64,000 bases of DNA, from contig JAIYDB010000055.1 in NCBI GenBank assembly GCA_027487695.1, forward strand, positions 1 to 64,000, written 5' to 3'. The stretch is from Cytophagaceae bacterium. GTDB taxonomy: Bacteria; Bacteroidota; Bacteroidia; Cytophagales; Flexibacteraceae. Positions 1 through 64,000 of the stretch are shown piece by piece; the first letter of the stretch is position 1; every line of letters begins with the position of its first letter. The position numbers and the translations under genes were made by a program. The notes below the pieces were generated by a model. That model made no database searches and was not told where the DNA came from. It was given only the letters and a program-made list of their open reading frames with translations.

Positions 1-86
1 ACTTGGCTTATTTCTTCATAAACATCTCTGATTTTTGCTTGGTAATAAGCAGGTTGTTCCAACATTAAGGGTTGTGCGTTTGCCAT
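1..86 (-). CDS. Start of an unidentified gene, cut by the window edge
   Basis: An ATG at 86 on the minus strand opens a frame that stays open to the window edge (28 codons), beginning MANAQPLMLEQPAYYQ. It lies 18 bp downstream of the nuoM stop, so it would be the next gene of that transcript. The visible N-terminus is hydrophilic and has no membrane segment, so it is not the NuoN that often follows nuoM. I do not recognise the family. The short gap and same strand favour a real gene, but 28 codons cannot prove it. Confidence 0.45.
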   Translation of the reverse strand, partial: MANAQPLMLEQPAYYQAKIRDVYEEISQ

Positions 87-104
87 AATAAAGGAGTTTT
101 ATAA

Positions 105-1790
105 TCAGGGATTAAGCGTGCGAAGTATTGGGGATATTGCGGGTGCTAAAACCGATAGCAGCCAATCTGGAAATAATCCGTATGCGATTGTGGCTAGGGC
201 TAAAGGTAAGGTATAACTCCATTCTAATAAGGTAAGGTCGGGTAATTGGGCATCGGCACCAACTTTACCTCCAGTAAGCCAAGGAGTTCCGAAGAACATC
301 CTTTGGAAGGTCCATAGTAAATAGGCCGATGATAGGATAATCCCCACAATGGCGGCAATTGGAAATACTACAGACAAAGTAGCGATGGCTTTAAAACTAC
401 CAAGTAAAACCAATAATTCTGCGATAAATCCGCTGAATAATGGTAAACCCAAGCTTGCAAAAAAGGCGACAATGACCAATCCACTGAAGGCGGGCATTGA
501 TTTTAGCAGTCCTTTGGTGCCATCAATTTCATAATTATGGGTGCGTTGGTACAAAATGCCGACCAACAAAAAGAGCAAGGCACTAATAATTCCGTGGCTA
601 AACATCTGGTAAACCGCACCTGAAAGTCCTTCAACGTTTATGCTGGCTATACCCAAAAGCACAAATCCCATATGACTTACCGAAGAGAAAGCCACCATTT
701 TCTTGATATTGGTTTGTGCCAAGGCAACTAAACCTCCATAAACAATAGAGATTGCTCCTAGTGTGCCAATGAGTTTAGCCCATTCTATAGCTTGGTCAGG
801 GAAGATTCCGATGGCGAACCTAATAATTCCATAGCCACCAATCTTTAACAAGATACCTGCAAGGATAGCCGAGATAGCTGCAGGTGCCTCAACGTGGGCG
901 TCTGGCAACCAAGTATGTAAGGGTACAATTGGTATTTTGATAGCGAAGCCTATAAAAAACAGCAAGAACATCCATCCTCTAATGCTGATACCGAGGTATT
1001 CCGCCTTCATTAACGGATGCAAAAGACTATCGGGAGCTAAATTTTCTGTGTTTGATAAGTGCCAAAGGGTAAACGTGTGGACAGTTTGCTCTGGTTTTAA
1101 GGTATTTAAACTTAATGCAGTACGGGCATTTTGTATTTTGGTGCTAATAAAAACTTCTTTAGGGCTTAGTTTTTCGCCAGTAGCAATAGGGTCAATGCTT
1201 TGGAACGAGCTCATTAGGATAGGTACCAAAATAAGTAATGAGCCTACCAACGTGTAAATGAAGAATTTTAAACTAGCGTATTCTTTCCTTGCACCGCCAA
1301 ATATCCCGATAAGGAAAAACATAGGCAGCAGCATAAACTCAAAAAACACATAGAATAACAATAAGTCTAGCGCTAAAAATGAACCAAAAACCGCGCTACT
1401 TAAAAGTAAAAAGAGGTTACTATATAGCTTTACTTGCTTGGTTATGGTAAGGCTTGCCAAACTTGAAAGGAATAGCACAATGCCAGATAGCAAAACCATT
1501 GCCTTGCTAATTCCATCTACACCTAAAAGATAGTGGGCACTAAAGCTGCCAAAGCCAGGCACTTCAATATTGAACCACTGGTAGTTTTCTACCCAACTGT
1601 AGCCGTTTTCAATCTTACAATCGCACATTGGGAACCAATTGGCGTATAATCCAATAGATAACACAAGCGTAGTAGCACTGCTTAATAGTAATATCGCGCG
1701 GAAAAACTTTGCGCCTACCTTTTCTGGCATAGCCAAAGAACAAAGTAAGCCTAGTAGCGGGATAATAATTAAGTAGGAAAGTAAGGGCAT
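105..1790 (-). CDS. nuoM: NADH-quinone oxidoreductase subunit M
   Basis: This is an antiporter-like membrane subunit of respiratory complex I, which couples NADH-to-quinone electron transfer to proton pumping in the inner membrane. At 561 residues it is longer than E. coli NuoM (about 509). Family hallmarks are visible: the intramembrane glutamate in FFEFMLLPMF (E151), a membrane lysine in FAIKIP (K285), and the LHTWLPDAHVEAP signature at about 291-303. Residues roughly 196-268 form a hydrophilic stretch between membrane helices that probably accounts for the extra length. The ATG at 1790 gives a hydrophobic first helix. The gene is not in a full nuo operon: nuoI and nuoJ lie about 14 kb away on the other strand, and the gene upstream is gldJ. 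Confidence 0.96.
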   Translation of the reverse strand: MPLLSYLIIIPLLGLLCSLAMPEKVGAKFFRAILLLSSATTLVLSIGLYANWFPMCDCKIENGYSWVENYQWFNIEVPGFGSFSAHYLLGVDGISKAMVLLSGIVLFLSSLASLTITKQVKLYSNLFLLLSSAVFGSFLALDLLLFYVFFEFMLLPMFFLIGIFGGARKEYASLKFFIYTLVGSLLILVPILMSSFQSIDPIATGEKLSPKEVFISTKIQNARTALSLNTLKPEQTVHTFTLWHLSNTENLAPDSLLHPLMKAEYLGISIRGWMFLLFFIGFAIKIPIVPLHTWLPDAHVEAPAAISAILAGILLKIGGYGIIRFAIGIFPDQAIEWAKLIGTLGAISIVYGGLVALAQTNIKKMVAFSSVSHMGFVLLGIASINVEGLSGAVYQMFSHGIISALLFLLVGILYQRTHNYEIDGTKGLLKSMPAFSGLVIVAFFASLGLPLFSGFIAELLVLLGSFKAIATLSVVFPIAAIVGIILSSAYLLWTFQRMFFGTPWLTGGKVGADAQLPDLTLLEWSYTLPLALATIAYGLFPDWLLSVLAPAISPILRTLNP

Positions 1791-1930
1791 AGGTAGTGTA
1801 TAACTTCCTTAAAATTTAGATTGGCAAAATACTTAGAAATGCGCTATGTTCTGTTTTTCAGGTTGAATTAAACGTCCTTTCACTGAAAAAAGGTTTACAC
1901 TCTTAGTCATTATGGGAAAAAGTAAGGAGC

Positions 1931-1964
1931 AAAAAAAAGCCTCAGCTTTTGCTGAGGCTTTTTT
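1931..1964 (-). terminator. Rho-independent terminator after gldJ
   Basis: A 10-bp perfect stem (1937-1946 with 1951-1960) has a TTTT loop. It is flanked by eight A on the left and a T run on the right, so it can act in both directions. It lies just past the stop of the minus-strand gldJ-like gene and separates it from nuoM. Confidence 0.85.
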
Positions 1965-1979
1965 GAGGGTAACTACAAA

Positions 1980-3260
1980 TTAGTAGCTACGTCCTGCTTG
2001 AATCATTGCGCAACGGAAACCGATGGTTGAGCTTGAACTATCTTGAGCGAAGAACCTACGAGTTCCTGGAGAACACCAGTAAGCTACATCTGACCAAGAA
2101 CCACCTTTGTAAACACGTGGGTGTTTGTTCAATGAGTTAGTTTCTTTAGAGAAGATATCTGGACCTGAAGTGAACTGACCTACAAGTGAGTTATCTTTCT
2201 TGTATGACTTGCCATCTACAACCTCATCAACGTAAGCATTTCTACGCATTGGGTTTAAATCTTCGAAATCTTGGAAAGATTTAGGACGGTAAACATCTAG
2301 TACCCACTCGTTAACGTTACCAGCCATGTTAAATAGACCGTAATCGTTAGCAGGATATTCGTAAACTGAAGCAGTAATCATGTTACCATCGTTCAATTTA
2401 CCAGCGATACCAGCGTAATCGCCGCGTCCACGCTTGAAGTTACATAGGAACAAGCCCATTTCGTTGCCATAAGGGTTACGAAGTGTGTGACCATCCCAAG
2501 GATATAACCTGCGGTTGTTGTGGTTTTCGTCGTTGTACTGAGTACCTATAAGTGCTTGAGCAGCATATTCCCACTCAGCTTCTGATGGTAAACGGTAATC
2601 TGGAACTACAACACCAGTTTCTAATGGAATACGACCACCTTGAGGAATCTGCTCCATATCGATACCAGATTCTTTAGCCAGTTTATAGTTAACCTTTTGC
2701 GTTCTCCACTTACAGTAATCGTTAGCTTGTTCCCAAGTAATACCTACTACAGGATAGTAACGGAAACCAGGATAACGGAAATAGTGATCTCTGTAAGGAT
2801 CGTTGAATGATAATTCTTTTACCCAAACCAAAGTATCTGGCATAGCCTTGGTAGCTAAGTCAGGAGTTTGAGCGCTATCAATTTTCAGATAGTGAATATA
2901 TTCTAACCAGTGGATGTTAGCCACTTCGGTTTCATCCATATAGAAAGATTGGATGGTAACTGTGCGCTCGATATTATCACGAGAACCCATGATATCTTCT
3001 TCGGCTGAACCTAGAACGGTTCTACCACCTTGGATAAATATCATACCATCTGTACCACCTGGGGCAACTGGTTGTCCAGCGAAGTCTTTAACTACGAAGT
3101 TACCTTCCTCGTTGTCTTCGTTGGTGTATTCGTTACCAGTCATAGTTGAAACACTGCCCGGACCTTCAGCACTTGGAAGTGACGAAGAGCAAGATGCTAA
3201 TGTAAATACTAAACCAGAGAGGCAGGCAAAACTGCGCATAACTCTGAAAAATTGCTTCAT
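1980..3260 (-). CDS. gldJ: GldJ-like gliding motility / type IX secretion lipoprotein
   Basis: This is a 426-residue lipoprotein. The signal peptide ends in the lipobox LASC, giving lipidated Cys24. The rest is a formylglycine-generating-enzyme (sulfatase-modifying-factor) fold: an opening DGMIFIQGG, then FYMDETEVAN, YPVVGITWEQANDYCKW, LPSEAEWEYAA, NMAGNVNEWVLDVYR and a final GGSWSD...GFRC block. In Bacteroidota this domain in a lipoprotein is typical of GldJ and GldK, envelope components of gliding motility and the T9SS. The order and wording of the motifs (for example DTLVWVKEL) fit GldJ better. It is probably structural and not an enzyme. A T9SS cargo gene lies at 10597-11589, which fits. 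The alternative is GldK or another FGE-fold lipoprotein. Confidence 0.78.
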   Translation of the reverse strand: MKQFFRVMRSFACLSGLVFTLASCSSSLPSAEGPGSVSTMTGNEYTNEDNEEGNFVVKDFAGQPVAPGGTDGMIFIQGGRTVLGSAEEDIMGSRDNIERTVTIQSFYMDETEVANIHWLEYIHYLKIDSAQTPDLATKAMPDTLVWVKELSFNDPYRDHYFRYPGFRYYPVVGITWEQANDYCKWRTQKVNYKLAKESGIDMEQIPQGGRIPLETGVVVPDYRLPSEAEWEYAAQALIGTQYNDENHNNRRLYPWDGHTLRNPYGNEMGLFLCNFKRGRGDYAGIAGKLNDGNMITASVYEYPANDYGLFNMAGNVNEWVLDVYRPKSFQDFEDLNPMRRNAYVDEVVDGKSYKKDNSLVGQFTSGPDIFSKETNSLNKHPRVYKGGSWSDVAYWCSPGTRRFFAQDSSSSTIGFRCAMIQAGRSY

Positions 3261-3345
3261 AACCTGTTTAGGAGTAATCGGGTTTAGACGAAAATCGAGT
3301 GCTAAGGTATTCTGTTTATTTTTAATTTCAAACTAAGTTGAAGAT

Positions 3346-3594
3346 TTAGGCAGTAATTTGTTCTGCAAGAACTATTACTTGGTTGTTTAAAACCTCCACA
3401 ATTCCGCCATTTACAGTAAAATTGAGGCTGCTCTTGTCCATTTCTTTCACTTTAATTGTGCCGCTACCAAGAGAGGCAATTAAAGGTGCGTGACTGTTAA
3501 GTATCTCAAAATAACCATCAGAGCCTGGTAATTGTACCGATTCTGCTGTCCCTTTGAATACCTTTCTATCAGGTGTAATGATTTCGAGTTCCAT
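3346..3594 (-). CDS. atpC: F1F0 ATP synthase epsilon subunit, short form
   Basis: The 82-residue protein matches the N-terminal beta-sandwich domain of the epsilon subunit: MELEIITPDRKVFKG at the start, then LPGSDGYFEIL and HAPLIASLG. Epsilon joins the gamma rotor to the c-ring. The C-terminal two-helix hairpin that can inhibit ATP hydrolysis in many bacteria is absent, and the protein stops right after the beta domain. Short epsilon subunits are usual in this phylum, so this is not a truncation by mutation. It is 58 bp downstream of atpD in the same direction and is presumably cotranscribed. Confidence 0.94.
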   Translation of the reverse strand: MELEIITPDRKVFKGTAESVQLPGSDGYFEILNSHAPLIASLGSGTIKVKEMDKSSLNFTVNGGIVEVLNNQVIVLAEQITA

Positions 3595-3652
3595 TTATTG
3601 TGTAAGTGGCGGAATTATTTTCCAGTTGAAATTATTTTTTTTGATGTTTTGA

Positions 3653-5179
<1,527 letters not shown>

Positions 5180-5233
5180 TTATTATTAGGTATAAAGTGT
5201 ATTGTACTTTTGAGTCTTACTCTTTTACGAATG

Positions 5234-5264
5234 CAAAAGTAGGAACATTGGGCAAACTTGCCAA
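5234..5264 (-). promoter_or_regulatory. Promoter of atpD, Bacteroidota type
   Basis: On the minus strand, TACTTTTG (5241-5234) matches the TAnnTTTG -7 element, and a TTG at 5264-5262 lies 20 nt upstream as the -33 element. Transcription would begin near 5228, leaving a leader of about 55 nt before the atpD ATG at 5173. Confidence 0.55.
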
Positions 5265-5297
5265 CTTGTTTACAAAAGAATATTTGGCAAAATAAAA

Positions 5298-5327
5298 TTG
5301 GATTGTATCAGGTTATTTCTACCTTTG
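5298..5327 (+). promoter_or_regulatory. Promoter of rpmH-rnpA, Bacteroidota type
   Basis: TACCTTTG (5320-5327) is an exact TAnnTTTG -7 element. TTG triplets at 5298-5300 and 5303-5305 lie 19 and 14 nt upstream as possible -33 elements. The expected start is near 5334, about 42 nt before the rpmH ATG. Confidence 0.6.
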
Positions 5328-5375
5328 CAGTCCTTAAAAAATAACGGATAGGCACGCCTAATATCGACACATAAT

Positions 5376-5534
5376 ATGAAACGTACTTTTCAACCTTCGC
5401 AGCGCAAAAGAAGAAACAAACACGGTTTCCGCGAAAGAATGGCTACCGCTAATGGTCGCAGAGTTCTTGCTGCACGTAGAGCCAAAGGCAGAAAAAAACT
5501 TACTGTAAGTAGCGAAAAGCGTCATAAAGCCTAG
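5376..5534 (+). CDS. rpmH: Ribosomal protein bL34
   Basis: This 52-residue, highly basic protein of the large ribosomal subunit begins [19 protein letters not shown] and continues with the invariant block [19 protein letters not shown]. Both are standard L34 signatures, and the length (44-53 in most bacteria) is normal. The frame is complete, with ATG at 5376 and TAG at 5532-5534. It is followed by rnpA 88 bp later, the conserved rpmH-rnpA arrangement, and is preceded by a good TAnnTTTG promoter. Confidence 0.97.
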
Positions 5535-5622
5535 TTTTTAGCCTTTTAACAAGGTTAATCATAGGCAAAAAGTTATAACTGTATTGTACAGCGATACCTA
5601 TTTTGACTTCTTCAAGCCTTGT

Positions 5623-6063
5623 ATGAACGGTAAAAAACAAAGTTTTGCTTTTCCTAAAGCTGAACGCCTTTGTGCGGTAAGCGCAGTTGAGCATTTATAT
5701 AAAGATGGGAACACCTTTCTTCGGCATCCTCTTAAAATAAATTTTTTAAGAGAAACTGCTCCGAAGGAAGGTGATTTCTTATTGCCTAAAGTTTTATTTG
5801 TTGTGCCTAAGCGCAGCTTTAAAAAATCTGTTGAAAGAAACTTGATCAAAAGGCGTATGCGTGAAGCCTACCGCCTTAACAAGCATTTATTTTTTGAGGC
5901 TACTGCCGATGGTACTTCCCATTGCCCGCTAATGTATGTTTCCTTTTTTTATGTTGCCAAAGAAATATTACCTTACCAAGCCATTGAGAAAAAGATTGTT
6001 GCAGCTATCACTATTTTAGCAGAAGGAACCGAGGATCAGTACCTTAAACCTAAAAGCAAATAA
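5623..6063 (+). CDS. rnpA: Ribonuclease P protein component
   Basis: This is the protein cofactor of RNase P, which binds the catalytic RNA and the 5' leader of pre-tRNA. The start is set at ATG 5623, giving 146 residues that begin MNGKKQSFAFPKAERL, which aligns with the usual RnpA start. An in-frame TTG at 5584 would add 13 residues not expected in the family. The RNR signature is clear: KRSFKKSVERNLIKRRMREA. It is encoded directly after rpmH, the near-universal bacterial order. Confidence 0.95.
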   Translation: MNGKKQSFAFPKAERLCAVSAVEHLYKDGNTFLRHPLKINFLRETAPKEGDFLLPKVLFVVPKRSFKKSVERNLIKRRMREAYRLNKHLFFEATADGTSHCPLMYVSFFYVAKEILPYQAIEKKIVAAITILAEGTEDQYLKPKSK

Positions 6064-6132
6064 TATTTAAGTAAGCGTGTAACAAGGGCAGTAACCATTA
6101 CGTTTCATTAAAAAAGATAGAAATACTTGACT

Positions 6133-7809
6133 ATGATAAGCAGAAAAAAAATCTTGGTTTATTTAGGTACTCCCGTTGCCTTGCTATCGGTTGGGGGGAT
6201 GTTGGCTTTCAACAATCCGAATGAGCAGTACTTCGAAATAGCTAAGAATCTGGATATTTTCGCTACCCTTTTTAAGGAAATCAATACCTATTATGTGGAC
6301 GATGTAAACCCATCTAAAGCCATTAAAACAGGTATTGATGCGATGTTGGGTTCATTAGATCCTTATACTAATTATATTCCTGAAGATGAAATTGAAGATT
6401 ACAGAACTATGACCACCGGACAATACGGTGGTATAGGTGCTGTTATTTCTCAGAGAAATGGACGTGTAATTGTAATGATGCCTTATGAAGGTTTCCCAGC
6501 CAATAAAAGTGGTATGCGTATTGGCGATGAACTTTTAGAAGTTGATGGCGTAGATGTAACCAAGAAAAATACTGGCGATGTTAGCAAACTTTTAAAAGGA
6601 CAAGCTGGTACTAAGCTTAAAATTAAGATTAAGCGCTTCGGTGAAAAGGAACCTAAAATGCTTGAACTTACTCGCGAGCGCATTAAAATAGATAATGTGC
6701 CTTATCATGGTATGGTAACTGCCGATGTGGGCTATTTACGTTTGACCGATTTTACTCAAGATGCCGGCAAAGAAGTACGTAAAGCCATAGTGGACTTGAA
6801 AGAAAAAGGCGCCAAGAAAATTATTTTCGATTTGAGAGATAACCCGGGTGGTTTATTAAATGAGGCCGTAAATATTTCTAACCTATTTATTGATAAAGAT
6901 AAAGAGGTTGTAAGTACCAGAGGCAAAGTGGTAGAATGGAATAAGAGCTATAAAGCATTAAATTCTCCTTTAGATACTGATATTCCGGTGGTGGTTCTAA
7001 CCAGTGGGCGTTCAGCTTCCGCATCTGAAATTGTAGGAGGCGTAATTCAGGATTATGATAGGGGCGTGCTTATTGGTCAGAAAACCTATGGTAAAGGCCT
7101 GGTACAAACTACCCGTATGCTCACCTATAACTCTCAATTAAAAGTAACTACTGCTAAGTATTATATCCCGAGTGGGCGTTGCATTCAAGCCATTGACTAT
7201 AAAAACAGAAATTCAGATGGTAGTGCCGGCAAAATAGCCGATAGCTTAAAAATTGCGTTTAAAACTACCAATGGTAGGGTAGTTTACGATGGTGGCGGTG
7301 TTGCACCAGATATTACCGTAGAACGTACTGCTTATGCACCAATCACTATATCGTTGGAAAACAAAGGCTTATTCTTTGATTACGCTACGGAATATTATTA
7401 CAGTCACCCAAGTATTGCTCCTGCAAAAGAATTTAAGTTAACCGATGCAGAATATACTGCTTTTGTAGCTTGGCTTAAGAATAAGGAGTATGACTATACT
7501 ACTAAGTTAGAAACTACTATTAAAGATTTAGAGGAAGTTTCTAAGAAGGAAAAGTATTACGACGATATTAAAGAACGCATCAATAATTTGAAAGCCAGCG
7601 TATCGCACAATAAGGAACAAGACCTTACCAAGCACAAAGCCGAAATTAGCGAGGTTTTAGAAGCACAAATTGTAAGCAGATATTACCTTGAAAAGGGTGT
7701 AACTGAAGCAAGCTTCGATAATGACCCTGAAATTCAAGAAGCTGTAAAGCTGTTCAGTAATATGACCAAGTACCAAGATATTTTAAAAGGTACTGCTGCC
7801 AAAAAATAA
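6133..7809 (+). CDS. S41-family C-terminal processing peptidase
   Basis: This is a periplasmic or envelope protease of the CtpA/Prc family, which trims or degrades proteins from their C-terminus. From ATG 6133 (preferred over the in-frame TTG at 6127) it has 558 residues. An N-terminal hydrophobic segment (about 8-27) serves as signal or anchor. A PDZ domain follows at about 95-165 (YGGIGAVIS ... GMRIGDELLEVDGVDV). The catalytic core holds GRSASASEIVGG and YGKGLVQT. By alignment with known family members the nucleophile is Ser296 and the general base Lys321, 25 residues apart. The C-terminal 150 residues are charged and probably helical. A terminator follows at 7817. Confidence 0.93.
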   Translation: MISRKKILVYLGTPVALLSVGGMLAFNNPNEQYFEIAKNLDIFATLFKEINTYYVDDVNPSKAIKTGIDAMLGSLDPYTNYIPEDEIEDYRTMTTGQYGGIGAVISQRNGRVIVMMPYEGFPANKSGMRIGDELLEVDGVDVTKKNTGDVSKLLKGQAGTKLKIKIKRFGEKEPKMLELTRERIKIDNVPYHGMVTADVGYLRLTDFTQDAGKEVRKAIVDLKEKGAKKIIFDLRDNPGGLLNEAVNISNLFIDKDKEVVSTRGKVVEWNKSYKALNSPLDTDIPVVVLTSGRSASASEIVGGVIQDYDRGVLIGQKTYGKGLVQTTRMLTYNSQLKVTTAKYYIPSGRCIQAIDYKNRNSDGSAGKIADSLKIAFKTTNGRVVYDGGGVAPDITVERTAYAPITISLENKGLFFDYATEYYYSHPSIAPAKEFKLTDAEYTAFVAWLKNKEYDYTTKLETTIKDLEEVSKKEKYYDDIKERINNLKASVSHNKEQDLTKHKAEISEVLEAQIVSRYYLEKGVTEASFDNDPEIQEAVKLFSNMTKYQDILKGTAAKK

Positions 7810-7816
7810 ATTACCC

Positions 7817-7849
7817 ACAACCGCTTAGTAATAGGCGGTTGTTTTTTTT
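7817..7849 (+). terminator. Rho-independent terminator after the S41 peptidase gene
   Basis: An 8-bp GC-rich stem (acaaccgc 7817-7824 with gcggttgt 7835-7842) encloses a 10-nt loop and is followed by a run of T to 7849. It begins seven bases after the stop codon. Confidence 0.88.
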
Positions 7850-7893
7850 GAATTTAACTATCAGTATTCAGCAATTAAACTTAGCTTTAAAGT

Positions 7894-8529
7894 ATGGAAC
7901 AATGTAAGTTTTTAGGAAAATGGAAGGTTTGGCTTTGGGTTTTAGCCATTCCTTTGTTCACCCAATGTGGAATAAGCAGCTTTTACCCTTTGGTAAAAGA
8001 GGGCGAAGGTTCAGATATTCCTGAATTGGTAGGCACTTGGAAATCTGACGATGGACAAATGCAGCAATCTACTTGGAATATTAGCCATCTTTCTGACCAG
8101 AGATACCGTTTGGAATACATTGAAAAGAAAAAGGGCAACCGCATTTTCTGCGAGTTAATAGCTTCTAAATTTGGAAATGTAACTTGGTTAGATATTCAGC
8201 CAGATTTAAATCTTACATCTGAACGTACTAATAATAAGGTGCAAAATTCATTGCTAATGAATAGTTTAGTAGTAGGGCATTTGTTTATAAGAGTAAAAAC
8301 TATAAACAATAACGAACTTGAAATAGCTGAATTGAGTGAAGATGAAGTAAAGGAAATGAACCAATTACTCAGAAAAAGTGGCTCGTCAGATACCTTACAA
8401 TTGCTAAAAAACGCTCAAAGCTCTTTATTGATTTCTGAAACAGACTTAATAAGAAAGGGCATATCGTTGTATTCTGCGGCTAAACCTATTGCTTCTAACA
8501 AAGCCTTTGTACTAAAAAGGGCAAAATAG
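7894..8529 (+). CDS. Hypothetical lipoprotein
   Basis: This 211-residue protein has a hydrophobic N-terminal segment ending in LFTQC, a plausible lipobox with Cys25. The early segment ELVGTWKSDDGQMQQSTW resembles the first strand of lipocalin-like or lipid-binding beta-barrel domains, where a GTW motif is common, but no family is firmly recognised. The second half is charged, without further membrane segments. It stands alone after a terminator. Confidence 0.7.
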   Translation: MEQCKFLGKWKVWLWVLAIPLFTQCGISSFYPLVKEGEGSDIPELVGTWKSDDGQMQQSTWNISHLSDQRYRLEYIEKKKGNRIFCELIASKFGNVTWLDIQPDLNLTSERTNNKVQNSLLMNSLVVGHLFIRVKTINNNELEIAELSEDEVKEMNQLLRKSGSSDTLQLLKNAQSSLLISETDLIRKGISLYSAAKPIASNKAFVLKRAK

Positions 8530-8668
8530 ATGCCAGTCTAAGCAAGGTTAATAATTAAAGGGTGCTATTTTTGTGCGAAGATTGGTGCAAATACCAGTCT
8601 AAGTTTTCCTTTATTTGTATCTTAGGTTTAGGAAATACTATAGTTATACTGCCTTCCTCATTTAATCA

Positions 8669-9058
8669 ATGCTTTCAAGCCCAATTCTTATTGTTGAAGA
8701 CGATCATATAAGTCAGCTAGTACTTCGTACTTATTTAACAAGATCGGGCTTTACCAACTTACACTTCGCAACCAATGCCGATGAGGCACTTTTAGTGCTT
8801 GCGGAGCATCCTGTTGCTTTATTGTTACTGGATGTTTTTATAGATGGTTCTGTAAATGGGTTAGATTTGGCAGAAATGGTAAAAGAGAAATACGGCACCC
8901 CTATAATTTTCACTACCGCTAACTCTGATAGAATTACATACGAAAAGGCCCAAAAGGTAGGTCCTGCCGATTTTATTACTAAGCCTTATGATATTGAAGA
9001 AGTTACCCAAATTATTGTAAGGATATTGGGTGAAATAAAAGGCGGTGAAGTAAAATAA
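8669..9058 (+). CDS. Single-domain response regulator (receiver only)
   Basis: This 129-residue CheY-like receiver has no output domain. The acidic pocket is E10/D11/D12, the phospho-accepting aspartate is Asp55 in LLLLDVFIDG, the switch threonine lies in FTTANSD (82-83), and the conserved lysine is Lys105 in ITKPYD. It would relay phosphate to, or act on, partner proteins. No sensor kinase is adjacent; the nearest are the hybrid kinase at 39951 and the propeller kinase at 54003. A 10-bp direct repeat (ccagtctaag at 8533 and 8594) lies upstream. Confidence 0.93.
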   Translation: MLSSPILIVEDDHISQLVLRTYLTRSGFTNLHFATNADEALLVLAEHPVALLLLDVFIDGSVNGLDLAEMVKEKYGTPIIFTTANSDRITYEKAQKVGPADFITKPYDIEEVTQIIVRILGEIKGGEVK

Positions 9059-9188
9059 ATAGCTATTTGGGTTACTTTTTAGGGTGCTAGTGGTATAAAT
9101 ATAAAAAGCATTTCTTTTTGGGATATACATATATTCATCGCTATCTTTATTGGCGATAAAGAAGGCTTTTTTATATCTAATTTTGAGT

Positions 9189-9947
9189 ATGGAAATAAGC
9201 CCTGAATTTGCTGAACAGTTAATTAGCACTACTACTATTGCCGAACAAGACCTAAGGGTACTTAATGCTGTGCAGGCATTGAAGGAACATTATGGCTTAA
9301 AAAGTGATAGGCAGTTATTACTAAAAATGGGGCTTAACCAAGCCTTGTTTTATAAAATACGTTCGGGGGTGCAGAAGGCATCGTTAGATTTGATCAATAC
9401 CCTAATAGATCATTATCAGGTTAACCCAAACTATATTTTCAAAGGGGAAGGAATGCCTTTGGTAAGTTTTGCATCGGTAAAAGAACAGGCCAATGCCGCA
9501 TTAGTATCTGACGAAGGTTATGTGAACCTCCCTTTGATTACCGCTAAAGCAGCTGCAAGTTTTATAGAAACTTTCTTAGACGACCATGAAAAGCTACCAA
9601 CTGAAATGGTAAAGGTTCCGGTTTCAACCTTGAATGGTTCAGCTACCTCGCAGCTTTTGATTGTTGAAATACACGGCGAAAGTATGGAACCTCAATTAAG
9701 GCACGGTGCCAAAGTGGTGGGCAAGTATATCCCAAAGCATGAATGGCAGTACCAGCACGGCGGGGTTTACGTTGTTCTCTATGATAAAAGCTTAGTAGTG
9801 AAGCGCATTAAAGACAATGAACTTTTATTGAACCAAAGGCTTATGCTATATTCAGATAACCCTAATAGTGGCTCCTTTCCAGTGCCTGCAGAATCGGTTA
9901 GGGAAATGTGGAAAGTAATTAGCCTGTTTTCAAGTCCAGTTTATTAG
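9189..9947 (+). CDS. HTH transcriptional regulator with S24 (LexA-like) peptidase domain
   Basis: The start is set at ATG 9189 (252 residues); an in-frame TTG at 9150 is unlikely. The N-terminal part (about 20-90) reads as a helix-turn-helix: SDRQLLLKMGLNQALFYKIR. The C-terminal half is an S24 peptidase/repressor domain with the catalytic serine in IHGESMEPQLRHG and the lysine in SLVVKRI. Such proteins are phage-repressor or LexA-like regulators that can self-cleave on DNA damage. No Ala-Gly cleavage site is evident, so cleavage is uncertain. A short inverted repeat upstream (atcgc/gcgat, 9137-9157) could be an operator. No phage genes are nearby. Confidence 0.86.
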   Translation: MEISPEFAEQLISTTTIAEQDLRVLNAVQALKEHYGLKSDRQLLLKMGLNQALFYKIRSGVQKASLDLINTLIDHYQVNPNYIFKGEGMPLVSFASVKEQANAALVSDEGYVNLPLITAKAAASFIETFLDDHEKLPTEMVKVPVSTLNGSATSQLLIVEIHGESMEPQLRHGAKVVGKYIPKHEWQYQHGGVYVVLYDKSLVVKRIKDNELLLNQRLMLYSDNPNSGSFPVPAESVREMWKVISLFSSPVY

Positions 9948-9974
9948 TATTACCAAAATTAGCCCGAATCACTT

Positions 9975-10484
9975 ATGAAACAAAAATCATCTCTTCGAAA
10001 ATATACTTTATTGCTTATAGTTGTTATTGGGCTATTGGGAGTTGCAGCAAAACCGACACATGATTTTCATAGTAGCATAACCCATATTGAGCATGTATCT
10101 GGCAAGTATGAGGTTACTATTAGAGTATTTTCAGACGATTTAGAAAAAGCTGTGACCAACTTTACCAAAAAGAAAGTGCATTTAGATGCCGCAGAGGGAG
10201 AGGCCCTGGTTCAAAATTACCTTTCTAGGCACTTGAAAATTACAAGTTCTAATACTTCGCACATCAACTGGGAATGGATAGGTATGGAATCTGATCCTGA
10301 ATCGACGAAGATTTATTTAGAATATAAGGCTAAGGATAATACTAGTCTTACCGTAATCACCACCCTACTCACTGAACTATTCGACGACCAGAAAAATATT
10401 ATTACCCTAGAACGCAAGGGAAATAAGGAAAGCCAACTATTAGATAAGGCTAATACAAGTTATACTTTCAACTTAAAAAATTAA
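9975..10484 (+). CDS. DUF6702 family protein
   Basis: This 169-residue exported protein has a signal-type N-terminus (hydrophobic residues about 10-25). It then carries HDFHSSITHIEHVSGKYEV and VRIFSDDLEKAV, the pattern of the Bacteroidota DUF6702 family. Its molecular role is unknown. It lies 27 bp after the S24 regulator, so the two may be cotranscribed. A long hairpin ends the unit at 10532. Confidence 0.8.
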   Translation: MKQKSSLRKYTLLLIVVIGLLGVAAKPTHDFHSSITHIEHVSGKYEVTIRVFSDDLEKAVTNFTKKKVHLDAAEGEALVQNYLSRHLKITSSNTSHINWEWIGMESDPESTKIYLEYKAKDNTSLTVITTLLTELFDDQKNIITLERKGNKESQLLDKANTSYTFNLKN

Positions 10485-10531
10485 TACCAACAGGCATATT
10501 AATCCTGTTTCAGAAAAGCTAATAACACACT

Positions 10532-10576
10532 AAAAGCCAAGAGGGGGAGTGCAAAGCACTCCCCCTCTTGGCTTTT
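10532..10576. terminator. 21-bp perfect hairpin between convergent genes
   Basis: The arms 10532-10552 and 10556-10576 are perfectly complementary over 21 bp around a three-base AAA loop. The outer ends are A-rich on the left and T-rich on the right, as in a bidirectional terminator. It sits between the convergent DUF6702 and T9SS-cargo genes. Confidence 0.85.
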
Positions 10577-10596
10577 GGATTGAACAACAAAATAAC

Positions 10597-11589
10597 TTAT
10601 TCAATAATAAGCTTTTTGGTAGCAGTTTCGCCAGTAGCAATATGCTTTACTTCTAGCATATACATCCCTTTGGTTTGGATGTTTAATTCTGTAACTGTGG
10701 TTTCTGAGCTTACTTCAGCTACTTTAGCACCTAATAGGTTATACACAGTTATTTCTTTTTTGCCAACATAGCTATCAGTAACTTTTACCGCACCTTGGCT
10801 TGGGTTTGGTGCTACAGCAAATTGGAAAGCCGCTCTCTTGCTTACTGATGTTGGAGTGCCTACCACAGAAATATTATCTAACCGAACAGAAGGCCTTACT
10901 CCAGTGGCAGTTGGAATATTAGGTAAATAGAAAATCCAAGCCAATTGAACCAGTTCACGGTTCAGTAAATTAGCCGGAAGAGTTACTGTTTCAACTAAGC
11001 TATCGGTTAGGCTTCTTCCAAGTGAAGAGAAGATTGTAGCATTAGGTAACAAGGTAAAAGTATCGGCAATACCAAGTCTGTAGCATAGTGCTATACGAGT
11101 TTCTCTTGGGTTTGGCTGTGTTCCTAGTTGGGTTACTTGTGCGGTATAAGTAACAGCAGCATCTGAAATGCCTCTAGTATCTAAAGAAACATTAAAGGCA
11201 AATGGTCTTGAACTTATAGTGTCAGTTGGAAGTATAGAATTGCAAAGTAAGTTTTGCCCATCTTGAGTAAGTGTTACCTGCATGCCTCGTGTTCCTAAAC
11301 CCACAAATCGGCTTCTGCCAGTTAAGTTATAAGGGCATAGCCAAATACCCAATCGGTTATTAGGCATATTATAAGTAGTAGCCCATTCATTAGGTTGGGT
11401 TCTTATAGTGGTAATTAGAGTGGTATTAGGAGGGTAGCTAGCTACTTGACTACTAGCGGCCCATTCTGTAAAGGAATAAGGAGTCCCTGAACTTAAGTTG
11501 TAACCACCAACCGTAGGCGGAATAGGAGGTTGTGCATAAAGTACTGTGCCTATTAACAATAGCACTATTATGGTGTAGAATTTTTTCAT
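10597..11589 (-). CDS. Secreted protein with T9SS type A sorting domain
   Basis: This 330-residue protein has a clear signal peptide (MKKFYTIIVLLLIGTVLYAQ). A beta-rich middle part of unknown family follows. The C-terminal domain of about 75 residues (FAVAPNPSQGAVKV ... ITVYNLLGAKVAEV ... GMYMLEV ... TKKLIIE) is the type A sorting signal that sends proteins through the type IX secretion system to the cell surface or medium. The middle part was not recognised; it lacks catalytic motifs I can name. Its presence shows that the host has a T9SS, consistent with the GldJ-like gene. Confidence 0.92.
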   Translation of the reverse strand: MKKFYTIIVLLLIGTVLYAQPPIPPTVGGYNLSSGTPYSFTEWAASSQVASYPPNTTLITTIRTQPNEWATTYNMPNNRLGIWLCPYNLTGRSRFVGLGTRGMQVTLTQDGQNLLCNSILPTDTISSRPFAFNVSLDTRGISDAAVTYTAQVTQLGTQPNPRETRIALCYRLGIADTFTLLPNATIFSSLGRSLTDSLVETVTLPANLLNRELVQLAWIFYLPNIPTATGVRPSVRLDNISVVGTPTSVSKRAAFQFAVAPNPSQGAVKVTDSYVGKKEITVYNLLGAKVAEVSSETTVTELNIQTKGMYMLEVKHIATGETATKKLIIE

Positions 11590-11927
11590 TCAGTATCGGG
11601 TGGGGTGTTTATAGTGCAATGCTAACATTTATTTATGAAATTATTATGCAAGCCAACTGTGAAGTGCAGTGTTTTATTTTGGGATAATAAGTTTAATTTG
11701 TTTCTTTTTGACACTGTGCTTTGATTGAAATATTGCATAAGTTCTTGATTATCAATATTATGATTTTGTGGCATTGAAATAGTAAATGCATTAAAAGTTA
11801 AGTGCCTGTTATGCAGGTTTAACAAGAGTAAGAGTTGATTTTTGGTTTTAAAAGTAGAACAATCCCGAGGTTTTGCCTCGGGATTGTGTTTTTAGGGTCT
11901 AATAAGGAAATATTATACCTGTTTTTA
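11590..11927. other. 338-bp gap without a convincing gene
   Basis: This AT-rich stretch lies between ung and the T9SS cargo gene, both on the minus strand. It must hold the promoter of the cargo gene, but no good TAnnTTTG match was found. A 67-codon minus-strand frame (11622-11825) looks like chance: no recognisable motif and low-complexity composition. The only clear structure is the hairpin at 11860-11886. Confidence 0.6.
11860..11886 (-). terminator. Hairpin downstream of ung
   Basis: An 11-bp perfect stem (caatcccgagg / cctcgggattg) has a five-base loop. It lies about 40 bp past the ung stop on the minus strand. The following minus-strand sequence is T-rich but interrupted; the T run is cleaner on the plus side, where no gene ends. 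Confidence 0.65.
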
Positions 11928-12590
11928 TTACCAAGAAATGGGCGTTTTGCCTTGCTTTTCTAAAAAGGCATTGGTTTGACTAAATGGTTTGCTGCCAAAG
12001 AAACCACGATAGGCAGATAACGGACTTGGGTGCACTGCTTTTAAAATGAAGTGTTTTCCAGAATCGATAATGGCTTCTTTTTTCTGGGCAGGCGATCCCC
12101 ACAGAATAAATACCACTGGTTCATCTTTTTCACTAATTGCCCTAATTACGGCGTCGGTGAAAAACTCCCATCCTTTATTCTGGTGGCTTTGTGGTTCTTT
12201 TTCTCTTACACTTAGTACTGTGTTAAGCAATAAAACACCTTGCTTTGCCCAATGGGTTAGGTTGCCAGAAGTAGGCATTGGAATTTCTAAATCTGAAACC
12301 AACTCCTTATAAATGTTCTCCAAACTTGGAGGTAAAGGCACACCATCTTGCACACTAAAGCTAAGCCCGTGGGCTTGCCCTTGTCCATGATAGGGGTCTT
12401 GGCCTATAATAACAACTTTCACTTCATTGAACGGACAATAATTAAAGGCATTGAAAAGCATTTTGCCAGGCGGATACACAATTTGGTTGTTGTATTCATC
12501 CCGAATAAAGGTTACTAATTGTTTGAAGTATGTTTTTTCAAACTCAGCACCGATGGCTTCTTTCCAACTTGGTTCAATTTGTACGTTCAT
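11928..12590 (-). CDS. ung: Uracil-DNA glycosylase (family 1)
   Basis: This enzyme removes uracil from DNA as the first step of base-excision repair. At 220 residues it has the normal family length. Motif A is [18 protein letters not shown] with catalytic Asp65. The second active-site motif is [13 protein letters not shown] with His187, which stabilises the leaving uracil. It starts 14 bp after the stop of the upstream dehydrogenase gene on the same strand, so the two are probably cotranscribed although functionally unrelated. Confidence 0.97.
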
Positions 12591-12603
12591 TGCTGTATTG
12601 AAG

Positions 12604-13830
12604 TTATACTAATTGCTTAAGTGCTATTCCGTAGCAAGCTTCAGTGATATGAGTGCGACTAGGGTTAACTTGATGAGCAGCTTTTAAAGCATTGCCAATG
12701 ATATTACTAACATCGGTAAAAATGGCTTCATCGGTAATTGTATCCGAGGTACTCATAAGGTATGCAAATACCCTAGCCATACCGCAGTTTGCCACGAAAT
12801 CAGGAACCACGCTCACTATATTATCTGCATAGGCAGCAATAGGACCATAGAAGATCTCTTGGTCGCTAAATGGTACGTTAGCCCCACTACTAATTATTTC
12901 TAATCCATTGGCAGCCATGGCTTCCACTTGTGCCTGGGTTACTATTCTACTTGCAGCCGCAGGGATGAAAATTTCAGCCCCAACGCTCCAAATTTGCTCG
13001 TTTATCTCGTTAAATGGAATTAGTTCATCGCTTACCAACTGATTGCCAGCACGGTGGGTAAACAAATGGGATATTTCATCAAAGCTAAGTCCCTCGGTTT
13101 TGATAATTCCACCAGCTCTATCTATAATACCTACAATTTTTACGCCTTCCTTAGCTAGGTAGTAACCAGCTGCTGCAGCTACATTTCCCCAACCTTGAAT
13201 AATGGCACGCTTTTCTGTAAGGTTACCACCCCAGTTTGCATAATAATGACGTACCGATTCTGCAACACCATAGCCAGTAATCATATCGGCAACTGTGTAG
13301 CGGCGGTTTGCCTTAGGGAAGAAGCGGGTATCTTCAAGGATTTTAGATACGCCCAAACGAAGCTGACCTATTTTCCTGATTTTTTCTGCTTCCGTAGGTT
13401 TGAAGTGACCGTTAACTACACCTTCTTGTGGGTGCCATAGGCCGTATTCTTCAGTAATTGGAATTACTTCTTCAATTTCATCGATATTCAAATCGCCACC
13501 TGTACCGTAGTAGTTTTTCAATAGAGGAATTACTGCCTTATACCAACGAGATAGGACTTGATGCTTGCGAGGGTCGGCCGGATCAAAATCAATCCCACTT
13601 TTAGCACCACCAATTGCAGGACCAGAAACGGTGAACTTCACTTCCATAGTTTTGGCTAGAGATAGAACTTCGTGTTTGGTTAAACCTACACGCATACGAG
13701 TGCCACCACCTGCGGCACCACCTCTGAGAGAGTTAATTACCACCCAGCCTTTGGCGCTGGTTTCAGAGTCGGTCCATTCAAATACTATTTCAGGTGCTTT
13801 TTGCTCGAAGGTTTGAAGTAGTGCTTTCAT
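12604..13830 (-). CDS. Glu/Leu/Phe/Val dehydrogenase family protein (glutamate dehydrogenase-like)
   Basis: This 408-residue enzyme is predicted to catalyse NAD(P)-dependent oxidative deamination of an amino acid. The N-terminal substrate domain has [27 protein letters not shown] (active-site lysines Lys65 and Lys77) and GGDLNIDE with the catalytic aspartate. The C-terminal nucleotide domain carries [15 protein letters not shown]. It is divergent from the leucine dehydrogenase at 18660 and is closer to the glutamate dehydrogenase side of the family; substrate choice is inferred only. A near-consensus -7 element (CATCTTTG on the minus strand, about 13863) lies upstream. Confidence 0.87.
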
Positions 13831-13936
13831 TACAGAAAAATTTAATAGGTGTATTGTGGGGCAAAGATGGGAAAAAGCTATTGCCCTGCCTTACATTGCA
13901 TAAATGAAAATGGATAAAATTTTAAAATGACTACCT

Positions 13937-14263
13937 ATGGCTTGGATTGTTTTATTATTGGCGGGCTTTTGCGAGGTGGGTTTTACTACTTGCCTTGGCT
14001 TAAGTCATAAAGCAGAAGGTTGGTTAAAGTACGCTTGGTTAGGAGGCTTTGCTTTTTTTGCAGTGCTTAGTTTTGTATTGCTTAACAAAGCCTCTGAACA
14101 CATTCCTCTTGGTACTGCTTATGCGGTTTGGACTGGTATTGGGGCTTTAGGTACCGTATTAGTTGGCATTATTTACTTTGGTGAGTCTTTGAGCCTTTGG
14201 CGTACCTTTTTCTTAGTTCTATTAATAGGTAGTATTTTAGGCTTAAAGTGGTTTGCGAAATAG
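13937..14263 (+). CDS. SMR-family exporter, SugE/Gdx-like
   Basis: This 108-residue protein has four transmembrane helices and belongs to the small multidrug resistance family, which works as an antiparallel dimer exchanging substrate for protons. The essential membrane glutamate is Glu13 (AGFCEV). GTAYAVWTGIGALGT is the family hallmark and is closest to SugE/Gdx guanidinium exporters. At position 16, where Gdx proteins usually have Trp, it has Phe, so the substrate may differ. No guanidine riboswitch was recognised in the short upstream gap. Confidence 0.88.
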   Translation: MAWIVLLLAGFCEVGFTTCLGLSHKAEGWLKYAWLGGFAFFAVLSFVLLNKASEHIPLGTAYAVWTGIGALGTVLVGIIYFGESLSLWRTFFLVLLIGSILGLKWFAK

Positions 14264-14752
14264 CCTTAGAGGTATTTATTTGGCAGGTAATCTTGGTTTT
14301 GTTAATATAAATCTTTGAATAGTGTAATTTTTTTTAGGTGGTATTTTTGCTGCTTTAGCAGTTTTTCTATGTGTGCCTGCTTAAACCTACTCGTTTGTTG
14401 ATTGGGATTTAAAAAGTAGCTTGAATTCCATATTTTAGATGCAAAACGTTGGTTCCGTCTCTTTAATATATTGACATATAGTTTTTTATTGGTTAATCTG
14501 AATGTGTTGGGATTGTATGTGCAAACTTCGGAATTTGCATGATTTTGAGTTTGCCAAATAAAATTTGGTTATTTGATGTGTTTTAATACTTATAATTTTT
14601 CAATACAAAGTTTAACTATTTGGTGATTTTGGGCGGGGTTTTATGAAAATTTGTAAAAATCAAAAAAAAATCATTAAAAAGGTTTGGGAGTATGCTTTTC
14701 ATACTGTAACATTGCTAAACCTAGTCCAGTCACGTTTTAACCCCATTCCTCA
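14264..14752. other. 489-bp AT-rich gap before the Hc1-like gene
   Basis: No protein-coding frame or tRNA is apparent. The region is very AT-rich and contains small inverted repeats: ccaaat-aaa-atttgg at 14554-14568 and gcaaa/tttgc arms at about 14521-14538. It separates the SMR gene from the small histone-like gene and must contain the latter's promoter, though no exact TTG/TAnnTTTG pair stands out. It is the longest gene-free stretch in the window. Confidence 0.6.
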
Positions 14753-14938
14753 ATGAACAGATTTACTCACTTGAGAGACCTAGTATTATCGCTAGAAGAT
14801 GATTTCGAAAAATTCTACGATAAAGGCAACAATGCAGCCGGTACTCGCGTACGTAAAGGTATGCAAGACCTTAAAGATCTTGCTCAAGAAATCCGCAAGG
14901 AAGTACAAGATATGAAGAATAACGCTAAAGCTGAGTAA
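14753..14938 (+). CDS. Hc1-like small histone H1-type protein
   Basis: This 61-residue, highly charged, helical protein begins MNRFTHLRDLVLSLEDDF and continues with NNAAGTRVRKGMQDLKDL and AQEIRKEVQDMKN. This is the short Bacteroidota form annotated as histone H1 or Hc1-like. Chlamydial Hc1 condenses DNA; in Bacteroidota the role is not well established. The gene is alone, with a long AT-rich leader region and its own terminator, as expected for an abundant small protein. Confidence 0.88.
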   Translation: MNRFTHLRDLVLSLEDDFEKFYDKGNNAAGTRVRKGMQDLKDLAQEIRKEVQDMKNNAKAE

Positions 14939-14978
14939 TCAGACTTTTGCTTCAAACATTCGAATCTTTAAAATTTAT

Positions 14979-15014
14979 GAAGTAACTGCTTAATTGTAGT
15001 TACTTCTTTTTTTT
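14979..15014 (+). terminator. Rho-independent terminator of the Hc1-like gene
   Basis: A 9-bp stem (gaagtaact 14979-14987 with agttacttc 14998-15006) has a 10-nt loop and is followed by eight T. Confidence 0.88.
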
Positions 15015-15033
15015 GCACGTAACTTTGTGATTG

Positions 15034-16179
15034 ATGTCAAATGATAGGGGATATTTTGGTCAAATAGCGGAAACTACTTCTTCGGTAATGGAAGGGCTTT
15101 CGTTAACGCTAAAACATTTGTTTGCCGCTAAGAATAGTAGAAAACAACAGTTTGTTCAATCGCCTGATTATTTTAATCACGATACCCAAGACGGTATAGT
15201 TACTCTTCAGTACCCGAAGTTCAAGATGCCTGTTCCTGCTATAGGTAGGTATGAACTAGATTGTGTTATTGAAGATTGCATTGTATGCGATAAGTGTGCA
15301 AAAATATGCCCTGTTAACTGCATTGATATTGTAGCCATAAAATCGCCAGAATCAATCGGTGAAACTAGCGATGGCACCACCAAACGTATTCACGCGGCCA
15401 AGTTTGATATTGATATGGCAAAATGTTGCTTCTGTGGTCTTTGTACCACAGTTTGCCCAACAGAATGCTTAACTATGACCAGCGAGTACGACCATAGTAC
15501 ATTTACGGTAGCTGAGATGAACTTCTCCTTTGCTACTATGTCGGTTGCTGAAATTGCAGAAGCCCAATCCAAACTTGAAGCTGATAAGCAAGCCAAGGAA
15601 GCAGCTAAAGTTGCCGCTCAACTTGCCAAGCAAAAAGATAGTCCTCAGCCAAACGAAGCTACCACTTCAGAAATAGTTGCTCCTTCAAAACCTAAGTTTT
15701 CTGCTTTTAAGAAAAAGGAAGCTGAACCAATTTCTACTCCAGAGATTGAGTTATCTATTCCTGAATTAGAAGCTAAGACTACCGAAGAAGGAACTTTACC
15801 TATTTCTGAGGAGGCGCCTAAACCAAAGGCTGCTTTTAAACCTTTTAAGAAAAAGGAAGCTGAACCAATTTCTACTCCAGAGATGGAGTTACCTAATCCT
15901 GAATTAGTAGTTAAGCCTACCGAAGCAGAAACTTCACCTAGTATTAAGGAGGCGCCTAAGCCTAAGGCTACCTTTAAACCTTTTAAGAAAAAGGAAGCTG
16001 AACCAACAACTACTACAGAGTTTGAATTGCCTAAAACCGAATTAGAAGCTAAGAAAACTGAAGAAGGAACTTTACCGATTTCTGAGGAGGCGCCTAAGCC
16101 AAAAGCTACCTTTAAACCTTTTAAGAAGAAAGAAGTAGCTTCAACACCGCCACCAGAAAATCCTAATCCTGAAAATTAA
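15034..16179 (+). CDS. nuoI: NADH-quinone oxidoreductase subunit I with repeated C-terminal tail
   Basis: This is the ferredoxin-like subunit of complex I that carries two [4Fe-4S] clusters toward quinone. ATG 15034 is used (TTG at 15031 is in frame but less likely). The cluster motifs are C82-x2-C85-x2-C88-x3-C92 and C131-x2-C134-x2-C137-x3-C141, each followed by Pro. NuoI proteins are usually about 160-230 residues; this one has 381. After residue about 170 the chain becomes an Ala/Lys/Glu-rich linker and then a Pro/Lys/Glu-rich tail of 46-residue repeats containing FKPFKKKEAEP. The core is complete, so the tail is an addition. It overlaps nuoJ by one base (TAATG). Confidence 0.94.
   Translation: MSNDRGYFGQIAETTSSVMEGLSLTLKHLFAAKNSRKQQFVQSPDYFNHDTQDGIVTLQYPKFKMPVPAIGRYELDCVIEDCIVCDKCAKICPVNCIDIVAIKSPESIGETSDGTTKRIHAAKFDIDMAKCCFCGLCTTVCPTECLTMTSEYDHSTFTVAEMNFSFATMSVAEIAEAQSKLEADKQAKEAAKVAAQLAKQKDSPQPNEATTSEIVAPSKPKFSAFKKKEAEPISTPEIELSIPELEAKTTEEGTLPISEEAPKPKAAFKPFKKKEAEPISTPEMELPNPELVVKPTEAETSPSIKEAPKPKATFKPFKKKEAEPTTTTEFELPKTELEAKKTEEGTLPISEEAPKPKATFKPFKKKEVASTPPPENPNPEN
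15680..16150 (+). repeat. 138-bp in-frame tandem repeats in the nuoI tail
   Basis: The segment cttttaagaaaaagg recurs at 15704, 15842, 15980 and 16118 (the last with one silent change), always exactly 138 nt (46 codons) apart. Each unit encodes PKPKxxFKPFKKKEAEP followed by an acidic, Pro/Thr-rich stretch ending near SEE. There are about three full units and a partial last one, and all lie within the nuoI frame. Confidence 0.9.
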
Positions 16180-16697
16180 TGGCTTTGTACCTAGTTTATT
16201 TGTTTTGTGGATTAGCTATCGCTGGAGGACTTATTGTTCTTGCTACTAAAAAGTTGCTTGCAGCCGCGATGGGTTTGCTGGCTACCCTACTTTCTGTAGC
16301 AGGGTTGATGGCATTAGCAGGTGCAGAGTTCGCAGCAACTGCTCAAATTATGATTTATGCGGGTGGGGTAGTGGTGTTGCTTGTTTTCGGCTTTATGCTC
16401 ACTTCCGATAGGGCCCAAGGCGATTTTCCAGCTCTAAGTTACAATAGGGTGGGAGGGGTTTTGCTTTTAGGTCTTTCTGCCTACACCATTGTTATTGGCG
16501 TTTTTAGTACCAATTGGGCTGCTTTACCTTGGATTAGAGCAGGGATGGAATTACCATACCCTTCTTCAACGGTTACACAAACAGGAGTTAATCTATTTAC
16601 AACGTGGCTACTTCCTTTTGAACTAGTAGGTTTCTTGTTACTCCTAGCATTAGTGGGTGCTGGGTATTATGCCACCAACGATAAAACTGAAGAGTAA
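16179..16697 (+). CDS. nuoJ: NADH-quinone oxidoreductase subunit J
   Basis: This membrane subunit of complex I has 172 residues and about five transmembrane helices. FAATAQIMIYAGGVVVLLVF is the strongly conserved helix-3 region of NuoJ, containing the pi-bulge that transmits conformational change to the antiporter subunits. The ATG overlaps the nuoI stop (TAATG), showing translational coupling. No nuoK or nuoL follows; the next gene runs the other way, so the nuo set in this genome is dispersed. Confidence 0.96.
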   Translation: MALYLVYLFCGLAIAGGLIVLATKKLLAAAMGLLATLLSVAGLMALAGAEFAATAQIMIYAGGVVVLLVFGFMLTSDRAQGDFPALSYNRVGGVLLLGLSAYTIVIGVFSTNWAALPWIRAGMELPYPSSTVTQTGVNLFTTWLLPFELVGFLLLLALVGAGYYATNDKTEE

Positions 16698-16702
16698 ATC
16701 TT

Positions 16703-18508
16703 TTAAGCAAATTGCTCGGAATCAGATACTTCTGCTGCTAATTGCTTTTCGTATAACTCTTTATAGGCACCATTTGCAGCAATTAGCGACTCGTGAGTAC
16801 CTGTTTCTATGATACGACCGTGGTCAAGCACTATAATTTTATCAGCTAGTTTAGCGCTACTTACTCTGTGTGAGATAATGATAGTGGTTTTGCTATCCAT
16901 TACCCGCTTTAAACTTTGTAGGATACTGTTTTCAGTCTTGGTATCAACTGCACTCAAGCTATCGTCTAACAATAAAATCTTAGGGTTAAGTACCAAGGCA
17001 CGAGCAATAGAGACCCTTTGTTTCTGTCCGCCCGATAAGGTAATTCCACGTTCCCCAATTTTGGTATCCAATCCTTCAGGGAAATAGCTCAAATTTTCAG
17101 CTAAGCCAGCATCTTCAACAGCTTGTAAAACAGCTTGTTCATCAGTAGCACCAGTATGAAATCCGAAGGCAATATTATTTCTTATAGTATCAGAAAACAA
17201 GAATACATCTTGTGGTACGGTAGCCATCTGCTTGCGGTAATAGGCTATCTCGTATGACTTAATATCGTGACCATCAACTAGAATTTCGCCTGAGTTAGCA
17301 TCGTACATACGAGCAACCAAGTTGGCTATAGTGGTTTTGCCGCTTCCTGTACTGCCCATAATGGCTAACGATTCGCCAGGCTTCACCTCAAAGGTTATAT
17401 CTTGTAAGGCAGGTTGGGTTCCATCTGAATAGGTGAAGTTTACATGCCTAAACTGAATATGTCCATTTACAGGGGTAACTCGGTTTTCTGAAGAAATGAT
17501 ATCTGTTTTTTGCTCAAGAAACTCGTTAATACGTTGCTGACTTGCAGCACTACGCTGGGTAATTGATGTAACCCAACCTAAACTTGTAACTGGCCAAGTA
17601 AGCATATTGATGTAGATTACGAATTCTGCAATATTACCTGTAGTAACTGTACCTGCTCCCACTTCTAAACCTCCGAAGTAGATCGTAAGTATGGTACTGA
17701 TACCGATTAACCCTGTCATCAAAGGGAAAAATAGTGCATTAACAAACGATAGCTTTAATGACTTTTCTCTGTATTCGTTGCTTTCCTTGGTAAACTGAGC
17801 AGTACTATCCGCCTCGCGAGCAAAGGCTTTAATTACCCTAATCCCTGAAAATGCTTCTTGGGTAAAGGTGCTTAATCTGCTTAGGCTACGCTGTATTTGT
17901 TCCGATCGTTTGTTAATGATATTGTTAACATAGTAAATGCTAACGCTTAGAATAGGTAAGGGCAATAAGCTAAGCAGTGTTAGTTTTGGGTTTACCGAAA
18001 TCATATAGCCAATTACTAAAACAGAAAGCACCACTAGGTTAATACCGTACATAATTGCAGGACCTGTGTACATCCTCACACGGCTTACGTCTTCAGAAAT
18101 ACGTGCCATTAAATCGCCTGTATTATTTTTTCTGTAAAAGGATAAGGGAAGGCTTTGGTAGTGTTGGTAAATCTCGTTTTTCTGGTCGTACTCTATATGC
18201 CTACTCATAACAATGATGGTTTGGCGCATCAGAAAAAGGAAAAAACCACGGAGTAAAGCCATCACCACCATAAAAAGTCCGAATAATAGGGCAATTTGGG
18301 CGGCATACATGTAAAAAATTTCTTGAGACTTGGCTCCTTCAAAGGTTGAAAACAAAGGAAAAGCCTCGGTTACGTAATTTATAGAATGTCTTACTAATTG
18401 TGCGGGAATTATGGCAAACAGGTTAGATATTATTACGAAAAACAAACCAGACACAAAATGATATTTGTATTTGATAAAGTATTTATTTACAGAATATAGC
18501 GCTTTCAC
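16703..18508 (-). CDS. ABC exporter half-transporter (MsbA/multidrug type)
   Basis: This 601-residue fused permease-ATPase has six membrane helices (about 15-310) and a nucleotide-binding domain from about 350. Walker A is GSTGSGKT (385-392), the Q-loop Gln433, the signature LSGGQ (491-495) and the H-loop His547. Walker B is ILLLDDS (511-517): Asp516 stands where the catalytic glutamate normally is. That change is typical of the degenerate-site half of heterodimeric exporters such as the BmrC-type subunits. No partner half is adjacent. The start ATG at 18508 precedes a short basic segment and the first helix. The stop lies six bases from the nuoJ stop, in convergent orientation. The substrate is unknown. 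Confidence 0.94.
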   Translation of the reverse strand: MKALYSVNKYFIKYKYHFVSGLFFVIISNLFAIIPAQLVRHSINYVTEAFPLFSTFEGAKSQEIFYMYAAQIALLFGLFMVVMALLRGFFLFLMRQTIIVMSRHIEYDQKNEIYQHYQSLPLSFYRKNNTGDLMARISEDVSRVRMYTGPAIMYGINLVVLSVLVIGYMISVNPKLTLLSLLPLPILSVSIYYVNNIINKRSEQIQRSLSRLSTFTQEAFSGIRVIKAFAREADSTAQFTKESNEYREKSLKLSFVNALFFPLMTGLIGISTILTIYFGGLEVGAGTVTTGNIAEFVIYINMLTWPVTSLGWVTSITQRSAASQQRINEFLEQKTDIISSENRVTPVNGHIQFRHVNFTYSDGTQPALQDITFEVKPGESLAIMGSTGSGKTTIANLVARMYDANSGEILVDGHDIKSYEIAYYRKQMATVPQDVFLFSDTIRNNIAFGFHTGATDEQAVLQAVEDAGLAENLSYFPEGLDTKIGERGITLSGGQKQRVSIARALVLNPKILLLDDSLSAVDTKTENSILQSLKRVMDSKTTIIISHRVSSAKLADKIIVLDHGRIIETGTHESLIAANGAYKELYEKQLAAEVSDSEQFA

Positions 18509-18659
18509 AGGATAAAATTTTGCTTTAAGGGTTACTTTTTAGGGTTTTCCCGAATTTTATTTTATATATTAAATATCTTTACCTTAATTTTGTTCCCTAT
18601 TCCTTAACGGGAATTAACACCGCAAAATACACCAATCACCTGAACAGTTTACAATTATT

Positions 18660-19751
18660 ATGACTGAGTTGAAAGAACTGGCTGCTACGAAAGGATTTTC
18701 TTTGTTTGAAGAATTTTCTACAACCAACCACGAACAAGTAGTTTTTTGCCACGATGCAGAAACAGGCTTAAAGGCTATTATTGGTATTCATAATACCGTA
18801 TTAGGACCAGCACTTGGCGGTTGCCGTATTTGGAACTATGCTACTGAGCAAGAAGCCCTAAACGATGTATTGCGTTTGAGCCGTGGTATGACCTACAAAA
18901 ATGCCATCAGCGGTCTTAATTTGGGCGGTGGTAAAGCGGTAATTATTGGCGATAGCCGCACTATTAAAACCAAAGAGTTTATGCAACGCTTTGGTAGGTT
19001 CGTAAACGACCTAGGTGGAAAGTATATCACTGCTGAAGATGTTGGTGTAAATACTTCTGATATTGAGAATATGTACCAAGTTACTAAGCACGTAAGTGGT
19101 AAACCACAGCACTTAGGTGGCGGTGGCGATCCATCGGTATTTACTGCTTATGGCGTGTACTTGGGTATGAAGGCTTCTGCAAAGAAGGCATTTGGTACCG
19201 ATAGCCTTGCGGGCAAGCGTATTGCTGTACAAGGTGTAGGCCACGTAGGTAGCCTATTATTAGGTCACTTACAAAAGGAAGGTGCAATTTTATCTGTATC
19301 TGATTACTTTGAAGATAAGGCTATTGATGCCGCTTCAAAATTTGGTGCTACTATGGTTGGCTTGAACGATATCTATGATTTAGATATTGATATTTATGCT
19401 CCTTGTGCCTTGGGTGCAACTTTAAATGACGATACTATTGGCCGTTTAAAGTGTGCAGTTGTAGCTGGTGCAGCTAACAACCAGTTAAAGGACGAAGTAA
19501 AACACGGTAACGAACTTACAGCAAAGGGCATTATCTATGCTCCAGATTTCCTGATCAATGCTGGTGGTGTAATTAACGTGTACCAAGAAGTTTTAGGTTA
19601 CGATGAAGCTGCTGCTTACGCATCGGTTGAAAAGATATACCAATTCACTGCCGATTTGTTAGATAAAGCTGATAAAGAAGGCATTACTACGCATCAGGCC
19701 GCTTTAAATACTGCAGAAGCACGTATTGCTGCTGCAAAAGCAAGTAAATAA
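18660..19751 (+). CDS. Leucine (branched-chain amino acid) dehydrogenase
   Basis: This enzyme deaminates Leu, Val or Ile to the 2-oxo acid with NAD+. It has 363 residues, the usual length for leucine dehydrogenase. GPALGGCRIW, MTYKNAISGLNLGGGKAVI (active-site Lys80 and Lys92) and the Rossmann motif IAVQGVGHVG (about 188-197) match that group; the spacing of the two lysines equals that in characterised enzymes. An E2 subunit and an acyl-CoA dehydrogenase elsewhere in the window could act later in branched-chain degradation, but this is inference. A possible -7 element TAATTTTG lies at 18585. The next gene begins seven bases after the stop. Confidence 0.93.
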   Translation: MTELKELAATKGFSLFEEFSTTNHEQVVFCHDAETGLKAIIGIHNTVLGPALGGCRIWNYATEQEALNDVLRLSRGMTYKNAISGLNLGGGKAVIIGDSRTIKTKEFMQRFGRFVNDLGGKYITAEDVGVNTSDIENMYQVTKHVSGKPQHLGGGGDPSVFTAYGVYLGMKASAKKAFGTDSLAGKRIAVQGVGHVGSLLLGHLQKEGAILSVSDYFEDKAIDAASKFGATMVGLNDIYDLDIDIYAPCALGATLNDDTIGRLKCAVVAGAANNQLKDEVKHGNELTAKGIIYAPDFLINAGGVINVYQEVLGYDEAAAYASVEKIYQFTADLLDKADKEGITTHQAALNTAEARIAAAKASK

Positions 19752-19758
19752 GCGCTTT

Positions 19759-20775
19759 ATGAAACTCCTTAAAACAGTATTAAGCTATGGGCTACCATTG
19801 GTATTTGCCGCATTATTGGTTTGGTACACGTTTAAAGGGGTAGATATAGAGCAAATGTGGTTAAGCATAGCCGATGCTAACTACTTTTACATAGTACTTT
19901 CTGCATTGCCAATGACGGTTGCCCACTGGAGTAGGGGCCGTCGTTGGCAATTGCTTTTACAACCCTTAGGACACAAACTCACCTCGTTTGATGCTTTTTT
20001 GGCCGTAATGAGTGGGTATTTTGGAAACCTAATTGTGCCCAGAATGGGTGAGGTAACACGCTGTGCAGTTTTGCAAAAGCGTAATAACATCCCACTAAAC
20101 GAAAGTGTAGGCACGGTAGTAGTTGAACGCGTATTCGATATTGTAATGCTGCTGTTTATTACTGCTTTAGCCTTTGTTTTTGAGTTCACTAAACTCACTA
20201 CTTTTTTTACCGATAAGCTCGCTCAAAAGCAAGCATTAGCCAATGCCCAGCCGCAAACCAATAATAATGGACTACTTATTGGCTTGGTAGTAGGATTAGT
20301 TGTAGTGTTGCTATTAGGGTTTATTGCTTTCAAATTCAGGGATAGGCTTATGAACAATAAGTTCTTCCCTAAAATTAAGCAGTTCTTGTTAGGGCTTTGG
20401 GAAGGGATACTTTCCATCAAAAAACTAGAGCGACCGAAGGAATTTATATTTCATACGGTACTTATTTGGGTAGGATATTATTTCACCCTTTACCTATCTA
20501 TGTTTGCCTTAGGTGCCACTGCAAATCTTGGCATACTCGCGGCATTTACCATTTTAGTGGTTGGTAGCTTTGGTATGGTAGCACCTGTTCAAGGTGGTTT
20601 AGGGGCTTATCATTGGATTGTAACTATGGGCTTGGTTGAATTGTACCAAGTAGAAAAGATACCTGCAGCTGGAGCAGCTACTTTATTTCATACCTCACAA
20701 ACCATTTATACCTTTTTGGTTGGGGCTTTATGCAGTTTGTGGGTGTTGGTAGATAAAAGTAAAGTGAAAGGGTAG
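19759..20775 (+). CDS. Flippase-like membrane protein (UPF0104 / lysylphosphatidylglycerol synthase TM region family)
   Basis: This 338-residue integral membrane protein, starting at ATG 19759, has about eight helices. Family features include [28 protein letters not shown] near residue 100, and a glycine-rich C-terminal segment [13 protein letters not shown]. Members are proposed lipid flippases or transporters; MprF uses a similar membrane domain. It lies between leucine dehydrogenase and rfaE2; the rfaE2 and metallopeptidase neighbours suggest an envelope-related role. No substrate can be assigned. Confidence 0.85.
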
Positions 20776-20815
20776 GTTTTTAGTTTATCTTGCTGAGCAA
20801 TTAGAACTTTTAATT

Positions 20816-21310
20816 ATGTCGTTTCCATCTACTGCCTATAAAATTGAAGCTGATTGGCATATTGCTGCCGCCCAAGTAGTTGCTTGGCAACAAGCTGGAT
20901 TGCAAGTTGTGTTTACCAATGGCTGTTTTGATATTCTGCATCAAGGTCATGTAGATTATTTAGAGGCAAGTAGAGCCAAAGGCGATAAGATGGTACTTGG
21001 TTTAAATACAGATAGGTCGGTAAGTAAAAACAAGGGGCCTTTAAGACCAGTTGTGCCTCAAGAAGCTAGGGCAAGAGTGCTTGCTGCTTTAGCCTGTATA
21101 GATCTGATTGTATTTTTTGAAGAAGAAACCCCACTTGAGCTTATTACTAAGCTAGCACCTGACATTCTGACAAAAGGAGCAGATTATTCATTAGATACCA
21201 TAGTAGGCGCAGATTTTGTTTTAAATAATGGAGGAAGGGTTGAAACCGTTTCTTTGGTAGAAGGCTTTAGCACTACCAACATTATAAACAAGATTAAACA
21301 AGCCTATTAG
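20816..21310 (+). CDS. rfaE2: D-glycero-beta-D-manno-heptose 1-phosphate adenylyltransferase
   Basis: This 164-residue cytidylyltransferase-fold enzyme is expected to make ADP-heptose for lipopolysaccharide. The nucleotide-binding motif [18 protein letters not shown] contains the HxGH catalytic histidines, and [18 protein letters not shown] and [12 protein letters not shown] complete the RfaE C-terminal-domain pattern. It is the stand-alone form, without the kinase domain of fused HldE. The stop is four bases before the next start, so it is cotranscribed with the metallopeptidase. Confidence 0.92.
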
Positions 21311-21314
21311 AATT

Positions 21315-22004
21315 ATGGCAGGACTCCTATATCTCCTGATGTTTGCCCTTATGGGGGTATCATTCTGGTTACAGTACAAACTCAAATCAAAGTTTGAGGA
21401 ATATGGTGCAACACGTTTAAGTTCAGACTTAACAGGTGAAGAAGCAGCTAAAATGATGCTGCGCGATAATGGTATTTACGATGTGAAAGTTCTTTCTGTA
21501 GAAGGAAGGCTAACTGACCATTACAACCCAATGGATAAAACCATTAACCTGAGCCATGCTGTGTATTTTGGTAGAAATGCAGCAGCTGTTGCAGTAGCCG
21601 CTCACGAAACTGGTCACGCTGTTCAACATGCAACTGCCTATAGCTGGTTGCAATTAAGGAGCCAGTTAGTGCCTGCAGTAAGTATAGTATCTGGGTGGAT
21701 GCCTTGGCTATTATTGATTGCCATTTTCACAGCGCAGTTTTCATTAATACCAGCAGGATTGGTGGTGATTTTCTTTGGGATAACGGCAATATTTTCAATT
21801 ATCACTTTGCCAGTTGAATTTGATGCTAGTAATAGAGCTTTGGCTTGGATAAAGAACAGAAATGTAGTTACTCCACAAGAGTATGCAATGAGTAAAGATG
21901 CATTGTGGTGGGCTGCCACCACCTATGTTGTGGCAGCATTAAGCGCAATTGTAACCTTTTTATTTTATGCGCTAAGATTTTTTGGAGGTTCCAGAAGAGA
22001 TTAG
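21315..22004 (+). CDS. Neutral zinc metallopeptidase, YugP-like
   Basis: This 229-residue membrane-bound peptidase of the Zn_peptidase_2 family has an N-terminal helix (2-20), a zinc site HETGH at about 96-100 within AAHETGHAVQHAT, and two further membrane regions (about 125-165 and the C-terminus, TTYVVAALSAIVTFLFYALR). FDASNRAL provides the family's downstream conserved motif. Substrates are unknown. It ends an operon with rfaE2 and is followed by a terminator. Confidence 0.9.
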   Translation: MAGLLYLLMFALMGVSFWLQYKLKSKFEEYGATRLSSDLTGEEAAKMMLRDNGIYDVKVLSVEGRLTDHYNPMDKTINLSHAVYFGRNAAAVAVAAHETGHAVQHATAYSWLQLRSQLVPAVSIVSGWMPWLLLIAIFTAQFSLIPAGLVVIFFGITAIFSIITLPVEFDASNRALAWIKNRNVVTPQEYAMSKDALWWAATTYVVAALSAIVTFLFYALRFFGGSRRD

Positions 22005-22028
22005 TGTATTGGAATAATGAAATTCATT

Positions 22029-22064
22029 ACCGACCTTTGAAAACCAAACAGAGGTCGGTTTTTT
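22029..22064 (+). terminator. Rho-independent terminator after the metallopeptidase gene
   Basis: An 8-bp stem (accgacct 22029-22036 with aggtcggt 22052-22059) is followed by T to 22064. It lies 25 bp past the stop. Confidence 0.83.
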
Positions 22065-22165
22065 ATGCAAAAATTTTAATCTGGTTCTAAACTTTCTTAA
22101 ATTACAAACGGTAATATAAAGTAAGTAACTTTAACTTTCTATCTGAAAACTACACCACCACAAAA

Positions 22166-23305
22166 ATGAATTTTACCCTTACCGAAGAACATTTAGCCGT
22201 ACAACAAGCAGCCCGCGAATTTGCCAAAACCGAATTATTGCCTGGCGTAATTGAGCGCGACGAACACCAAAAATTCCCAACTGAACAAGTAAAAAAGATG
22301 GGGGAACTTGGTTTCTTAGGTATGATGGTGAGCCCTGAATATGGCGGTGGCGGTATGGATACCATTAGTTATGTACTTGCTATTGAAGAATTAAGCAAGG
22401 TAGATGCTTCTGCTTCTGTTATTATGTCGGTTAATAACAGCCTTGTATGTGCTGGTATTGAAAAATACGGTAACGAAGAACAAAAGCGCAAATATTTACC
22501 TCGTTTAGCAAGTGGCGAAATAATTGGTGCATTCTGTTTAAGTGAGCCAGAGGCAGGTTCAGATGCTACTTCTCAGCATACAACTGCTGTAGATATGGGC
22601 GATCATTATTTAATTAACGGGACAAAAAACTGGATTACTAATGGGAGCACCGCATCGGTTTACTTGGTAATTGCCCAAACTAATATAGAATTAAAGCATA
22701 AAGGTATCAATGCCTTTATTGTAGAAAGAGATACCCCAGGCTTTACCGTAGGTTTGAAAGAAAACAAACTAGGTATTAGAGGTTCAGATACCCACAGCCT
22801 TATGTTTACCGATATGAAAGTGCCAAAGGAAAATAGAATTGGACCGGATGGTTTCGGTTTTAATTTTGCTATGAGTGTACTTAACGGTGGCAGAATTGGT
22901 ATTGCTGCGCAAGCCTTGGGCATTGCAAGCGGTGCTTATGAATTGGCTTTGAATTACAGCAAGGAGCGTAAAGCTTTTGGCAAACCTATACACCAACACC
23001 AAGCAATTGCATTTAAGTTGGCTGATATGGCTACTAATATTGACGCAGCTCGTTTGTTATGCTTACGTGCCGCATCGTTAAAAGATGCTGGTCAGGACTT
23101 TGCTCGTGCAGGTGCTATGGCTAAACTATTTTCTAGCCAAGTAGCTATGGATACTACTGTAGAAGCAGTACAGGTTCATGGTGGCTACGGCTTTGTAAAA
23201 GAGTTCCATGTAGAGCGTTTAATGCGCGATGCAAAAATTACCCAGATTTATGAAGGTACTAGCGAAATTCAGAAAGTTGTAATTTCTAGAGATTTACTTC
23301 GTTAG
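22166..23305 (+). CDS. Acyl-CoA dehydrogenase, short/branched-chain type
   Basis: This FAD enzyme makes the 2,3-double bond in acyl-CoA and passes electrons to electron-transfer flavoprotein. At 379 residues it has the standard length. Signatures include CLSEPEAGSDA, the FAD/acyl site MSVLNGGRIGIAAQALG, QVHGGYGFVKEFHVERLMRD, and IYEGTSEIQ, where Glu363 is the catalytic base position of short- and medium-chain enzymes. It is transcribed alone; an AraC regulator follows. The chain-length preference cannot be set from sequence alone. Confidence 0.95.
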   Translation: MNFTLTEEHLAVQQAAREFAKTELLPGVIERDEHQKFPTEQVKKMGELGFLGMMVSPEYGGGGMDTISYVLAIEELSKVDASASVIMSVNNSLVCAGIEKYGNEEQKRKYLPRLASGEIIGAFCLSEPEAGSDATSQHTTAVDMGDHYLINGTKNWITNGSTASVYLVIAQTNIELKHKGINAFIVERDTPGFTVGLKENKLGIRGSDTHSLMFTDMKVPKENRIGPDGFGFNFAMSVLNGGRIGIAAQALGIASGAYELALNYSKERKAFGKPIHQHQAIAFKLADMATNIDAARLLCLRAASLKDAGQDFARAGAMAKLFSSQVAMDTTVEAVQVHGGYGFVKEFHVERLMRDAKITQIYEGTSEIQKVVISRDLLR

Positions 23306-23327
23306 TACTAAAGCACGCGCTCATTTA

Positions 23328-23386
23328 AAGTATAAGATTAAACGGCTTTCTGCAATGTGCTGAAAGTGTAGTTTAATCTTATGCTT
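23328..23386 (+). terminator. Long hairpin after the acyl-CoA dehydrogenase gene
   Basis: The arms 23328-23343 and 23371-23386 pair over 16 bp with one G-U pair. Within the loop, ctttc and gaaag can form a second small stem. It is probably the end of the upstream transcript, although no clean T run follows. Confidence 0.6.
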
Positions 23387-23463
23387 ATTTGTAACTGATT
23401 ATGTGCTATTTATATATTCTACTTCCTTCACCCCCTTCTCCGAAACAGTAACACTCACAAAAA

Positions 23464-24384
23464 ATGGAAAACTTCAACAGGATAATTGAATCGTTAAGCG
23501 TGCGATACATAAAAGCACGCAACTTGGTTTTGTTGAAACCACTAGAAATTGAAAATTACTTCGATGTTGAAAACACAATCATCTATCTTAACAAAGGTGA
23601 TGTGGTTTTTAATGACATTATTGCAAAAGAGGGTTCTATTTTGTTCATCCCAGCCGGACGTACTGCTAATCTAGCTTATGTAACTGGTAGTTCTGAACAA
23701 CTTTCTTATCAAAAGTTTATTGGAATGGCCGAAAATTTTTTCGACCTCAATAAAAATCCTGATATTAAAACAGTAGAGCGCTCTAACTATATCCTATTCA
23801 ACTTTGAAGCTAAGATTTTTGATAGCGTTAACTTCTTTTCTTCTCTAGATATACCTCCATTTATCATAAAGAATGCTCCTAAAATTGAGGAATTGGTCCT
23901 TGAAATTTTCAAGGAGCAAGTAAGTAAAGAAGCAGGAAGAGAACTTATGCTCAAGAACTATACTGAACGTATGGTGATTGAAATTATAAGACACATTATT
24001 AATAAAAAGCTATTTATAGAACAGCTAACTACTAACGCTACTTATTTTAGAGACCCTCGATTGGTGAACGTGTTTTCCTACATCAAGTCTAATTTAGATG
24101 GCGATTTAAGTAATAAGGCCTTGGCTGCTGTGGCTGAAATTTCTGAAGATTATGTTGGTCAGTATTTTAAGGTACTAACTGGGATAAATCCTCAAGATTA
24201 TATTGAGTACCAACGTATGGAAGGTGCCATTCATTTATTGCGTACTTCAAACTTATCTATTGCCGAGATTAGCAATATGGTAGGCTATAAAGGCACTGCT
24301 TATTTCTGTCGCCGATTTAAGATGATGTTCGGCATACCGGCAGGGCAAATGCGCAAGCGTGATAGCTTGATTAATTTAGATTAG
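23464..24384 (+). CDS. AraC-family transcriptional regulator
   Basis: This 306-residue protein has a cupin-like sensing N-terminus (about 1-190) and a C-terminal double helix-turn-helix. The first HTH is KALAAVAEISEDYVGQYF; the second includes LSIAEISNMVGYKGTAYFCR followed by the family ending RRFKMMFGIPAGQMRKR. The effector is unknown. It has its own terminator at 24409-24441. The convergent SDR gene lies downstream, and the acyl-CoA dehydrogenase gene upstream could be a target, but no operator was identified. Confidence 0.92.
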   Translation: MENFNRIIESLSVRYIKARNLVLLKPLEIENYFDVENTIIYLNKGDVVFNDIIAKEGSILFIPAGRTANLAYVTGSSEQLSYQKFIGMAENFFDLNKNPDIKTVERSNYILFNFEAKIFDSVNFFSSLDIPPFIIKNAPKIEELVLEIFKEQVSKEAGRELMLKNYTERMVIEIIRHIINKKLFIEQLTTNATYFRDPRLVNVFSYIKSNLDGDLSNKALAAVAEISEDYVGQYFKVLTGINPQDYIEYQRMEGAIHLLRTSNLSIAEISNMVGYKGTAYFCRRFKMMFGIPAGQMRKRDSLINLD

Positions 24385-24408
24385 TTAGACATTATATATA
24401 TAAAAGAT

Positions 24409-24441
24409 GGGCTGTCTTGTAAGTAAGCAGCCCTCTTTTTT
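24409..24441 (+). terminator. Terminator after the AraC regulator gene
   Basis: A six-base GC stem (gggctg 24409-24414 with cagccc 24428-24433), extendable past one bulge by an AGA/TCT pairing, is followed by a T run to 24441. Confidence 0.75.
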
Positions 24442-24455
24442 AGTAGAATATATAC

Positions 24456-25478
24456 TTACTGATTGCTTTTTAGAACAAGTGCTACAGATTTTGCTGTGTC
24501 TAAAACCATCTTTTCAAAGGGAATTGGTTTCCAATTAAACACCTTCTTTGTCTCGCTAATATCGGCATCGTAGGTAATTCCTATAAATGGTAAGGCTCCT
24601 CTAACTTCTGCCAAGAAGTTAGCCATGAATTTTAACATAAAATCTGGGGCAACTGTGGTGCTTACTTTAGCGTAGCCATTAGATTTTAAGATAGTTGCCA
24701 GCTGCTTTAAGCTATACGATTCTTCTGAAGAAACAATAAATCTCCTGCCTGCTGCTTGGTCGTTTTCCAATGCTTGTACATGAATTTTTGCAATATCCCG
24801 AACATCTGACATAACACTAATAGCATTTGGAAGCATAGGAAGTTTGCCAGTTATTAGCTTTTTAAACGCATCCATACTTTCCCCATTTAAATTACCTGTT
24901 AATGTGGGTCCGTAAATGGGTCCAGGATTAATAACTACTAATTCTAGCTTATCAGGACCTTCCTGGGTGTTAATGAATTCCCAAGCGCTTTTTTCTGCTA
25001 AAGTCTTGCTTTTGAGGTAAGCAGTAACATTTTTAGCGTTTACATTAGTCCAGCTATTTGTGGTAAGCATAATAGAAGTATTCGCATCGCCAAGCATTGC
25101 AACGATAGATGATGTTAATACAACTCTTTTTAGACCTGCCTCTTTAGCTGCTTTTAACGCTCTTAAAGTGCCATCTACAGCTGGTTTAATTAATTCATTC
25201 TCGTCTTTTGGTTCTTTTACAACGAAAGGCGAGGCCACGTGTAGCAGGAAATCACAACCTGCTAGTGCAGTTTCCCAGCCTTCATCTTTTGTGAGATCTA
25301 GCGTACAAAATTCTAGCCTTCCTGTTGAATCAACTTGTTTGTTAATTCCATTTACAACTTCACTTGTTTTAGAGAGGTTCCTTACAGAACCTTTTACAGC
25401 GTAGCCTTTTTTTAGTAATTCGGCAGCACAATGCGAGCCCACAAATCCAGAAATTCCGGTAACAAAAACCTTTTGCAT
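24456..25478 (-). CDS. NAD(P)-dependent epimerase/reductase of the extended SDR family
   Basis: This 340-residue short-chain dehydrogenase has the nucleotide motif TGISGFVGSH (Gly8, Gly11, Gly14), catalytic serine in LTSSIVAM (about 123) and Tyr154/Lys158 in YLKSK. The pattern is closest to the dihydroflavonol-4-reductase / aldehyde reductase subgroup. It is 69 bp downstream of the DUF1330 gene on the same strand and is probably transcribed with it under the HxlR regulator. The physiological substrate is unknown. Confidence 0.88.
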   Translation of the reverse strand: MQKVFVTGISGFVGSHCAAELLKKGYAVKGSVRNLSKTSEVVNGINKQVDSTGRLEFCTLDLTKDEGWETALAGCDFLLHVASPFVVKEPKDENELIKPAVDGTLRALKAAKEAGLKRVVLTSSIVAMLGDANTSIMLTTNSWTNVNAKNVTAYLKSKTLAEKSAWEFINTQEGPDKLELVVINPGPIYGPTLTGNLNGESMDAFKKLITGKLPMLPNAISVMSDVRDIAKIHVQALENDQAAGRRFIVSSEESYSLKQLATILKSNGYAKVSTTVAPDFMLKFMANFLAEVRGALPFIGITYDADISETKKVFNWKPIPFEKMVLDTAKSVALVLKSNQ

Positions 25479-25547
25479 AGATGTTCTTTAATTACATAAT
25501 GCCCAATGGCTATAAATAGCCACCGAGCATGATTTCCATTTGGATAT

Positions 25548-25874
25548 TTACACTAACGACTCTAACATTATTACCCTGCCTGCTTCAAGTTGCATTTCAT
25601 TGATGCGCAAGTTTTTATAAGATTGGTAGTCTTCGTCGTTGTACCAAGCCAATGCCTTTTCCATACTTGGAAAACGAAGAATTGCCGCCCAATTACCGTC
25701 CCATTCCCCTTCTTTAACTAAAGGAGTAGGTGTGCCAGCTATCATTTCTCCTTCATGTTTATGAAGAATAGGAAATACAAAGGCCGCATAACGTTGGTTT
25801 AGGTCTTCTAGGCTGCTCACTTTCATGTTTACAGTTACGTAAGTAGTTTTTGCTACAAGGTTGGCATCGTTCAT
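25548..25874 (-). CDS. DUF1330 family protein
   Basis: Starting at ATG 25874, the protein has 108 residues and a ferredoxin-like small fold typical of DUF1330, with WAAILRFPSMEKALAWYN as the conserved core and YQSYKNLR after it. A longer in-frame reading from 25979 would run through the promoter region and is rejected. DUF1330 proteins are often paired with redox or aromatic-compound enzymes. It diverges from hxlR and heads a pair with the SDR gene. Confidence 0.85.
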   Translation of the reverse strand: MNDANLVAKTTYVTVNMKVSSLEDLNQRYAAFVFPILHKHEGEMIAGTPTPLVKEGEWDGNWAAILRFPSMEKALAWYNDEDYQSYKNLRINEMQLEAGRVIMLESLV

Positions 25875-25882
25875 TTGATTAC

Positions 25883-25953
25883 TTGTCGTTTTAAAGTTAG
25901 ATTGATTACTTTTGTATTGAAAGCAAAAGTAGCTTTTTACTTTCATTATGCAA
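25883..25953. promoter_or_regulatory. Overlapping face-to-face promoters and palindrome between the DUF1330 gene and hxlR
   Basis: The palindrome tacttttg-N9-caaaagta (25907-25931) has each arm equal to the TAnnTTTG -7 element, one per strand. For the plus strand a TTG at 25883-25885 lies 21 nt upstream; for the minus strand a TTG (25953-25951) lies 19 nt upstream. The two transcription starts would fall near 25920 and 25918. The palindrome could also be the binding site of the HxlR dimer, giving joint repression. Confidence 0.55.
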
Positions 25954-25970
25954 GAAATAATTTCATTAAA

Positions 25971-26402
25971 ATGGATCAATCAATTTTTAGGTGTAAGTGC
26001 CCTATTGCTTCTGCCCTAGATATTGTAGGCGATAAATGGTCTTTGGTTATCATTAGGGATATGCTATTTGCCCACAAAAAGACTTTTACAGATTTCTCTA
26101 ATTCTACAGAAAAAATAGCCTCTAATATATTAGCGGCAAGGCTCAAGTTTTTAGAGGAAATGAAAGTGCTTTCAAAAAGCAAGATGGAAGGAAATGATAA
26201 GTCGTATGTTTATACACTTACAAATAGAGGCTTAAACCTACTGCCTGTAATTGCCGAACTAACGCTTTGGAGCGACGAAAATTTAACTGAGCTTAATCCT
26301 ATTTTGGTGAAAGGCGATTACTCTCAACTTAAAACAAATAGAGAATCCTTCTTGGACGAAATAAGGCAGCGTTACATAAAAAAGTTTAATTTAGATGAAT
26401 AA
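25971..26402 (+). CDS. HxlR-type winged-helix transcriptional regulator
   Basis: This 143-residue regulator starts at ATG 25971 (MDQSIFRCKCPIASALDIVG), with the short Cys-containing lead-in common to HxlR proteins (Cys8, Cys10). The winged helix spans about 15-100: GDKWSLVIIRDML, FTDFSNSTEKIASNILAARL and YTLTNRGLNLLPV. HxlR proteins respond to electrophiles or oxidants in several bacteria. It probably controls the divergent DUF1330-SDR pair and itself through the palindrome at 25907-25931. The reading frame extends further upstream, but that would cover the promoter. Confidence 0.9.
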   Translation: MDQSIFRCKCPIASALDIVGDKWSLVIIRDMLFAHKKTFTDFSNSTEKIASNILAARLKFLEEMKVLSKSKMEGNDKSYVYTLTNRGLNLLPVIAELTLWSDENLTELNPILVKGDYSQLKTNRESFLDEIRQRYIKKFNLDE

Positions 26403-26568
26403 ACTGGGCAGTGAATAAAAACACACCACCCTGTTTAAGGCATATTTTGCCCGATTGTTTACCCTCCCTAACTTCACCACAACATTAATTCAATTCTGAT
26501 TATAACCATTTGGTTATTAAGTAATGGTATTATCGTGTTAATCAAGAACGATAAAATTAATCATCTCT

Positions 26569-27087
26569 CTAAACTTTTTTACCTTTCATTTTGCGCTTAT
26601 CAATGTTAATGCGCTTAATTACTTTACGCTTAATTTGAAGTGTAACATCCTGTTTTTCAGGATTAACGGAATGTGAATAGCCATCGTACTCTACTGTATT
26701 TTCAGGAGTGCGCTGTAAAACATAAGCACCAGAACCAGATTGAATAAAGGTAAGTCCTTTATTTTCCCCTTCTTCAAAGGCCACTTTTAAGCTATTTTGC
26801 TTTACCTCTAATAAAGCACCGGGAGTGCTTTTGCCTAACTTCACTACGTTAATATCGGTACCTCGTTTTATTACAGCTTCTCCTTTGGTTACCTTGGCAG
26901 AGTTGTTAGAGATATTCCTCCGCAAGCTCATTTTGGTATCAGTGTAGTATTGCAAGCTTGTGAGCGGGATATTGTTTTCTTCTAGGCTTGCCTTTATTTC
27001 TGGCGTGAAATATACTTTTTTGCTACAACTAGTTAAGCTTATTGCTGCAATAGTAATTGCAAATATGTGGGTTTGGTATTTTAACAT
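26569..27087 (-). CDS. Hypothetical lipoprotein
   Basis: This 172-residue protein has a signal peptide with lipobox LTSC (Cys21). The mature part is beta-rich and ends in a strongly basic tail (IKRKVIKRINIDKRKMKGKKV in shortened form: mostly Lys and Arg from about 153 on). VYFTPEIKASLEENNIPLTS recalls conserved Bacteroidota lipoproteins of unknown function. It is monocistronic. Confidence 0.72.
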   Translation of the reverse strand: MLKYQTHIFAITIAAISLTSCSKKVYFTPEIKASLEENNIPLTSLQYYTDTKMSLRRNISNNSAKVTKGEAVIKRGTDINVVKLGKSTPGALLEVKQNSLKVAFEEGENKGLTFIQSGSGAYVLQRTPENTVEYDGYSHSVNPEKQDVTLQIKRKVIKRINIDKRKMKGKKV

Positions 27088-27250
27088 ACGTTTACGAGTT
27101 TAATGTAACTGTTTAACGCAGGTTTTTTAGACTATTTTAAATGCATTAAGGCTAATGAGGCAGCGGTAAACTTGGCTTTTTTAAAGGTATTTAAAAGGCA
27201 AAGGGGCATAAGTATTACCTTTGTTTTGGTATTATAACCAACAACTCACA

Positions 27251-27745
27251 ATGACATTAGAACTAGGAACGCCTGCGGTACTTTTTCCTGCCCTATCGCT
27301 ATTGATGCTTTCTTATGGTAACCGTTTTTTGGCGGTAGCCTCGTTAATCAGGAATTTACATCACGAATATGAGGATAACCCAAATCCTAAAATCCTGAAG
27401 CAGATTAAGAACTTACGACGCAGAATCAAGATTATCAGAGATATGCAAACCCTGAGCATATCGTCGGTTTTTAGTTCTGTTTTAAGTATTGCATTTGTTT
27501 ATAATAATTTGAATGAGGTTGCTCAGGTGCTTTTTGGCTTGGCTATGTTATTGATGCTCATTTCATTAGGTTTAAGTATTTTGGAAACCTATATTAGTAC
27601 TGCCGCTTTAGATGTGGAACTGGAAGATGTTACTGAAGATATTAAAGACCATTACGCAGGCTATAAAAAAAGGATAAGGGCACAAAGAAAAAAGGGAATT
27701 GACGATGCCAATCCCCTTGATGGAACTGTTGGGAAGACTTTATAA
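27251..27745 (+). CDS. DUF2721 family membrane protein
   Basis: This 164-residue protein starts at ATG 27251; an earlier in-frame alternative start at 27221 overlaps a TACCTTTG -7 element at 27216-27223 and is rejected. It has a helix at the N-terminus (VLFPALSLLMLSYGNRF), a charged loop with a basic helix LRRRIKIIRDMQ, and two further membrane helices, as in DUF2721. Function is unknown. The stop lies two bases from the stop of the convergent methyltransferase gene. Confidence 0.82.
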   Translation: MTLELGTPAVLFPALSLLMLSYGNRFLAVASLIRNLHHEYEDNPNPKILKQIKNLRRRIKIIRDMQTLSISSVFSSVLSIAFVYNNLNEVAQVLFGLAMLLMLISLGLSILETYISTAALDVELEDVTEDIKDHYAGYKKRIRAQRKKGIDDANPLDGTVGKTL

Positions 27746-27747
27746 TC

Positions 27748-28362
27748 CTACTTTTTTACACCTATGCCTCTGATAACTGCGCCTTCACCTTGATGACCAG
27801 GTCCTTCATTGAGGTGATATACCACTACTTCCAGACTTTGCCATTCAATATTGGGCAGAGCTTGCAATACTTCCTCTTTACTCCAAAGCATAGCCATATC
27901 ACGAGGCCCCCCGCTATTACTAATTTCTTGGTATTGAGCTTGTTCTTTGGCAAACAACTCAAGAATAACGGTGCCGCCTTTTTCTAGAAATTGTTCTAAA
28001 TGTTGGTAAGCGCCAATTTTAATTGCAGCTGGGAAATGACTAAATGAAAAGCAAATAGAATTGAACGTCCTTTCAAAATTCACCTCGTCGGCAGAGGCAA
28101 TATGATAATCCAAATCCACTTGGTTTTGCTGGGCAAGTAGCATGGCTTTCTTTTTTCCTTCTTTAGAAAAATCGAATGCGGTAACTTCCCAACCTGATTT
28201 AGCAGCATAAACTGCATTGCGTCCTTCTCCTTCTGCAGGAAACAGGATGGAGCCTTTGGTTAAAGTAGGTAGATTTTCTTCTAACCAAACATTAGGGTTA
28301 GTTCCATATACAAAGGTTTCCTCTGCGTATTTTTCGTTCCAGAATTGATTGGGGTAGCTCAT
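27748..28362 (-). CDS. Class I SAM-dependent methyltransferase
   Basis: This 204-residue protein has motif I as LFPAEGEGRNAVYAAKSGW, the acidic loop VTAFDFS, and a later SFSHFP segment. The overall pattern resembles the TehB / thiopurine-methyltransferase-like small-molecule group. EGEGR in place of the usual GxGxG is common in that subgroup. The substrate is unknown. It lies upstream of lysS only in map order; it reads on the same strand after lysS and its terminator. Confidence 0.86.
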   Translation of the reverse strand: MSYPNQFWNEKYAEETFVYGTNPNVWLEENLPTLTKGSILFPAEGEGRNAVYAAKSGWEVTAFDFSKEGKKKAMLLAQQNQVDLDYHIASADEVNFERTFNSICFSFSHFPAAIKIGAYQHLEQFLEKGGTVILELFAKEQAQYQEISNSGGPRDMAMLWSKEEVLQALPNIEWQSLEVVVYHLNEGPGHQGEGAVIRGIGVKK

Positions 28363-28382
28363 TGTTTTTGTAGGGGTGAATA

Positions 28383-28414
28383 CTAAAAATAATACCCAGC
28401 CTTGGCTGGGTATT
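28383..28414 (-). terminator. Rho-independent terminator of lysS
   Basis: A 10-bp stem (aatacccagc / gctgggtatt, 28391-28414) has a four-base loop. On the minus strand it is followed by a T run (28383-28390). It lies 15 bp past the lysS stop and before the methyltransferase gene. Confidence 0.85.
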
Positions 28415-28428
28415 ATAATATTATCTAT

Positions 28429-30159
28429 TTATTGTCCTAACCAGGTTTTTACCTCATCCAGGGTAGGCATTGGGGCGTCTACTTTTAGTTTTTTGCGTAA
28501 GCCTCCTAAATCGTTGAAGAGCTTGCTAGCAGCAATCGCCTTAATATCTTCAACCGATTTATGGTTCATCTTATTAAACACAGGCCACCAAGCTTTCGGT
28601 ATGCCCATTGCTTCATAATCTGAATCTGATGGAGCAACTACAATTGGTTCTGGCTTCATTTGAGGGAAGAACAACACATCTTGTATAGATGGGCTGTTAG
28701 TCATAATCATACTCAACCTATCAATCCCGATACCCAAACCTGCTGTTGGTGGCATACCATATTCCAAGGCACGAAGGAAGTCTTCATCTAGCATCATTGC
28801 CTCAGGGTCGCCACGCTTGCCTAAGTCAATTTGTTCTTCAAAACGAGCACGTTGATCGATAGGGTCGTTCAACTCACTATAAGCATTACAAATTTCCTTG
28901 CCATTACATATTGCTTCAAAGCGTTCTACTAAACCTTCTTTACCTCTATGCTTTTTAGCGAGCGGACTCATTTCCACTGGGTAATCTGTAATGAAGGTAG
29001 GCTGAATCAATTTGCCTTCTACCATCTCACCGAAAATTTCGTCTATCAGTTTGCCTTTACCTAAAGTATCGGGCACATCGATATTTAATTGGGCGCAAAC
29101 AGCTCTTAAGCCACCTTCGTCCATTGCCGAAATATCGATACCAGTGTATTCTTGAATGGCTTCAAACATAGTGTATCTTTTCCAAGGACGTTGGAAATTG
29201 ATAATATGCTCGCCCACTTGAACTTCCGTAGTGCCGTGTAAGGCTAAAGCCACACGTTCTACCATTTCTTCCACACATTCCATCATCCAGATATAGTCTT
29301 TATAAGCTACATAAAGCTCCATCTGGGTAAATTCTGGATTGTGGAAGCGGCTCATACCCTCGTTGCGGAAGTCTTTCGCAAACTCATAAACGCCTTCAAA
29401 GCCACCAACTATCAAACGCTTTAGGTATAACTCATTTGCAATACGCAAATACAAAGTCATATCTAATGTATTGTGGTGTGTTTTGAACGGACGTGCGGCA
29501 GCACCGCCATACAGAGGCTGCAAAATTGGGGTTTCCACTTCTAAGTATCCCTTTTCTTGCATAAAGTTGCGCATAGCTTGAACTAGTTGGCTACGCTTTT
29601 TAAATGTTTCCCTTACATCAGGGTTCACAATTAAATCTACATAGCGCTGGCGATAGCGCGCTTCTCTATCTGCAAAGGCATCGTAGGTAATTTTATTGCC
29701 TTGCTCATCTTCAGCCTCCTTTACAATAGGTAGAGGCTTCAAACTTTTAGTGAGCAAAGTAAATTTTTGTACGTGGATAGATATTTCCCCAGTTTGGGTG
29801 GTGAATACAAAGCCCTGAATGCCTATGATATCGCCAATATCCAGTAGTTTTTTGAAAACGGTATTGTAAAGCGTTTTATCATCGTCAGGACAAAGGTCAT
29901 CTCTACGGAAATAGGCCTGTATTCTGCCTGTAGCATCTTGAATTTCAATGAAAGAAGCATTTCCCATGATGCGGCGGCTCATGATGCGACCTGCTAATGA
30001 AATGTTCTTATAGTCGGTTTTTCTGCGCTCGTAGTTTTTAAGAATATCGGCAGCAGTGGCATTCACAGTAAACTGTGCAGCTGGGTATGGTTCAATGCCA
30101 AGGTGCAGAAGTTCTTCACGTTCTTGCCTACGGCGTAATTCGGGCTCGCTTAGTTGCAT
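28429..30159 (-). CDS. lysS: Lysyl-tRNA synthetase, class II
   Basis: This enzyme charges tRNA-Lys. It has 576 residues. The N-terminal OB-fold anticodon-binding domain (about 50-155) includes [14 protein letters not shown]. The catalytic core has motif 2 [20 protein letters not shown] and motif 3 GLGIGIDRL. After motif 3 there is an extension of about 75 residues (from about 500) with [19 protein letters not shown], also seen in other Bacteroidota LysS; the typical E. coli enzyme is about 505 residues. It is monocistronic with a strong terminator. Confidence 0.97.
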
Positions 30160-30356
30160 ACAATTACCTTAATTGGGCTTGCAAGTTACGGTAAAGCCAA
30201 TGGAAAGTGAAGCTTACCATATATAAACTATACCTATTTTTGCACTAATTATAAGGAAACATAAAGTAGTGCTTTATTTATTGCCTACACTTTTGCTTTT
30301 TTACATCCGCAAAGGTGGGCTAAGTTCAGTTCACAGCTATCAAACAGATAATTAAG

Positions 30357-30659
30357 ATGAGTAAAACCTCCAATACCGTAATTGCTTTCGCTGCAGGTTT
30401 GGCAGCTGGTGCCGCCTTAGGCATTCTTTTTGCGCCAGAAGATGGCAAAAGCACTCGTAACAAACTTAGCTATAAACTAAGTAGTTACAGAGAGCGTTTG
30501 CTAGAAATGCTTAAGAAACTTCAGAATGGCGAGAAGGATAGTTTGTTCAGCTCTGCTAAAGAAGAAGGCCAAAAAGTAATTTCAGATGTAACCTCTCAGG
30601 CTGAAGATATGCTAAGTGCAATTGATGCGCTTATGCTTCAAATTAACGAAGGCAAGTAA
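30357..30659 (+). CDS. YtxH-domain protein
   Basis: This 100-residue protein begins with a hydrophobic, Gly/Ala-rich segment (VIAFAAGLAAGAALGILFAP) followed by EDGKSTRNKL, the YtxH hallmark, then an amphipathic helical tail. Members are small membrane-associated stress proteins of unclear function. It is followed by the DUF1573 lipoprotein gene. A TATTTTTG match at 30235-30242 could be the -7 element. Confidence 0.9.
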   Translation: MSKTSNTVIAFAAGLAAGAALGILFAPEDGKSTRNKLSYKLSSYRERLLEMLKKLQNGEKDSLFSSAKEEGQKVISDVTSQAEDMLSAIDALMLQINEGK

Positions 30660-30717
30660 TTTGCGTTTGCATTTTCTTACTTATAGTTCAATTCATCAAT
30701 CATTCGATTTTATCTCA

Positions 30718-31179
30718 GTGAAAAAGTTAGGAATACTCTTAGTGCTTACCTCAGTTATTTTTGGCTGTAGTAATAAAGGGAGCGAAATGAAGGTAGGCGA
30801 TTTGGTAACCAATCCCGCAACTGCCGAAGGCTCTGGAGTAGAAGCTAACCAGAACCCATCAGAAATAAAATGGTTAGGTAGTGCCTATGAATTTGGCAAG
30901 GTTACCGATGGTGAAAAAGTAAAACACAACTTTAAGTTCGTAAACACTGGTAAGGCGCCACTAATCATATCTGGTGCCCAAGCTAGCTGTGGTTGCACCG
31001 TGCCAGATTGGCCTCGTGAACCAATTGCTCCGGGCGATACTGGCGAAATTAAAGTTGAATTTAATAGTAAAGGCAGAGTAGGTGTGGTGCAAAAGCAAAT
31101 CACCGTTACAGCCAATACCAACCCGAGCATTAGCGAACTAGCCATTAAAGGCGAAGTGGTTCCTGCCGAAGTAAAATAA
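30718..31179 (+). CDS. DUF1573 lipoprotein with GTG start
   Basis: The start is set at GTG 30718 because it gives a classical lipoprotein signal: MKKLGILLVLTSVIFGC with Cys17. A longer frame from 30616 overlaps the ytxH-like gene and lacks a signal. The mature protein (153 residues in total) has the DUF1573 core YEFGKVTDGEKVKHNFKF, then ISGAQASCGCTVPDWP and an Ig-like end. DUF1573 proteins are common in Bacteroidota, surface- or periplasm-facing, and of unknown role. It is 59 bp after the YtxH gene. Confidence 0.86.
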   Translation: MKKLGILLVLTSVIFGCSNKGSEMKVGDLVTNPATAEGSGVEANQNPSEIKWLGSAYEFGKVTDGEKVKHNFKFVNTGKAPLIISGAQASCGCTVPDWPREPIAPGDTGEIKVEFNSKGRVGVVQKQITVTANTNPSISELAIKGEVVPAEVK

Positions 31180-31240
31180 CATTACCCCTTTATTACTACC
31201 CAATACACTACCACAATATAATACACCCCAATTTATTACA

Positions 31241-32593
31241 ATGGCCGAGGTTAAAATGGTAATGCCCAAAATGGGCGAAAGCATAATGGAAGGTACGGTG
31301 CTCAACTGGCTGAAAAAAGTAGGCGATAAAATTGAGCAAGATGAAGCCGTATTGGAAGTAGCAACCGATAAAGTAGATACTGAAGTGCCTGCTACCCACG
31401 CAGGTATTTTAAAAGAGGTTTTGGTGAAGGAGGGCGATGTTGTACCTGTGGGTGCTCCAATTGCTGTTATTGAAACCGATGCCAATGCTGCTGTTTCTGC
31501 TGCGCCTGCCGTAGTAGCTCCTGCTGCCGCTCCAGCTCCTGTGGTTGTGGCTCCAGTTGCAGTTGCCGCTGAACCAAATACCAATGGTTTTGCGCTAATG
31601 GCACAAGCTGTTCCTGGTAGGTTCTACAGTCCATTGGTAATGAATATGGCCAAGGAAGAGGGTGTAAGCATGGCCGAACTAGAGCTTATCCCTGGTACTG
31701 GTGCTGAAGGTAGAGTTACCAAGAAGGATATGCTTGCCTTCGTAGCCTATAAGGCTAGCGGTGCATCTGTAGCTCCTGCTCCAGTTGCCGCTCCTGCTCC
31801 TGTAGCTGCTCCAGCTGCTGCTGAAGTAATGGTGAAGCCTGCTGCTGAAACTTCTATTGCTAAGCCTGCTGTATCGGTTAGTGGTGCACATGAAATCATT
31901 GAAATGGACCGTATGCGCAAAATGATTGCGCAGCGTATGGTTGATAGCAAGCGTATTGCACCGCACGTTACTAGCTTTGTTGAGGCCGATATGACCAAAA
32001 TCGTGAACTGGCGCAACAAGGTAAAGAAGGAATTCCAAGCCAGAGAAAATGAATCAATCACCTTTACCCCAATTTTTATTGAGGCAGTGGTGAAAGCAAT
32101 AAAAGATTACCCAATGATCAATGTTTCTGTTGATGGTGATAAAATCATCATCAAAAAGAACATTAACATTGGTATGGCGGTTGCTTTACCTAGCGGTAAC
32201 TTAATTGTTCCAGTTATTAAAAATGCCGACCAATATAATATTGTAGGTTTAACCAAAAAAGTAAACGACTTGGCCCGCCGTGCTCGTGAAAACAAACTTA
32301 CCCCAGACGATTTGGGCGATGGTACTTTCACGATCAGCAATGTAGGTTCGTTCGGTAATGTAATGGGAACACCTATTATCATGCAACCGCAAGTAGGTAT
32401 TTTAGCTTTAGGTGCAATACAGAAAAAAGTTGCAGTTATTGAAACCGAGCAAGGCGATATGATTGGAATTAGACAAATGATGTTCCTTTCACACAGTTAC
32501 GACCACCGTGTAGTAGATGGTGCCCTCGGAGGAATGTTTGTTCGCCGAGTTGCGGACTATTTGGAAGGTTTTGACGTTACTAGGAAAATATAA
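31241..32593 (+). CDS. Dihydrolipoamide acyltransferase (E2) of a 2-oxoacid dehydrogenase complex
   Basis: This 450-residue E2 component transfers acyl groups from E1 to CoA. An N-terminal lipoyl domain (about 1-80) carries the lipoylated Lys44 in ATDKVDTEVPA. Ala/Pro/Val-rich linkers follow at about 85-115 and 175-205. The peripheral E3-binding domain is at about 125-165 (SPLVMNMAKEEGVSMAEL). The catalytic domain ends with SHSYDHRVVDGALGG, with His422 and Asp426. The complex could be branched-chain, pyruvate or 2-oxoglutarate; the leucine dehydrogenase nearby makes branched-chain plausible, but E1 genes are absent here. Confidence 0.93.
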   Translation: MAEVKMVMPKMGESIMEGTVLNWLKKVGDKIEQDEAVLEVATDKVDTEVPATHAGILKEVLVKEGDVVPVGAPIAVIETDANAAVSAAPAVVAPAAAPAPVVVAPVAVAAEPNTNGFALMAQAVPGRFYSPLVMNMAKEEGVSMAELELIPGTGAEGRVTKKDMLAFVAYKASGASVAPAPVAAPAPVAAPAAAEVMVKPAAETSIAKPAVSVSGAHEIIEMDRMRKMIAQRMVDSKRIAPHVTSFVEADMTKIVNWRNKVKKEFQARENESITFTPIFIEAVVKAIKDYPMINVSVDGDKIIIKKNINIGMAVALPSGNLIVPVIKNADQYNIVGLTKKVNDLARRARENKLTPDDLGDGTFTISNVGSFGNVMGTPIIMQPQVGILALGAIQKKVAVIETEQGDMIGIRQMMFLSHSYDHRVVDGALGGMFVRRVADYLEGFDVTRKI

Positions 32594-32605
32594 CTCCTAA
32601 ATAAT

Positions 32606-32633
32606 TTCCCGCTATTGGAAACACTAGCGGGAA
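32606..32633 (+). terminator. Hairpin after the E2 gene, weak terminator
   Basis: A 9-bp stem (ttcccgcta 32606-32614 with tagcgggaa 32625-32633) lies 13 bp past the E2 stop. No T run follows, so termination may be partial and the TPR gene could be read through. Confidence 0.5.
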
Positions 32634-32655
32634 TTCACTAAAACAGTACAATTCA

Positions 32656-34260
32656 ATGATAAAGAAATTAAGTGTAGCAGTAGCCGGATTAGCATTAGCC
32701 TTTCAAGTGGCCAATAATCCTTTGCAAGCACAAAGCACCGCTGAAGGTTTAAGAGCATTAGATAATGAACAATATTCTTCTGCACGAACTATTTTTCAGA
32801 GTTTGGTAAATGCAAAAGCATCGCCAGAAACTCATTTTTATTTAGGATATTTCTATAACAGAATTGGCAAGCCCGATTCTGCCAATATCTCTTTCAACAA
32901 AGGTTTAGCGCTTGATCCTAAGTTTGCCTTTAATGAATTAGGTTTAGGTAATTCTGATTTGCAAAACGGTAATAGAGCAGCGGCACAAGAACATTTTACA
33001 AAGGCACTTACCATATCTAAAGGTAAAAATCCTGATATTATGTACTTTATTGCAGATGCTTGGTTGCGTGCACCTAAAGGCACCAAAGATCCTGTTGAAG
33101 CCATAAAGCTTTTAGATCAAGCTATCCTTAAAAACCCTAAGCGTGTAGATTACTTTGTACTTCGTGGCGATGCCTTCGGCGAACAAAACGATGGCTCGCA
33201 AGCGGTAGCTAACTTTAACCAAGCCCTAAACATTGAACCTGAAAATGTGAAGGTAATGGTGCGTAAGGGTAAGTTCTATGAGCGTGCTAAGAACTACACC
33301 GAAGCAGCAAAGCTTTACAGAGAGTCTATTGCTAAAGACCCTAAGTATGCCATTGCCTACAAAGAACTAGGCGAAGTGCTTTACCTAGCTAAGCGTTACG
33401 ATGAGGCTTTACAGAACTATGAGCAATACATCAATATTTCTGACAAGAACCAAACATCAATGTTGTTGTATGCAGAATTCTTGATTCGTTCTAAAAAGTA
33501 TCCGCAAGCAGTTGCCGTAATTACCGACCTTAAAGCGAAAGACCCTAATAATCCTTTGCTGTACAGAGGTTTGGCTTTTACCCAGTATGAAACTGGCGAC
33601 TTTAAAGGAGCTAAAGAAAACCTTGCTTATTACTTTGAAAAGCAAACGGATAAGAGCAAAATCACTGCTAACGATTCATTATACTCAGGTAAAATTGGCT
33701 TGAAATCTGGTGGCGATACCTTGGCATCAGTAAATATGATTGCCGATGTGGTGAAAAGAGATACCTCGAAGGCCGATGAAGCTAAGATTATAGCCAAGGA
33801 ATTGTTTGATGCAAAGGCTTACGTTCCTGCTGCAGTGCTTTATAAGTCAGTTACTGATAACCTAAAGAAGCTGAATAACTTAGATTACTATAATCTTGGA
33901 CGTAGCTATTACTATGCTAACGATTACGTTAATTCAGACGCTACGTTTGCTAAGAACTATGAGATGTTCCCAACTTTCTACACTGCTTTATACTACCAAG
34001 CATTAAGTCAGTATTTAAAAGATAAAGATGGTAGCCAAGGTTTAGCGGTTCCTTTCTTTGAGCAATACATTGAAAAGGAAACCGATAAGGTGAAGTACAA
34101 GCCTTACTTTGTTCGTGCTTACAATGCTTGTGGTTCTTATTACAGCACTGTAAAAAAGAACAAGGCAAAATCAATAGAGTTCTTCAACAAAACTTTAGAG
34201 GTTGACCCTAATAACGCAGCTGCTAAGGAAGGCTTAAAGTTTGCTGCTACTATTAAGTAG
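32656..34260 (+). CDS. Secreted tetratricopeptide-repeat protein
   Basis: This 534-residue protein has a signal peptide (about 1-26, ending LQAQS) and many TPR units through most of its length, for example ASPETHFYLGYFYNRIGKPD, PKYAIAYKELGEVLYLAKRY, and a last one near NNAAAKEGLKF. TPRs form superhelical scaffolds for protein contacts. It is probably periplasmic. The function cannot be assigned; similar TPR proteins occur beside transport or envelope genes in this phylum. Confidence 0.9.
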   Translation: MIKKLSVAVAGLALAFQVANNPLQAQSTAEGLRALDNEQYSSARTIFQSLVNAKASPETHFYLGYFYNRIGKPDSANISFNKGLALDPKFAFNELGLGNSDLQNGNRAAAQEHFTKALTISKGKNPDIMYFIADAWLRAPKGTKDPVEAIKLLDQAILKNPKRVDYFVLRGDAFGEQNDGSQAVANFNQALNIEPENVKVMVRKGKFYERAKNYTEAAKLYRESIAKDPKYAIAYKELGEVLYLAKRYDEALQNYEQYINISDKNQTSMLLYAEFLIRSKKYPQAVAVITDLKAKDPNNPLLYRGLAFTQYETGDFKGAKENLAYYFEKQTDKSKITANDSLYSGKIGLKSGGDTLASVNMIADVVKRDTSKADEAKIIAKELFDAKAYVPAAVLYKSVTDNLKKLNNLDYYNLGRSYYYANDYVNSDATFAKNYEMFPTFYTALYYQALSQYLKDKDGSQGLAVPFFEQYIEKETDKVKYKPYFVRAYNACGSYYSTVKKNKAKSIEFFNKTLEVDPNNAAAKEGLKFAATIK

Positions 34261-34282
34261 GTATGCATTAGTTAATTATTAT

Positions 34283-34316
34283 AATACCCTTGCTGTTTGG
34301 TAGGGGTATTTTTTTT
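34283..34316 (+). terminator. Terminator after the TPR gene
   Basis: A 7-bp stem (aataccc 34283-34289 with gggtatt 34304-34310) is followed by a T run to 34316. Confidence 0.83.
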
Positions 34317-34334
34317 GGAGGTATGATGTTTTTT

Positions 34335-34361
34335 AAAACTCTCACCACTGTTGAGAGTTTT
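34335..34361. repeat. Second hairpin in the TPR-peroxiredoxin gap
   Basis: A 10-bp perfect inverted repeat (aaaactctca / tgagagtttt) has a seven-base loop. It lies just after the TPR-gene terminator, with no strong T run on either side. It could be a backup terminator or a regulatory structure for the peroxiredoxin gene. Confidence 0.55.
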
Positions 34362-34502
34362 GAAACAGCTTCTCTCATAGTCTCCATCTATATCATTATC
34401 GAAAATATCAATAGGGGTAAATGGGCTGCCTAAACAAAAGGCAGGCTTTAATGCTTATCTTTGTAATAGAAATAACTTCACAATAACAACATAATAACCC
34501 GT

Positions 34503-35132
34503 ATGTCACTGGTATTAAAACCCGCTCCATCGTTTTCTGCAGCAGCCGTAATCAATGGCGATGAAATAGTTGAAAACTTCTCTTTGGAGCAATACAAAGG
34601 CAAGAACTATGTAGTGTTCTTCTTTTGGCCAAAAGATTTTACTTTCGTTTGTCCTACTGAAATCCACGCTTTCCAAGAAAAATTAGCTGAATTCAAGGCT
34701 CGTGGTTGCGAAGTAGTAGGTTGCAGTACCGATACCGAAGAAAGTCACCTAGCTTGGTTAAGCATCCCTAAAGATAAGGGTGGTATCCAAGGTGTTACTT
34801 TCCCTTGCGTGGCAGATACTGCTAAAACTATTGCTACAAACTTTGGCGTTTTAGGTGGCGATTATACTTATAACGATGAAGGCGAACTTACTTTCGTAGG
34901 TGCTCCTATCGCTTTACGTGGTACTTACCTAATTGATAAAGAAGGTATTGTACGTCACTGTGTAATTAATGATTTCCCACTAGGTCGTAATATTGACGAT
35001 ACCTTGCGTACCCTTGATGCGCTTATCTATGTTGAAACCCACGGCGAGGTATGTCCTGCTAACTGGGAAGCTGGTAAAGATGCAATGAGCGCAACTCGCG
35101 AAGGTGTAGCTTCTTATTTAGCTGCTCATTAA
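34503..35132 (+). CDS. Typical 2-Cys peroxiredoxin (AhpC/Prx1 type)
   Basis: This thiol peroxidase reduces hydrogen peroxide and organic peroxides. It has 209 residues. The peroxidatic cysteine is Cys50 in KDFTFVCPTE and the resolving cysteine is Cys184 in HGEVCPANW, the standard two-Cys pair. The TSA/AhpC core includes LRGTYLIDKEGIVRH. It is monocistronic between two terminators, with TATCTTTG at 34456-34463 as a plausible -7 element. Electron donors are not encoded nearby. Confidence 0.95.
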   Translation: MSLVLKPAPSFSAAAVINGDEIVENFSLEQYKGKNYVVFFFWPKDFTFVCPTEIHAFQEKLAEFKARGCEVVGCSTDTEESHLAWLSIPKDKGGIQGVTFPCVADTAKTIATNFGVLGGDYTYNDEGELTFVGAPIALRGTYLIDKEGIVRHCVINDFPLGRNIDDTLRTLDALIYVETHGEVCPANWEAGKDAMSATREGVASYLAAH

Positions 35133-35150
35133 TCTGAAATAATAAATGCT

Positions 35151-35189
35151 AAAAGGCACTTGCAGGTAAAACTGTAAGTGCCTTTTTTT
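35151..35189 (+). terminator. Strong terminator of the peroxiredoxin gene
   Basis: A 15-bp stem with one G-U pair (35151-35165 with 35172-35186) has a six-base loop and T to 35189. Confidence 0.9.
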
Positions 35190-35301
35190 CATATACTAAC
35201 AAGGAAATTGGTGCGTTATTTCCGATAGTATGTTTAAATTACAGGTTAATTAGGTCTTTCCTTAAAGACTGTTAAAAACAACTACTCTTAGCGTAACCAC
35301 A

Positions 35302-38300
35302 ATGAATACACTGCAACCTTTATTAGGGCAGCTTCAGCAATATAAGCGTAAATACTACCTCAACAGACTATTGGGAGGTACCTTGTTTGCCCTTGGTTTA
35401 TTGTTAAGTGCCTATTTATTGGTAAGCGTTTTAGAATATTATGGCAACTTTAGCACTGCCGTACGTACTGTATTATTTTATGGCTTTTGGAGTTTGCTCA
35501 CCTATTTATTGGTGAGTAGAATTGTCATCCCAATTTTTTACTTACTCAATATTGCCAAGCCTATTACCGATGAAACGGCAGCGCAACAAATTGGTAACTA
35601 CTTCCCTGAAGTAAGAGATAAACTGCTTAATACCTTGCAGTTAGGCAAGCAAAATGCACCTGAACATAGTTTGATTGCGGCTGCAATTGCCCAAAAAACA
35701 GGCGAGCTTTCTTATATTCCTTTTGCCAATGCGATTGACTTAAGTACCAATGCCAAGTATTTACGTTGGGTGGCCCCTCCTTTGCTCATCATCGGTATTT
35801 TAGGAATTGTTTTGCCTCGTATTTTTACAGAAAGTAATGAGCGTTTACTAAATTATAACCAAGTATTTGTTCCTCAGGCTCCTTTTAAGTTTGAGTTATT
35901 AAATAGAGACTTAAAGGCTTACAAGAATGAAGATTACCTAGTTCGCTTAGCTATCACTGGCGATGCTATTCCAGAGGAAGTTTTCATTGTGCGCAACGGC
36001 AGAAGGCAGTTAATGTCCAAGACCGATGCGGGCTATGAATTTCCAATAAAAAGCGTGCAGCAATCTGAAGATTTTAGCTTTGAAGCGGCAGGTTTTCCAA
36101 GTAATACTTATCAGTTGTCATTGATTGCCAGACCTAGTTTGCTCAACTTTGAAGTGAGTTTTAATTTTCCTAGTTACCTCAATAAGCCAAAGGAAACCAT
36201 CAGCAATGCAGGTTCTTTCACTGTGCCTGAGGGTACTACGGTAAGTTGGAAGTTTAGGGCCGGCGATGCCGATTCTTTATTTGTTTTTACCGATGCTGAT
36301 AAAAAGCTTTTAGCCGCATCTAAAGACGATGATATTTTTCAGGTGCAAAAGCGAATTATGCAAAGCACTGGCTACAAAGTAGATATGAAGAATGGCTTTG
36401 GTGCAAATAAAGAGCAAATAGCCTATTCTATAGAAGCAATACCAGACCAATTTCCAAGTATTAGTGTATCTCAATATCAGGATACTGCCATGTATCAGTT
36501 CTTGAGTTTGGGTGGAACTTTGGCTGATGATTATGGTCTGTCGAGGTTACAACTGCATTATAGGGTACTTTCTGAAGGCGGTAAAGAAGGGGTTTGGAAA
36601 ATAAAGCCAATCAAAATTGCTGGGGGACAAGTAAGTCAAAGCTTTACTTATAATTGGACCTTAGATTCTTTACTTACAAAGCCAGGAAATAGGCTTGAAT
36701 ACTTTGTACAAGTATTCGATAACGATGGTGTTCACGGTCCTAAAGGAGCGAGAAGTGGTGTATATCAGTTTAGCTTGCCAAGTGAAAAGGCAATGCAAGA
36801 AGAGCTAGAAAAGCAAGCCGAAAAGAACGCTGCTGCTATGGATAAAAACTTAACTAAGGCAGAGCAAATTCTGAAAGAACAAAAGAAAATTCAGGATAGG
36901 TTAAAAACCAAGCGTGAGTTAGGCTTCCAAGAAAAGCGTATGCTGGAAGAGCTCATGAAGAAGAAAGAGGACCTTAGAAAGGAAATTGAGGCACTTCAAA
37001 AGAATACTGAAAAGCAAAACCAAAAAGAAGAACGCTTTAACAAGCAAAGCGAAGAGATTAAGGAAAAGGTTGAAAAGCTGCAAGAACTCATGAAGGAGCT
37101 GATGGATCCTGAAATGGAGCAGCTTATTCAGGAACTCAACAAGTTATTACAGCAGAATGCCCCTAATCAGGAAGAACTGAAAAAGATTCTTGATAAAATG
37201 GAGCAGAAAGATGAGAACCTAAGTAAGGAACTAGACCGCACTATGGAACTTTTCAAGAAACTTCAGTTTGAAAAGAATCTTGAAAAAAGCATTGATAAAC
37301 TTGAAAAGCTGGCTGAAAAGCAGGAGCAGTTAGCAGAAAAATCGGCCGACCCTAACAAGCTTACCAAGGAAGAATTGCAGGAAGCAGCTGAACAGAAGAA
37401 GGAAGAAGATAAAAAGGCTGGTAAGCCAGAGGCTAGCAAACCACTTTCTGAAAAGGAGCAAAAGCAAGAAGCTTTAAAGCAACAACAAGAGGATTTGCAA
37501 GAAGAATTTAAGCAAGCCAAAGAGGAATTGGACAAACTTGAAAAGGATAATAAAGAGTTAGGCGAAGATAAAATGGAAATGCCTGACAATGATAAAGACG
37601 AAGAAGAAGTAGAAAAAGACCAGAAAGACGCTGAAGAAAGTTTGGAAAGTAAGGAGAACGAGAAAGCTAGTAAAAAGCAAAAATCGGCCAGCAAGAAAAT
37701 GAAACAAATGGCGCAGAAATTGAAAACTGCCCAGATGGAAATGGATGCTGAACAAGATGCCGAAGATGCCGAGGCCCTCCGTCAGATTCTGGAGAATTTG
37801 CTTACTTTAAGTTTTGACCAAGAGCAAATTATGAAGGAGTTTAGGACTGTTAATCAGCTAGATCCTAGGTATTTAACGCTCTCTCAGCAACAGTTGAAAT
37901 TGAAGGACGATGCCAAGATTATTGAAGATAGTTTGCAAGCCTTGGCTAAAAGAGTAATGCAAATTCGCAGTTTCATTACTAAAGAAGTTGGGGAGTTAAA
38001 AGGCTACCTGAATGAAGCATCTGACGAGGTGAAGGCCCGTAGGCAAGCACTTTTTGCTGCCAAGCAGCAATTGGCCATGACCAGCATGAATAACCTAGCA
38101 TTGATGCTTTCAGATGCCTTAAAGAATATGCAAGACCAAGCCGCAGAATCGTCTATGAAGATGAAAGGCAAGGGTAAGGGCAAAGGAAAATCAAAGGGTA
38201 AAGGCAAGCCAGGTGAAGGCAAACCAAGCCTAAGTCAAATGCAAAAGCAGCTCAATAAGCAAATGGAAGGTTTGAAGAAGAGCGGTGCACAAGGCAGGCA

Positions 38301-38817
38301 GTTAAGTGAAGAACTAGCTAAAATGGCTGCCCAACAAGAAGCTATCCGTAGGGCTATGCAGAAAATGGAAGGTAGCCAACCAGGTGGAAGTTCTGGTAGC
38401 GGAAGTTCGCCATCAGGCATAGGTAAAGATGGCAAACCTATGGGTAAAGAAGGAGAAGGTAAGGAAAACGGCGGCTCAAAAGGCAGTGCCCAAAAACTTA
38501 CCAACGAAGAAATAATGAAGGCAATGGAACAAACCGAGCAAGACTTGGTAAACAAACGCCTCACCCAACAAACCATTAACCGTCAGCAAGAAATAGTAAC
38601 CCGTTTGCTAGAAGCTGAAAATGCTATGCGCGAACGTGAGCTAGACGAAAAGCGAGAAAGTAAAACTGCTAAGCCTCCAGTGCAAAGCATCCCTCCAGAT
38701 ATTGAAAAGTATTTGAAGCTAAAGGAGCAACAAGTGGAAATGCTGCAATCGTTACCACCAAACCTTACGCCATTTTATAAGCGTGAGTTGAGCAGGTATT
38801 TTCAGGAAGTGAAGTAG
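35302..38817 (+). CDS. DUF4175 family large membrane-anchored coiled-coil protein
   Basis: This 1171-residue protein has membrane helices at about 20-48, 53-83 and 152-174. A beta-rich extracytoplasmic part of about 300 residues follows. From about 495 to the end it is a very long, highly charged helical region (KEQKKIQDRLKTKRELGF and many Lys/Glu heptads). A G/K-alternating patch (MKGKGKGKGKSKGKGK) lies at about 952-968, with a Gly/Ser-rich linker near 1030-1070. This layout is that of Bacteroidota DUF4175 proteins, whose function is unknown and which are sometimes named ATPase without an evident Walker motif. It is followed by a WD40-like gene. Long antisense frames here are composition artefacts. 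Confidence 0.85.
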   Translation: MNTLQPLLGQLQQYKRKYYLNRLLGGTLFALGLLLSAYLLVSVLEYYGNFSTAVRTVLFYGFWSLLTYLLVSRIVIPIFYLLNIAKPITDETAAQQIGNYFPEVRDKLLNTLQLGKQNAPEHSLIAAAIAQKTGELSYIPFANAIDLSTNAKYLRWVAPPLLIIGILGIVLPRIFTESNERLLNYNQVFVPQAPFKFELLNRDLKAYKNEDYLVRLAITGDAIPEEVFIVRNGRRQLMSKTDAGYEFPIKSVQQSEDFSFEAAGFPSNTYQLSLIARPSLLNFEVSFNFPSYLNKPKETISNAGSFTVPEGTTVSWKFRAGDADSLFVFTDADKKLLAASKDDDIFQVQKRIMQSTGYKVDMKNGFGANKEQIAYSIEAIPDQFPSISVSQYQDTAMYQFLSLGGTLADDYGLSRLQLHYRVLSEGGKEGVWKIKPIKIAGGQVSQSFTYNWTLDSLLTKPGNRLEYFVQVFDNDGVHGPKGARSGVYQFSLPSEKAMQEELEKQAEKNAAAMDKNLTKAEQILKEQKKIQDRLKTKRELGFQEKRMLEELMKKKEDLRKEIEALQKNTEKQNQKEERFNKQSEEIKEKVEKLQELMKELMDPEMEQLIQELNKLLQQNAPNQEELKKILDKMEQKDENLSKELDRTMELFKKLQFEKNLEKSIDKLEKLAEKQEQLAEKSADPNKLTKEELQEAAEQKKEEDKKAGKPEASKPLSEKEQKQEALKQQQEDLQEEFKQAKEELDKLEKDNKELGEDKMEMPDNDKDEEEVEKDQKDAEESLESKENEKASKKQKSASKKMKQMAQKLKTAQMEMDAEQDAEDAEALRQILENLLTLSFDQEQIMKEFRTVNQLDPRYLTLSQQQLKLKDDAKIIEDSLQALAKRVMQIRSFITKEVGELKGYLNEASDEVKARRQALFAAKQQLAMTSMNNLALMLSDALKNMQDQAAESSMKMKGKGKGKGKSKGKGKPGEGKPSLSQMQKQLNKQMEGLKKSGAQGRQLSEELAKMAAQQEAIRRAMQKMEGSQPGGSSGSGSSPSGIGKDGKPMGKEGEGKENGGSKGSAQKLTNEEIMKAMEQTEQDLVNKRLTQQTINRQQEIVTRLLEAENAMRERELDEKRESKTAKPPVQSIPPDIEKYLKLKEQQVEMLQSLPPNLTPFYKRELSRYFQEVK

Positions 38818-38887
38818 GGGGTACTTAATTATATAATCAGTTTGAATAGAAATAAAAGTTTTTAAATAAGTAGTTAAACTGATAAAT

Positions 38888-39841
38888 ATGAGGCAATTAG
38901 TTAGAGTTGTAGTTTTGAGTTTTGTCTTTTTGCATTTAATTGCAACCAACTTATTTGCTCAAACACAACAACCCAAAAGGATTATTTGGACAGCTGATTG
39001 GAGCAATACTTTTATACTTATTGGCGGAAATTTAGATACGCTAAAAATCTATCATTCTGATAGCTTGAAACTGTATAGAAAGTATTTGATCTCAGGGACA
39101 ATTACACGGGCAGTTTGGCACCCTCATAGTGCTTTAATAGCTGTTGCAACTCAGGTATCTGATGATAAATCAAGAATTATTAATTTTAAGAATAGCAGTA
39201 TGCCATTGGTTGGCATTTCTCCTGAAGGTGCAAGAGGAATAGCTTGGAATTTCAAGGGAGATTATTTAGCAGTTGGTGATAACGACGGTCAAGTTTTGAT
39301 TTATGATGAAAAAGGTAAACTCATTAGGAAATTTCAGAATGAAAATACCAAAGGTATTACTGCCGTCGCTTGGCACCCTAAGAAAAACGTTTTAGTTACT
39401 GTTTCGGATAAAATAAGAATGTTTGATATTGAAGGAAACCTATTAAAATCTATCAAGCATAGAAAAGAAGATGTTTTGATACTTTCAATAGCCTGGCATA
39501 AATCAGGCAAGTTTTTCGTAACAGGCGATTATGGCGATGGTATTAACCATTCTTTACTTCAGTATTGGGATGAGCAAGGGAACTTAATTCGTTCAATTGA
39601 TAAAAGTAAGGGTGAGTACCGAAACTTGGCTTGGAATAAAGATGGTACCAGACTTGCTTCTGCAAGTGATGCTTTAAGAATATGGGATACAAAAGGTATT
39701 TTAATAGCAGAAGGCAAATCAAAAAGCTATTTATGGGGTGTTTCTTGGAATAGGACTGGGACTAAAATAATAACTACTAGCCTTTATGAGGAAATTGTAG
39801 TTTGGAACAGTAAGGCTAAGAAGCTCAGAATTGTGAAGTAA
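38888..39841 (+). CDS. Secreted WD40-like beta-propeller protein
   Basis: This 317-residue protein has a signal peptide (hydrophobic to about residue 24, ending FAQ). It contains about six repeated units of the form AWHPKKNVLVTVSDKIRMFD, AWNKDGTRLASASDALRIWD and SWNRTGTKIITTSLYEEIVV, typical WD40 blades. It probably forms a single propeller in the periplasm. No catalytic motif is present. It follows the DUF4175 gene by 70 bp and may be cotranscribed. Confidence 0.87.
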   Translation: MRQLVRVVVLSFVFLHLIATNLFAQTQQPKRIIWTADWSNTFILIGGNLDTLKIYHSDSLKLYRKYLISGTITRAVWHPHSALIAVATQVSDDKSRIINFKNSSMPLVGISPEGARGIAWNFKGDYLAVGDNDGQVLIYDEKGKLIRKFQNENTKGITAVAWHPKKNVLVTVSDKIRMFDIEGNLLKSIKHRKEDVLILSIAWHKSGKFFVTGDYGDGINHSLLQYWDEQGNLIRSIDKSKGEYRNLAWNKDGTRLASASDALRIWDTKGILIAEGKSKSYLWGVSWNRTGTKIITTSLYEEIVVWNSKAKKLRIVK

Positions 39842-39900
39842 ATGTCTATCTACCTTTTGTAGCAGTTAAATGAATGCGCGGCATAATATTTAGGCATTAA

Positions 39901-39932
39901 AAAGCCTTATAATTCTGAAATTATGAGGCTTT
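39901..39932. terminator. Bidirectional terminator between convergent genes
   Basis: A 14-bp stem with one G-U pair (39901-39914 with 39919-39932) has a four-base loop ctga. It is placed between the WD40 gene (plus) and the hybrid kinase gene (minus). Confidence 0.82.
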
Positions 39933-39950
39933 AATGTTTTTATAAGTCAC

Positions 39951-41645
39951 CTACCCTGTTATTCTAGAAGGTAAATAATAGCTAAGCTTATTATACAAAT
40001 CGGTAGGAGTGAAGGGCTTACTTACAAAATCGTTCATGCCGGCCTTTGTAATTTGTTCCTTTACTTCGCCTAATGAGCTTGCGGTAAGTGCCAAAATTGG
40101 CAGGTCTTTATATTTAGTGCCGTCTAAGCGCCTAATAAACTTTGTAGCTGTGTAGCCATCCATTTCTGGCATTTGTAAATCCATAAGCACTAAGTCGAAA
40201 TCTCCTTCTTGCAAACGGTCTAGTGCCTGCCTTCCATTGCGGCAAAGAATTGGTTCTACATTCCATTTATTTAGGAATTTGCGGATGACGATAATATTCA
40301 TATCATCGTCTTCCACTAATAGTACTCGGGCTTTATTAAAGTCGCCTTCAGGTACTGTTTTTCTAATATTGGTGCCAATAGAGGCATCGGTACGCTGGCT
40401 TTTCTTAAACCAAAGGTTAAAATAAAAGACAGATCCTTTTTCAACTATCGATGTTACTTTAAGGGTACTTCCCATCATCTCCACCAATCTTTTGGTGATA
40501 CTAAGTCCTAAACCAGTACCCCCGAATTGACGGGTTGTGGAATGATTTGCTTGTGTAAAGCTTTCGAAAATGCGCTCTATATTTTCAGGGGCAATGCCTA
40601 TGCCAGTATCTGAAACGGAAAACTCTATTTGTATATGTTCGGTGGTTTCATCCAATACTTTAGTATATACATCTACCCCTCCTTTTAAGGTGAATTTGAG
40701 CGAGTTGCTTAAAAGGTTGTTTAAAATTTGGAGTAAGCGTAAAGAATCGCCCATCAAGAAAACTGGGATTCTATCTTCTAGATTTAACCTAAGATAGATG
40801 CCTTTTTCTAGAGCCTTTATTTGTAATGAGTTTATTATACCATCCATTAGCGGACGTAACTCAAAATCAATCTCTTCTAATTGTAGATTGCCTGATTCAA
40901 TTTTGCTGAAGTCAAGTATATCTGAAATAAGACCTAGTAAATTCTCTGATGAAAACTTTAGGCTATACAAACTTTCAAGTTGGTCTTGCTTCGGATCGTC
41001 TTGCAGAAGTAGGTTGGTTAAGCCAATAATTGCATTAAGCGGTGTTCTGAGTTCATGACTCATCACACTCAAAAACTCACTTTTACTTTCTACTGCTTTA
41101 TTAGCTTCAGCTTGGTATTTTTGAAGTTGCTGTATTAATTGTTGGTTTTTATCTGCTTCAGCCCTTAGCTCAATTTCTTTGATTACAGATTGTGCCAACA
41201 TTTTTAAAATTTTAGCTTCATCTGGATTTAACTCCCTAGGCTCATCTGAAATTACACATAAGGTTCCTAGGTTATAGCCGTCGGAGGTAGTTAAAGGCGC
41301 GCCTGCGTAAAATCTTACATATGGTTGGCCTTCAGTTAAGGGATTATTAACAAATCTATCGTCTTTATGCGAATCAGGCACAACAAAAATATCGTTCCCC
41401 AAAATAGCATGCGCACAATAAGCTAATGCCTTTGGTGTTTCTGAAACTTCCAGTCCATGTTTACTTTTAAACCACTGTCTATGGTCGTCTATAAGTGAAA
41501 CAAGGGCAATAGGGACGTTGAATATTTTCGCCACCATTTGGGTTATTTCATCAAAAACATCGTCAGGACTAGTGTCTAATATGTTTAGACTTATTAATTT
41601 TTCTAATCGAGCGCGTTCATTAGCAGGAACCCCAGCTGGCTTCAT
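39951..41645 (-). CDS. GAF-domain hybrid histidine kinase with receiver
   Basis: This 564-residue cytoplasmic sensor has no membrane segment. An N-terminal GAF domain (about 20-160) contains VPIALVSLIDDHRQWFKS and LGTLCVISD. A coiled coil leads to the HisKA helix with phospho-accepting His197 in SVMSHELRTPLNA. The ATPase domain has NNLLSNSLKF (N box), SDTGIG and GGTGLGLSI. A C-terminal receiver (about 438-560) has Asp489 in LVLMDLQMPEMDG. No dedicated response regulator is adjacent; the lone receiver at 8669 is a possible partner. The GAF ligand is unknown. Confidence 0.94.
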   Translation of the reverse strand: MKPAGVPANERARLEKLISLNILDTSPDDVFDEITQMVAKIFNVPIALVSLIDDHRQWFKSKHGLEVSETPKALAYCAHAILGNDIFVVPDSHKDDRFVNNPLTEGQPYVRFYAGAPLTTSDGYNLGTLCVISDEPRELNPDEAKILKMLAQSVIKEIELRAEADKNQQLIQQLQKYQAEANKAVESKSEFLSVMSHELRTPLNAIIGLTNLLLQDDPKQDQLESLYSLKFSSENLLGLISDILDFSKIESGNLQLEEIDFELRPLMDGIINSLQIKALEKGIYLRLNLEDRIPVFLMGDSLRLLQILNNLLSNSLKFTLKGGVDVYTKVLDETTEHIQIEFSVSDTGIGIAPENIERIFESFTQANHSTTRQFGGTGLGLSITKRLVEMMGSTLKVTSIVEKGSVFYFNLWFKKSQRTDASIGTNIRKTVPEGDFNKARVLLVEDDDMNIIVIRKFLNKWNVEPILCRNGRQALDRLQEGDFDLVLMDLQMPEMDGYTATKFIRRLDGTKYKDLPILALTASSLGEVKEQITKAGMNDFVSKPFTPTDLYNKLSYYLPSRITG

Positions 41646-41732
41646 TTCAACTAATTAAGGTTAATAGCAATTAAGTAGCAAGAATGCTTGCAACCAATGC
41701 ACTAAAGTAAATAAATCTAAGTATTAATTGCA

Positions 41733-42941
41733 CTATTTCTTTTTTAGTAGGCTAGCCATGTAAAAGCCATCGCCACCATTGCTTGGCCAAGCACGCTTTT
41801 CTTCAATTAATTCCCAGTGCCTATTTTCAGCTAAAAACTGCTGCACTTGAGCCTCATCTTCAGAAGGCAAAATGCTACAAGTGGCATAAACTAATTTGCC
41901 TCCAGGCTTTAGCATTTTGGTGTAAACATCAAGTATTTCGTACTGAGTAGCCCTTACGTTGTCTAAACTTTCAGGAGTTAACTTCCATTTGGTATCTGGA
42001 TTTCTTCGCACCACACCAAGCCCGCTACAAGGCACATCTAGTAATAGTTTATCTGCGGTTTCCTCTAATCGTTTTATGTTTCTACGGGTGGCAATTACTT
42101 GCGTTTCCACGTTTTTAAGTCCAGCTCTGCTTGCTCGCTTTTTAAGTTCTTCAAGCTTCCAGCCTTCTACATCCATCCCTATGATTTTGCCTTTGCCTTG
42201 CATCATAGCACCCAAGTGAAGGGTTTTACCTCCTGCACCAGCGCAAGCATCAATTACCATTTCGCCTGGTTGGGCATCAAGAAATGGGGCTACCAACTGC
42301 GAACTTGCATCTTGCACTTCATAAAGTCCTTTTCTAAACGATCCTAGCCTAATTACATTGGTACGTTGTTCAAGTCTTATAGCAGTAGGAACACCTTCTA
42401 CTAAAGTACATTCAATGCCTTCCGTTTTAAGTACCTCTAGTAATGCTGGCGCTTCTATTTTAAGGGTATTGGCTCTGATATAGGTATGCGTTTCTGTATT
42501 GAGCGAGGCTAATTCTTTTTCCCAACGTTCGCCAAGTTCAGTTTCGCCAACTGCATCTAACCAATCTGGTATGGCGTGTTTTATAGCGCGTGGCATTTCA
42601 GCCTTTTGGTATTTTTCAGTTAGTTCTGCAGCATTTATGTGAGCAACTTCTTCCCATTGGCTTAGGTCATAATCGTTCACCATTAGCCAAAGGCAAATCT
42701 TTAAGTAGTAATCGGTATTATCTGGCATACCTGCCAATTGTTCAATTACGCTTATATGTCGCCAATAGCGCACTATATTGTAAAGTGTTTCCGCCAAAAA
42801 CCTACGGTCGCGTGCGCCAAAGCGGCTATCGCTACTGAGTAGTTTTTCTACTACTTGGTCGGCATATTTATGTTCTTCAAATATTTGCTTAAGCCCAGTG
42901 GCGGCAGCCTTGGCTAAATTTTTATAGGCCTTGTTGCTCAA
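41733..42941 (-). CDS. RsmB/NOP2-type RNA m5C methyltransferase
   Basis: This SAM-dependent enzyme is predicted to make 5-methylcytosine in RNA, most likely 16S rRNA. It has 402 residues. A NusB-like RNA-binding N-terminal part (about 1-150) precedes the catalytic domain. QDASSQLVAPFLDAQPGE and DACAGAGGKTLHLGA form the SAM site. The two family cysteines lie in LLLDVPCSGLGVVRRNPDTK (motif IV) and YATCSILPSEDE (motif VI, nucleophile). The exact target position is not inferable. Confidence 0.93.
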   Translation of the reverse strand: MSNKAYKNLAKAAATGLKQIFEEHKYADQVVEKLLSSDSRFGARDRRFLAETLYNIVRYWRHISVIEQLAGMPDNTDYYLKICLWLMVNDYDLSQWEEVAHINAAELTEKYQKAEMPRAIKHAIPDWLDAVGETELGERWEKELASLNTETHTYIRANTLKIEAPALLEVLKTEGIECTLVEGVPTAIRLEQRTNVIRLGSFRKGLYEVQDASSQLVAPFLDAQPGEMVIDACAGAGGKTLHLGAMMQGKGKIIGMDVEGWKLEELKKRASRAGLKNVETQVIATRRNIKRLEETADKLLLDVPCSGLGVVRRNPDTKWKLTPESLDNVRATQYEILDVYTKMLKPGGKLVYATCSILPSEDEAQVQQFLAENRHWELIEEKRAWPSNGGDGFYMASLLKKK

Positions 42942-43008
42942 AGTACTATGTGATAGTAAAAGTGTAATTGGTGCAAAGTTCGGTTATTTTTATGAACACT
43001 ATGTAGTA

Positions 43009-43037
43009 TTGTTGTACGTTGTTAAATACTACCTTTG
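43009..43037 (+). promoter_or_regulatory. Promoter of the thioredoxin-family gene
   Basis: TTGTTG (43009-43014) and TACCTTTG (43030-43037) fit the Bacteroidota -33/-7 pattern; the distance from the first TTG is 18 nt. The start would be near 43044, leaving about 26 nt before the chosen ATG at 43070, which argues against the earlier ATG at 43040. Confidence 0.62.
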
Positions 43038-43069
43038 CAATGCAAATAAAAAATCCTATTTATACTGTT

Positions 43070-44206
43070 ATGAGATACAGCCTTTTACTTCTGGTACTAC
43101 CTTTTATATTGATGCAATGTAAAAGTGTTAATGAAAAGAAAGTTGAAACCACTAACAACGTAAAGGGATACCAGATTAAAGTATCGGTGAAGGCACCAAA
43201 CCCTGATGGATTTATCTATTTAAGCAAAATTAAAGACCAAAGACCTCAGGTTTTAGATAGCACTAGAATTGATGGCAATGGCATAGCCACCTTTACTGGT
43301 ACTTTAAAAACACCTGGTTATTACTTGCTTAATGTATATGGTCAACGTGAGGCTTTGATAATTTTAGATAACGATTCTATGGAGGTGTATATGGATAATA
43401 CCTCTGAAAATGGCGATTTGCGTATTACTGGTAGTAAACTAATGGACCAATACAACCAAATACAAGCTTATAATAAAGAATATGAAGCGGTATTAAATAC
43501 CACTAGAGTTCAATATGAATCGTTGCAAAGGAACAATGCCCAGCCTGAGGAACTTAAGGCACTTGAAACCAGAAACAATAATTACCTCATTGAAACGCAG
43601 AGTAAGATAAAAGCCTTTTTAAGGGCACAAAAGCCTGCTACTATCGTAACCCTATACGCTGCTACAGCTTTAGATGTAAACAAAGACTTTAACTTTTTAG
43701 ATAGTGCAATCAGAGATTTAAAGCAAACCTATCCTGATAACGATGATATCATAAGTTTTGCAGAATACATAGGTAAGTTCGGAAGCCTAAGACCAGGTGC
43801 AGAGGCTCCTGCCATAGAGCAGAATACACCAGATGGCAAGAAACTTTCTTTGGCTAGCTTAAAAGGTAAATATGTACTTATTGATTTTTGGGCAAGCTGG
43901 TGCGGCCCTTGCCGTAGAGCCAATCCTGATTTAGTGGCTACTTATGCCAAGTTTAAAGGTAAAAAGTTTGAAATATTAGGTGTATCACTTGATAAGGACG
44001 CAGCTGAATGGAAAGCGGCCATTAAAGCAGATAAGCTCACATGGCCACAAGTAAGCGATCTGATGTATTGGAATAATGCTGCAGCACGCACCTACCAAGT
44101 TGAAAGTATTCCATCGTCGTTCTTAGTAGGACCTGATGGTAAAATTATAGCCAGAGATTTAAGCCATACCGAATTAGAAGACTACCTTACTAAAACCTTG
44201 AAATAG
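43070..44206 (+). CDS. TlpA-type thioredoxin-fold lipoprotein with DUF4369 domain
   Basis: Starting at ATG 43070, this 378-residue lipoprotein has lipobox LMQC (Cys17). A DUF4369-like beta domain spans about 30-115 and a helical linker follows. A C-terminal thioredoxin domain has active site WCGPC (Cys278, Cys281) in DFWASWCGPCRRANPDL and cis-Pro loop ESIPSSFLVGPDGKI. Such proteins reduce or exchange disulfides outside the cytoplasm. The promoter position supports this start; upstream in-frame starts at 43040 and 43019 lie before or on the likely transcription start. Confidence 0.92.
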   Translation: MRYSLLLLVLPFILMQCKSVNEKKVETTNNVKGYQIKVSVKAPNPDGFIYLSKIKDQRPQVLDSTRIDGNGIATFTGTLKTPGYYLLNVYGQREALIILDNDSMEVYMDNTSENGDLRITGSKLMDQYNQIQAYNKEYEAVLNTTRVQYESLQRNNAQPEELKALETRNNNYLIETQSKIKAFLRAQKPATIVTLYAATALDVNKDFNFLDSAIRDLKQTYPDNDDIISFAEYIGKFGSLRPGAEAPAIEQNTPDGKKLSLASLKGKYVLIDFWASWCGPCRRANPDLVATYAKFKGKKFEILGVSLDKDAAEWKAAIKADKLTWPQVSDLMYWNNAAARTYQVESIPSSFLVGPDGKIIARDLSHTELEDYLTKTLK

Positions 44207-44294
44207 TAAAAGTTACTTTCTGGAGGTTTTTGGAATTAAACATAGGACTAATTACCTTGCTACTGGCTTACACCAAAGGCTATCTACTGATTAA

Positions 44295-44669
44295 ATGAAT
44301 TTATTTGCTCGCCTCGCTACTGGCGTTTACACCATACTAGCCGTTTACTGCTATTTTGCAGGAGCATCTTGGTGGTTTTATGTTGCCTATTTATTTACGG
44401 CAATATGCTCATTATCAGTAGCTACCAAGAAATATTTTTTGCCTGCCTATATACTTGGTGTATTCGCAGCATTCGGCGCAACTATATGGTTTGCACCTGG
44501 TATAAACGAGTTACGCTACTTAGATTCTGCTCGTTTTGGCGACCAAGTTTATAACCATATTCTGAACACCATAGGCTTGCTTTCTTGTTTTCTTACCCAA
44601 ACATTCTATATGTTTAAGGCCAATTATAGGCGTACACAATGGAAAGGGTTTAAAAAATATTATTATTAG
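44295..44669 (+). CDS. Small membrane protein of unknown function
   Basis: This 124-residue protein has about four hydrophobic helices (roughly 2-20, 24-45, 48-65, 88-105). It ends with a basic tail. No family is recognised. It lies 40 bp before the phosphatase gene on the same strand and could head that transcript. Confidence 0.68.
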   Translation: MNLFARLATGVYTILAVYCYFAGASWWFYVAYLFTAICSLSVATKKYFLPAYILGVFAAFGATIWFAPGINELRYLDSARFGDQVYNHILNTIGLLSCFLTQTFYMFKANYRRTQWKGFKKYYY

Positions 44670-44708
44670 GCAGAATACCCAATTTATTTTAAGCCTTAAT
44701 TTTAGGTG

Positions 44709-45188
44709 ATGATTCACGTAGTATTTGTTTGTCTGGGTAATATTTGCCGGTCGCCTTTGGCAGAAGGAGTTTTTAAAGACTTGGTGCATAAGGCAAAACT
44801 TTCAGGAGTGATTTCTGTAGATAGTTCCGCAACAAGCACTTGGGAAATAGGCAATAATCCAGATCATAGAACCTTAGCCAATGCAAAATCGCACGGCATA
44901 TTATTAGAACATAAGGCTAAGCAGTTTACTTCTGCTGATTATGAAATTGCCAATTATGTTTTGGTAATGGATAAAAGCAACCTAGAAAACATAAAGCTCT
45001 TGATAGGGAACAGTCCTGATGGCTATGCCAAGTTACAATTGTTCAGAACTTATGACCCATTAGGAATGGGCGAAGTGCCCGATCCTTATTTTGGTAATGC
45101 TTCAGATTTTGAACAAACCTACCAAATCATAAACAGATGCGCTATTGGCTTGTTTGAACATATAGTACAGCAGCATAACTTAGTATAA
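44709..45188 (+). CDS. Low-molecular-weight protein-tyrosine-phosphatase family
   Basis: Starting at ATG 44709 (a GTG at 44706 is also in frame), this 159-residue protein has the P-loop VCLGNICRSP with nucleophile Cys8 and Arg14. The aspartate general acid is Asp125 in VPDPYFG, and STWEIGNNPDHR is also conserved. Some bacterial members beside fructosamine-3-kinase genes dephosphorylate sugar-phosphate adducts on proteins; this gene is 15 bp upstream of such a homologue. The enzyme itself looks intact. Confidence 0.93.
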   Translation: MIHVVFVCLGNICRSPLAEGVFKDLVHKAKLSGVISVDSSATSTWEIGNNPDHRTLANAKSHGILLEHKAKQFTSADYEIANYVLVMDKSNLENIKLLIGNSPDGYAKLQLFRTYDPLGMGEVPDPYFGNASDFEQTYQIINRCAIGLFEHIVQQHNLV

Positions 45189-45202
45189 TTACAGCCAAGC
45201 TA

Positions 45203-46093
45203 ATGGTTTTTGAGTTTCCGGAGTGGGAGTTGTTTTTTGAACAAGTACTTTTTTCCACTCAAGGAACGGAGCAAGAAGTTGTTGAGTACCAGTTTTTGGC
45301 ATCAGGTATGTTTACCACCTGCGCCATTGTAAAAACCAAAACAGAGCGGTTCTTTCTGAAATGGCATGAAACAGGTCCAGAAAACCTATTAGCCAAAGAA
45401 GCTGAAAGTCTTATTTTCTTGGCAGACAAGGGTGTTTTAGTTCCTAAAGTACTTGGTTATGGCAAAGTAGATCAAAAGGAATATTTGCTGCTTAACTATA
45501 TAAATGCCCAAACTGGCAACGTGCCCTATTTACAATTAGCAGTTCAATTGCAGGCTATTCATAGTATAAAGCACCACCAACACGGTTTTAGGACCGATAA
45601 CTACCTATGGGGAATACCTCAAAGCAATATTTGGTACGATAACGGTCCGTTGTTTTTTGCAGAACAAAGGCTGTTAAACCTTGCAGGAGAGGCTATGTTG
45701 GCAGAAAAGCTAGATTTAGCGTCGTTTAAGCGGATAGAACAATGCTGTTTAAAAATTGAAGAATTACTGCCGAATGAACCAGCCGCATTATTACACGGCA
45801 ATATGAATACCCAACATCTGATGGTTCAGGATAGTAACCTTTCAATATTCTTAAATCCAGCCTGTTACTTTGGTTTAAGAGAAGCGGAGATTGCTCAAAT
45901 GCTGCTATGGGGAGGGTTTGATACTCAGTTCGTTTTTGTGTACGATGCTGTAGATGGTGCCCCAAAATTAGAACCCCATTTCGATAAGCGATTGAAGGTG
46001 TATAACCTATATCCTTTGTTAGTAATGATAAATCAGGGCATGGATAATTATACCAATGCACTCAATAATAACCTTAAAACGTTAGGTTTTTAA
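45203..46093 (+). CDS. Fructosamine-3-kinase-like protein, probable pseudokinase
   Basis: This 296-residue protein aligns along its length with the fructosamine/ketosamine-3-kinase family, which frees proteins from sugar adducts. Conserved parts include FLKW (Lys53), LLAKEAESL, FFAEQRLLNL and YFGLREAEIA. The catalytic loop, normally HGDLWSGN, reads HGNMNTQH here: the catalytic Asp is Asn200 and the metal-binding Asn is His205. The second metal site, normally DPA, is NPA (Asn218). Three key residues are therefore replaced while the fold motifs stay, which predicts no kinase activity. Both Asp-to-Asn changes need only one base each. The frame is intact and lies five bases before the next gene. 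Confidence 0.82.
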   Translation: MVFEFPEWELFFEQVLFSTQGTEQEVVEYQFLASGMFTTCAIVKTKTERFFLKWHETGPENLLAKEAESLIFLADKGVLVPKVLGYGKVDQKEYLLLNYINAQTGNVPYLQLAVQLQAIHSIKHHQHGFRTDNYLWGIPQSNIWYDNGPLFFAEQRLLNLAGEAMLAEKLDLASFKRIEQCCLKIEELLPNEPAALLHGNMNTQHLMVQDSNLSIFLNPACYFGLREAEIAQMLLWGGFDTQFVFVYDAVDGAPKLEPHFDKRLKVYNLYPLLVMINQGMDNYTNALNNNLKTLGF

Positions 46094-46097
46094 AGTT

Positions 46098-46664
46098 ATG
46101 AAAACCAACCATTTACTCCTTTTTTCTTTTTGTTTTATTGCGGTGGCATTTTCTGGTTGCCAGAGATCAAGCATTCCAATTTCTGAGCGAAAGCCATTTC
46201 TTTTAGATAGTTTAAACGCTTGTATCCTGAAAAATGGACATGATACTTTGCCGTTTCAGTTTAACAATAGTCAGGCTTATGTTATAGTTGCGGGCAGAGG
46301 TAAAAATTTCGGAGTTACGGCGTTTACATATTTGAATGGCCTTACTTATTCCGTAGGGAAACACGATAAATTATCAGTTGTTGGTTTTTCGGATATTGAT
46401 AATAAGGAGTTTTCTGAACTATCTGATTTGGCCCATGTATTGCCTGTGTATTGGTTTTTCCCTAACCAACAACCAGCGGTGGAATATTGCCTTACAGCTA
46501 AGGAAGCAACTCCCAATACCGAAATTCAAACTTATGTAATTAATAAAGGACACATTGTTTACACTACCACCCAACACGATAGAGAAGCCTTTAAGGCAGT
46601 AGCGGATACCCTCTGGAAAATATTGGCACGGTACCCTAATAAGGGAGGTTTTAGAAAAGTATAA
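46098..46664 (+). CDS. Hypothetical lipoprotein
   Basis: This 188-residue protein has a signal peptide with FSGC lipobox (Cys21). It contains no family I recognise. Segments such as VKHDKLSVVGFSDIDNKEF-like wording and HIVYTTTQHDREAFKAVAD suggest a thioredoxin-like or small alpha/beta fold, but the active-site cysteines are absent. It starts five bases after the pseudokinase gene, so it belongs to the same transcript. Confidence 0.68.
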   Translation: MKTNHLLLFSFCFIAVAFSGCQRSSIPISERKPFLLDSLNACILKNGHDTLPFQFNNSQAYVIVAGRGKNFGVTAFTYLNGLTYSVGKHDKLSVVGFSDIDNKEFSELSDLAHVLPVYWFFPNQQPAVEYCLTAKEATPNTEIQTYVINKGHIVYTTTQHDREAFKAVADTLWKILARYPNKGGFRKV

Positions 46665-46703
46665 ATTGCAGTCTTTACCACTTACAAAACAAACACCAAC
46701 TCA

Positions 46704-48284
46704 ATGGAAACTCTTACCAATGCCTTAACTGCCAAGCACCAGACTGTAAGTTTGGAGCAAATTGGTAAGTACCCATCTACATTGTTGGCGTATTTGAATC
46801 AAGATGAAAGGTTAAAGCCATTTTATACTGCATTCCCTACCGATAGGGCTGGTTGGGAAAAGGTTATAGCAGCCAAGCAATTCTCTCCTGAAAACAGAGC
46901 CGCCCTTCAAAAAAGTTTAAGGCAGCAATATGGTACCAATTGCCCTAGGTCAGTAGCAAAGCAAATAGAATTATTGGGACAGGAAAACTGTTATACGGTA
47001 ACTACAGGTCACCAAATAGTGATTCATACAGGTCCACTCTATTTTATCCTTAAGATTGCAAGCACCATTGCTTTGGCCAAACAGTTAAAAGAATGGTTTC
47101 CCGATAAGGAGTTTGTGCCTGTTTATTGGATGGCATCTGAAGACCATGACCGTGACGAAATAAATCACTTTTACCTCTTCGGTAAAAAGCTAGAATGGGC
47201 AACCGAACAAACTGGTGCAGTAGGGAGGTTCAATACCCAAGGTTTATCAAATTTAATAGCTAATGTAAATGGGGTACCATCGCTGTTTTTGGAAGCAGCC
47301 CAAGAGCCAACTTTGGCTAAGGCTATTCAAAAATTAGTTTTGGGTTTATTTGCCGATTTTCCATTAGTAGTTATTGATGCTGATTCAGCAATACTGAAAG
47401 AAGTATTTAAGCAAATCATAGAACAAGAACTTACCCAGCAATTTGCGTTTTCAGCCCTTGAATCAACTACCAAACAGTTGGAAGAAAAGGGGTTTGGGAG
47501 TCAGATTACGGGTCGCGCTATTAACCTATTCTATTTGAAGGATAGTTTGAGGGAACGAATTGAGTTTGAGAATGGCATCTATAAAGTAAACCGCACCGAC
47601 CTTCAATTTACCCAAGAAGAAATACTGGCAGAGTTAGACAAACATCCTGAGCGTTTTTCGCCTAATGTGGTGCTACGTCCTGTTTACCAAGAAACGATTT
47701 TGCCTAATCTGGCTTATTTAGGCGGACCTGCTGAAGTAGCGTATTGGTTTCAATTAAAAGGAGTTTTTGCAGAAGCAAAAGTACCTTTTCCAATGATTAT
47801 GCCACGTGCCTTTGGGATGGTAGTACCTGCCCCTCAGCACCAACGAATAGAAGAATTGAAACTTACTTTGGAGGAATTAATGCTTCCTGCCACAGAGTTG
47901 AAGGAATTGCTTTTAAGCAGAGAAGCAATGGAACCTATTGATTTTTCTGAAGCGCAGGCACAATTGATTCAATCGTTTGCCTTATTACAAGAGCAGGCAG
48001 AACTATGGGACAAGACCTTGGTAGCTACCGTTCAGGCAGAATTGGCAAAGGCGCAAAAAGGTGCGGAAAACCTTGAAAAGCGTATAGTTAAGGCAATGGA
48101 AAACAAGTTTGGCACCAAGGCGAATCAGGCATTGGTAGTCCAGCAAAAGCTATTTCCAGAAGGTGGTTTGCAGGAAAGGCATAGTAATATCTTGAACTTC
48201 ATGATGACCGATGAAACCTTAATTGCCGATATTACAAACAGCCTAAATCCTTTAGATTTTAGCTTTAATATTTGGTATAGATAA
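46704..48284 (+). CDS. bshC: Putative cysteine ligase BshC (bacillithiol pathway)
   Basis: This protein has 526 residues, close to the family length. The nucleotide-like fold is shown by TVTTGHQIVIHTGPLYFILK (about 98-117) and PVYWMASEDHDRDEI (about 138-152), with LRPVYQETILPNLAYLGGPA later and a C-terminal coiled coil. BshC adds cysteine to glucosaminyl-malate, giving the thiol bacillithiol. bshA and bshB are not in the window. Bacillithiol-type thiols fit with the peroxiredoxin and thioredoxin genes nearby, but this is inference. Confidence 0.93.
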   Translation: METLTNALTAKHQTVSLEQIGKYPSTLLAYLNQDERLKPFYTAFPTDRAGWEKVIAAKQFSPENRAALQKSLRQQYGTNCPRSVAKQIELLGQENCYTVTTGHQIVIHTGPLYFILKIASTIALAKQLKEWFPDKEFVPVYWMASEDHDRDEINHFYLFGKKLEWATEQTGAVGRFNTQGLSNLIANVNGVPSLFLEAAQEPTLAKAIQKLVLGLFADFPLVVIDADSAILKEVFKQIIEQELTQQFAFSALESTTKQLEEKGFGSQITGRAINLFYLKDSLRERIEFENGIYKVNRTDLQFTQEEILAELDKHPERFSPNVVLRPVYQETILPNLAYLGGPAEVAYWFQLKGVFAEAKVPFPMIMPRAFGMVVPAPQHQRIEELKLTLEELMLPATELKELLLSREAMEPIDFSEAQAQLIQSFALLQEQAELWDKTLVATVQAELAKAQKGAENLEKRIVKAMENKFGTKANQALVVQQKLFPEGGLQERHSNILNFMMTDETLIADITNSLNPLDFSFNIWYR

Positions 48285-48296
48285 ATGCGTTTTTAA

Positions 48297-48890
48297 GTGA
48301 ATAAGTCAGATTTACGTTCAATATATTTAGCTAAAAGAGCGGCTCTTTCTTCCATAGAAAAGGCTGAAATAGATGCTGCCTTATTGCATTTGGTAAAGCA
48401 ATTGCCTTTGCAAAAGGTGAAAGTAGTTCATTTATTCCTGCCTATTCTGGTCAAAAATGAAATTGATACTTGGCCTATTATTAGGCATTTTTGGAATAAC
48501 TATCCTGAAATTAGAGTAGTAGTGCCGGTTGCCAATTTCAAATTAAGGGAAATGACTAGCGTTGTGCTTACCCCAACAACCGAAATTGCAGTTAACAAAT
48601 GGGGTATTCCTGAACCAGTAAAAGACCAACCACATTATCAAGAAATTCCACCACAAGAAATTGATTTAGTTTTAGTGCCTTTGCTTGCAGTAGATAAAAC
48701 AGGTCAGCGAGTAGGTTACGGTGCTGGCTTTTACGATAGATTCTTAGAAACTGCAAAGCCTACCGTGGTTACAGTAGGCCTTTCGCAGTTTTCAATATTA
48801 GATGAACCTATTTCAGATGTTTTACCTACTGATATTGCTATTCAGCAGGTAATAACTCCACAAGGTATTATTCAACTTCCGCAGTTATAG
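48297..48890 (+). CDS. 5-formyltetrahydrofolate cyclo-ligase, GTG start
   Basis: This enzyme converts 5-formyl-THF to 5,10-methenyl-THF with ATP. It has 197 residues. The start is GTG 48297 (MNKSDLRSIYLAKRAALS) because no suitable ATG is in frame. LVPLLAVDKTGQRVGYGAGF and YDRFL carry the nucleotide- and folate-binding residues. Its 3' end overlaps the 3' end of the convergent dehydrogenase gene by 23 bp. It follows bshC by 12 bp and is probably cotranscribed. Confidence 0.92.
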   Translation: MNKSDLRSIYLAKRAALSSIEKAEIDAALLHLVKQLPLQKVKVVHLFLPILVKNEIDTWPIIRHFWNNYPEIRVVVPVANFKLREMTSVVLTPTTEIAVNKWGIPEPVKDQPHYQEIPPQEIDLVLVPLLAVDKTGQRVGYGAGFYDRFLETAKPTVVTVGLSQFSILDEPISDVLPTDIAIQQVITPQGIIQLPQL

Positions 48891-50106
48891 GGGTAACACC
48901 TGCATATTCTGCAAGGTATTGGAAATGAGCACCTAGCTTTCCGTTTTTAGTGATGGTAGCACGTTCTAAAATAGCTTTATCGGCAGTGCCTAAAAGGGCA
49001 GGTAAAACCGCTGCTTCTAGTTGCTCGCCGAAATCGCAGCTGGCATCAGTAGGTAGTTCGCAAGGCAGGTTATCAACTGCCATTATGGTGATATGCTTGT
49101 CGTTACTAAAGGCTTCTACTTCTGAATGAGTCCTAGGATCGTAATCATAATAAGGCTCTGTAATCGTAGTTGGGCGTAGCGTACTTGGGATGCTACCATC
49201 AATATCGCAAGTAACATCGGCAATGATACTGATCTTAAAATCAGGTGCTTGCATTCTTTCCTTGGTGAAAAGCACAGGAGCTTTAGGATTCCAATAAGCA
49301 CAAGCAATCAACATATCTGTTACGCCAATGTACTGTTCAAAAGTGCTTACATATTCTTCAGGATTGTGGTGCCAGTGATTACTATCCCAAGCGTTACCAT
49401 CTTTGTGCTGATGGTAATCGGCACTACGAAGCATGGCAAAAACAGGGGTATTAAAAGTTTGAGTGCGGTATGCTTCTGCAGAAACCTCCCTCATTTCTAA
49501 CCAATCTAGTATTTCTTTAGCGCCTTTGGCTACCCTACCAGTGCCTGTAATCAATATCTTAGTATTGGCAGGGAAAGTTACTTTCGGGAGTTCCTTCTTT
49601 AGTTTAGCTACGTGTTCGCACTCAAAGGCAGGCTTTAAATCAAACGATTTGTTTCTAATTCCCCAAGCTCTAACGCCATTATAAGCACCTACTAAACCTG
49701 CATATTGACCAAAGGCTACCACACGGGCTCCTTTTTCATCTACCAAGCATTCATAATCAATTAAAGTGATTTTCTTTGCTAAGGCAGTTCTTATAAGCTT
49801 TTGGTTATAAGGTTGTTGCTTTATAGTGTGGCTAAAAAAGAAATACGTTTTGCCTTCAATTAAGTTAGCGGGCGGCACTTCTTTAATGCCAAATAGGATA
49901 TCGCAATGGTCAACTGTATCTACCACAGGAAAGCCGTGGTCTTCATATACATTGTCAGGCACGGCCCTAACTGGGCTTTTCTGGATAAAAAATTCGGCTT
50001 TGGGATATTCTGCAAGCAGGGTGTTGAGTTGTTCAGGCAAAAATGCCACTCTGCGATCTACCGGGATTTTATCTTCACGGATAAGACCAATTTTAATGGT
50101 TTGCAT
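48868..50106 (-). CDS. Alanine dehydrogenase/transhydrogenase-fold enzyme (saccharopine dehydrogenase-like)
   Basis: The start is ATG 50106 (412 residues, MQTIKIGLIREDKIPVDRRV). An earlier in-frame non-ATG start at 50151 lies on the promoter. The N-terminal part is the AlaDH/PNT substrate domain (IREDKIPVDRRVAFLP) and the centre holds the NAD(P) motif ITGTGRVAKGAKEIL. The order recalls lysine-forming saccharopine dehydrogenase and the AlaDH/PNT family; the precise reaction is uncertain. It overlaps the 5-formyltetrahydrofolate cyclo-ligase gene tail to tail. Confidence 0.85.
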   Translation of the reverse strand: MQTIKIGLIREDKIPVDRRVAFLPEQLNTLLAEYPKAEFFIQKSPVRAVPDNVYEDHGFPVVDTVDHCDILFGIKEVPPANLIEGKTYFFFSHTIKQQPYNQKLIRTALAKKITLIDYECLVDEKGARVVAFGQYAGLVGAYNGVRAWGIRNKSFDLKPAFECEHVAKLKKELPKVTFPANTKILITGTGRVAKGAKEILDWLEMREVSAEAYRTQTFNTPVFAMLRSADYHQHKDGNAWDSNHWHHNPEEYVSTFEQYIGVTDMLIACAYWNPKAPVLFTKERMQAPDFKISIIADVTCDIDGSIPSTLRPTTITEPYYDYDPRTHSEVEAFSNDKHITIMAVDNLPCELPTDASCDFGEQLEAAVLPALLGTADKAILERATITKNGKLGAHFQYLAEYAGVTPITAEVE

Positions 50107-50140
50107 TGCAATAATTCTATAAGGTAGTTGGTGTATGCTA

Positions 50141-50148
50141 CAAAGATA
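50141..50148 (-). promoter_or_regulatory. -7 element for the AlaDH/PNT-like gene
   Basis: TATCTTTG on the minus strand (50148-50141) matches TAnnTTTG, placing transcription start near 50134, about 28 nt before the ATG at 50106. No clear -33 TTG was found at the right distance. Confidence 0.45.
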
Positions 50149-50258
50149 CAATTTCCGTTTGGGCTTTAAGGTTACCCTTTATCAATTCATTAAAAAGTAA
50201 TGTTGAGATTGAGTTTGCAGGGCTGCTTTTTACCTGCTAAATTGTGGCAAGTAACTTT

Positions 50259-52217
50259 ATGATCCCTCAACAGATAATAGACCAGATAAAACTCACCGCC
50301 GATGTAGTAGAGGTGGTGGGTGATTATGTGCAACTTAAGCGCAGGGGTACTAATATGATTGCTTGCTGCCCTTTTCATAATGAAAAGTCGCCAAGTTTTT
50401 ATGTAAGTGCCTCAAAGCAAATATATAAGTGCTTTGGTTGTGGTAAAGCTGGCGATGCTATTACGTTTGTGAAGGATATTGAAGGACTTAATTACGGTGA
50501 GGCAATCCGCTTTTTAGCTAAGAAATATGGCATTGAAGTACCTGAGGAAGTAGAGCGAACCGATGAAGCGCAGGCCGAATACAATGAGCGAGAATCGATT
50601 TTGATTGTGCTGAATTGGGCAAAGAATTTCTTTCAGGAGCAAATGAAAACGACGGACGATGGACAGGCTTTTGGGCTTTCTTATTTCCGAAGTAGGGGTT
50701 TTCAAGATAAAACCATTACCGATTTTGAGCTAGGCTTTTCGCCTGAAGGTTGGGATGGAATGATTAAGGCAGCGAAGAAAGCAGGTCATAGTATTGATTT
50801 ACTTGAAAAGGCGGGCTTAATTGTCCAAAAGGAAAATCAGCAACCTATTGATAGATTTAGGAATAGGGTAATGTTCCCAATCTATCATCAGAATGGGAAG
50901 GTGATTGGTTTTGGTGCAAGGATGTTGGGTAACGATAAGAACCAACCCAAGTATCTGAATAGTCCTGAAACGCAAGTTTACCATAAGAGCGAGGTATTAT
51001 ACGGACTTTTTCAGGCCAAGCAAGCTGTTCGTCAAGCCGATAATTGCTACTTAACTGAAGGTTACACGGATGTAATAGCAATGAGTCAGGCGGGGGTAAA
51101 GAATGTAGTTTCTAGTAGTGGAACTTCATTAACGCCTGACCAAATTAAGGTAATAAGCAGGTACACCAAAAATGTAACTGTACTTTACGATGGCGATGCT
51201 GCAGGAATGAAAGCCTCAGTTAGAGGGATAGATTTACTCTTAGAGGCAGGTATGAATGTACGTGCCCTAACCTTTCCTGATGGCGACGATCCTGATAGTT
51301 ATCTAAAGAAAGTAGGGGAGAATGCCTTTGAAGAATACTTAAAAGGTAATACGACAGATTTTATAAGTTTTAAAGCTAGTTTATACGCCGAAGAAGCGGC
51401 CTCTGACCCCTTTAAGCGTGCTAGTGTAATCACCGAAATGGTGGAAAGCATTGTGAAAATACCTGATCCTATTGCTAGGCAGGTATTCTATACACAATGC
51501 GCTAAGGTGCTGAATATAAGTGAGGAATTGCTGATTGAAGAAGGCAATAGAATCCTTATCAAAAGTCAGCAAGATGCCAATAAAGTTACTCGTAGGCAGC
51601 AAGAACAAGCAGAACGTACGAGAGCCTTAGAACAACAAGCACTAGGCGAATTGGGGGCGGAACCGCCAGAAGCTGGAGAATATGGCATTGCTGTCGACCC
51701 TATTACCAGAGTAATTGAAGTAAGCGAGCGGGAAACCATGCGCATGCTAATTACCTACGGTGAAAAATCAATGTGGGAAGATCTTACTGTTGCCGATATT
51801 TACAAAGGTGAACTAGAAGATATTGAGTTCATTACGCCCATTTATGCCAAAATGTTCCAGATATTTTTGGCTGAAATGCAGCTGGATAGAACGCCAAATA
51901 CCCAGTTCTTTCTAGACCATTCGGATGTGGAAGTGCGTACAGAAACCATAAATCTGATTACTACTCCTCACGAACCAAGCGAACAATGGCTATTGAAAAA
52001 AATACCCATTGTGAAAGAAGAAGATGTTTTACGCGGTGCAGTAACCCAAGATATTTTCCGCATTAAACTCAAGAAAGTTGAGAAAGTAATTCACGAAATC
52101 AAATTACAAATACCCAAGGCTAATGAAGAAGAATTAGATATTTTGCTTTCTAATATCCAAGAATTATTGAAAGCAAAACTATCGTTAGCAAAGGCACTTG
52201 GCAGACCAGTAGGTTAA
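50259..52217 (+). CDS. dnaG: DNA primase
   Basis: This enzyme makes RNA primers for replication. ATG 50259 gives 652 residues starting MIPQQIIDQIKLTADVVEV, as in other DnaG; a GTG at 50244 adds only five residues and is rejected. The zinc ribbon is C37-x2-H40 ... C58-x2-C61. The TOPRIM core has YLTEGYTDVIAM and LYDGDAAGMKASVRG. The C-terminal region (about 440-652) is helical, for helicase binding. A 42-codon lipoprotein gene starts eight bases after the stop. Confidence 0.96.
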   Translation: MIPQQIIDQIKLTADVVEVVGDYVQLKRRGTNMIACCPFHNEKSPSFYVSASKQIYKCFGCGKAGDAITFVKDIEGLNYGEAIRFLAKKYGIEVPEEVERTDEAQAEYNERESILIVLNWAKNFFQEQMKTTDDGQAFGLSYFRSRGFQDKTITDFELGFSPEGWDGMIKAAKKAGHSIDLLEKAGLIVQKENQQPIDRFRNRVMFPIYHQNGKVIGFGARMLGNDKNQPKYLNSPETQVYHKSEVLYGLFQAKQAVRQADNCYLTEGYTDVIAMSQAGVKNVVSSSGTSLTPDQIKVISRYTKNVTVLYDGDAAGMKASVRGIDLLLEAGMNVRALTFPDGDDPDSYLKKVGENAFEEYLKGNTTDFISFKASLYAEEAASDPFKRASVITEMVESIVKIPDPIARQVFYTQCAKVLNISEELLIEEGNRILIKSQQDANKVTRRQQEQAERTRALEQQALGELGAEPPEAGEYGIAVDPITRVIEVSERETMRMLITYGEKSMWEDLTVADIYKGELEDIEFITPIYAKMFQIFLAEMQLDRTPNTQFFLDHSDVEVRTETINLITTPHEPSEQWLLKKIPIVKEEDVLRGAVTQDIFRIKLKKVEKVIHEIKLQIPKANEEELDILLSNIQELLKAKLSLAKALGRPVG

Positions 52218-52225
52218 TTTATTCT

Positions 52226-52354
52226 ATGAAAAAGAACATTTTATTTTTGGTAGTAATCTTAGCAATTGTAACAGGTTGCGCTACAAGTGGCAAGCACCGA
52301 AACGGAAAAATAAGACCAGGTAAGCCAATTCCTTGTCCGCAAAAGGATTGTTAA
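52226..52354 (+). CDS. 42-residue lipoprotein
   Basis: The frame runs from ATG 52226 to TAA 52354. The signal MKKNILFLVVILAIVTGC ends in a lipobox (Cys18). The mature peptide is only 25 residues: it is basic and ends RPGKPIPCPQKDC, with two more cysteines. The short Lys/Pro-rich tail recalls tiny lipoproteins often annotated in Bacteroidota, though I cannot name a family. It sits eight bases after dnaG and four bases before the pentapeptide-repeat gene, so it is likely cotranscribed and coupled. Confidence 0.8.
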   Translation: MKKNILFLVVILAIVTGCATSGKHRNGKIRPGKPIPCPQKDC

Positions 52355-52358
52355 GAAA

Positions 52359-52928
52359 ATGGAGTTATTTGTTTCTGAACATTATTCAAAAATCAATTTT
52401 AAAGAAAATCCCTTTGAAGTAGGGGAGTATGAAGATTGTGTTTTTGAAGCCCTAGATTTTACAGGGATAAACCTTGCCAATGCTAAGTTTGTGGACTGTA
52501 AGTTTATTGATTGCAATTTGGGAAACGTAAAGATTTTGAATACTGCATTTAGAACAGTTCATTTTAAAAATTGCAAGATGATAGGTCTGCAATTTGAACA
52601 ATGTAATCAGCTAGGTCTATCCATTAGTTTTGAAAGCTGTGTATTGAACAATGCTACTTTTTTCAAAGTAAAAATGAAGGAAACGGACTTTATTAGCTGT
52701 TCCTTAAAAGAAGTAGATTTTACAGGGGCAGACCTTACCCAAGCCAATTTTACCAAGTCAGATTTAAACGGAGCCGTTTTTGGCGGCACAAATTTGACTA
52801 AAGCTAATTTAGCAGAAGCCTTTGGCTATACCCTTCTGCCAGAACGTAATACCATAAAAGGGGCGGTATTTTCATTAAATGGTTTGCCGGGATTGTTAAG
52901 TGCCTACGGTATTAAAATTGTACCATAG
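52359..52928 (+). CDS. Pentapeptide-repeat protein
   Basis: This 189-residue protein consists largely of A(D/N)LxX-type repeats: FTGINLANAKFVDCKFIDCN, then VDFTGADLTQANFTKSDLNG and GTNLTKANLAE. These fold as a right-handed quadrilateral beta-helix. Some family members mimic DNA and protect gyrase, others have unknown roles; nothing here decides. The C-terminal segment KGAVFSLNGLPGLLSAYGI is typical of the cytosolic single-domain type. It is cotranscribed with dnaG and the lipoprotein. Confidence 0.9.
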   Translation: MELFVSEHYSKINFKENPFEVGEYEDCVFEALDFTGINLANAKFVDCKFIDCNLGNVKILNTAFRTVHFKNCKMIGLQFEQCNQLGLSISFESCVLNNATFFKVKMKETDFISCSLKEVDFTGADLTQANFTKSDLNGAVFGGTNLTKANLAEAFGYTLLPERNTIKGAVFSLNGLPGLLSAYGIKIVP

Positions 52929-52940
52929 GCACTAGCTTGT

Positions 52941-53933
52941 TTATCCATGCAATGGTTTTGCCAGGGTAGTAATGATCGCTTTGTCCCAAATTTGGGTTAG
53001 AAGTTTGCTTTGATTACCAATTTCTTGTAAAGCACTTTGGTAAGTTCCTTCAGATATATTTTTATGGAACTGGCCTAAAATTTTAATAAAGTGATTATCG
53101 GCAGGAACAGTGTATTCTCTACGGAAATCTTGTTGTTCTAAAACTAGTTTAGGCGTAAAAGTAGGCTGAGGCGAAAAGGCTCTTTCCGCTGTGATTTTGC
53201 CTTTGTTACCCCAAACTTCGTAGTTGTTTTGGTAGTAGTTATCAAATCCCCACGAAAGTTGCGCGGATACCCCTTGTTTGTTTACCAAAGTAGCACAGCC
53301 AAATAAATCAACTCCCGTCTTAGGATCAATACTAATTTGAGCGCCAGCTACTTCCAAATCGAAACCCAAGTACATTTGAGCTCCTTTGACAGTATATGCT
53401 GCGGTATCTAAAATGGCACCACCACCATCGGCCTTTACATAACGGAAGTTGGTTGCAGCTAATTTAGGGAAACCAAATTGTGCCCTAAACTGACGTAATT
53501 CGCCAATTTCGCCCTGCTCCATTAGGTTTTGAACTACTCCGTGTTGGCTATGGAACCAAAACATAAAGTTTTCCATCAGCACCAATTGTTTTTCCTCTGC
53601 TTTGGCAATCATTTGCTGCGCCTCGGCATAGTTCATGGCCAATGATTTTTCAACTAAAACGTGCTTACCCGCATCCAATGTTTTTAATACCCATTCTAGG
53701 TGGATACCCGTAGGCAAGGGCATATAAATGGCATCAATATCTGATCGATTCAAAAGTGTATCATAACCTTCAATAGCCTCGCAATTAAATCTTTGCGCAA
53801 GAGGCATTGCTTTCTCTAAAGTACGACTTGCAATAGCTACTAATTCAAAGCCTGGGGTAGCTTGAATAGCAGGAATAACCGATTTTTGGGCTATGTTGGC
53901 TGCGCCCATTACACCTATGCGGATAGATTTCAT
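52941..53933 (-). CDS. Gfo/Idh/MocA-family oxidoreductase
   Basis: This 330-residue NAD(P)-dependent oxidoreductase has an N-terminal Rossmann fold starting IGVMGAANIAQKSVIPAI and the family catalytic region HVLVEKSLAMNYAEAQQM, with Lys in EKS. The C-terminal domain is the usual alpha/beta substrate domain (ADGGGAILDTAAY). Substrates are usually sugars or related polyols; the exact one is unknown. It is monocistronic and divergent from the sensor kinase gene. Confidence 0.92.
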   Translation of the reverse strand: MKSIRIGVMGAANIAQKSVIPAIQATPGFELVAIASRTLEKAMPLAQRFNCEAIEGYDTLLNRSDIDAIYMPLPTGIHLEWVLKTLDAGKHVLVEKSLAMNYAEAQQMIAKAEEKQLVLMENFMFWFHSQHGVVQNLMEQGEIGELRQFRAQFGFPKLAATNFRYVKADGGGAILDTAAYTVKGAQMYLGFDLEVAGAQISIDPKTGVDLFGCATLVNKQGVSAQLSWGFDNYYQNNYEVWGNKGKITAERAFSPQPTFTPKLVLEQQDFRREYTVPADNHFIKILGQFHKNISEGTYQSALQEIGNQSKLLTQIWDKAIITTLAKPLHG

Positions 53934-54002
53934 TGTGCCGTTTAATAACTTTTGTCCAAAGTAAATACAATCAATTGATATATTACTACCAAATTCAGGT
54001 TT

Positions 54003-57000
54003 ATGAAGAGGCTTCTGCTTTGTGTTTTATTGTTGGTGAGTTGGTTTGGGGTTACACTTGCCCAACCTGCTGACCTTATGAATATGACCTTTAAGCAGGT
54101 AGGTACTGAACAAGGCTTAAGTAATTTATATGTAACCACCGTTTTACGCACCTCGGATGGTTTCCTTTGGATAGGCACTAGAAATGGCTTGCTCAAGTCA
54201 GATGGAGTTAGCTATACCATTTATTCCACTGGTAGCCCAAGTAGTTTGCAGCTAGTAAACAATGTAATTGTGGCCATTAAAGAAATGCCCAATCATAAAT
54301 TGGCAGTGCTTTCTAGTAGAGGGTTAAGCGTTATTGATACCAATGGTGTGGTAATTTCTCAAATGAAAATTGCGCCAGGTATGGCTAATTCTTTACCCTT
54401 AGATGAATACAATGATATACTACCTATTCCAAAAGAAAATGCAGTTTTACTCGCTGGAAAAAGAGCGTTATATCATATTAATTTATCAACTAAAAAGACC
54501 ACAGTTTTTAGTTCAGATAAACGATTATTGAACGGCGTAAATAAATTATTTCCAAGTTCACAAGGTCAGGGTTTTTGGGCATTGACAGAATTTCAGGGAG
54601 GATTGTTTTTTAATTTCGGTAAAGGAAATGTTGTAAAATCAGTGGCTGAAGGCAAAGGGCTAACCACAATGTTTCAGTGGCAAAATAAATTGTATTTTGG
54701 CTTAAGTGCTGGTAATTTATTATTAGTTGACGGAGAGAAAGAAACTTATATTACCGTTGGGAATAAACAAGTACATATATCGGAAATACGAGCTTATCAA
54801 GATAAATTATTGATAGGAACCCAAGAAAGAGGTTTGTTTATTTTAGATAATCAAAGCAATAAAGTGTTAACCTCGTACTACCATACTGTAGGCGATGTAC
54901 AAGGTTTGCCAAGTAATGCCATTACTTCAATAGAAATTGATAATCAGTCTATTATGTGGATTGGAACCAATAATGGCATGGCTATCTTCGACCCTGAGCG
55001 CATCAAATTCAGATACTTTACTAATTTATTCAGAGTTTACGAAGGCGAGCAATATGAGGTAAATGCGGTAGTGCAATTGCCAAGCAAGCAAATATGGGTT
55101 GGTACTTCCAATGGCATAGATATATATACTGAAAAAATGCAATTTAGTAATGCTTTACAATCAATAAAAGGGTTATCACCTACCTTTTTACAAGGAAGTA
55201 TTCAAGAATTAGTTTTACAGAAAAACAACCTTTGGATAGGTGGCACCAACGGCTTGGCATTGCTTACTGCTAATAATGGTAAATTTCTAAAGCAATGGAG
55301 TAAAGTAGTTATTGGCAATATTGAATATCGTTTAGATGTTACAAGCCTAGTTGCCGAAGCCGATACAGGTTTATGGGTAGGTACCTATGGTAACGGTTTA
55401 TTTTATTTACATATCCCCACAAATACTTGGAAAGTATTTCAATATGCACCAGAATTACAGTTTTCATTAAGTCATAATCAAGTTAACTGTTTGTTGCTTA
55501 CACCCAATTCAGATTTAATTGTGGGCACACGAGCAGGACTTAATTTGTTCAATAGAAAGTATAGTAATTTTGTCGTTTTAAATTGTTATGGCGAAGAAGG
55601 TAAAACACTTTCATCTGACCATATTACAGCTATTGCAAATTATAAGAATAGTATTTGGGTAGGAACTTTAGATGGTGGCTTGAGCGAGTATTCCGAAGGC
55701 AATAAATCGTTTAAAACCTATACCAGTTTAGCAGGAAATCCAGTAACTACCATCCATTCATTGACGGCTCTAGATAATAAACTTTGGGTAACCAGTGGTA
55801 ATAGATTATTTGTTTTAGAAGGTGAAAAAGTAGTGAATCATTACGCATCATCAGCAGGGATACAGTTGCAGCAGTTTACTAAAGCAGCTAGTTATTCAGC
55901 TAACGGACAGCTTATTTTAGGTGGTATTGGTGGTTTAATTGCCTTTAGTCCAGCAGCTATAATTAGGAATAAAGTAAGTCCTAAACCTATTATCACCGCT
56001 ATTCAAATCAATGGAACGGCTATAAGTTTATCTGATCAACTCAACCTAGCTGCCGATGAAAACTATATCAATATCTGGTACACTTCTTTAAATTTAAGTG
56101 CACCCGATGAAAATACTTTCCAATATCGTTTATTAGGTTCAGATACTACTTGGTTGCAAGGAGGTACCTCCAGAACGGTTGCTTTTAATGCCCTAAATCC
56201 TGGTTCTTATACTTTTCAAATAAGGGCATTAAATAACGATGGTATTTCTAGTGAAATTAAAACATTACAAATTAAAATAAACCCTACTATATACGCATCG
56301 TTGTGGTTCAGGATATTGGTTTCTGTAATTGTTCTAAGTATTGTTGGTTATATTTTATATTTAGTAATTAATAAAATTAAGCAAGAAAAAGAAATTGCAG
56401 AGTTTAGCACCCGTCTTACCAGCTTACGCAACCAAGCACTTCAAAGTCAATTAAATCCTCATTTTATTTTTAATGCGCTTAATAGTATTCAAGAAGTTGT
56501 GTTGAGTGGCGATAGTAAAGGCGCAGGAATTTATCTGAATAAGTTTGCCCGCTTACTTAGAAGAATATTAGAATACAGCGGTATTGATACCATTTCCTTA
56601 ACTGAGGAATTGAAAACGATTGAATTGTATTTGGAAGTAGAAAGCCTACGGTTCAGTAATGAATTTAATTGGGAAGTACAATTAGAAGAAGATTTAGATA
56701 CCGACGATTTCCTAATTCCACCATTATTACTGCAACCCATTGTTGAAAATGCGATATGGCACGGTTTAAGACAAAAGCCAGGTAATAAGGTAATTACCAT
56801 AGATATTGCATTGCTTCAAACTCAACTTTCCATCGGAATTACTGATAATGGGGTAGGGTTTAATTCTGATGAGCCTAAACCTGCTACACAACACAAGAAA
56901 AAAAGTCTTGGTATTAGCTTTACTAAAGAAAGATTATCGGTCTATGATGCCCAGCAAGGCACCGTTAGTACAATGGATATTAGCCCTTCAGTAACTGGAG

Positions 57001-57053
57001 GTACCCAAGTATTGCTTTTAATAGGACAAAGTTGGTTACTTACAGAAAAATAG
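54003..57053 (+). CDS. Two-component regulator propeller sensor histidine kinase (LytS-type)
   Basis: This 1016-residue membrane sensor begins with a signal peptide (about 1-20). A periplasmic double propeller of regulator-type repeats (for example FLWIGTRNGLLKSDGVSYT, MWIGTNNGMAIFDPE, LWVGTYGNGLFYLHI) spans about 30-680, followed by a Y_Y_Y domain at about 693-759. A transmembrane helix at about 766-790 leads to a cytoplasmic His_kinase-type domain with phospho-accepting His820 in SQLNPHFIFNALNS and an ATPase region VENAIWHGLRQKPGN. It is 41 bp upstream of a LytTR regulator and forms a two-component pair. The ligand is unknown; related Bacteroidota sensors often sense polysaccharides, but here no PUL genes follow. 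Confidence 0.95.
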   Translation: MKRLLLCVLLLVSWFGVTLAQPADLMNMTFKQVGTEQGLSNLYVTTVLRTSDGFLWIGTRNGLLKSDGVSYTIYSTGSPSSLQLVNNVIVAIKEMPNHKLAVLSSRGLSVIDTNGVVISQMKIAPGMANSLPLDEYNDILPIPKENAVLLAGKRALYHINLSTKKTTVFSSDKRLLNGVNKLFPSSQGQGFWALTEFQGGLFFNFGKGNVVKSVAEGKGLTTMFQWQNKLYFGLSAGNLLLVDGEKETYITVGNKQVHISEIRAYQDKLLIGTQERGLFILDNQSNKVLTSYYHTVGDVQGLPSNAITSIEIDNQSIMWIGTNNGMAIFDPERIKFRYFTNLFRVYEGEQYEVNAVVQLPSKQIWVGTSNGIDIYTEKMQFSNALQSIKGLSPTFLQGSIQELVLQKNNLWIGGTNGLALLTANNGKFLKQWSKVVIGNIEYRLDVTSLVAEADTGLWVGTYGNGLFYLHIPTNTWKVFQYAPELQFSLSHNQVNCLLLTPNSDLIVGTRAGLNLFNRKYSNFVVLNCYGEEGKTLSSDHITAIANYKNSIWVGTLDGGLSEYSEGNKSFKTYTSLAGNPVTTIHSLTALDNKLWVTSGNRLFVLEGEKVVNHYASSAGIQLQQFTKAASYSANGQLILGGIGGLIAFSPAAIIRNKVSPKPIITAIQINGTAISLSDQLNLAADENYINIWYTSLNLSAPDENTFQYRLLGSDTTWLQGGTSRTVAFNALNPGSYTFQIRALNNDGISSEIKTLQIKINPTIYASLWFRILVSVIVLSIVGYILYLVINKIKQEKEIAEFSTRLTSLRNQALQSQLNPHFIFNALNSIQEVVLSGDSKGAGIYLNKFARLLRRILEYSGIDTISLTEELKTIELYLEVESLRFSNEFNWEVQLEEDLDTDDFLIPPLLLQPIVENAIWHGLRQKPGNKVITIDIALLQTQLSIGITDNGVGFNSDEPKPATQHKKKSLGISFTKERLSVYDAQQGTVSTMDISPSVTGGTQVLLLIGQSWLLTEK

Positions 57054-57094
57054 AAATAACAACAATTTAGCTTTCCATCAATCCTTATAAACTT

Positions 57095-57859
57095 ATGAAT
57101 CAACTACGTGCCGCTATTATTGACGATGAAGAACGCGCCCGTCAGCTTCTTGCCCACTTGTTAGAAGAACATGCACCAGAAGTAAAGGTGGTTTTCTCAA
57201 CAGGTAATCCTATTGAAGGCTTAAACTACTTGAAAACCAGCGACTGCGACGTAGTTTTCTTAGATATAGAGATGCCCGGTACCACTGGTTTTCAATTGCT
57301 TGAGCAGCTAGGCGAGGTAGATTGTGATGTGATTTTCACTACTGCTTATGGTGAGTATGCTATCAAAGCGATCAGATATAGCGCTATTGATTATCTTCTA
57401 AAGCCAATAGATACCGAAGAACTTAAGGCTGCGGTAAGTAGAGTGAGCCAAAAAGGAAACAAGAAAGGCGGCATAGAACCTCAGCAATTAGAAATATTAA
57501 TGGGTCTGCTAAAAAATACTGATAAGCCTCCCGTAAAAATTACCATCCCTACTTTGGAAGGATTTTTGTTTGTGCCAGTAGCTGATATTATCCACTGTTT
57601 AGGCGATACAAATTATACCCATATTCACCTAAAGGACGGACAGAAGATATTGAGCAGCAAGAGTTTAAAGGTATATGAAGAAATGTTAGCACCTCATAAT
57701 TTTTTCAGAATACATAAGAGCCACCTCATTAATATGAGCTACCTAACTAAGTACGTAAAAGGCGAAGGAGGCAAGGTAATTATGACCGATGGAAGTGAAT
57801 TAGAAGTGAGTCGTAGGAAAAAAGAAGAATTTCTTGGTAAAATTGGGAGATCAAATTAA
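57095..57859 (+). CDS. LytTR-type response regulator
   Basis: This 254-residue regulator has a receiver (about 1-125) with Asp10/Asp11 and phospho-accepting Asp57 in DVVFLDIEMPG, and a LytTR DNA-binding domain (about 145-250) with TNYTHIHLKDGQKI, FRIHKSHLINMSYL and GSELEVSRRKKEEF. It is partnered with the kinase at 54003. It ends eight bases before a GTG-start gene, so that gene is probably translated with it. Confidence 0.96.
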   Translation: MNQLRAAIIDDEERARQLLAHLLEEHAPEVKVVFSTGNPIEGLNYLKTSDCDVVFLDIEMPGTTGFQLLEQLGEVDCDVIFTTAYGEYAIKAIRYSAIDYLLKPIDTEELKAAVSRVSQKGNKKGGIEPQQLEILMGLLKNTDKPPVKITIPTLEGFLFVPVADIIHCLGDTNYTHIHLKDGQKILSSKSLKVYEEMLAPHNFFRIHKSHLINMSYLTKYVKGEGGKVIMTDGSELEVSRRKKEEFLGKIGRSN

Positions 57860-57867
57860 TTGAACCC

Positions 57868-59172
57868 GTGTATTACTCCCAGCAAATAGTTCCTGATCAA
57901 GATATTCTAGACCTTGCCAAAGCAAGACAGTTATCTTTGTTTTTCGATAGTGTAAAGCCTATGCTACCGTTATGGTATGGGCTTGCGTTACGTATTACAA
58001 ATTCGGAATTAAGTGCGAGTAGGTTATTACAATACGGTGTTCTTCAAATTTGGCAACAGCCAGATAGTTTTAGACCAGATTTTGGAGCTATTTGGTGGCA
58101 AGTAATTACCAGAATGCAAGAGCGTAGCAAGTTTTTAGGTGCTCAACTAGAAACCGACTATCAGCCATCCGGGTTATCGTTGAAGCTACCTGCCGATAGA
58201 ATATTATATAACCTCCTAATTGAAGGCAAAACCCTTACAGAAGCAAGTGCACAACTTAATATTTTACCAAGTTTAGCCGCCGATCGCTTGTCCACTGCAT
58301 TGCTTGAACTTTATAGTTTTGCCAATGAAGAAATTTTAAGTGAAGCAGATCTGTTTACGCTGAAAGCAATAAACAACAGGTTACTTCAAATTGAATTTGC
58401 TGAAGAACAGTGGGTAGATATTGCTGCTATACAGCAACTTGTTCCTAAAGCTATGCTTGCATTAGAATGCTTTTGTGTACAATACGCTCGCGTTTTGCCA
58501 GAGAATCTACAAGTTTCACTTTCAGAAACACTTAGGAATGTTCAGCTACCTGCTAATACCGACTACGGCATAAAAGTAGAACCCTTGGATCCTACTCTGG
58601 CAGTAACTACCAAAACAAAGCTTATAGGCTATCAGGTTGGTGTGGCACTTATGGGGATAGGATTAGTGATACTTGGATTCTTACTTATCCAAACCTATTT
58701 GCGTCTTTCAAAACAAGGGGAAGAGTTATTGTTACAACAAAAAGAAAAGGAGATACTGTACCAGAATTTCTTGCGTACCCAAAAGCGTAACGAAGAAACG
58801 GACCAAACCATGAGCCTTATTCAGCGAGAGAAGGCAACAGTGTTTTATTTAAAGAGTACCAGTTACGCCCCAGAGTCTGATATTATTGTTTTTTGGAGTA
58901 AGAGAAGCGGTAGAGTATTTACCTATTTGAATAAGCTACAACCGCCGGCTAAGAACAATGTGTATAAGATTTGGGCTATTCAGAGGATAAATACAGGCAT
59001 CCCTGTGTTTAAAAGTCTTGCACTTTTACCTAGTAATACCAAAGACCAAACGCTAGTATCGGCAGGGATAGCCCAAAATGCCGATGGCTTTGTAGTGACT
59101 GAAGAAACTGATCCAAACGTAAAAAACCTTACAACCGACAGAATTGTGGCACAATTTCCTGTTGCATATTAA
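57868..59172 (+). CDS. Predicted sigma-like / anti-sigma-like membrane fusion protein, GTG start
   Basis: This 434-residue protein starts at GTG 57868, eight bases after the LytTR regulator. Residues about 20-85 read like ECF sigma region 2 (LWYGLALRITNSELSASRLL, IWQQPDSFRPDFG, WWQVITR). Residues about 105-150 read like region 4 (EGKTLTEASAQLNILPSLAA, RLSTALLELYSF). A linker follows, then one transmembrane helix at about 253-278 (VALMGIGLVILGFLLIQTYL), a coiled coil at about 280-322, and an RskA-like C-terminal domain at about 324-434 (LKSTSYAPESDIIVFWSK, YKIWAIQRINTG). RskA-type domains are normally on separate anti-sigma factors. Whether the sigma part still binds RNA polymerase is unclear; the match is by eye and may be degenerate. 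Confidence 0.62.
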   Translation: MYYSQQIVPDQDILDLAKARQLSLFFDSVKPMLPLWYGLALRITNSELSASRLLQYGVLQIWQQPDSFRPDFGAIWWQVITRMQERSKFLGAQLETDYQPSGLSLKLPADRILYNLLIEGKTLTEASAQLNILPSLAADRLSTALLELYSFANEEILSEADLFTLKAINNRLLQIEFAEEQWVDIAAIQQLVPKAMLALECFCVQYARVLPENLQVSLSETLRNVQLPANTDYGIKVEPLDPTLAVTTKTKLIGYQVGVALMGIGLVILGFLLIQTYLRLSKQGEELLLQQKEKEILYQNFLRTQKRNEETDQTMSLIQREKATVFYLKSTSYAPESDIIVFWSKRSGRVFTYLNKLQPPAKNNVYKIWAIQRINTGIPVFKSLALLPSNTKDQTLVSAGIAQNADGFVVTEETDPNVKNLTTDRIVAQFPVAY

Positions 59173-59465
59173 AAAAAATTTTATTCGGGGATTATTTTTT
59201 AAACTTGTATTTTTTTGTGATTTGATTGTATCATTTTAAGAATTTGGGTGCAATATTCTCTTGAAATTCAGATTTTAACATGCATTGCAACACTATGACC
59301 AAATTTTATTCTGAATTTTTGTTTTTCGAGGGGTGTTTGCGGGCTTCTGATTTAGTAACGAGTTGATTAATGAGATATTAAACACTAAGTTTGTGATTGG
59401 TATTTTCCTAAAATAAACTATCAACTACAAATTTCCTTCACTCAAAATCATTTTATCCATTTAGT
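59173..59465. other. 293-bp AT-rich gap before the giant surface-protein gene
   Basis: No gene was seen. The stretch is AT-rich with T runs near 59190-59215, but there is no clear hairpin terminator after the fusion gene and no exact TTG/TAnnTTTG pair was found. It probably holds the promoter of the giant gene, perhaps recognised by a non-standard sigma factor. Confidence 0.5.
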
Positions 59466-62400
59466 ATGAACGCATTATACAAAGGTGGTACTCCTCCTTC
59501 TGAATCGGGCTACTCACTGTTTCAACAAAATCTTACACGAACTGCGTTCGCTGTATTGATGATGTTGTTTTCAGTAGCCTCTTTACACGCACAAACGATT
59601 ACCAACTATGCGGTATCTAGGGCTACTAATGGTAGTTTTCAAGATATGAGTTCAGGTACTACTACTATTCTTGCTCCTGTAGCGGCAGGATATGATGGTG
59701 GGGCTACCTCGGTTCAAACATTGCCATTTGACTTCTGGTTCATGGGTGTCCGCTATACTCAAGCTTCTTTCAATGTTAATGGGGGGTGGGCATTAGGCAG
59801 TACAGCAGTTACCATTGGTACTGCTACACCAGTAATTACCGCTAACAGGGCTATTTTTGGAGTAATTAACGGTGATAATTCTGTTTTGGCAAGTACTGCT
59901 CAAGCCGATGCTGGTATTTATTCTAAAATTTTTGGAACTGCTCCTAATAGAACTTACGTAGTTGAGGTGAGAGGACATGTTGTTCCTTGGGATAATAGAA
60001 CTACAGGAGGTAACACAAGTAACTACCAAATCTGGTTGGAAGAAACCACTAATAAGATTTATTATGTATATGGTTCTGTTGTTCATAGAACTGCAGCAGT
60101 TAGGGAAAGTCAGGTATTTATAAGTGACGGTAGTGGTACAGTTTCAAGACCGCTTTATGTTACCGCAACAGCTCCAACTGCGCCAGCTACTGTAGTAACT
60201 TCAACTACTGCCCCCCTTACAACTGCCAGAATAATTAGTACCGGCACTGCTAATTCACCTTTGCCAATTATTAATGGTGGTGCATCAAATGGTTCTAGAG
60301 TTGTTTTAACATTTGACCCAACAGCAGCTGCAACACCTGTATCTGCTCCTACTGGTTTAACTGTTACAGGTGCGGGTACCTTAAATCTAAGTTGGACTGA
60401 TGCTAGTAATGAATTAGGATATGAAGTTTATTATTCAACTTCAGGTGCTGACTTTGCAATTAACCCTAGTGCTACGAGTAATGCTACTTATGGTAGGGTT
60501 TCCCTTGCTCAGAATGCTACTTCTACAAGCATTACAGGATTAACAGTTGGTGCTACATATTTCGTTAAATTATTCTCAAGAAGAGAAGGTTTGTCAAGTG
60601 CTGTAACAGGAAGTGCTACAATTGTAAATACGCCTGTTTCTCCTTCATCTGTTTCTGTTGTTCAAGGAGGTACTGGTCCTATTGCTCAAGGAGTTAACAA
60701 TGTTCCTTTATTGCGATTAGATGTTCCAGCTTCTGGTAATGTGGGTACTTATTCATTAAGTTCATTATCATTAAATTTAGCATCAAGTACCAATTCAAGT
60801 TCAGTTGGTAATGTTCGTATATACAGGACTACTACTACTACTTTTTCTACTACCAACCAATTAGGTACTGGAGGTATAAACTGGACTGGTTCAAGTCTAA
60901 CAATAAACCTAGCTAATGCTGGTACTGGTTTTGATTTCGGTTTTGGTGCTGGTACTAACTATATTTGGGTAGCTGCCAACGTAACAAATAACGCATCCCC
61001 AGGAACTAATCTTGATTTATCTGTTACAGGTAATGTAACTTTCAATCTTTCTGGAGGTGGGTCCACTTCTTTAACGCCATCTACTCCAGACCCTACTGGA
61101 ACTTATAATATCTTTGTTCCAATTGGAAGTTATAATACTTCAAGAACAACTGGTGGATATTATGCTCAACCAACGTCAAACATAGCAACTTATCAGTCGG
61201 GTATAGCTTTAGATGATGCTGCAGGGGCATTAACTACTTTCCCTGCATCATTTACCTTTAGTATGGGTGGTACCACCTACACACAATTTAGTGCTAACTC
61301 AAATGGTCAGGTTGTTTTAGGTAGTCCTGTTATTGTAGGTAACCAAAGTACTCCTTTGGCTAGCCAGCCAGTTCTTAGTGCAATTTCAGGTGATAACGCA
61401 ATCATTTCTACTGGAATTTTGGCAACAGCTTCTTCTAGAACCTTTATTTCCGGGACAGCTCCGAATAGAATTTTCGTAATTGAATATAGTGGTTTTGCTA
61501 TACCGTATGATAATTACGCTTCAATTGCTTCATTCCCATCAAGTTTCCAAGTACAATTAGAAGAAACAACTAACATTGTTCGCTATGTATATGGTCCTAT
61601 TTTAGATAGAAGTATTTTAAACAGTACTGGAAGAAGTGCATTTATTTCTAGCGGAACTGCAAGTGCAACCAATTCAATGTATATTGATGGCACTACAGGT
61701 TTGCCTGTAGCAACTGGTACTGCATCAACAATTACCGAAACATCTACTACTGCTGGTGCTGCATTCCCACACATTAGTGGTGGTGCCGATGGTGCTAGAG
61801 TTGTTTACACATTTAGCCCAGTTGGAGCGCCTGCAACAGTAACTGCTCCTGGTAGTTTTACATCGCCTTCACAAACTACAACTACAATTGATCTTTCTTG
61901 GACCGATGCTTCAAATGAGAATCAATACATTTTATGGTATTCTAACACAAATGCAAACTTTGATGTAAATACTGTCCCTACTACTAATACAGCAGCAGGC
62001 GGAAGATTCATTTTAGCAGAGAATACTACATCTCAAACAGTAACGGGTTTATCAGGTACTACGCCTTACTTCTTTAAGCTTGTGGCTTTAAAAGGTAATG
62101 CTTCTGCGGTTGTTTCTACTAGTGCAAGTTTGCTTCCAGAAGATGTTTCTGTTGCTAGTGTTGCAGTAAGTCAGGTAACTCCAGTTAATGTATTTAGAAA
62201 TCAAACCAATATTCCTGTTTTACAGCTTACCCTTTCAACAACAGGTAATGCAAATACTTACTCAATAGATAATATTAATTTGAGTAACATTTCTTCAGGA
62301 ATTTCTGGTATCAAAGTTTTCAGAACTAGTACGCCAACCTTTAGTGCAACAGCTCAATTAGGAACTGGGGCAATTAGTGTTTCTGGAAGCACGCTAACAA

Positions 62401-64000
62401 TAGATGCTTCTAATGCTGGTGCAGGCTTTACCACAGGTATTGGCGGTGGTACTACCTATTTATGGATTACGGCTGATATTTCAAGCTCTGCATCTTTTGG
62501 AGGTTCAATTGATTTTGCAATTAGTGGCAATATTCAATTCACTACTACTGCAGGTAGTATTGAACTTACTCCAACTACGCCAAACCCAGCTGGAGCTCAT
62601 ACTGTAATCCCTCAAATTTCAGATTACACTGGTACCCGAGGTTTAAACAGCGCATTTGCTCCTCAAACAACAACGCCAGTAGTAATTCACGCTGCTGAAG
62701 TAGATGATGCAAACTCAACTGTTCAAACCATTCCGTTTACTTTTACTTATGCGGGAAATAACTTCACTAATCTCGTAGTTACTTCTAATGGTCAAATTGT
62801 ATTAGGTAACACCGTTCCTGGTTCAAATAGTATTTCTGCACCAGGATCTGGATTAGCCTTACTTGCTCCTGTAACAGGTGATAACGAAGTAGGTTTTTCG
62901 CCTTCTTCAATTAGAAGTTACGTTTCTGGAACATCACCTAACCGCATATTTGTAATTGACTTCAATGGTTATAAAATTCCTTATGATGTTTCTAATGCGG
63001 CATTCCAATCAAGTTTCCAAGTTTGGTTAGAAGAAACCACTAATGCTGTGAGATTTGTTTATGGGCCAGTTATTAACGGTGTTTCTACTAGCCCTACTGC
63101 ACGAACAATTAATGCATTTATTTCAAATGGTGCTGCAAGTGCAAACAACTCAATCTACATCAATGGAACTACTGGTTTACCTGTAGCTACAGGTACTGCT
63201 CCAGGTATTTCTGAGGGTACTGGAACTGCTGGTACTGCGTTCCCATCAATTAGTGGCGGAACCGATGGTTCAAGAGTTGTTTATACATTTACTCCAAATG
63301 CTTTGCCTGCGGTTTCAACACCAACAGGATTTACGTCAACAGGGCAAACTACCAATTCAATTGAATTATCTTGGTCAGATGTTAGTGATGAACACGGATA
63401 CATTTTATGGTATTCAAACTCATCGGCAAGCTTTAATGAAAATGCAATTACTGCGAATACTGGTTTAGAAGGAAAGTTATTCTTAGCGGCAAACACAACT
63501 ACGTTTGATTTAACTGGCTTAACATCAAATACACCATATTATTTCAAACTTGCCGCAGTTAAAGGTAACACTTCTGGTTTTGCTACTTTAACCCAAAGTG
63601 TAATTGCTCAGGCAGTTGCTGTATCTGGAGTAGCTGTAAGTCAGGCTGGTACTGGTTTATTAACTAGAGGTGCTACTAATGTACCATTACTTCAATTAAC
63701 AGTATCAACCACGGGTAACTCTAATACATACAACTTACAATCAATTACGCTTGGTTTAGGTTCAGGAGTTACTGCTGGAACTATTACAGGCGTTCGTATT
63801 TTCAGAACTACAACTCCAGTATTTAGTACTGCAAATCAAGTGGGTACTGGTACAATTAGCTTCAGTGGAACTAGCTTAACTATTACTTCTACTAATGCTG
63901 GTGCTGGTTTTGCAACTACATATTCTCCAGGAACAAATTATTTCTGGATTACTGGAAATATTGCTAGTGGCGCTACAATTCTTGCTACTGCCGATGTACA
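59466..64000 (+). CDS. Giant secreted repeat protein with fibronectin type III domains (cut by the window end)
   Basis: The ATG at 59466 opens a frame with no stop to the window edge (1511 codons seen). A long signal region ends near residue 43 (FAVLMMLFSVASLHAQ). The chain is then built of about 500-residue repeats: (A) a domain with PFTFTYAGNNFTNL and SNGQIVLG, (B) a fibronectin type III domain with LNLSWTDASNELGYEVYYS, and (C) a domain with TNQLGTGGINWTGSSLTI and NYIWVAANV. It is Ser/Thr/Gly-rich and contains few Cys. The size, repeats and host suggest a T9SS-secreted adhesin-like surface protein, with any sorting domain beyond the window. It is downstream of the sensor/regulator/fusion genes. 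Confidence 0.86.
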   Translation, partial: MNALYKGGTPPSESGYSLFQQNLTRTAFAVLMMLFSVASLHAQTITNYAVSRATNGSFQDMSSGTTTILAPVAAGYDGGATSVQTLPFDFWFMGVRYTQASFNVNGGWALGSTAVTIGTATPVITANRAIFGVINGDNSVLASTAQADAGIYSKIFGTAPNRTYVVEVRGHVVPWDNRTTGGNTSNYQIWLEETTNKIYYVYGSVVHRTAAVRESQVFISDGSGTVSRPLYVTATAPTAPATVVTSTTAPLTTARIISTGTANSPLPIINGGASNGSRVVLTFDPTAAATPVSAPTGLTVTGAGTLNLSWTDASNELGYEVYYSTSGADFAINPSATSNATYGRVSLAQNATSTSITGLTVGATYFVKLFSRREGLSSAVTGSATIVNTPVSPSSVSVVQGGTGPIAQGVNNVPLLRLDVPASGNVGTYSLSSLSLNLASSTNSSSVGNVRIYRTTTTTFSTTNQLGTGGINWTGSSLTINLANAGTGFDFGFGAGTNYIWVAANVTNNASPGTNLDLSVTGNVTFNLSGGGSTSLTPSTPDPTGTYNIFVPIGSYNTSRTTGGYYAQPTSNIATYQSGIALDDAAGALTTFPASFTFSMGGTTYTQFSANSNGQVVLGSPVIVGNQSTPLASQPVLSAISGDNAIISTGILATASSRTFISGTAPNRIFVIEYSGFAIPYDNYASIASFPSSFQVQLEETTNIVRYVYGPILDRSILNSTGRSAFISSGTASATNSMYIDGTTGLPVATGTASTITETSTTAGAAFPHISGGADGARVVYTFSPVGAPATVTAPGSFTSPSQTTTTIDLSWTDASNENQYILWYSNTNANFDVNTVPTTNTAAGGRFILAENTTSQTVTGLSGTTPYFFKLVALKGNASAVVSTSASLLPEDVSVASVAVSQVTPVNVFRNQTNIPVLQLTLSTTGNANTYSIDNINLSNISSGISGIKVFRTSTPTFSATAQLGTGAISVSGSTLTIDASNAGAGFTTGIGGGTTYLWITADISSSASFGGSIDFAISGNIQFTTTAGSIELTPTTPNPAGAHTVIPQISDYTGTRGLNSAFAPQTTTPVVIHAAEVDDANSTVQTIPFTFTYAGNNFTNLVVTSNGQIVLGNTVPGSNSISAPGSGLALLAPVTGDNEVGFSPSSIRSYVSGTSPNRIFVIDFNGYKIPYDVSNAAFQSSFQVWLEETTNAVRFVYGPVINGVSTSPTARTINAFISNGAASANNSIYINGTTGLPVATGTAPGISEGTGTAGTAFPSISGGTDGSRVVYTFTPNALPAVSTPTGFTSTGQTTNSIELSWSDVSDEHGYILWYSNSSASFNENAITANTGLEGKLFLAANTTTFDLTGLTSNTPYYFKLAAVKGNTSGFATLTQSVIAQAVAVSGVAVSQAGTGLLTRGATNVPLLQLTVSTTGNSNTYNLQSITLGLGSGVTAGTITGVRIFRTTTPVFSTANQVGTGTISFSGTSLTITSTNAGAGFATTYSPGTNYFWITGNIASGATILATADV
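59620..64000 (+). repeat. Three ~1.5-kb internal repeats in the giant gene
   Basis: Anchors show the period: the Trp codon of the LSW(T/S)D fibronectin motif lies at 60393, 61899 and 63372 (spacing 1506 and 1473 nt). The SNGQ(V/I)VLG codons lie at about 61302 and 62787 (1485 nt), with a degenerate first copy near 59779. The third unit is cut by the window end. The repeats are diverged in DNA, so they are old or held by selection on protein. Confidence 0.85.

Follow-up and report, generated by a model that had tools for sequence, protein, structure and literature searches.

A single-chain SigK/RskA-type protein with a degenerate sigma half, encoded next to sensor kinase and LytTR regulator genes in a Cytophagaceae bacterium

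The locus described here raises the question of whether a protein that carries ECF-sigma-like and RskA-like anti-sigma parts in one chain is a tethered sigma factor that can be set free, or a membrane protein whose sigma half no longer works as one. We analysed a stretch of 64,000 nucleotides (the window) from the genome of a Cytophagaceae bacterium. An open reading frame with no interruption in frame was confirmed at positions 57868-59172. The chance of a 434-codon frame staying open was 1e-13, and its coding score, computed from codon usage in 27 genes within the 64-kb window, was 0.25 bits per codon in its own frame and negative in the other frames. The encoded chain begins with regions 2 and 4 of an ECF sigma, continues with an anti-sigma remnant, one transmembrane helix and a coiled coil, and ends in an RskA_C domain. 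The features of the locus are:

54003-57053, + strand: Reg_prop / Y_Y_Y / His_kinase sensor kinase (Pfam), separated by 41 bp from the LytTR gene
57095-57859, + strand: LytTR response regulator, the next upstream gene (Response_reg E 1.9e-22, LytTR E 2.6e-18)
57868-59172, + strand: fused sigma/anti-sigma gene, GTG start, 434 aa, 8 bp 3' of the LytTR gene
57889-58152, + strand: degenerate sigma region 2, residues 8-95 (Pfam Sigma70_r2, ungapped profile and consensus comparison)
58174-58323, + strand: degenerate sigma region 4, residues 103-152 (ungapped profile; modelled helices 107-117, 123-129 and 134-151)
58342-58542, + strand: cytoplasmic anti-sigma domain remnant, residues 159-225, barely recognisable
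58621-58695, + strand: single transmembrane helix, about residues 252-276 (hydropathy peak)
58696-58827, + strand: periplasmic coiled-coil stalk, residues 277-320 (modelled helix and alignment to the matching part of relatives)
58828-59169, + strand: RskA_C periplasmic beta domain, residues 321-434, the best-kept part

Both halves were recognised by profile searches. Pfam Sigma70_r2 matched residues 32-73 (E 8.8e-4 with the whole protein, E 1.9e-4 with residues 1-156) and RskA_C matched residues 304-414 (E 1.8e-5), each slightly below its curated cut-off (21.6 vs 24 bits and 25.4 vs 29.4 bits, respectively). NCBIfam models identified an ECF sigma (E 3.5e-4) and an anti-sigma (E 5.5e-6) in the same protein. 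No Pfam region 4 model matched it at E<=10, and a PDB sequence search returned no match. Ungapped profiles made from relatives detected sigma2 (z 8.0) and sigma4 (z 5.9) in the expected register, and 0 of 20,000 shuffles reached either value. Likewise, a sigma profile from relatives scored 20.7 bits on the first 156 residues (best of 1000 shuffles, 8.1 bits), and the corresponding anti-sigma profile scored 68 bits on the fusion protein; the cytoplasmic anti-sigma domain alone was not significant (ungapped-profile z 2.3 and 1.8). Hydropathy peaked at 2.45 at window starts 256-257, with the next peak elsewhere at 1.34. These results bear out the preliminary description, which had read sigma regions 2 and 4, one transmembrane helix and an RskA-like C-terminus in one frame; its placing of the sigma part inside and RskA_C outside agrees by homology, and its caution that the N-terminal match is weakly conserved was accurate. 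The sigma assignment was recovered by Pfam for region 2 and not for region 4.

A structure model built from 25 alignment rows (pLDDT 72) gave region 2 as helical and region 4 as a helix-turn-helix, together with a 69-residue membrane-crossing helix unbroken over residues 252-320 and a beta domain, and the pLDDT of RskA_C was about 75-93 except at the last residues. The top structural match of residues 9-153 was SigK of the SigK-RskA complex (4nqw_A; Z 8.6, 127 residues, rmsd 6.5), followed by other ECF sigmas. As the alignment rows include sigma factors, this match serves as a consistency check only; residues 1-156 folded from the single sequence gave a poor model (pLDDT 57) with no clear match.

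Across 98 related genomes, the top-scoring matches were anti-sigma genes, nearly all immediately 3' of a separate ECF sigma gene, and a sigma gene lay immediately upstream in about 160 of the roughly 170 anti-sigma loci read in detail. The fusion protein is colinear end to end with these adjacent sigma and RskA-like anti-sigma pairs, which are common in Bacteroidota, and a pair profile built without it scored 81.8 bits on it (E 2.5e-24). Its sigma half is similar to the SigK-type partners (27.8 bits against their profile) and unlike the ECF sigmas of the host itself (at most 2.6 bits), which indicates that it was derived from the cognate partner. No SigK-type sigma occurs among the host sigmas found (38-81 bits against that profile, vs mostly >170 for RskA-like partners), and the host genome holds no second RskA_C gene. 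In about 25 genomes of the order, sigma and anti-sigma genes stand in the same frame with one or more stop codons between them, mostly a single one. Since relatives have both genes in one frame in this way, loss of a stop is the simplest origin, and the fusion likely arose through loss of one stop codon between sigma and anti-sigma.

Among 390 genomes of the order, and among the roughly 170 loci read in detail, the full fusion without a stop was found only in this one, a draft assembly of 129 contigs, and no orthologue was found. The preliminary description had suggested looking for the same fusion in related genomes; family (11 genomes), order and class searches yielded no second full-length case, with four candidates scored per genome, so that a very divergent fusion may escape. 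A peptide-pattern scan of 85k species genomes gave no relative with the fusion protein alone as query, and 80 loci of the ordinary pair kind with the alignment as query. Some matches with apparently open frames of 440-550 were rejected as fusions, being two genes read through a stop. Also set aside was a locus in a Chitinophaga pinensis MAG (L171, about 1517-2446), where a sigma N-terminus of ~30 residues lies in frame with an RskA-like anti-sigma; this reflects a deletion or an assembly fault and is unlike the full fusion. In a separate Chitinophaga sp. MAG (L136), sigma/RskA-like pairs occur in tandem, two on one contig.

We then compared the fusion protein with its relatives position by position. 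Of 50 conserved sigma positions, defined on 24 relatives, it keeps 17 (most relatives, 39-50), including 5 of the 18 polar or charged ones. The region 2 consensus residues K60, K72, N83, A85, D87 and R90 are all replaced, leaving R82 as the sole survivor of the region 2.3/2.4 promoter-contact motif (RN.A.D..R; R82, N83, A85, D87, R90). In region 4 the register is visible and the DNA-recognition consensus is gone: the family sequence PLGTVKTR reads LPSLAADR, with only the final R kept, and the net charge of the helix pair is -1, where relatives have a median of +2. W62 and G120 lie 58 residues apart, compared with a median of 87 in 129 sigmas, which makes the linker-bearing stretch 29 residues shorter, and the modelled connector between sigma2 and sigma4 has about 16 residues; a connector of 20 residues in sigma-L is already fully extended through RNA polymerase (PMC6372665). 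The sigma hydrophobic core is retained, and with the region 2.1-2.2 core still in place, W62 included, residual RNA polymerase binding is possible. Of the conserved positions, 4 of 18 are retained in the cytoplasmic anti-sigma domain and 14 of 30 in RskA_C, the best of all parts. These counts indicate that the parts contacting RNA polymerase, promoter and partner were lost together, and that the periplasmic part was best preserved. Between the two readings offered in the preliminary description, a degenerate sigma is thus favoured, and a tethered sigma released by cleavage is disfavoured. At the level of sequence, the fusion, its colinearity with the pairs, its degeneration and the gene order are established.

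In our judgement there is about an even chance that the protein is a membrane-tethered pseudo-sigma with a periplasmic sensor, descended from a SigK/RskA-type operon, not directing transcription and tied to the adjoining kinase/LytTR unit; its inactivity as a sigma, its periplasmic sensing and its coupling to the kinase are all three what we infer. The ancestor would have been a Bacteroidota operon with an ECF sigma followed by a membrane anti-sigma, between which the stop codon was lost. After fusion, promoter-recognition residues and much of the linker would have disappeared from the sigma half, and the signature for sigma binding from the cytoplasmic anti-sigma domain. The resulting single-pass membrane protein would detect a periplasmic cue through its RskA_C domain and direct no transcription, and the sigma-shaped cytosolic domain, if used, would act as a protein-protein module.

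The fusion protein would be made together with the sensor kinase and the LytTR regulator, and is probably part of their signalling unit, as it is encoded directly behind both genes; the sensor kinase gene likely belongs to the same operon. Gene order alone points to this probable coupling, and the same order recurs with an intact pair in one other genome (G769), where an intact sigma/anti-sigma pair is preceded by a Reg_prop kinase (27% identical to that of the window) and a LytTR regulator (46.5% identical), with about 400 bp from regulator to sigma. This locus may be the unfused form of the fusion locus, and it weighs little, being a single case among kinase/regulator operons of a common type. 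About 290 bp 3' of the fusion gene, positions 59466-63998 (+ strand, running past the window edge) encode a Thr/Ser-rich predicted surface protein of >1511 aa, in which fibronectin-like repeats were seen by eye. Genes resembling fasciclin adjoin sigma/RskA-like pairs in several Bacteroidota (L003, L005, L023 and L061; by eye), and none was found in the host genome. The SigK of M. tuberculosis controls fasciclin-domain proteins (MPT70/MPT83).

The joint decay of the sigma and anti-sigma interface parts beside a better-kept RskA_C would also be expected if only RskA_C and its transmembrane stalk (or nothing) were still useful, with the cytosolic parts as drifting filler en route to loss. RskA-like anti-sigma genes without an adjoining sigma gene do exist in two genomes (G049, L013/L073; G076, L017/L126). 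However, sigma2 and sigma4 keep a hydrophobic core and a register that stand well above shuffles, the N-terminal 156 codons are free of stops and frameshifts, and the coding score of the sigma part (0.24) is the same as that of the remainder. We consider such a relic doubtful.

Signal-triggered periplasmic and intramembrane cleavage might instead free a working N-terminal sigma, as in IutY, whose sigma domain is released by Prc and RseP (PMC5411451). The order sigma, transmembrane helix, periplasmic domain is the same in both proteins, the sigma2 core is detectable in the fusion, and the model fits SigK. A sigma freed in this way would nevertheless have to work without the region 2.3/2.4 motif and the recognition helix, with the shortened linker stretch and with a negatively charged region 4 helix pair, and we regard this reading as unlikely.

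It is more improbable still that the pseudo-sigma acts in trans, binding an anti-sigma or RNA polymerase and so altering the activity of another sigma, in the manner of PhyR and NepR. The fold matches of residues 9-153 include sigma-like domains of PhyR (9cb6_C, Z 7.3; 2lfw, Z 6.0), and the host's other ECF-type sigmas are possible targets. But PhyR-type folds match true ECF sigmas just as well, the fusion protein has no receiver domain, and no partner was found. An error in the assembly, or an internal start that yields two proteins from the frame, is scarcely credible: the genome is a draft and the occurrence single, but both halves diverge beyond what one wrong base could cause, and the sigma/anti-sigma junction offers TTG in frame (codons 141 and 145) but neither ATG nor GTG.

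Two further genomes of the order (G052, L014/L072; G126, L062/L071) also carry a degenerate sigma, there as a separate gene adjoining a good RskA-like one. These sigmas scored 98 and 126 bits, respectively, where the 5th percentile among about 160 sigma-flanked loci is 195, and both have lost the region 2.4 and recognition-helix motifs, so they are probably independent pseudo-sigmas. A common origin with the degenerate sigma of the fusion was rejected, as the closest relatives of the latter are ordinary sigmas; the sigma half of the fusion probably degenerated on its own. We tentatively raise the possibility, which we hold well short of probable, that in several Bacteroidota lineages SigK/RskA-type sigmas independently became pseudo-sigmas beside (G052, G126) or fused to (this genome) a membrane anti-sigma, forming a periplasm-sensing device with protein-protein contact, not promoter choice, as its output.

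The locus clearly illustrates the collapse of a sigma/anti-sigma operon into one protein, with sigma function apparently lost and the sensor domain kept. RskA-like proteins would gain a second signalling route besides sigma release if the pseudo-sigma has a partner. The locus also flags Bacteroidota RskA_C genes whose neighbouring 'sigma' should not carry a functional annotation.

Among known systems, the Bacteroidota SigK/RskA-type pairs are like the fusion in domains and order over the whole length and are its likely direct ancestor, whereas they consist of two proteins with intact region 2.4 and region 4 motifs, a full linker and an intact anti-sigma domain. The M. tuberculosis SigK-RskA pair (PDB 4NQW) provides the best structural match, but its proteins are separate and its sigma is active. 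PhyR likewise has a sigma-like domain serving no promoter recognition, as in the pseudo-sigma reading, but is a soluble response regulator that binds NepR. The novelty that the preliminary description implied for a one-chain architecture does not stand, as fused ECF sigma/anti-sigma proteins have been described (PMC5411451, PMC8999054). IutY of Pseudomonas putida (ECF243), compared by its published description, also joins an N-terminal ECF sigma to a membrane anti-sigma in one chain, but it has a working sigma and serves siderophore cell-surface signalling. In ECF48, ECF52 (SCO4117) and ECF53, a zinc-finger membrane anti-sigma is fused to the ECF sigma C-terminus, and some ECF36 members are fused too (PMC8999054); the former three differ from the fusion in that they come from actinobacteria and have 1-2 transmembrane helices and an anti-sigma domain of the zinc-finger kind, and ECF36 differs in its N-terminal extensions. 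Because of its RskA_C domain and a sigma without the defining features, the fusion is assigned neither to the ECF sigmas nor to the IutY-type systems. One-chain sigma/anti-sigma proteins were known before, and the combination of RskA_C with a degenerate sigma is an unusual variant of them rather than a new type of system.
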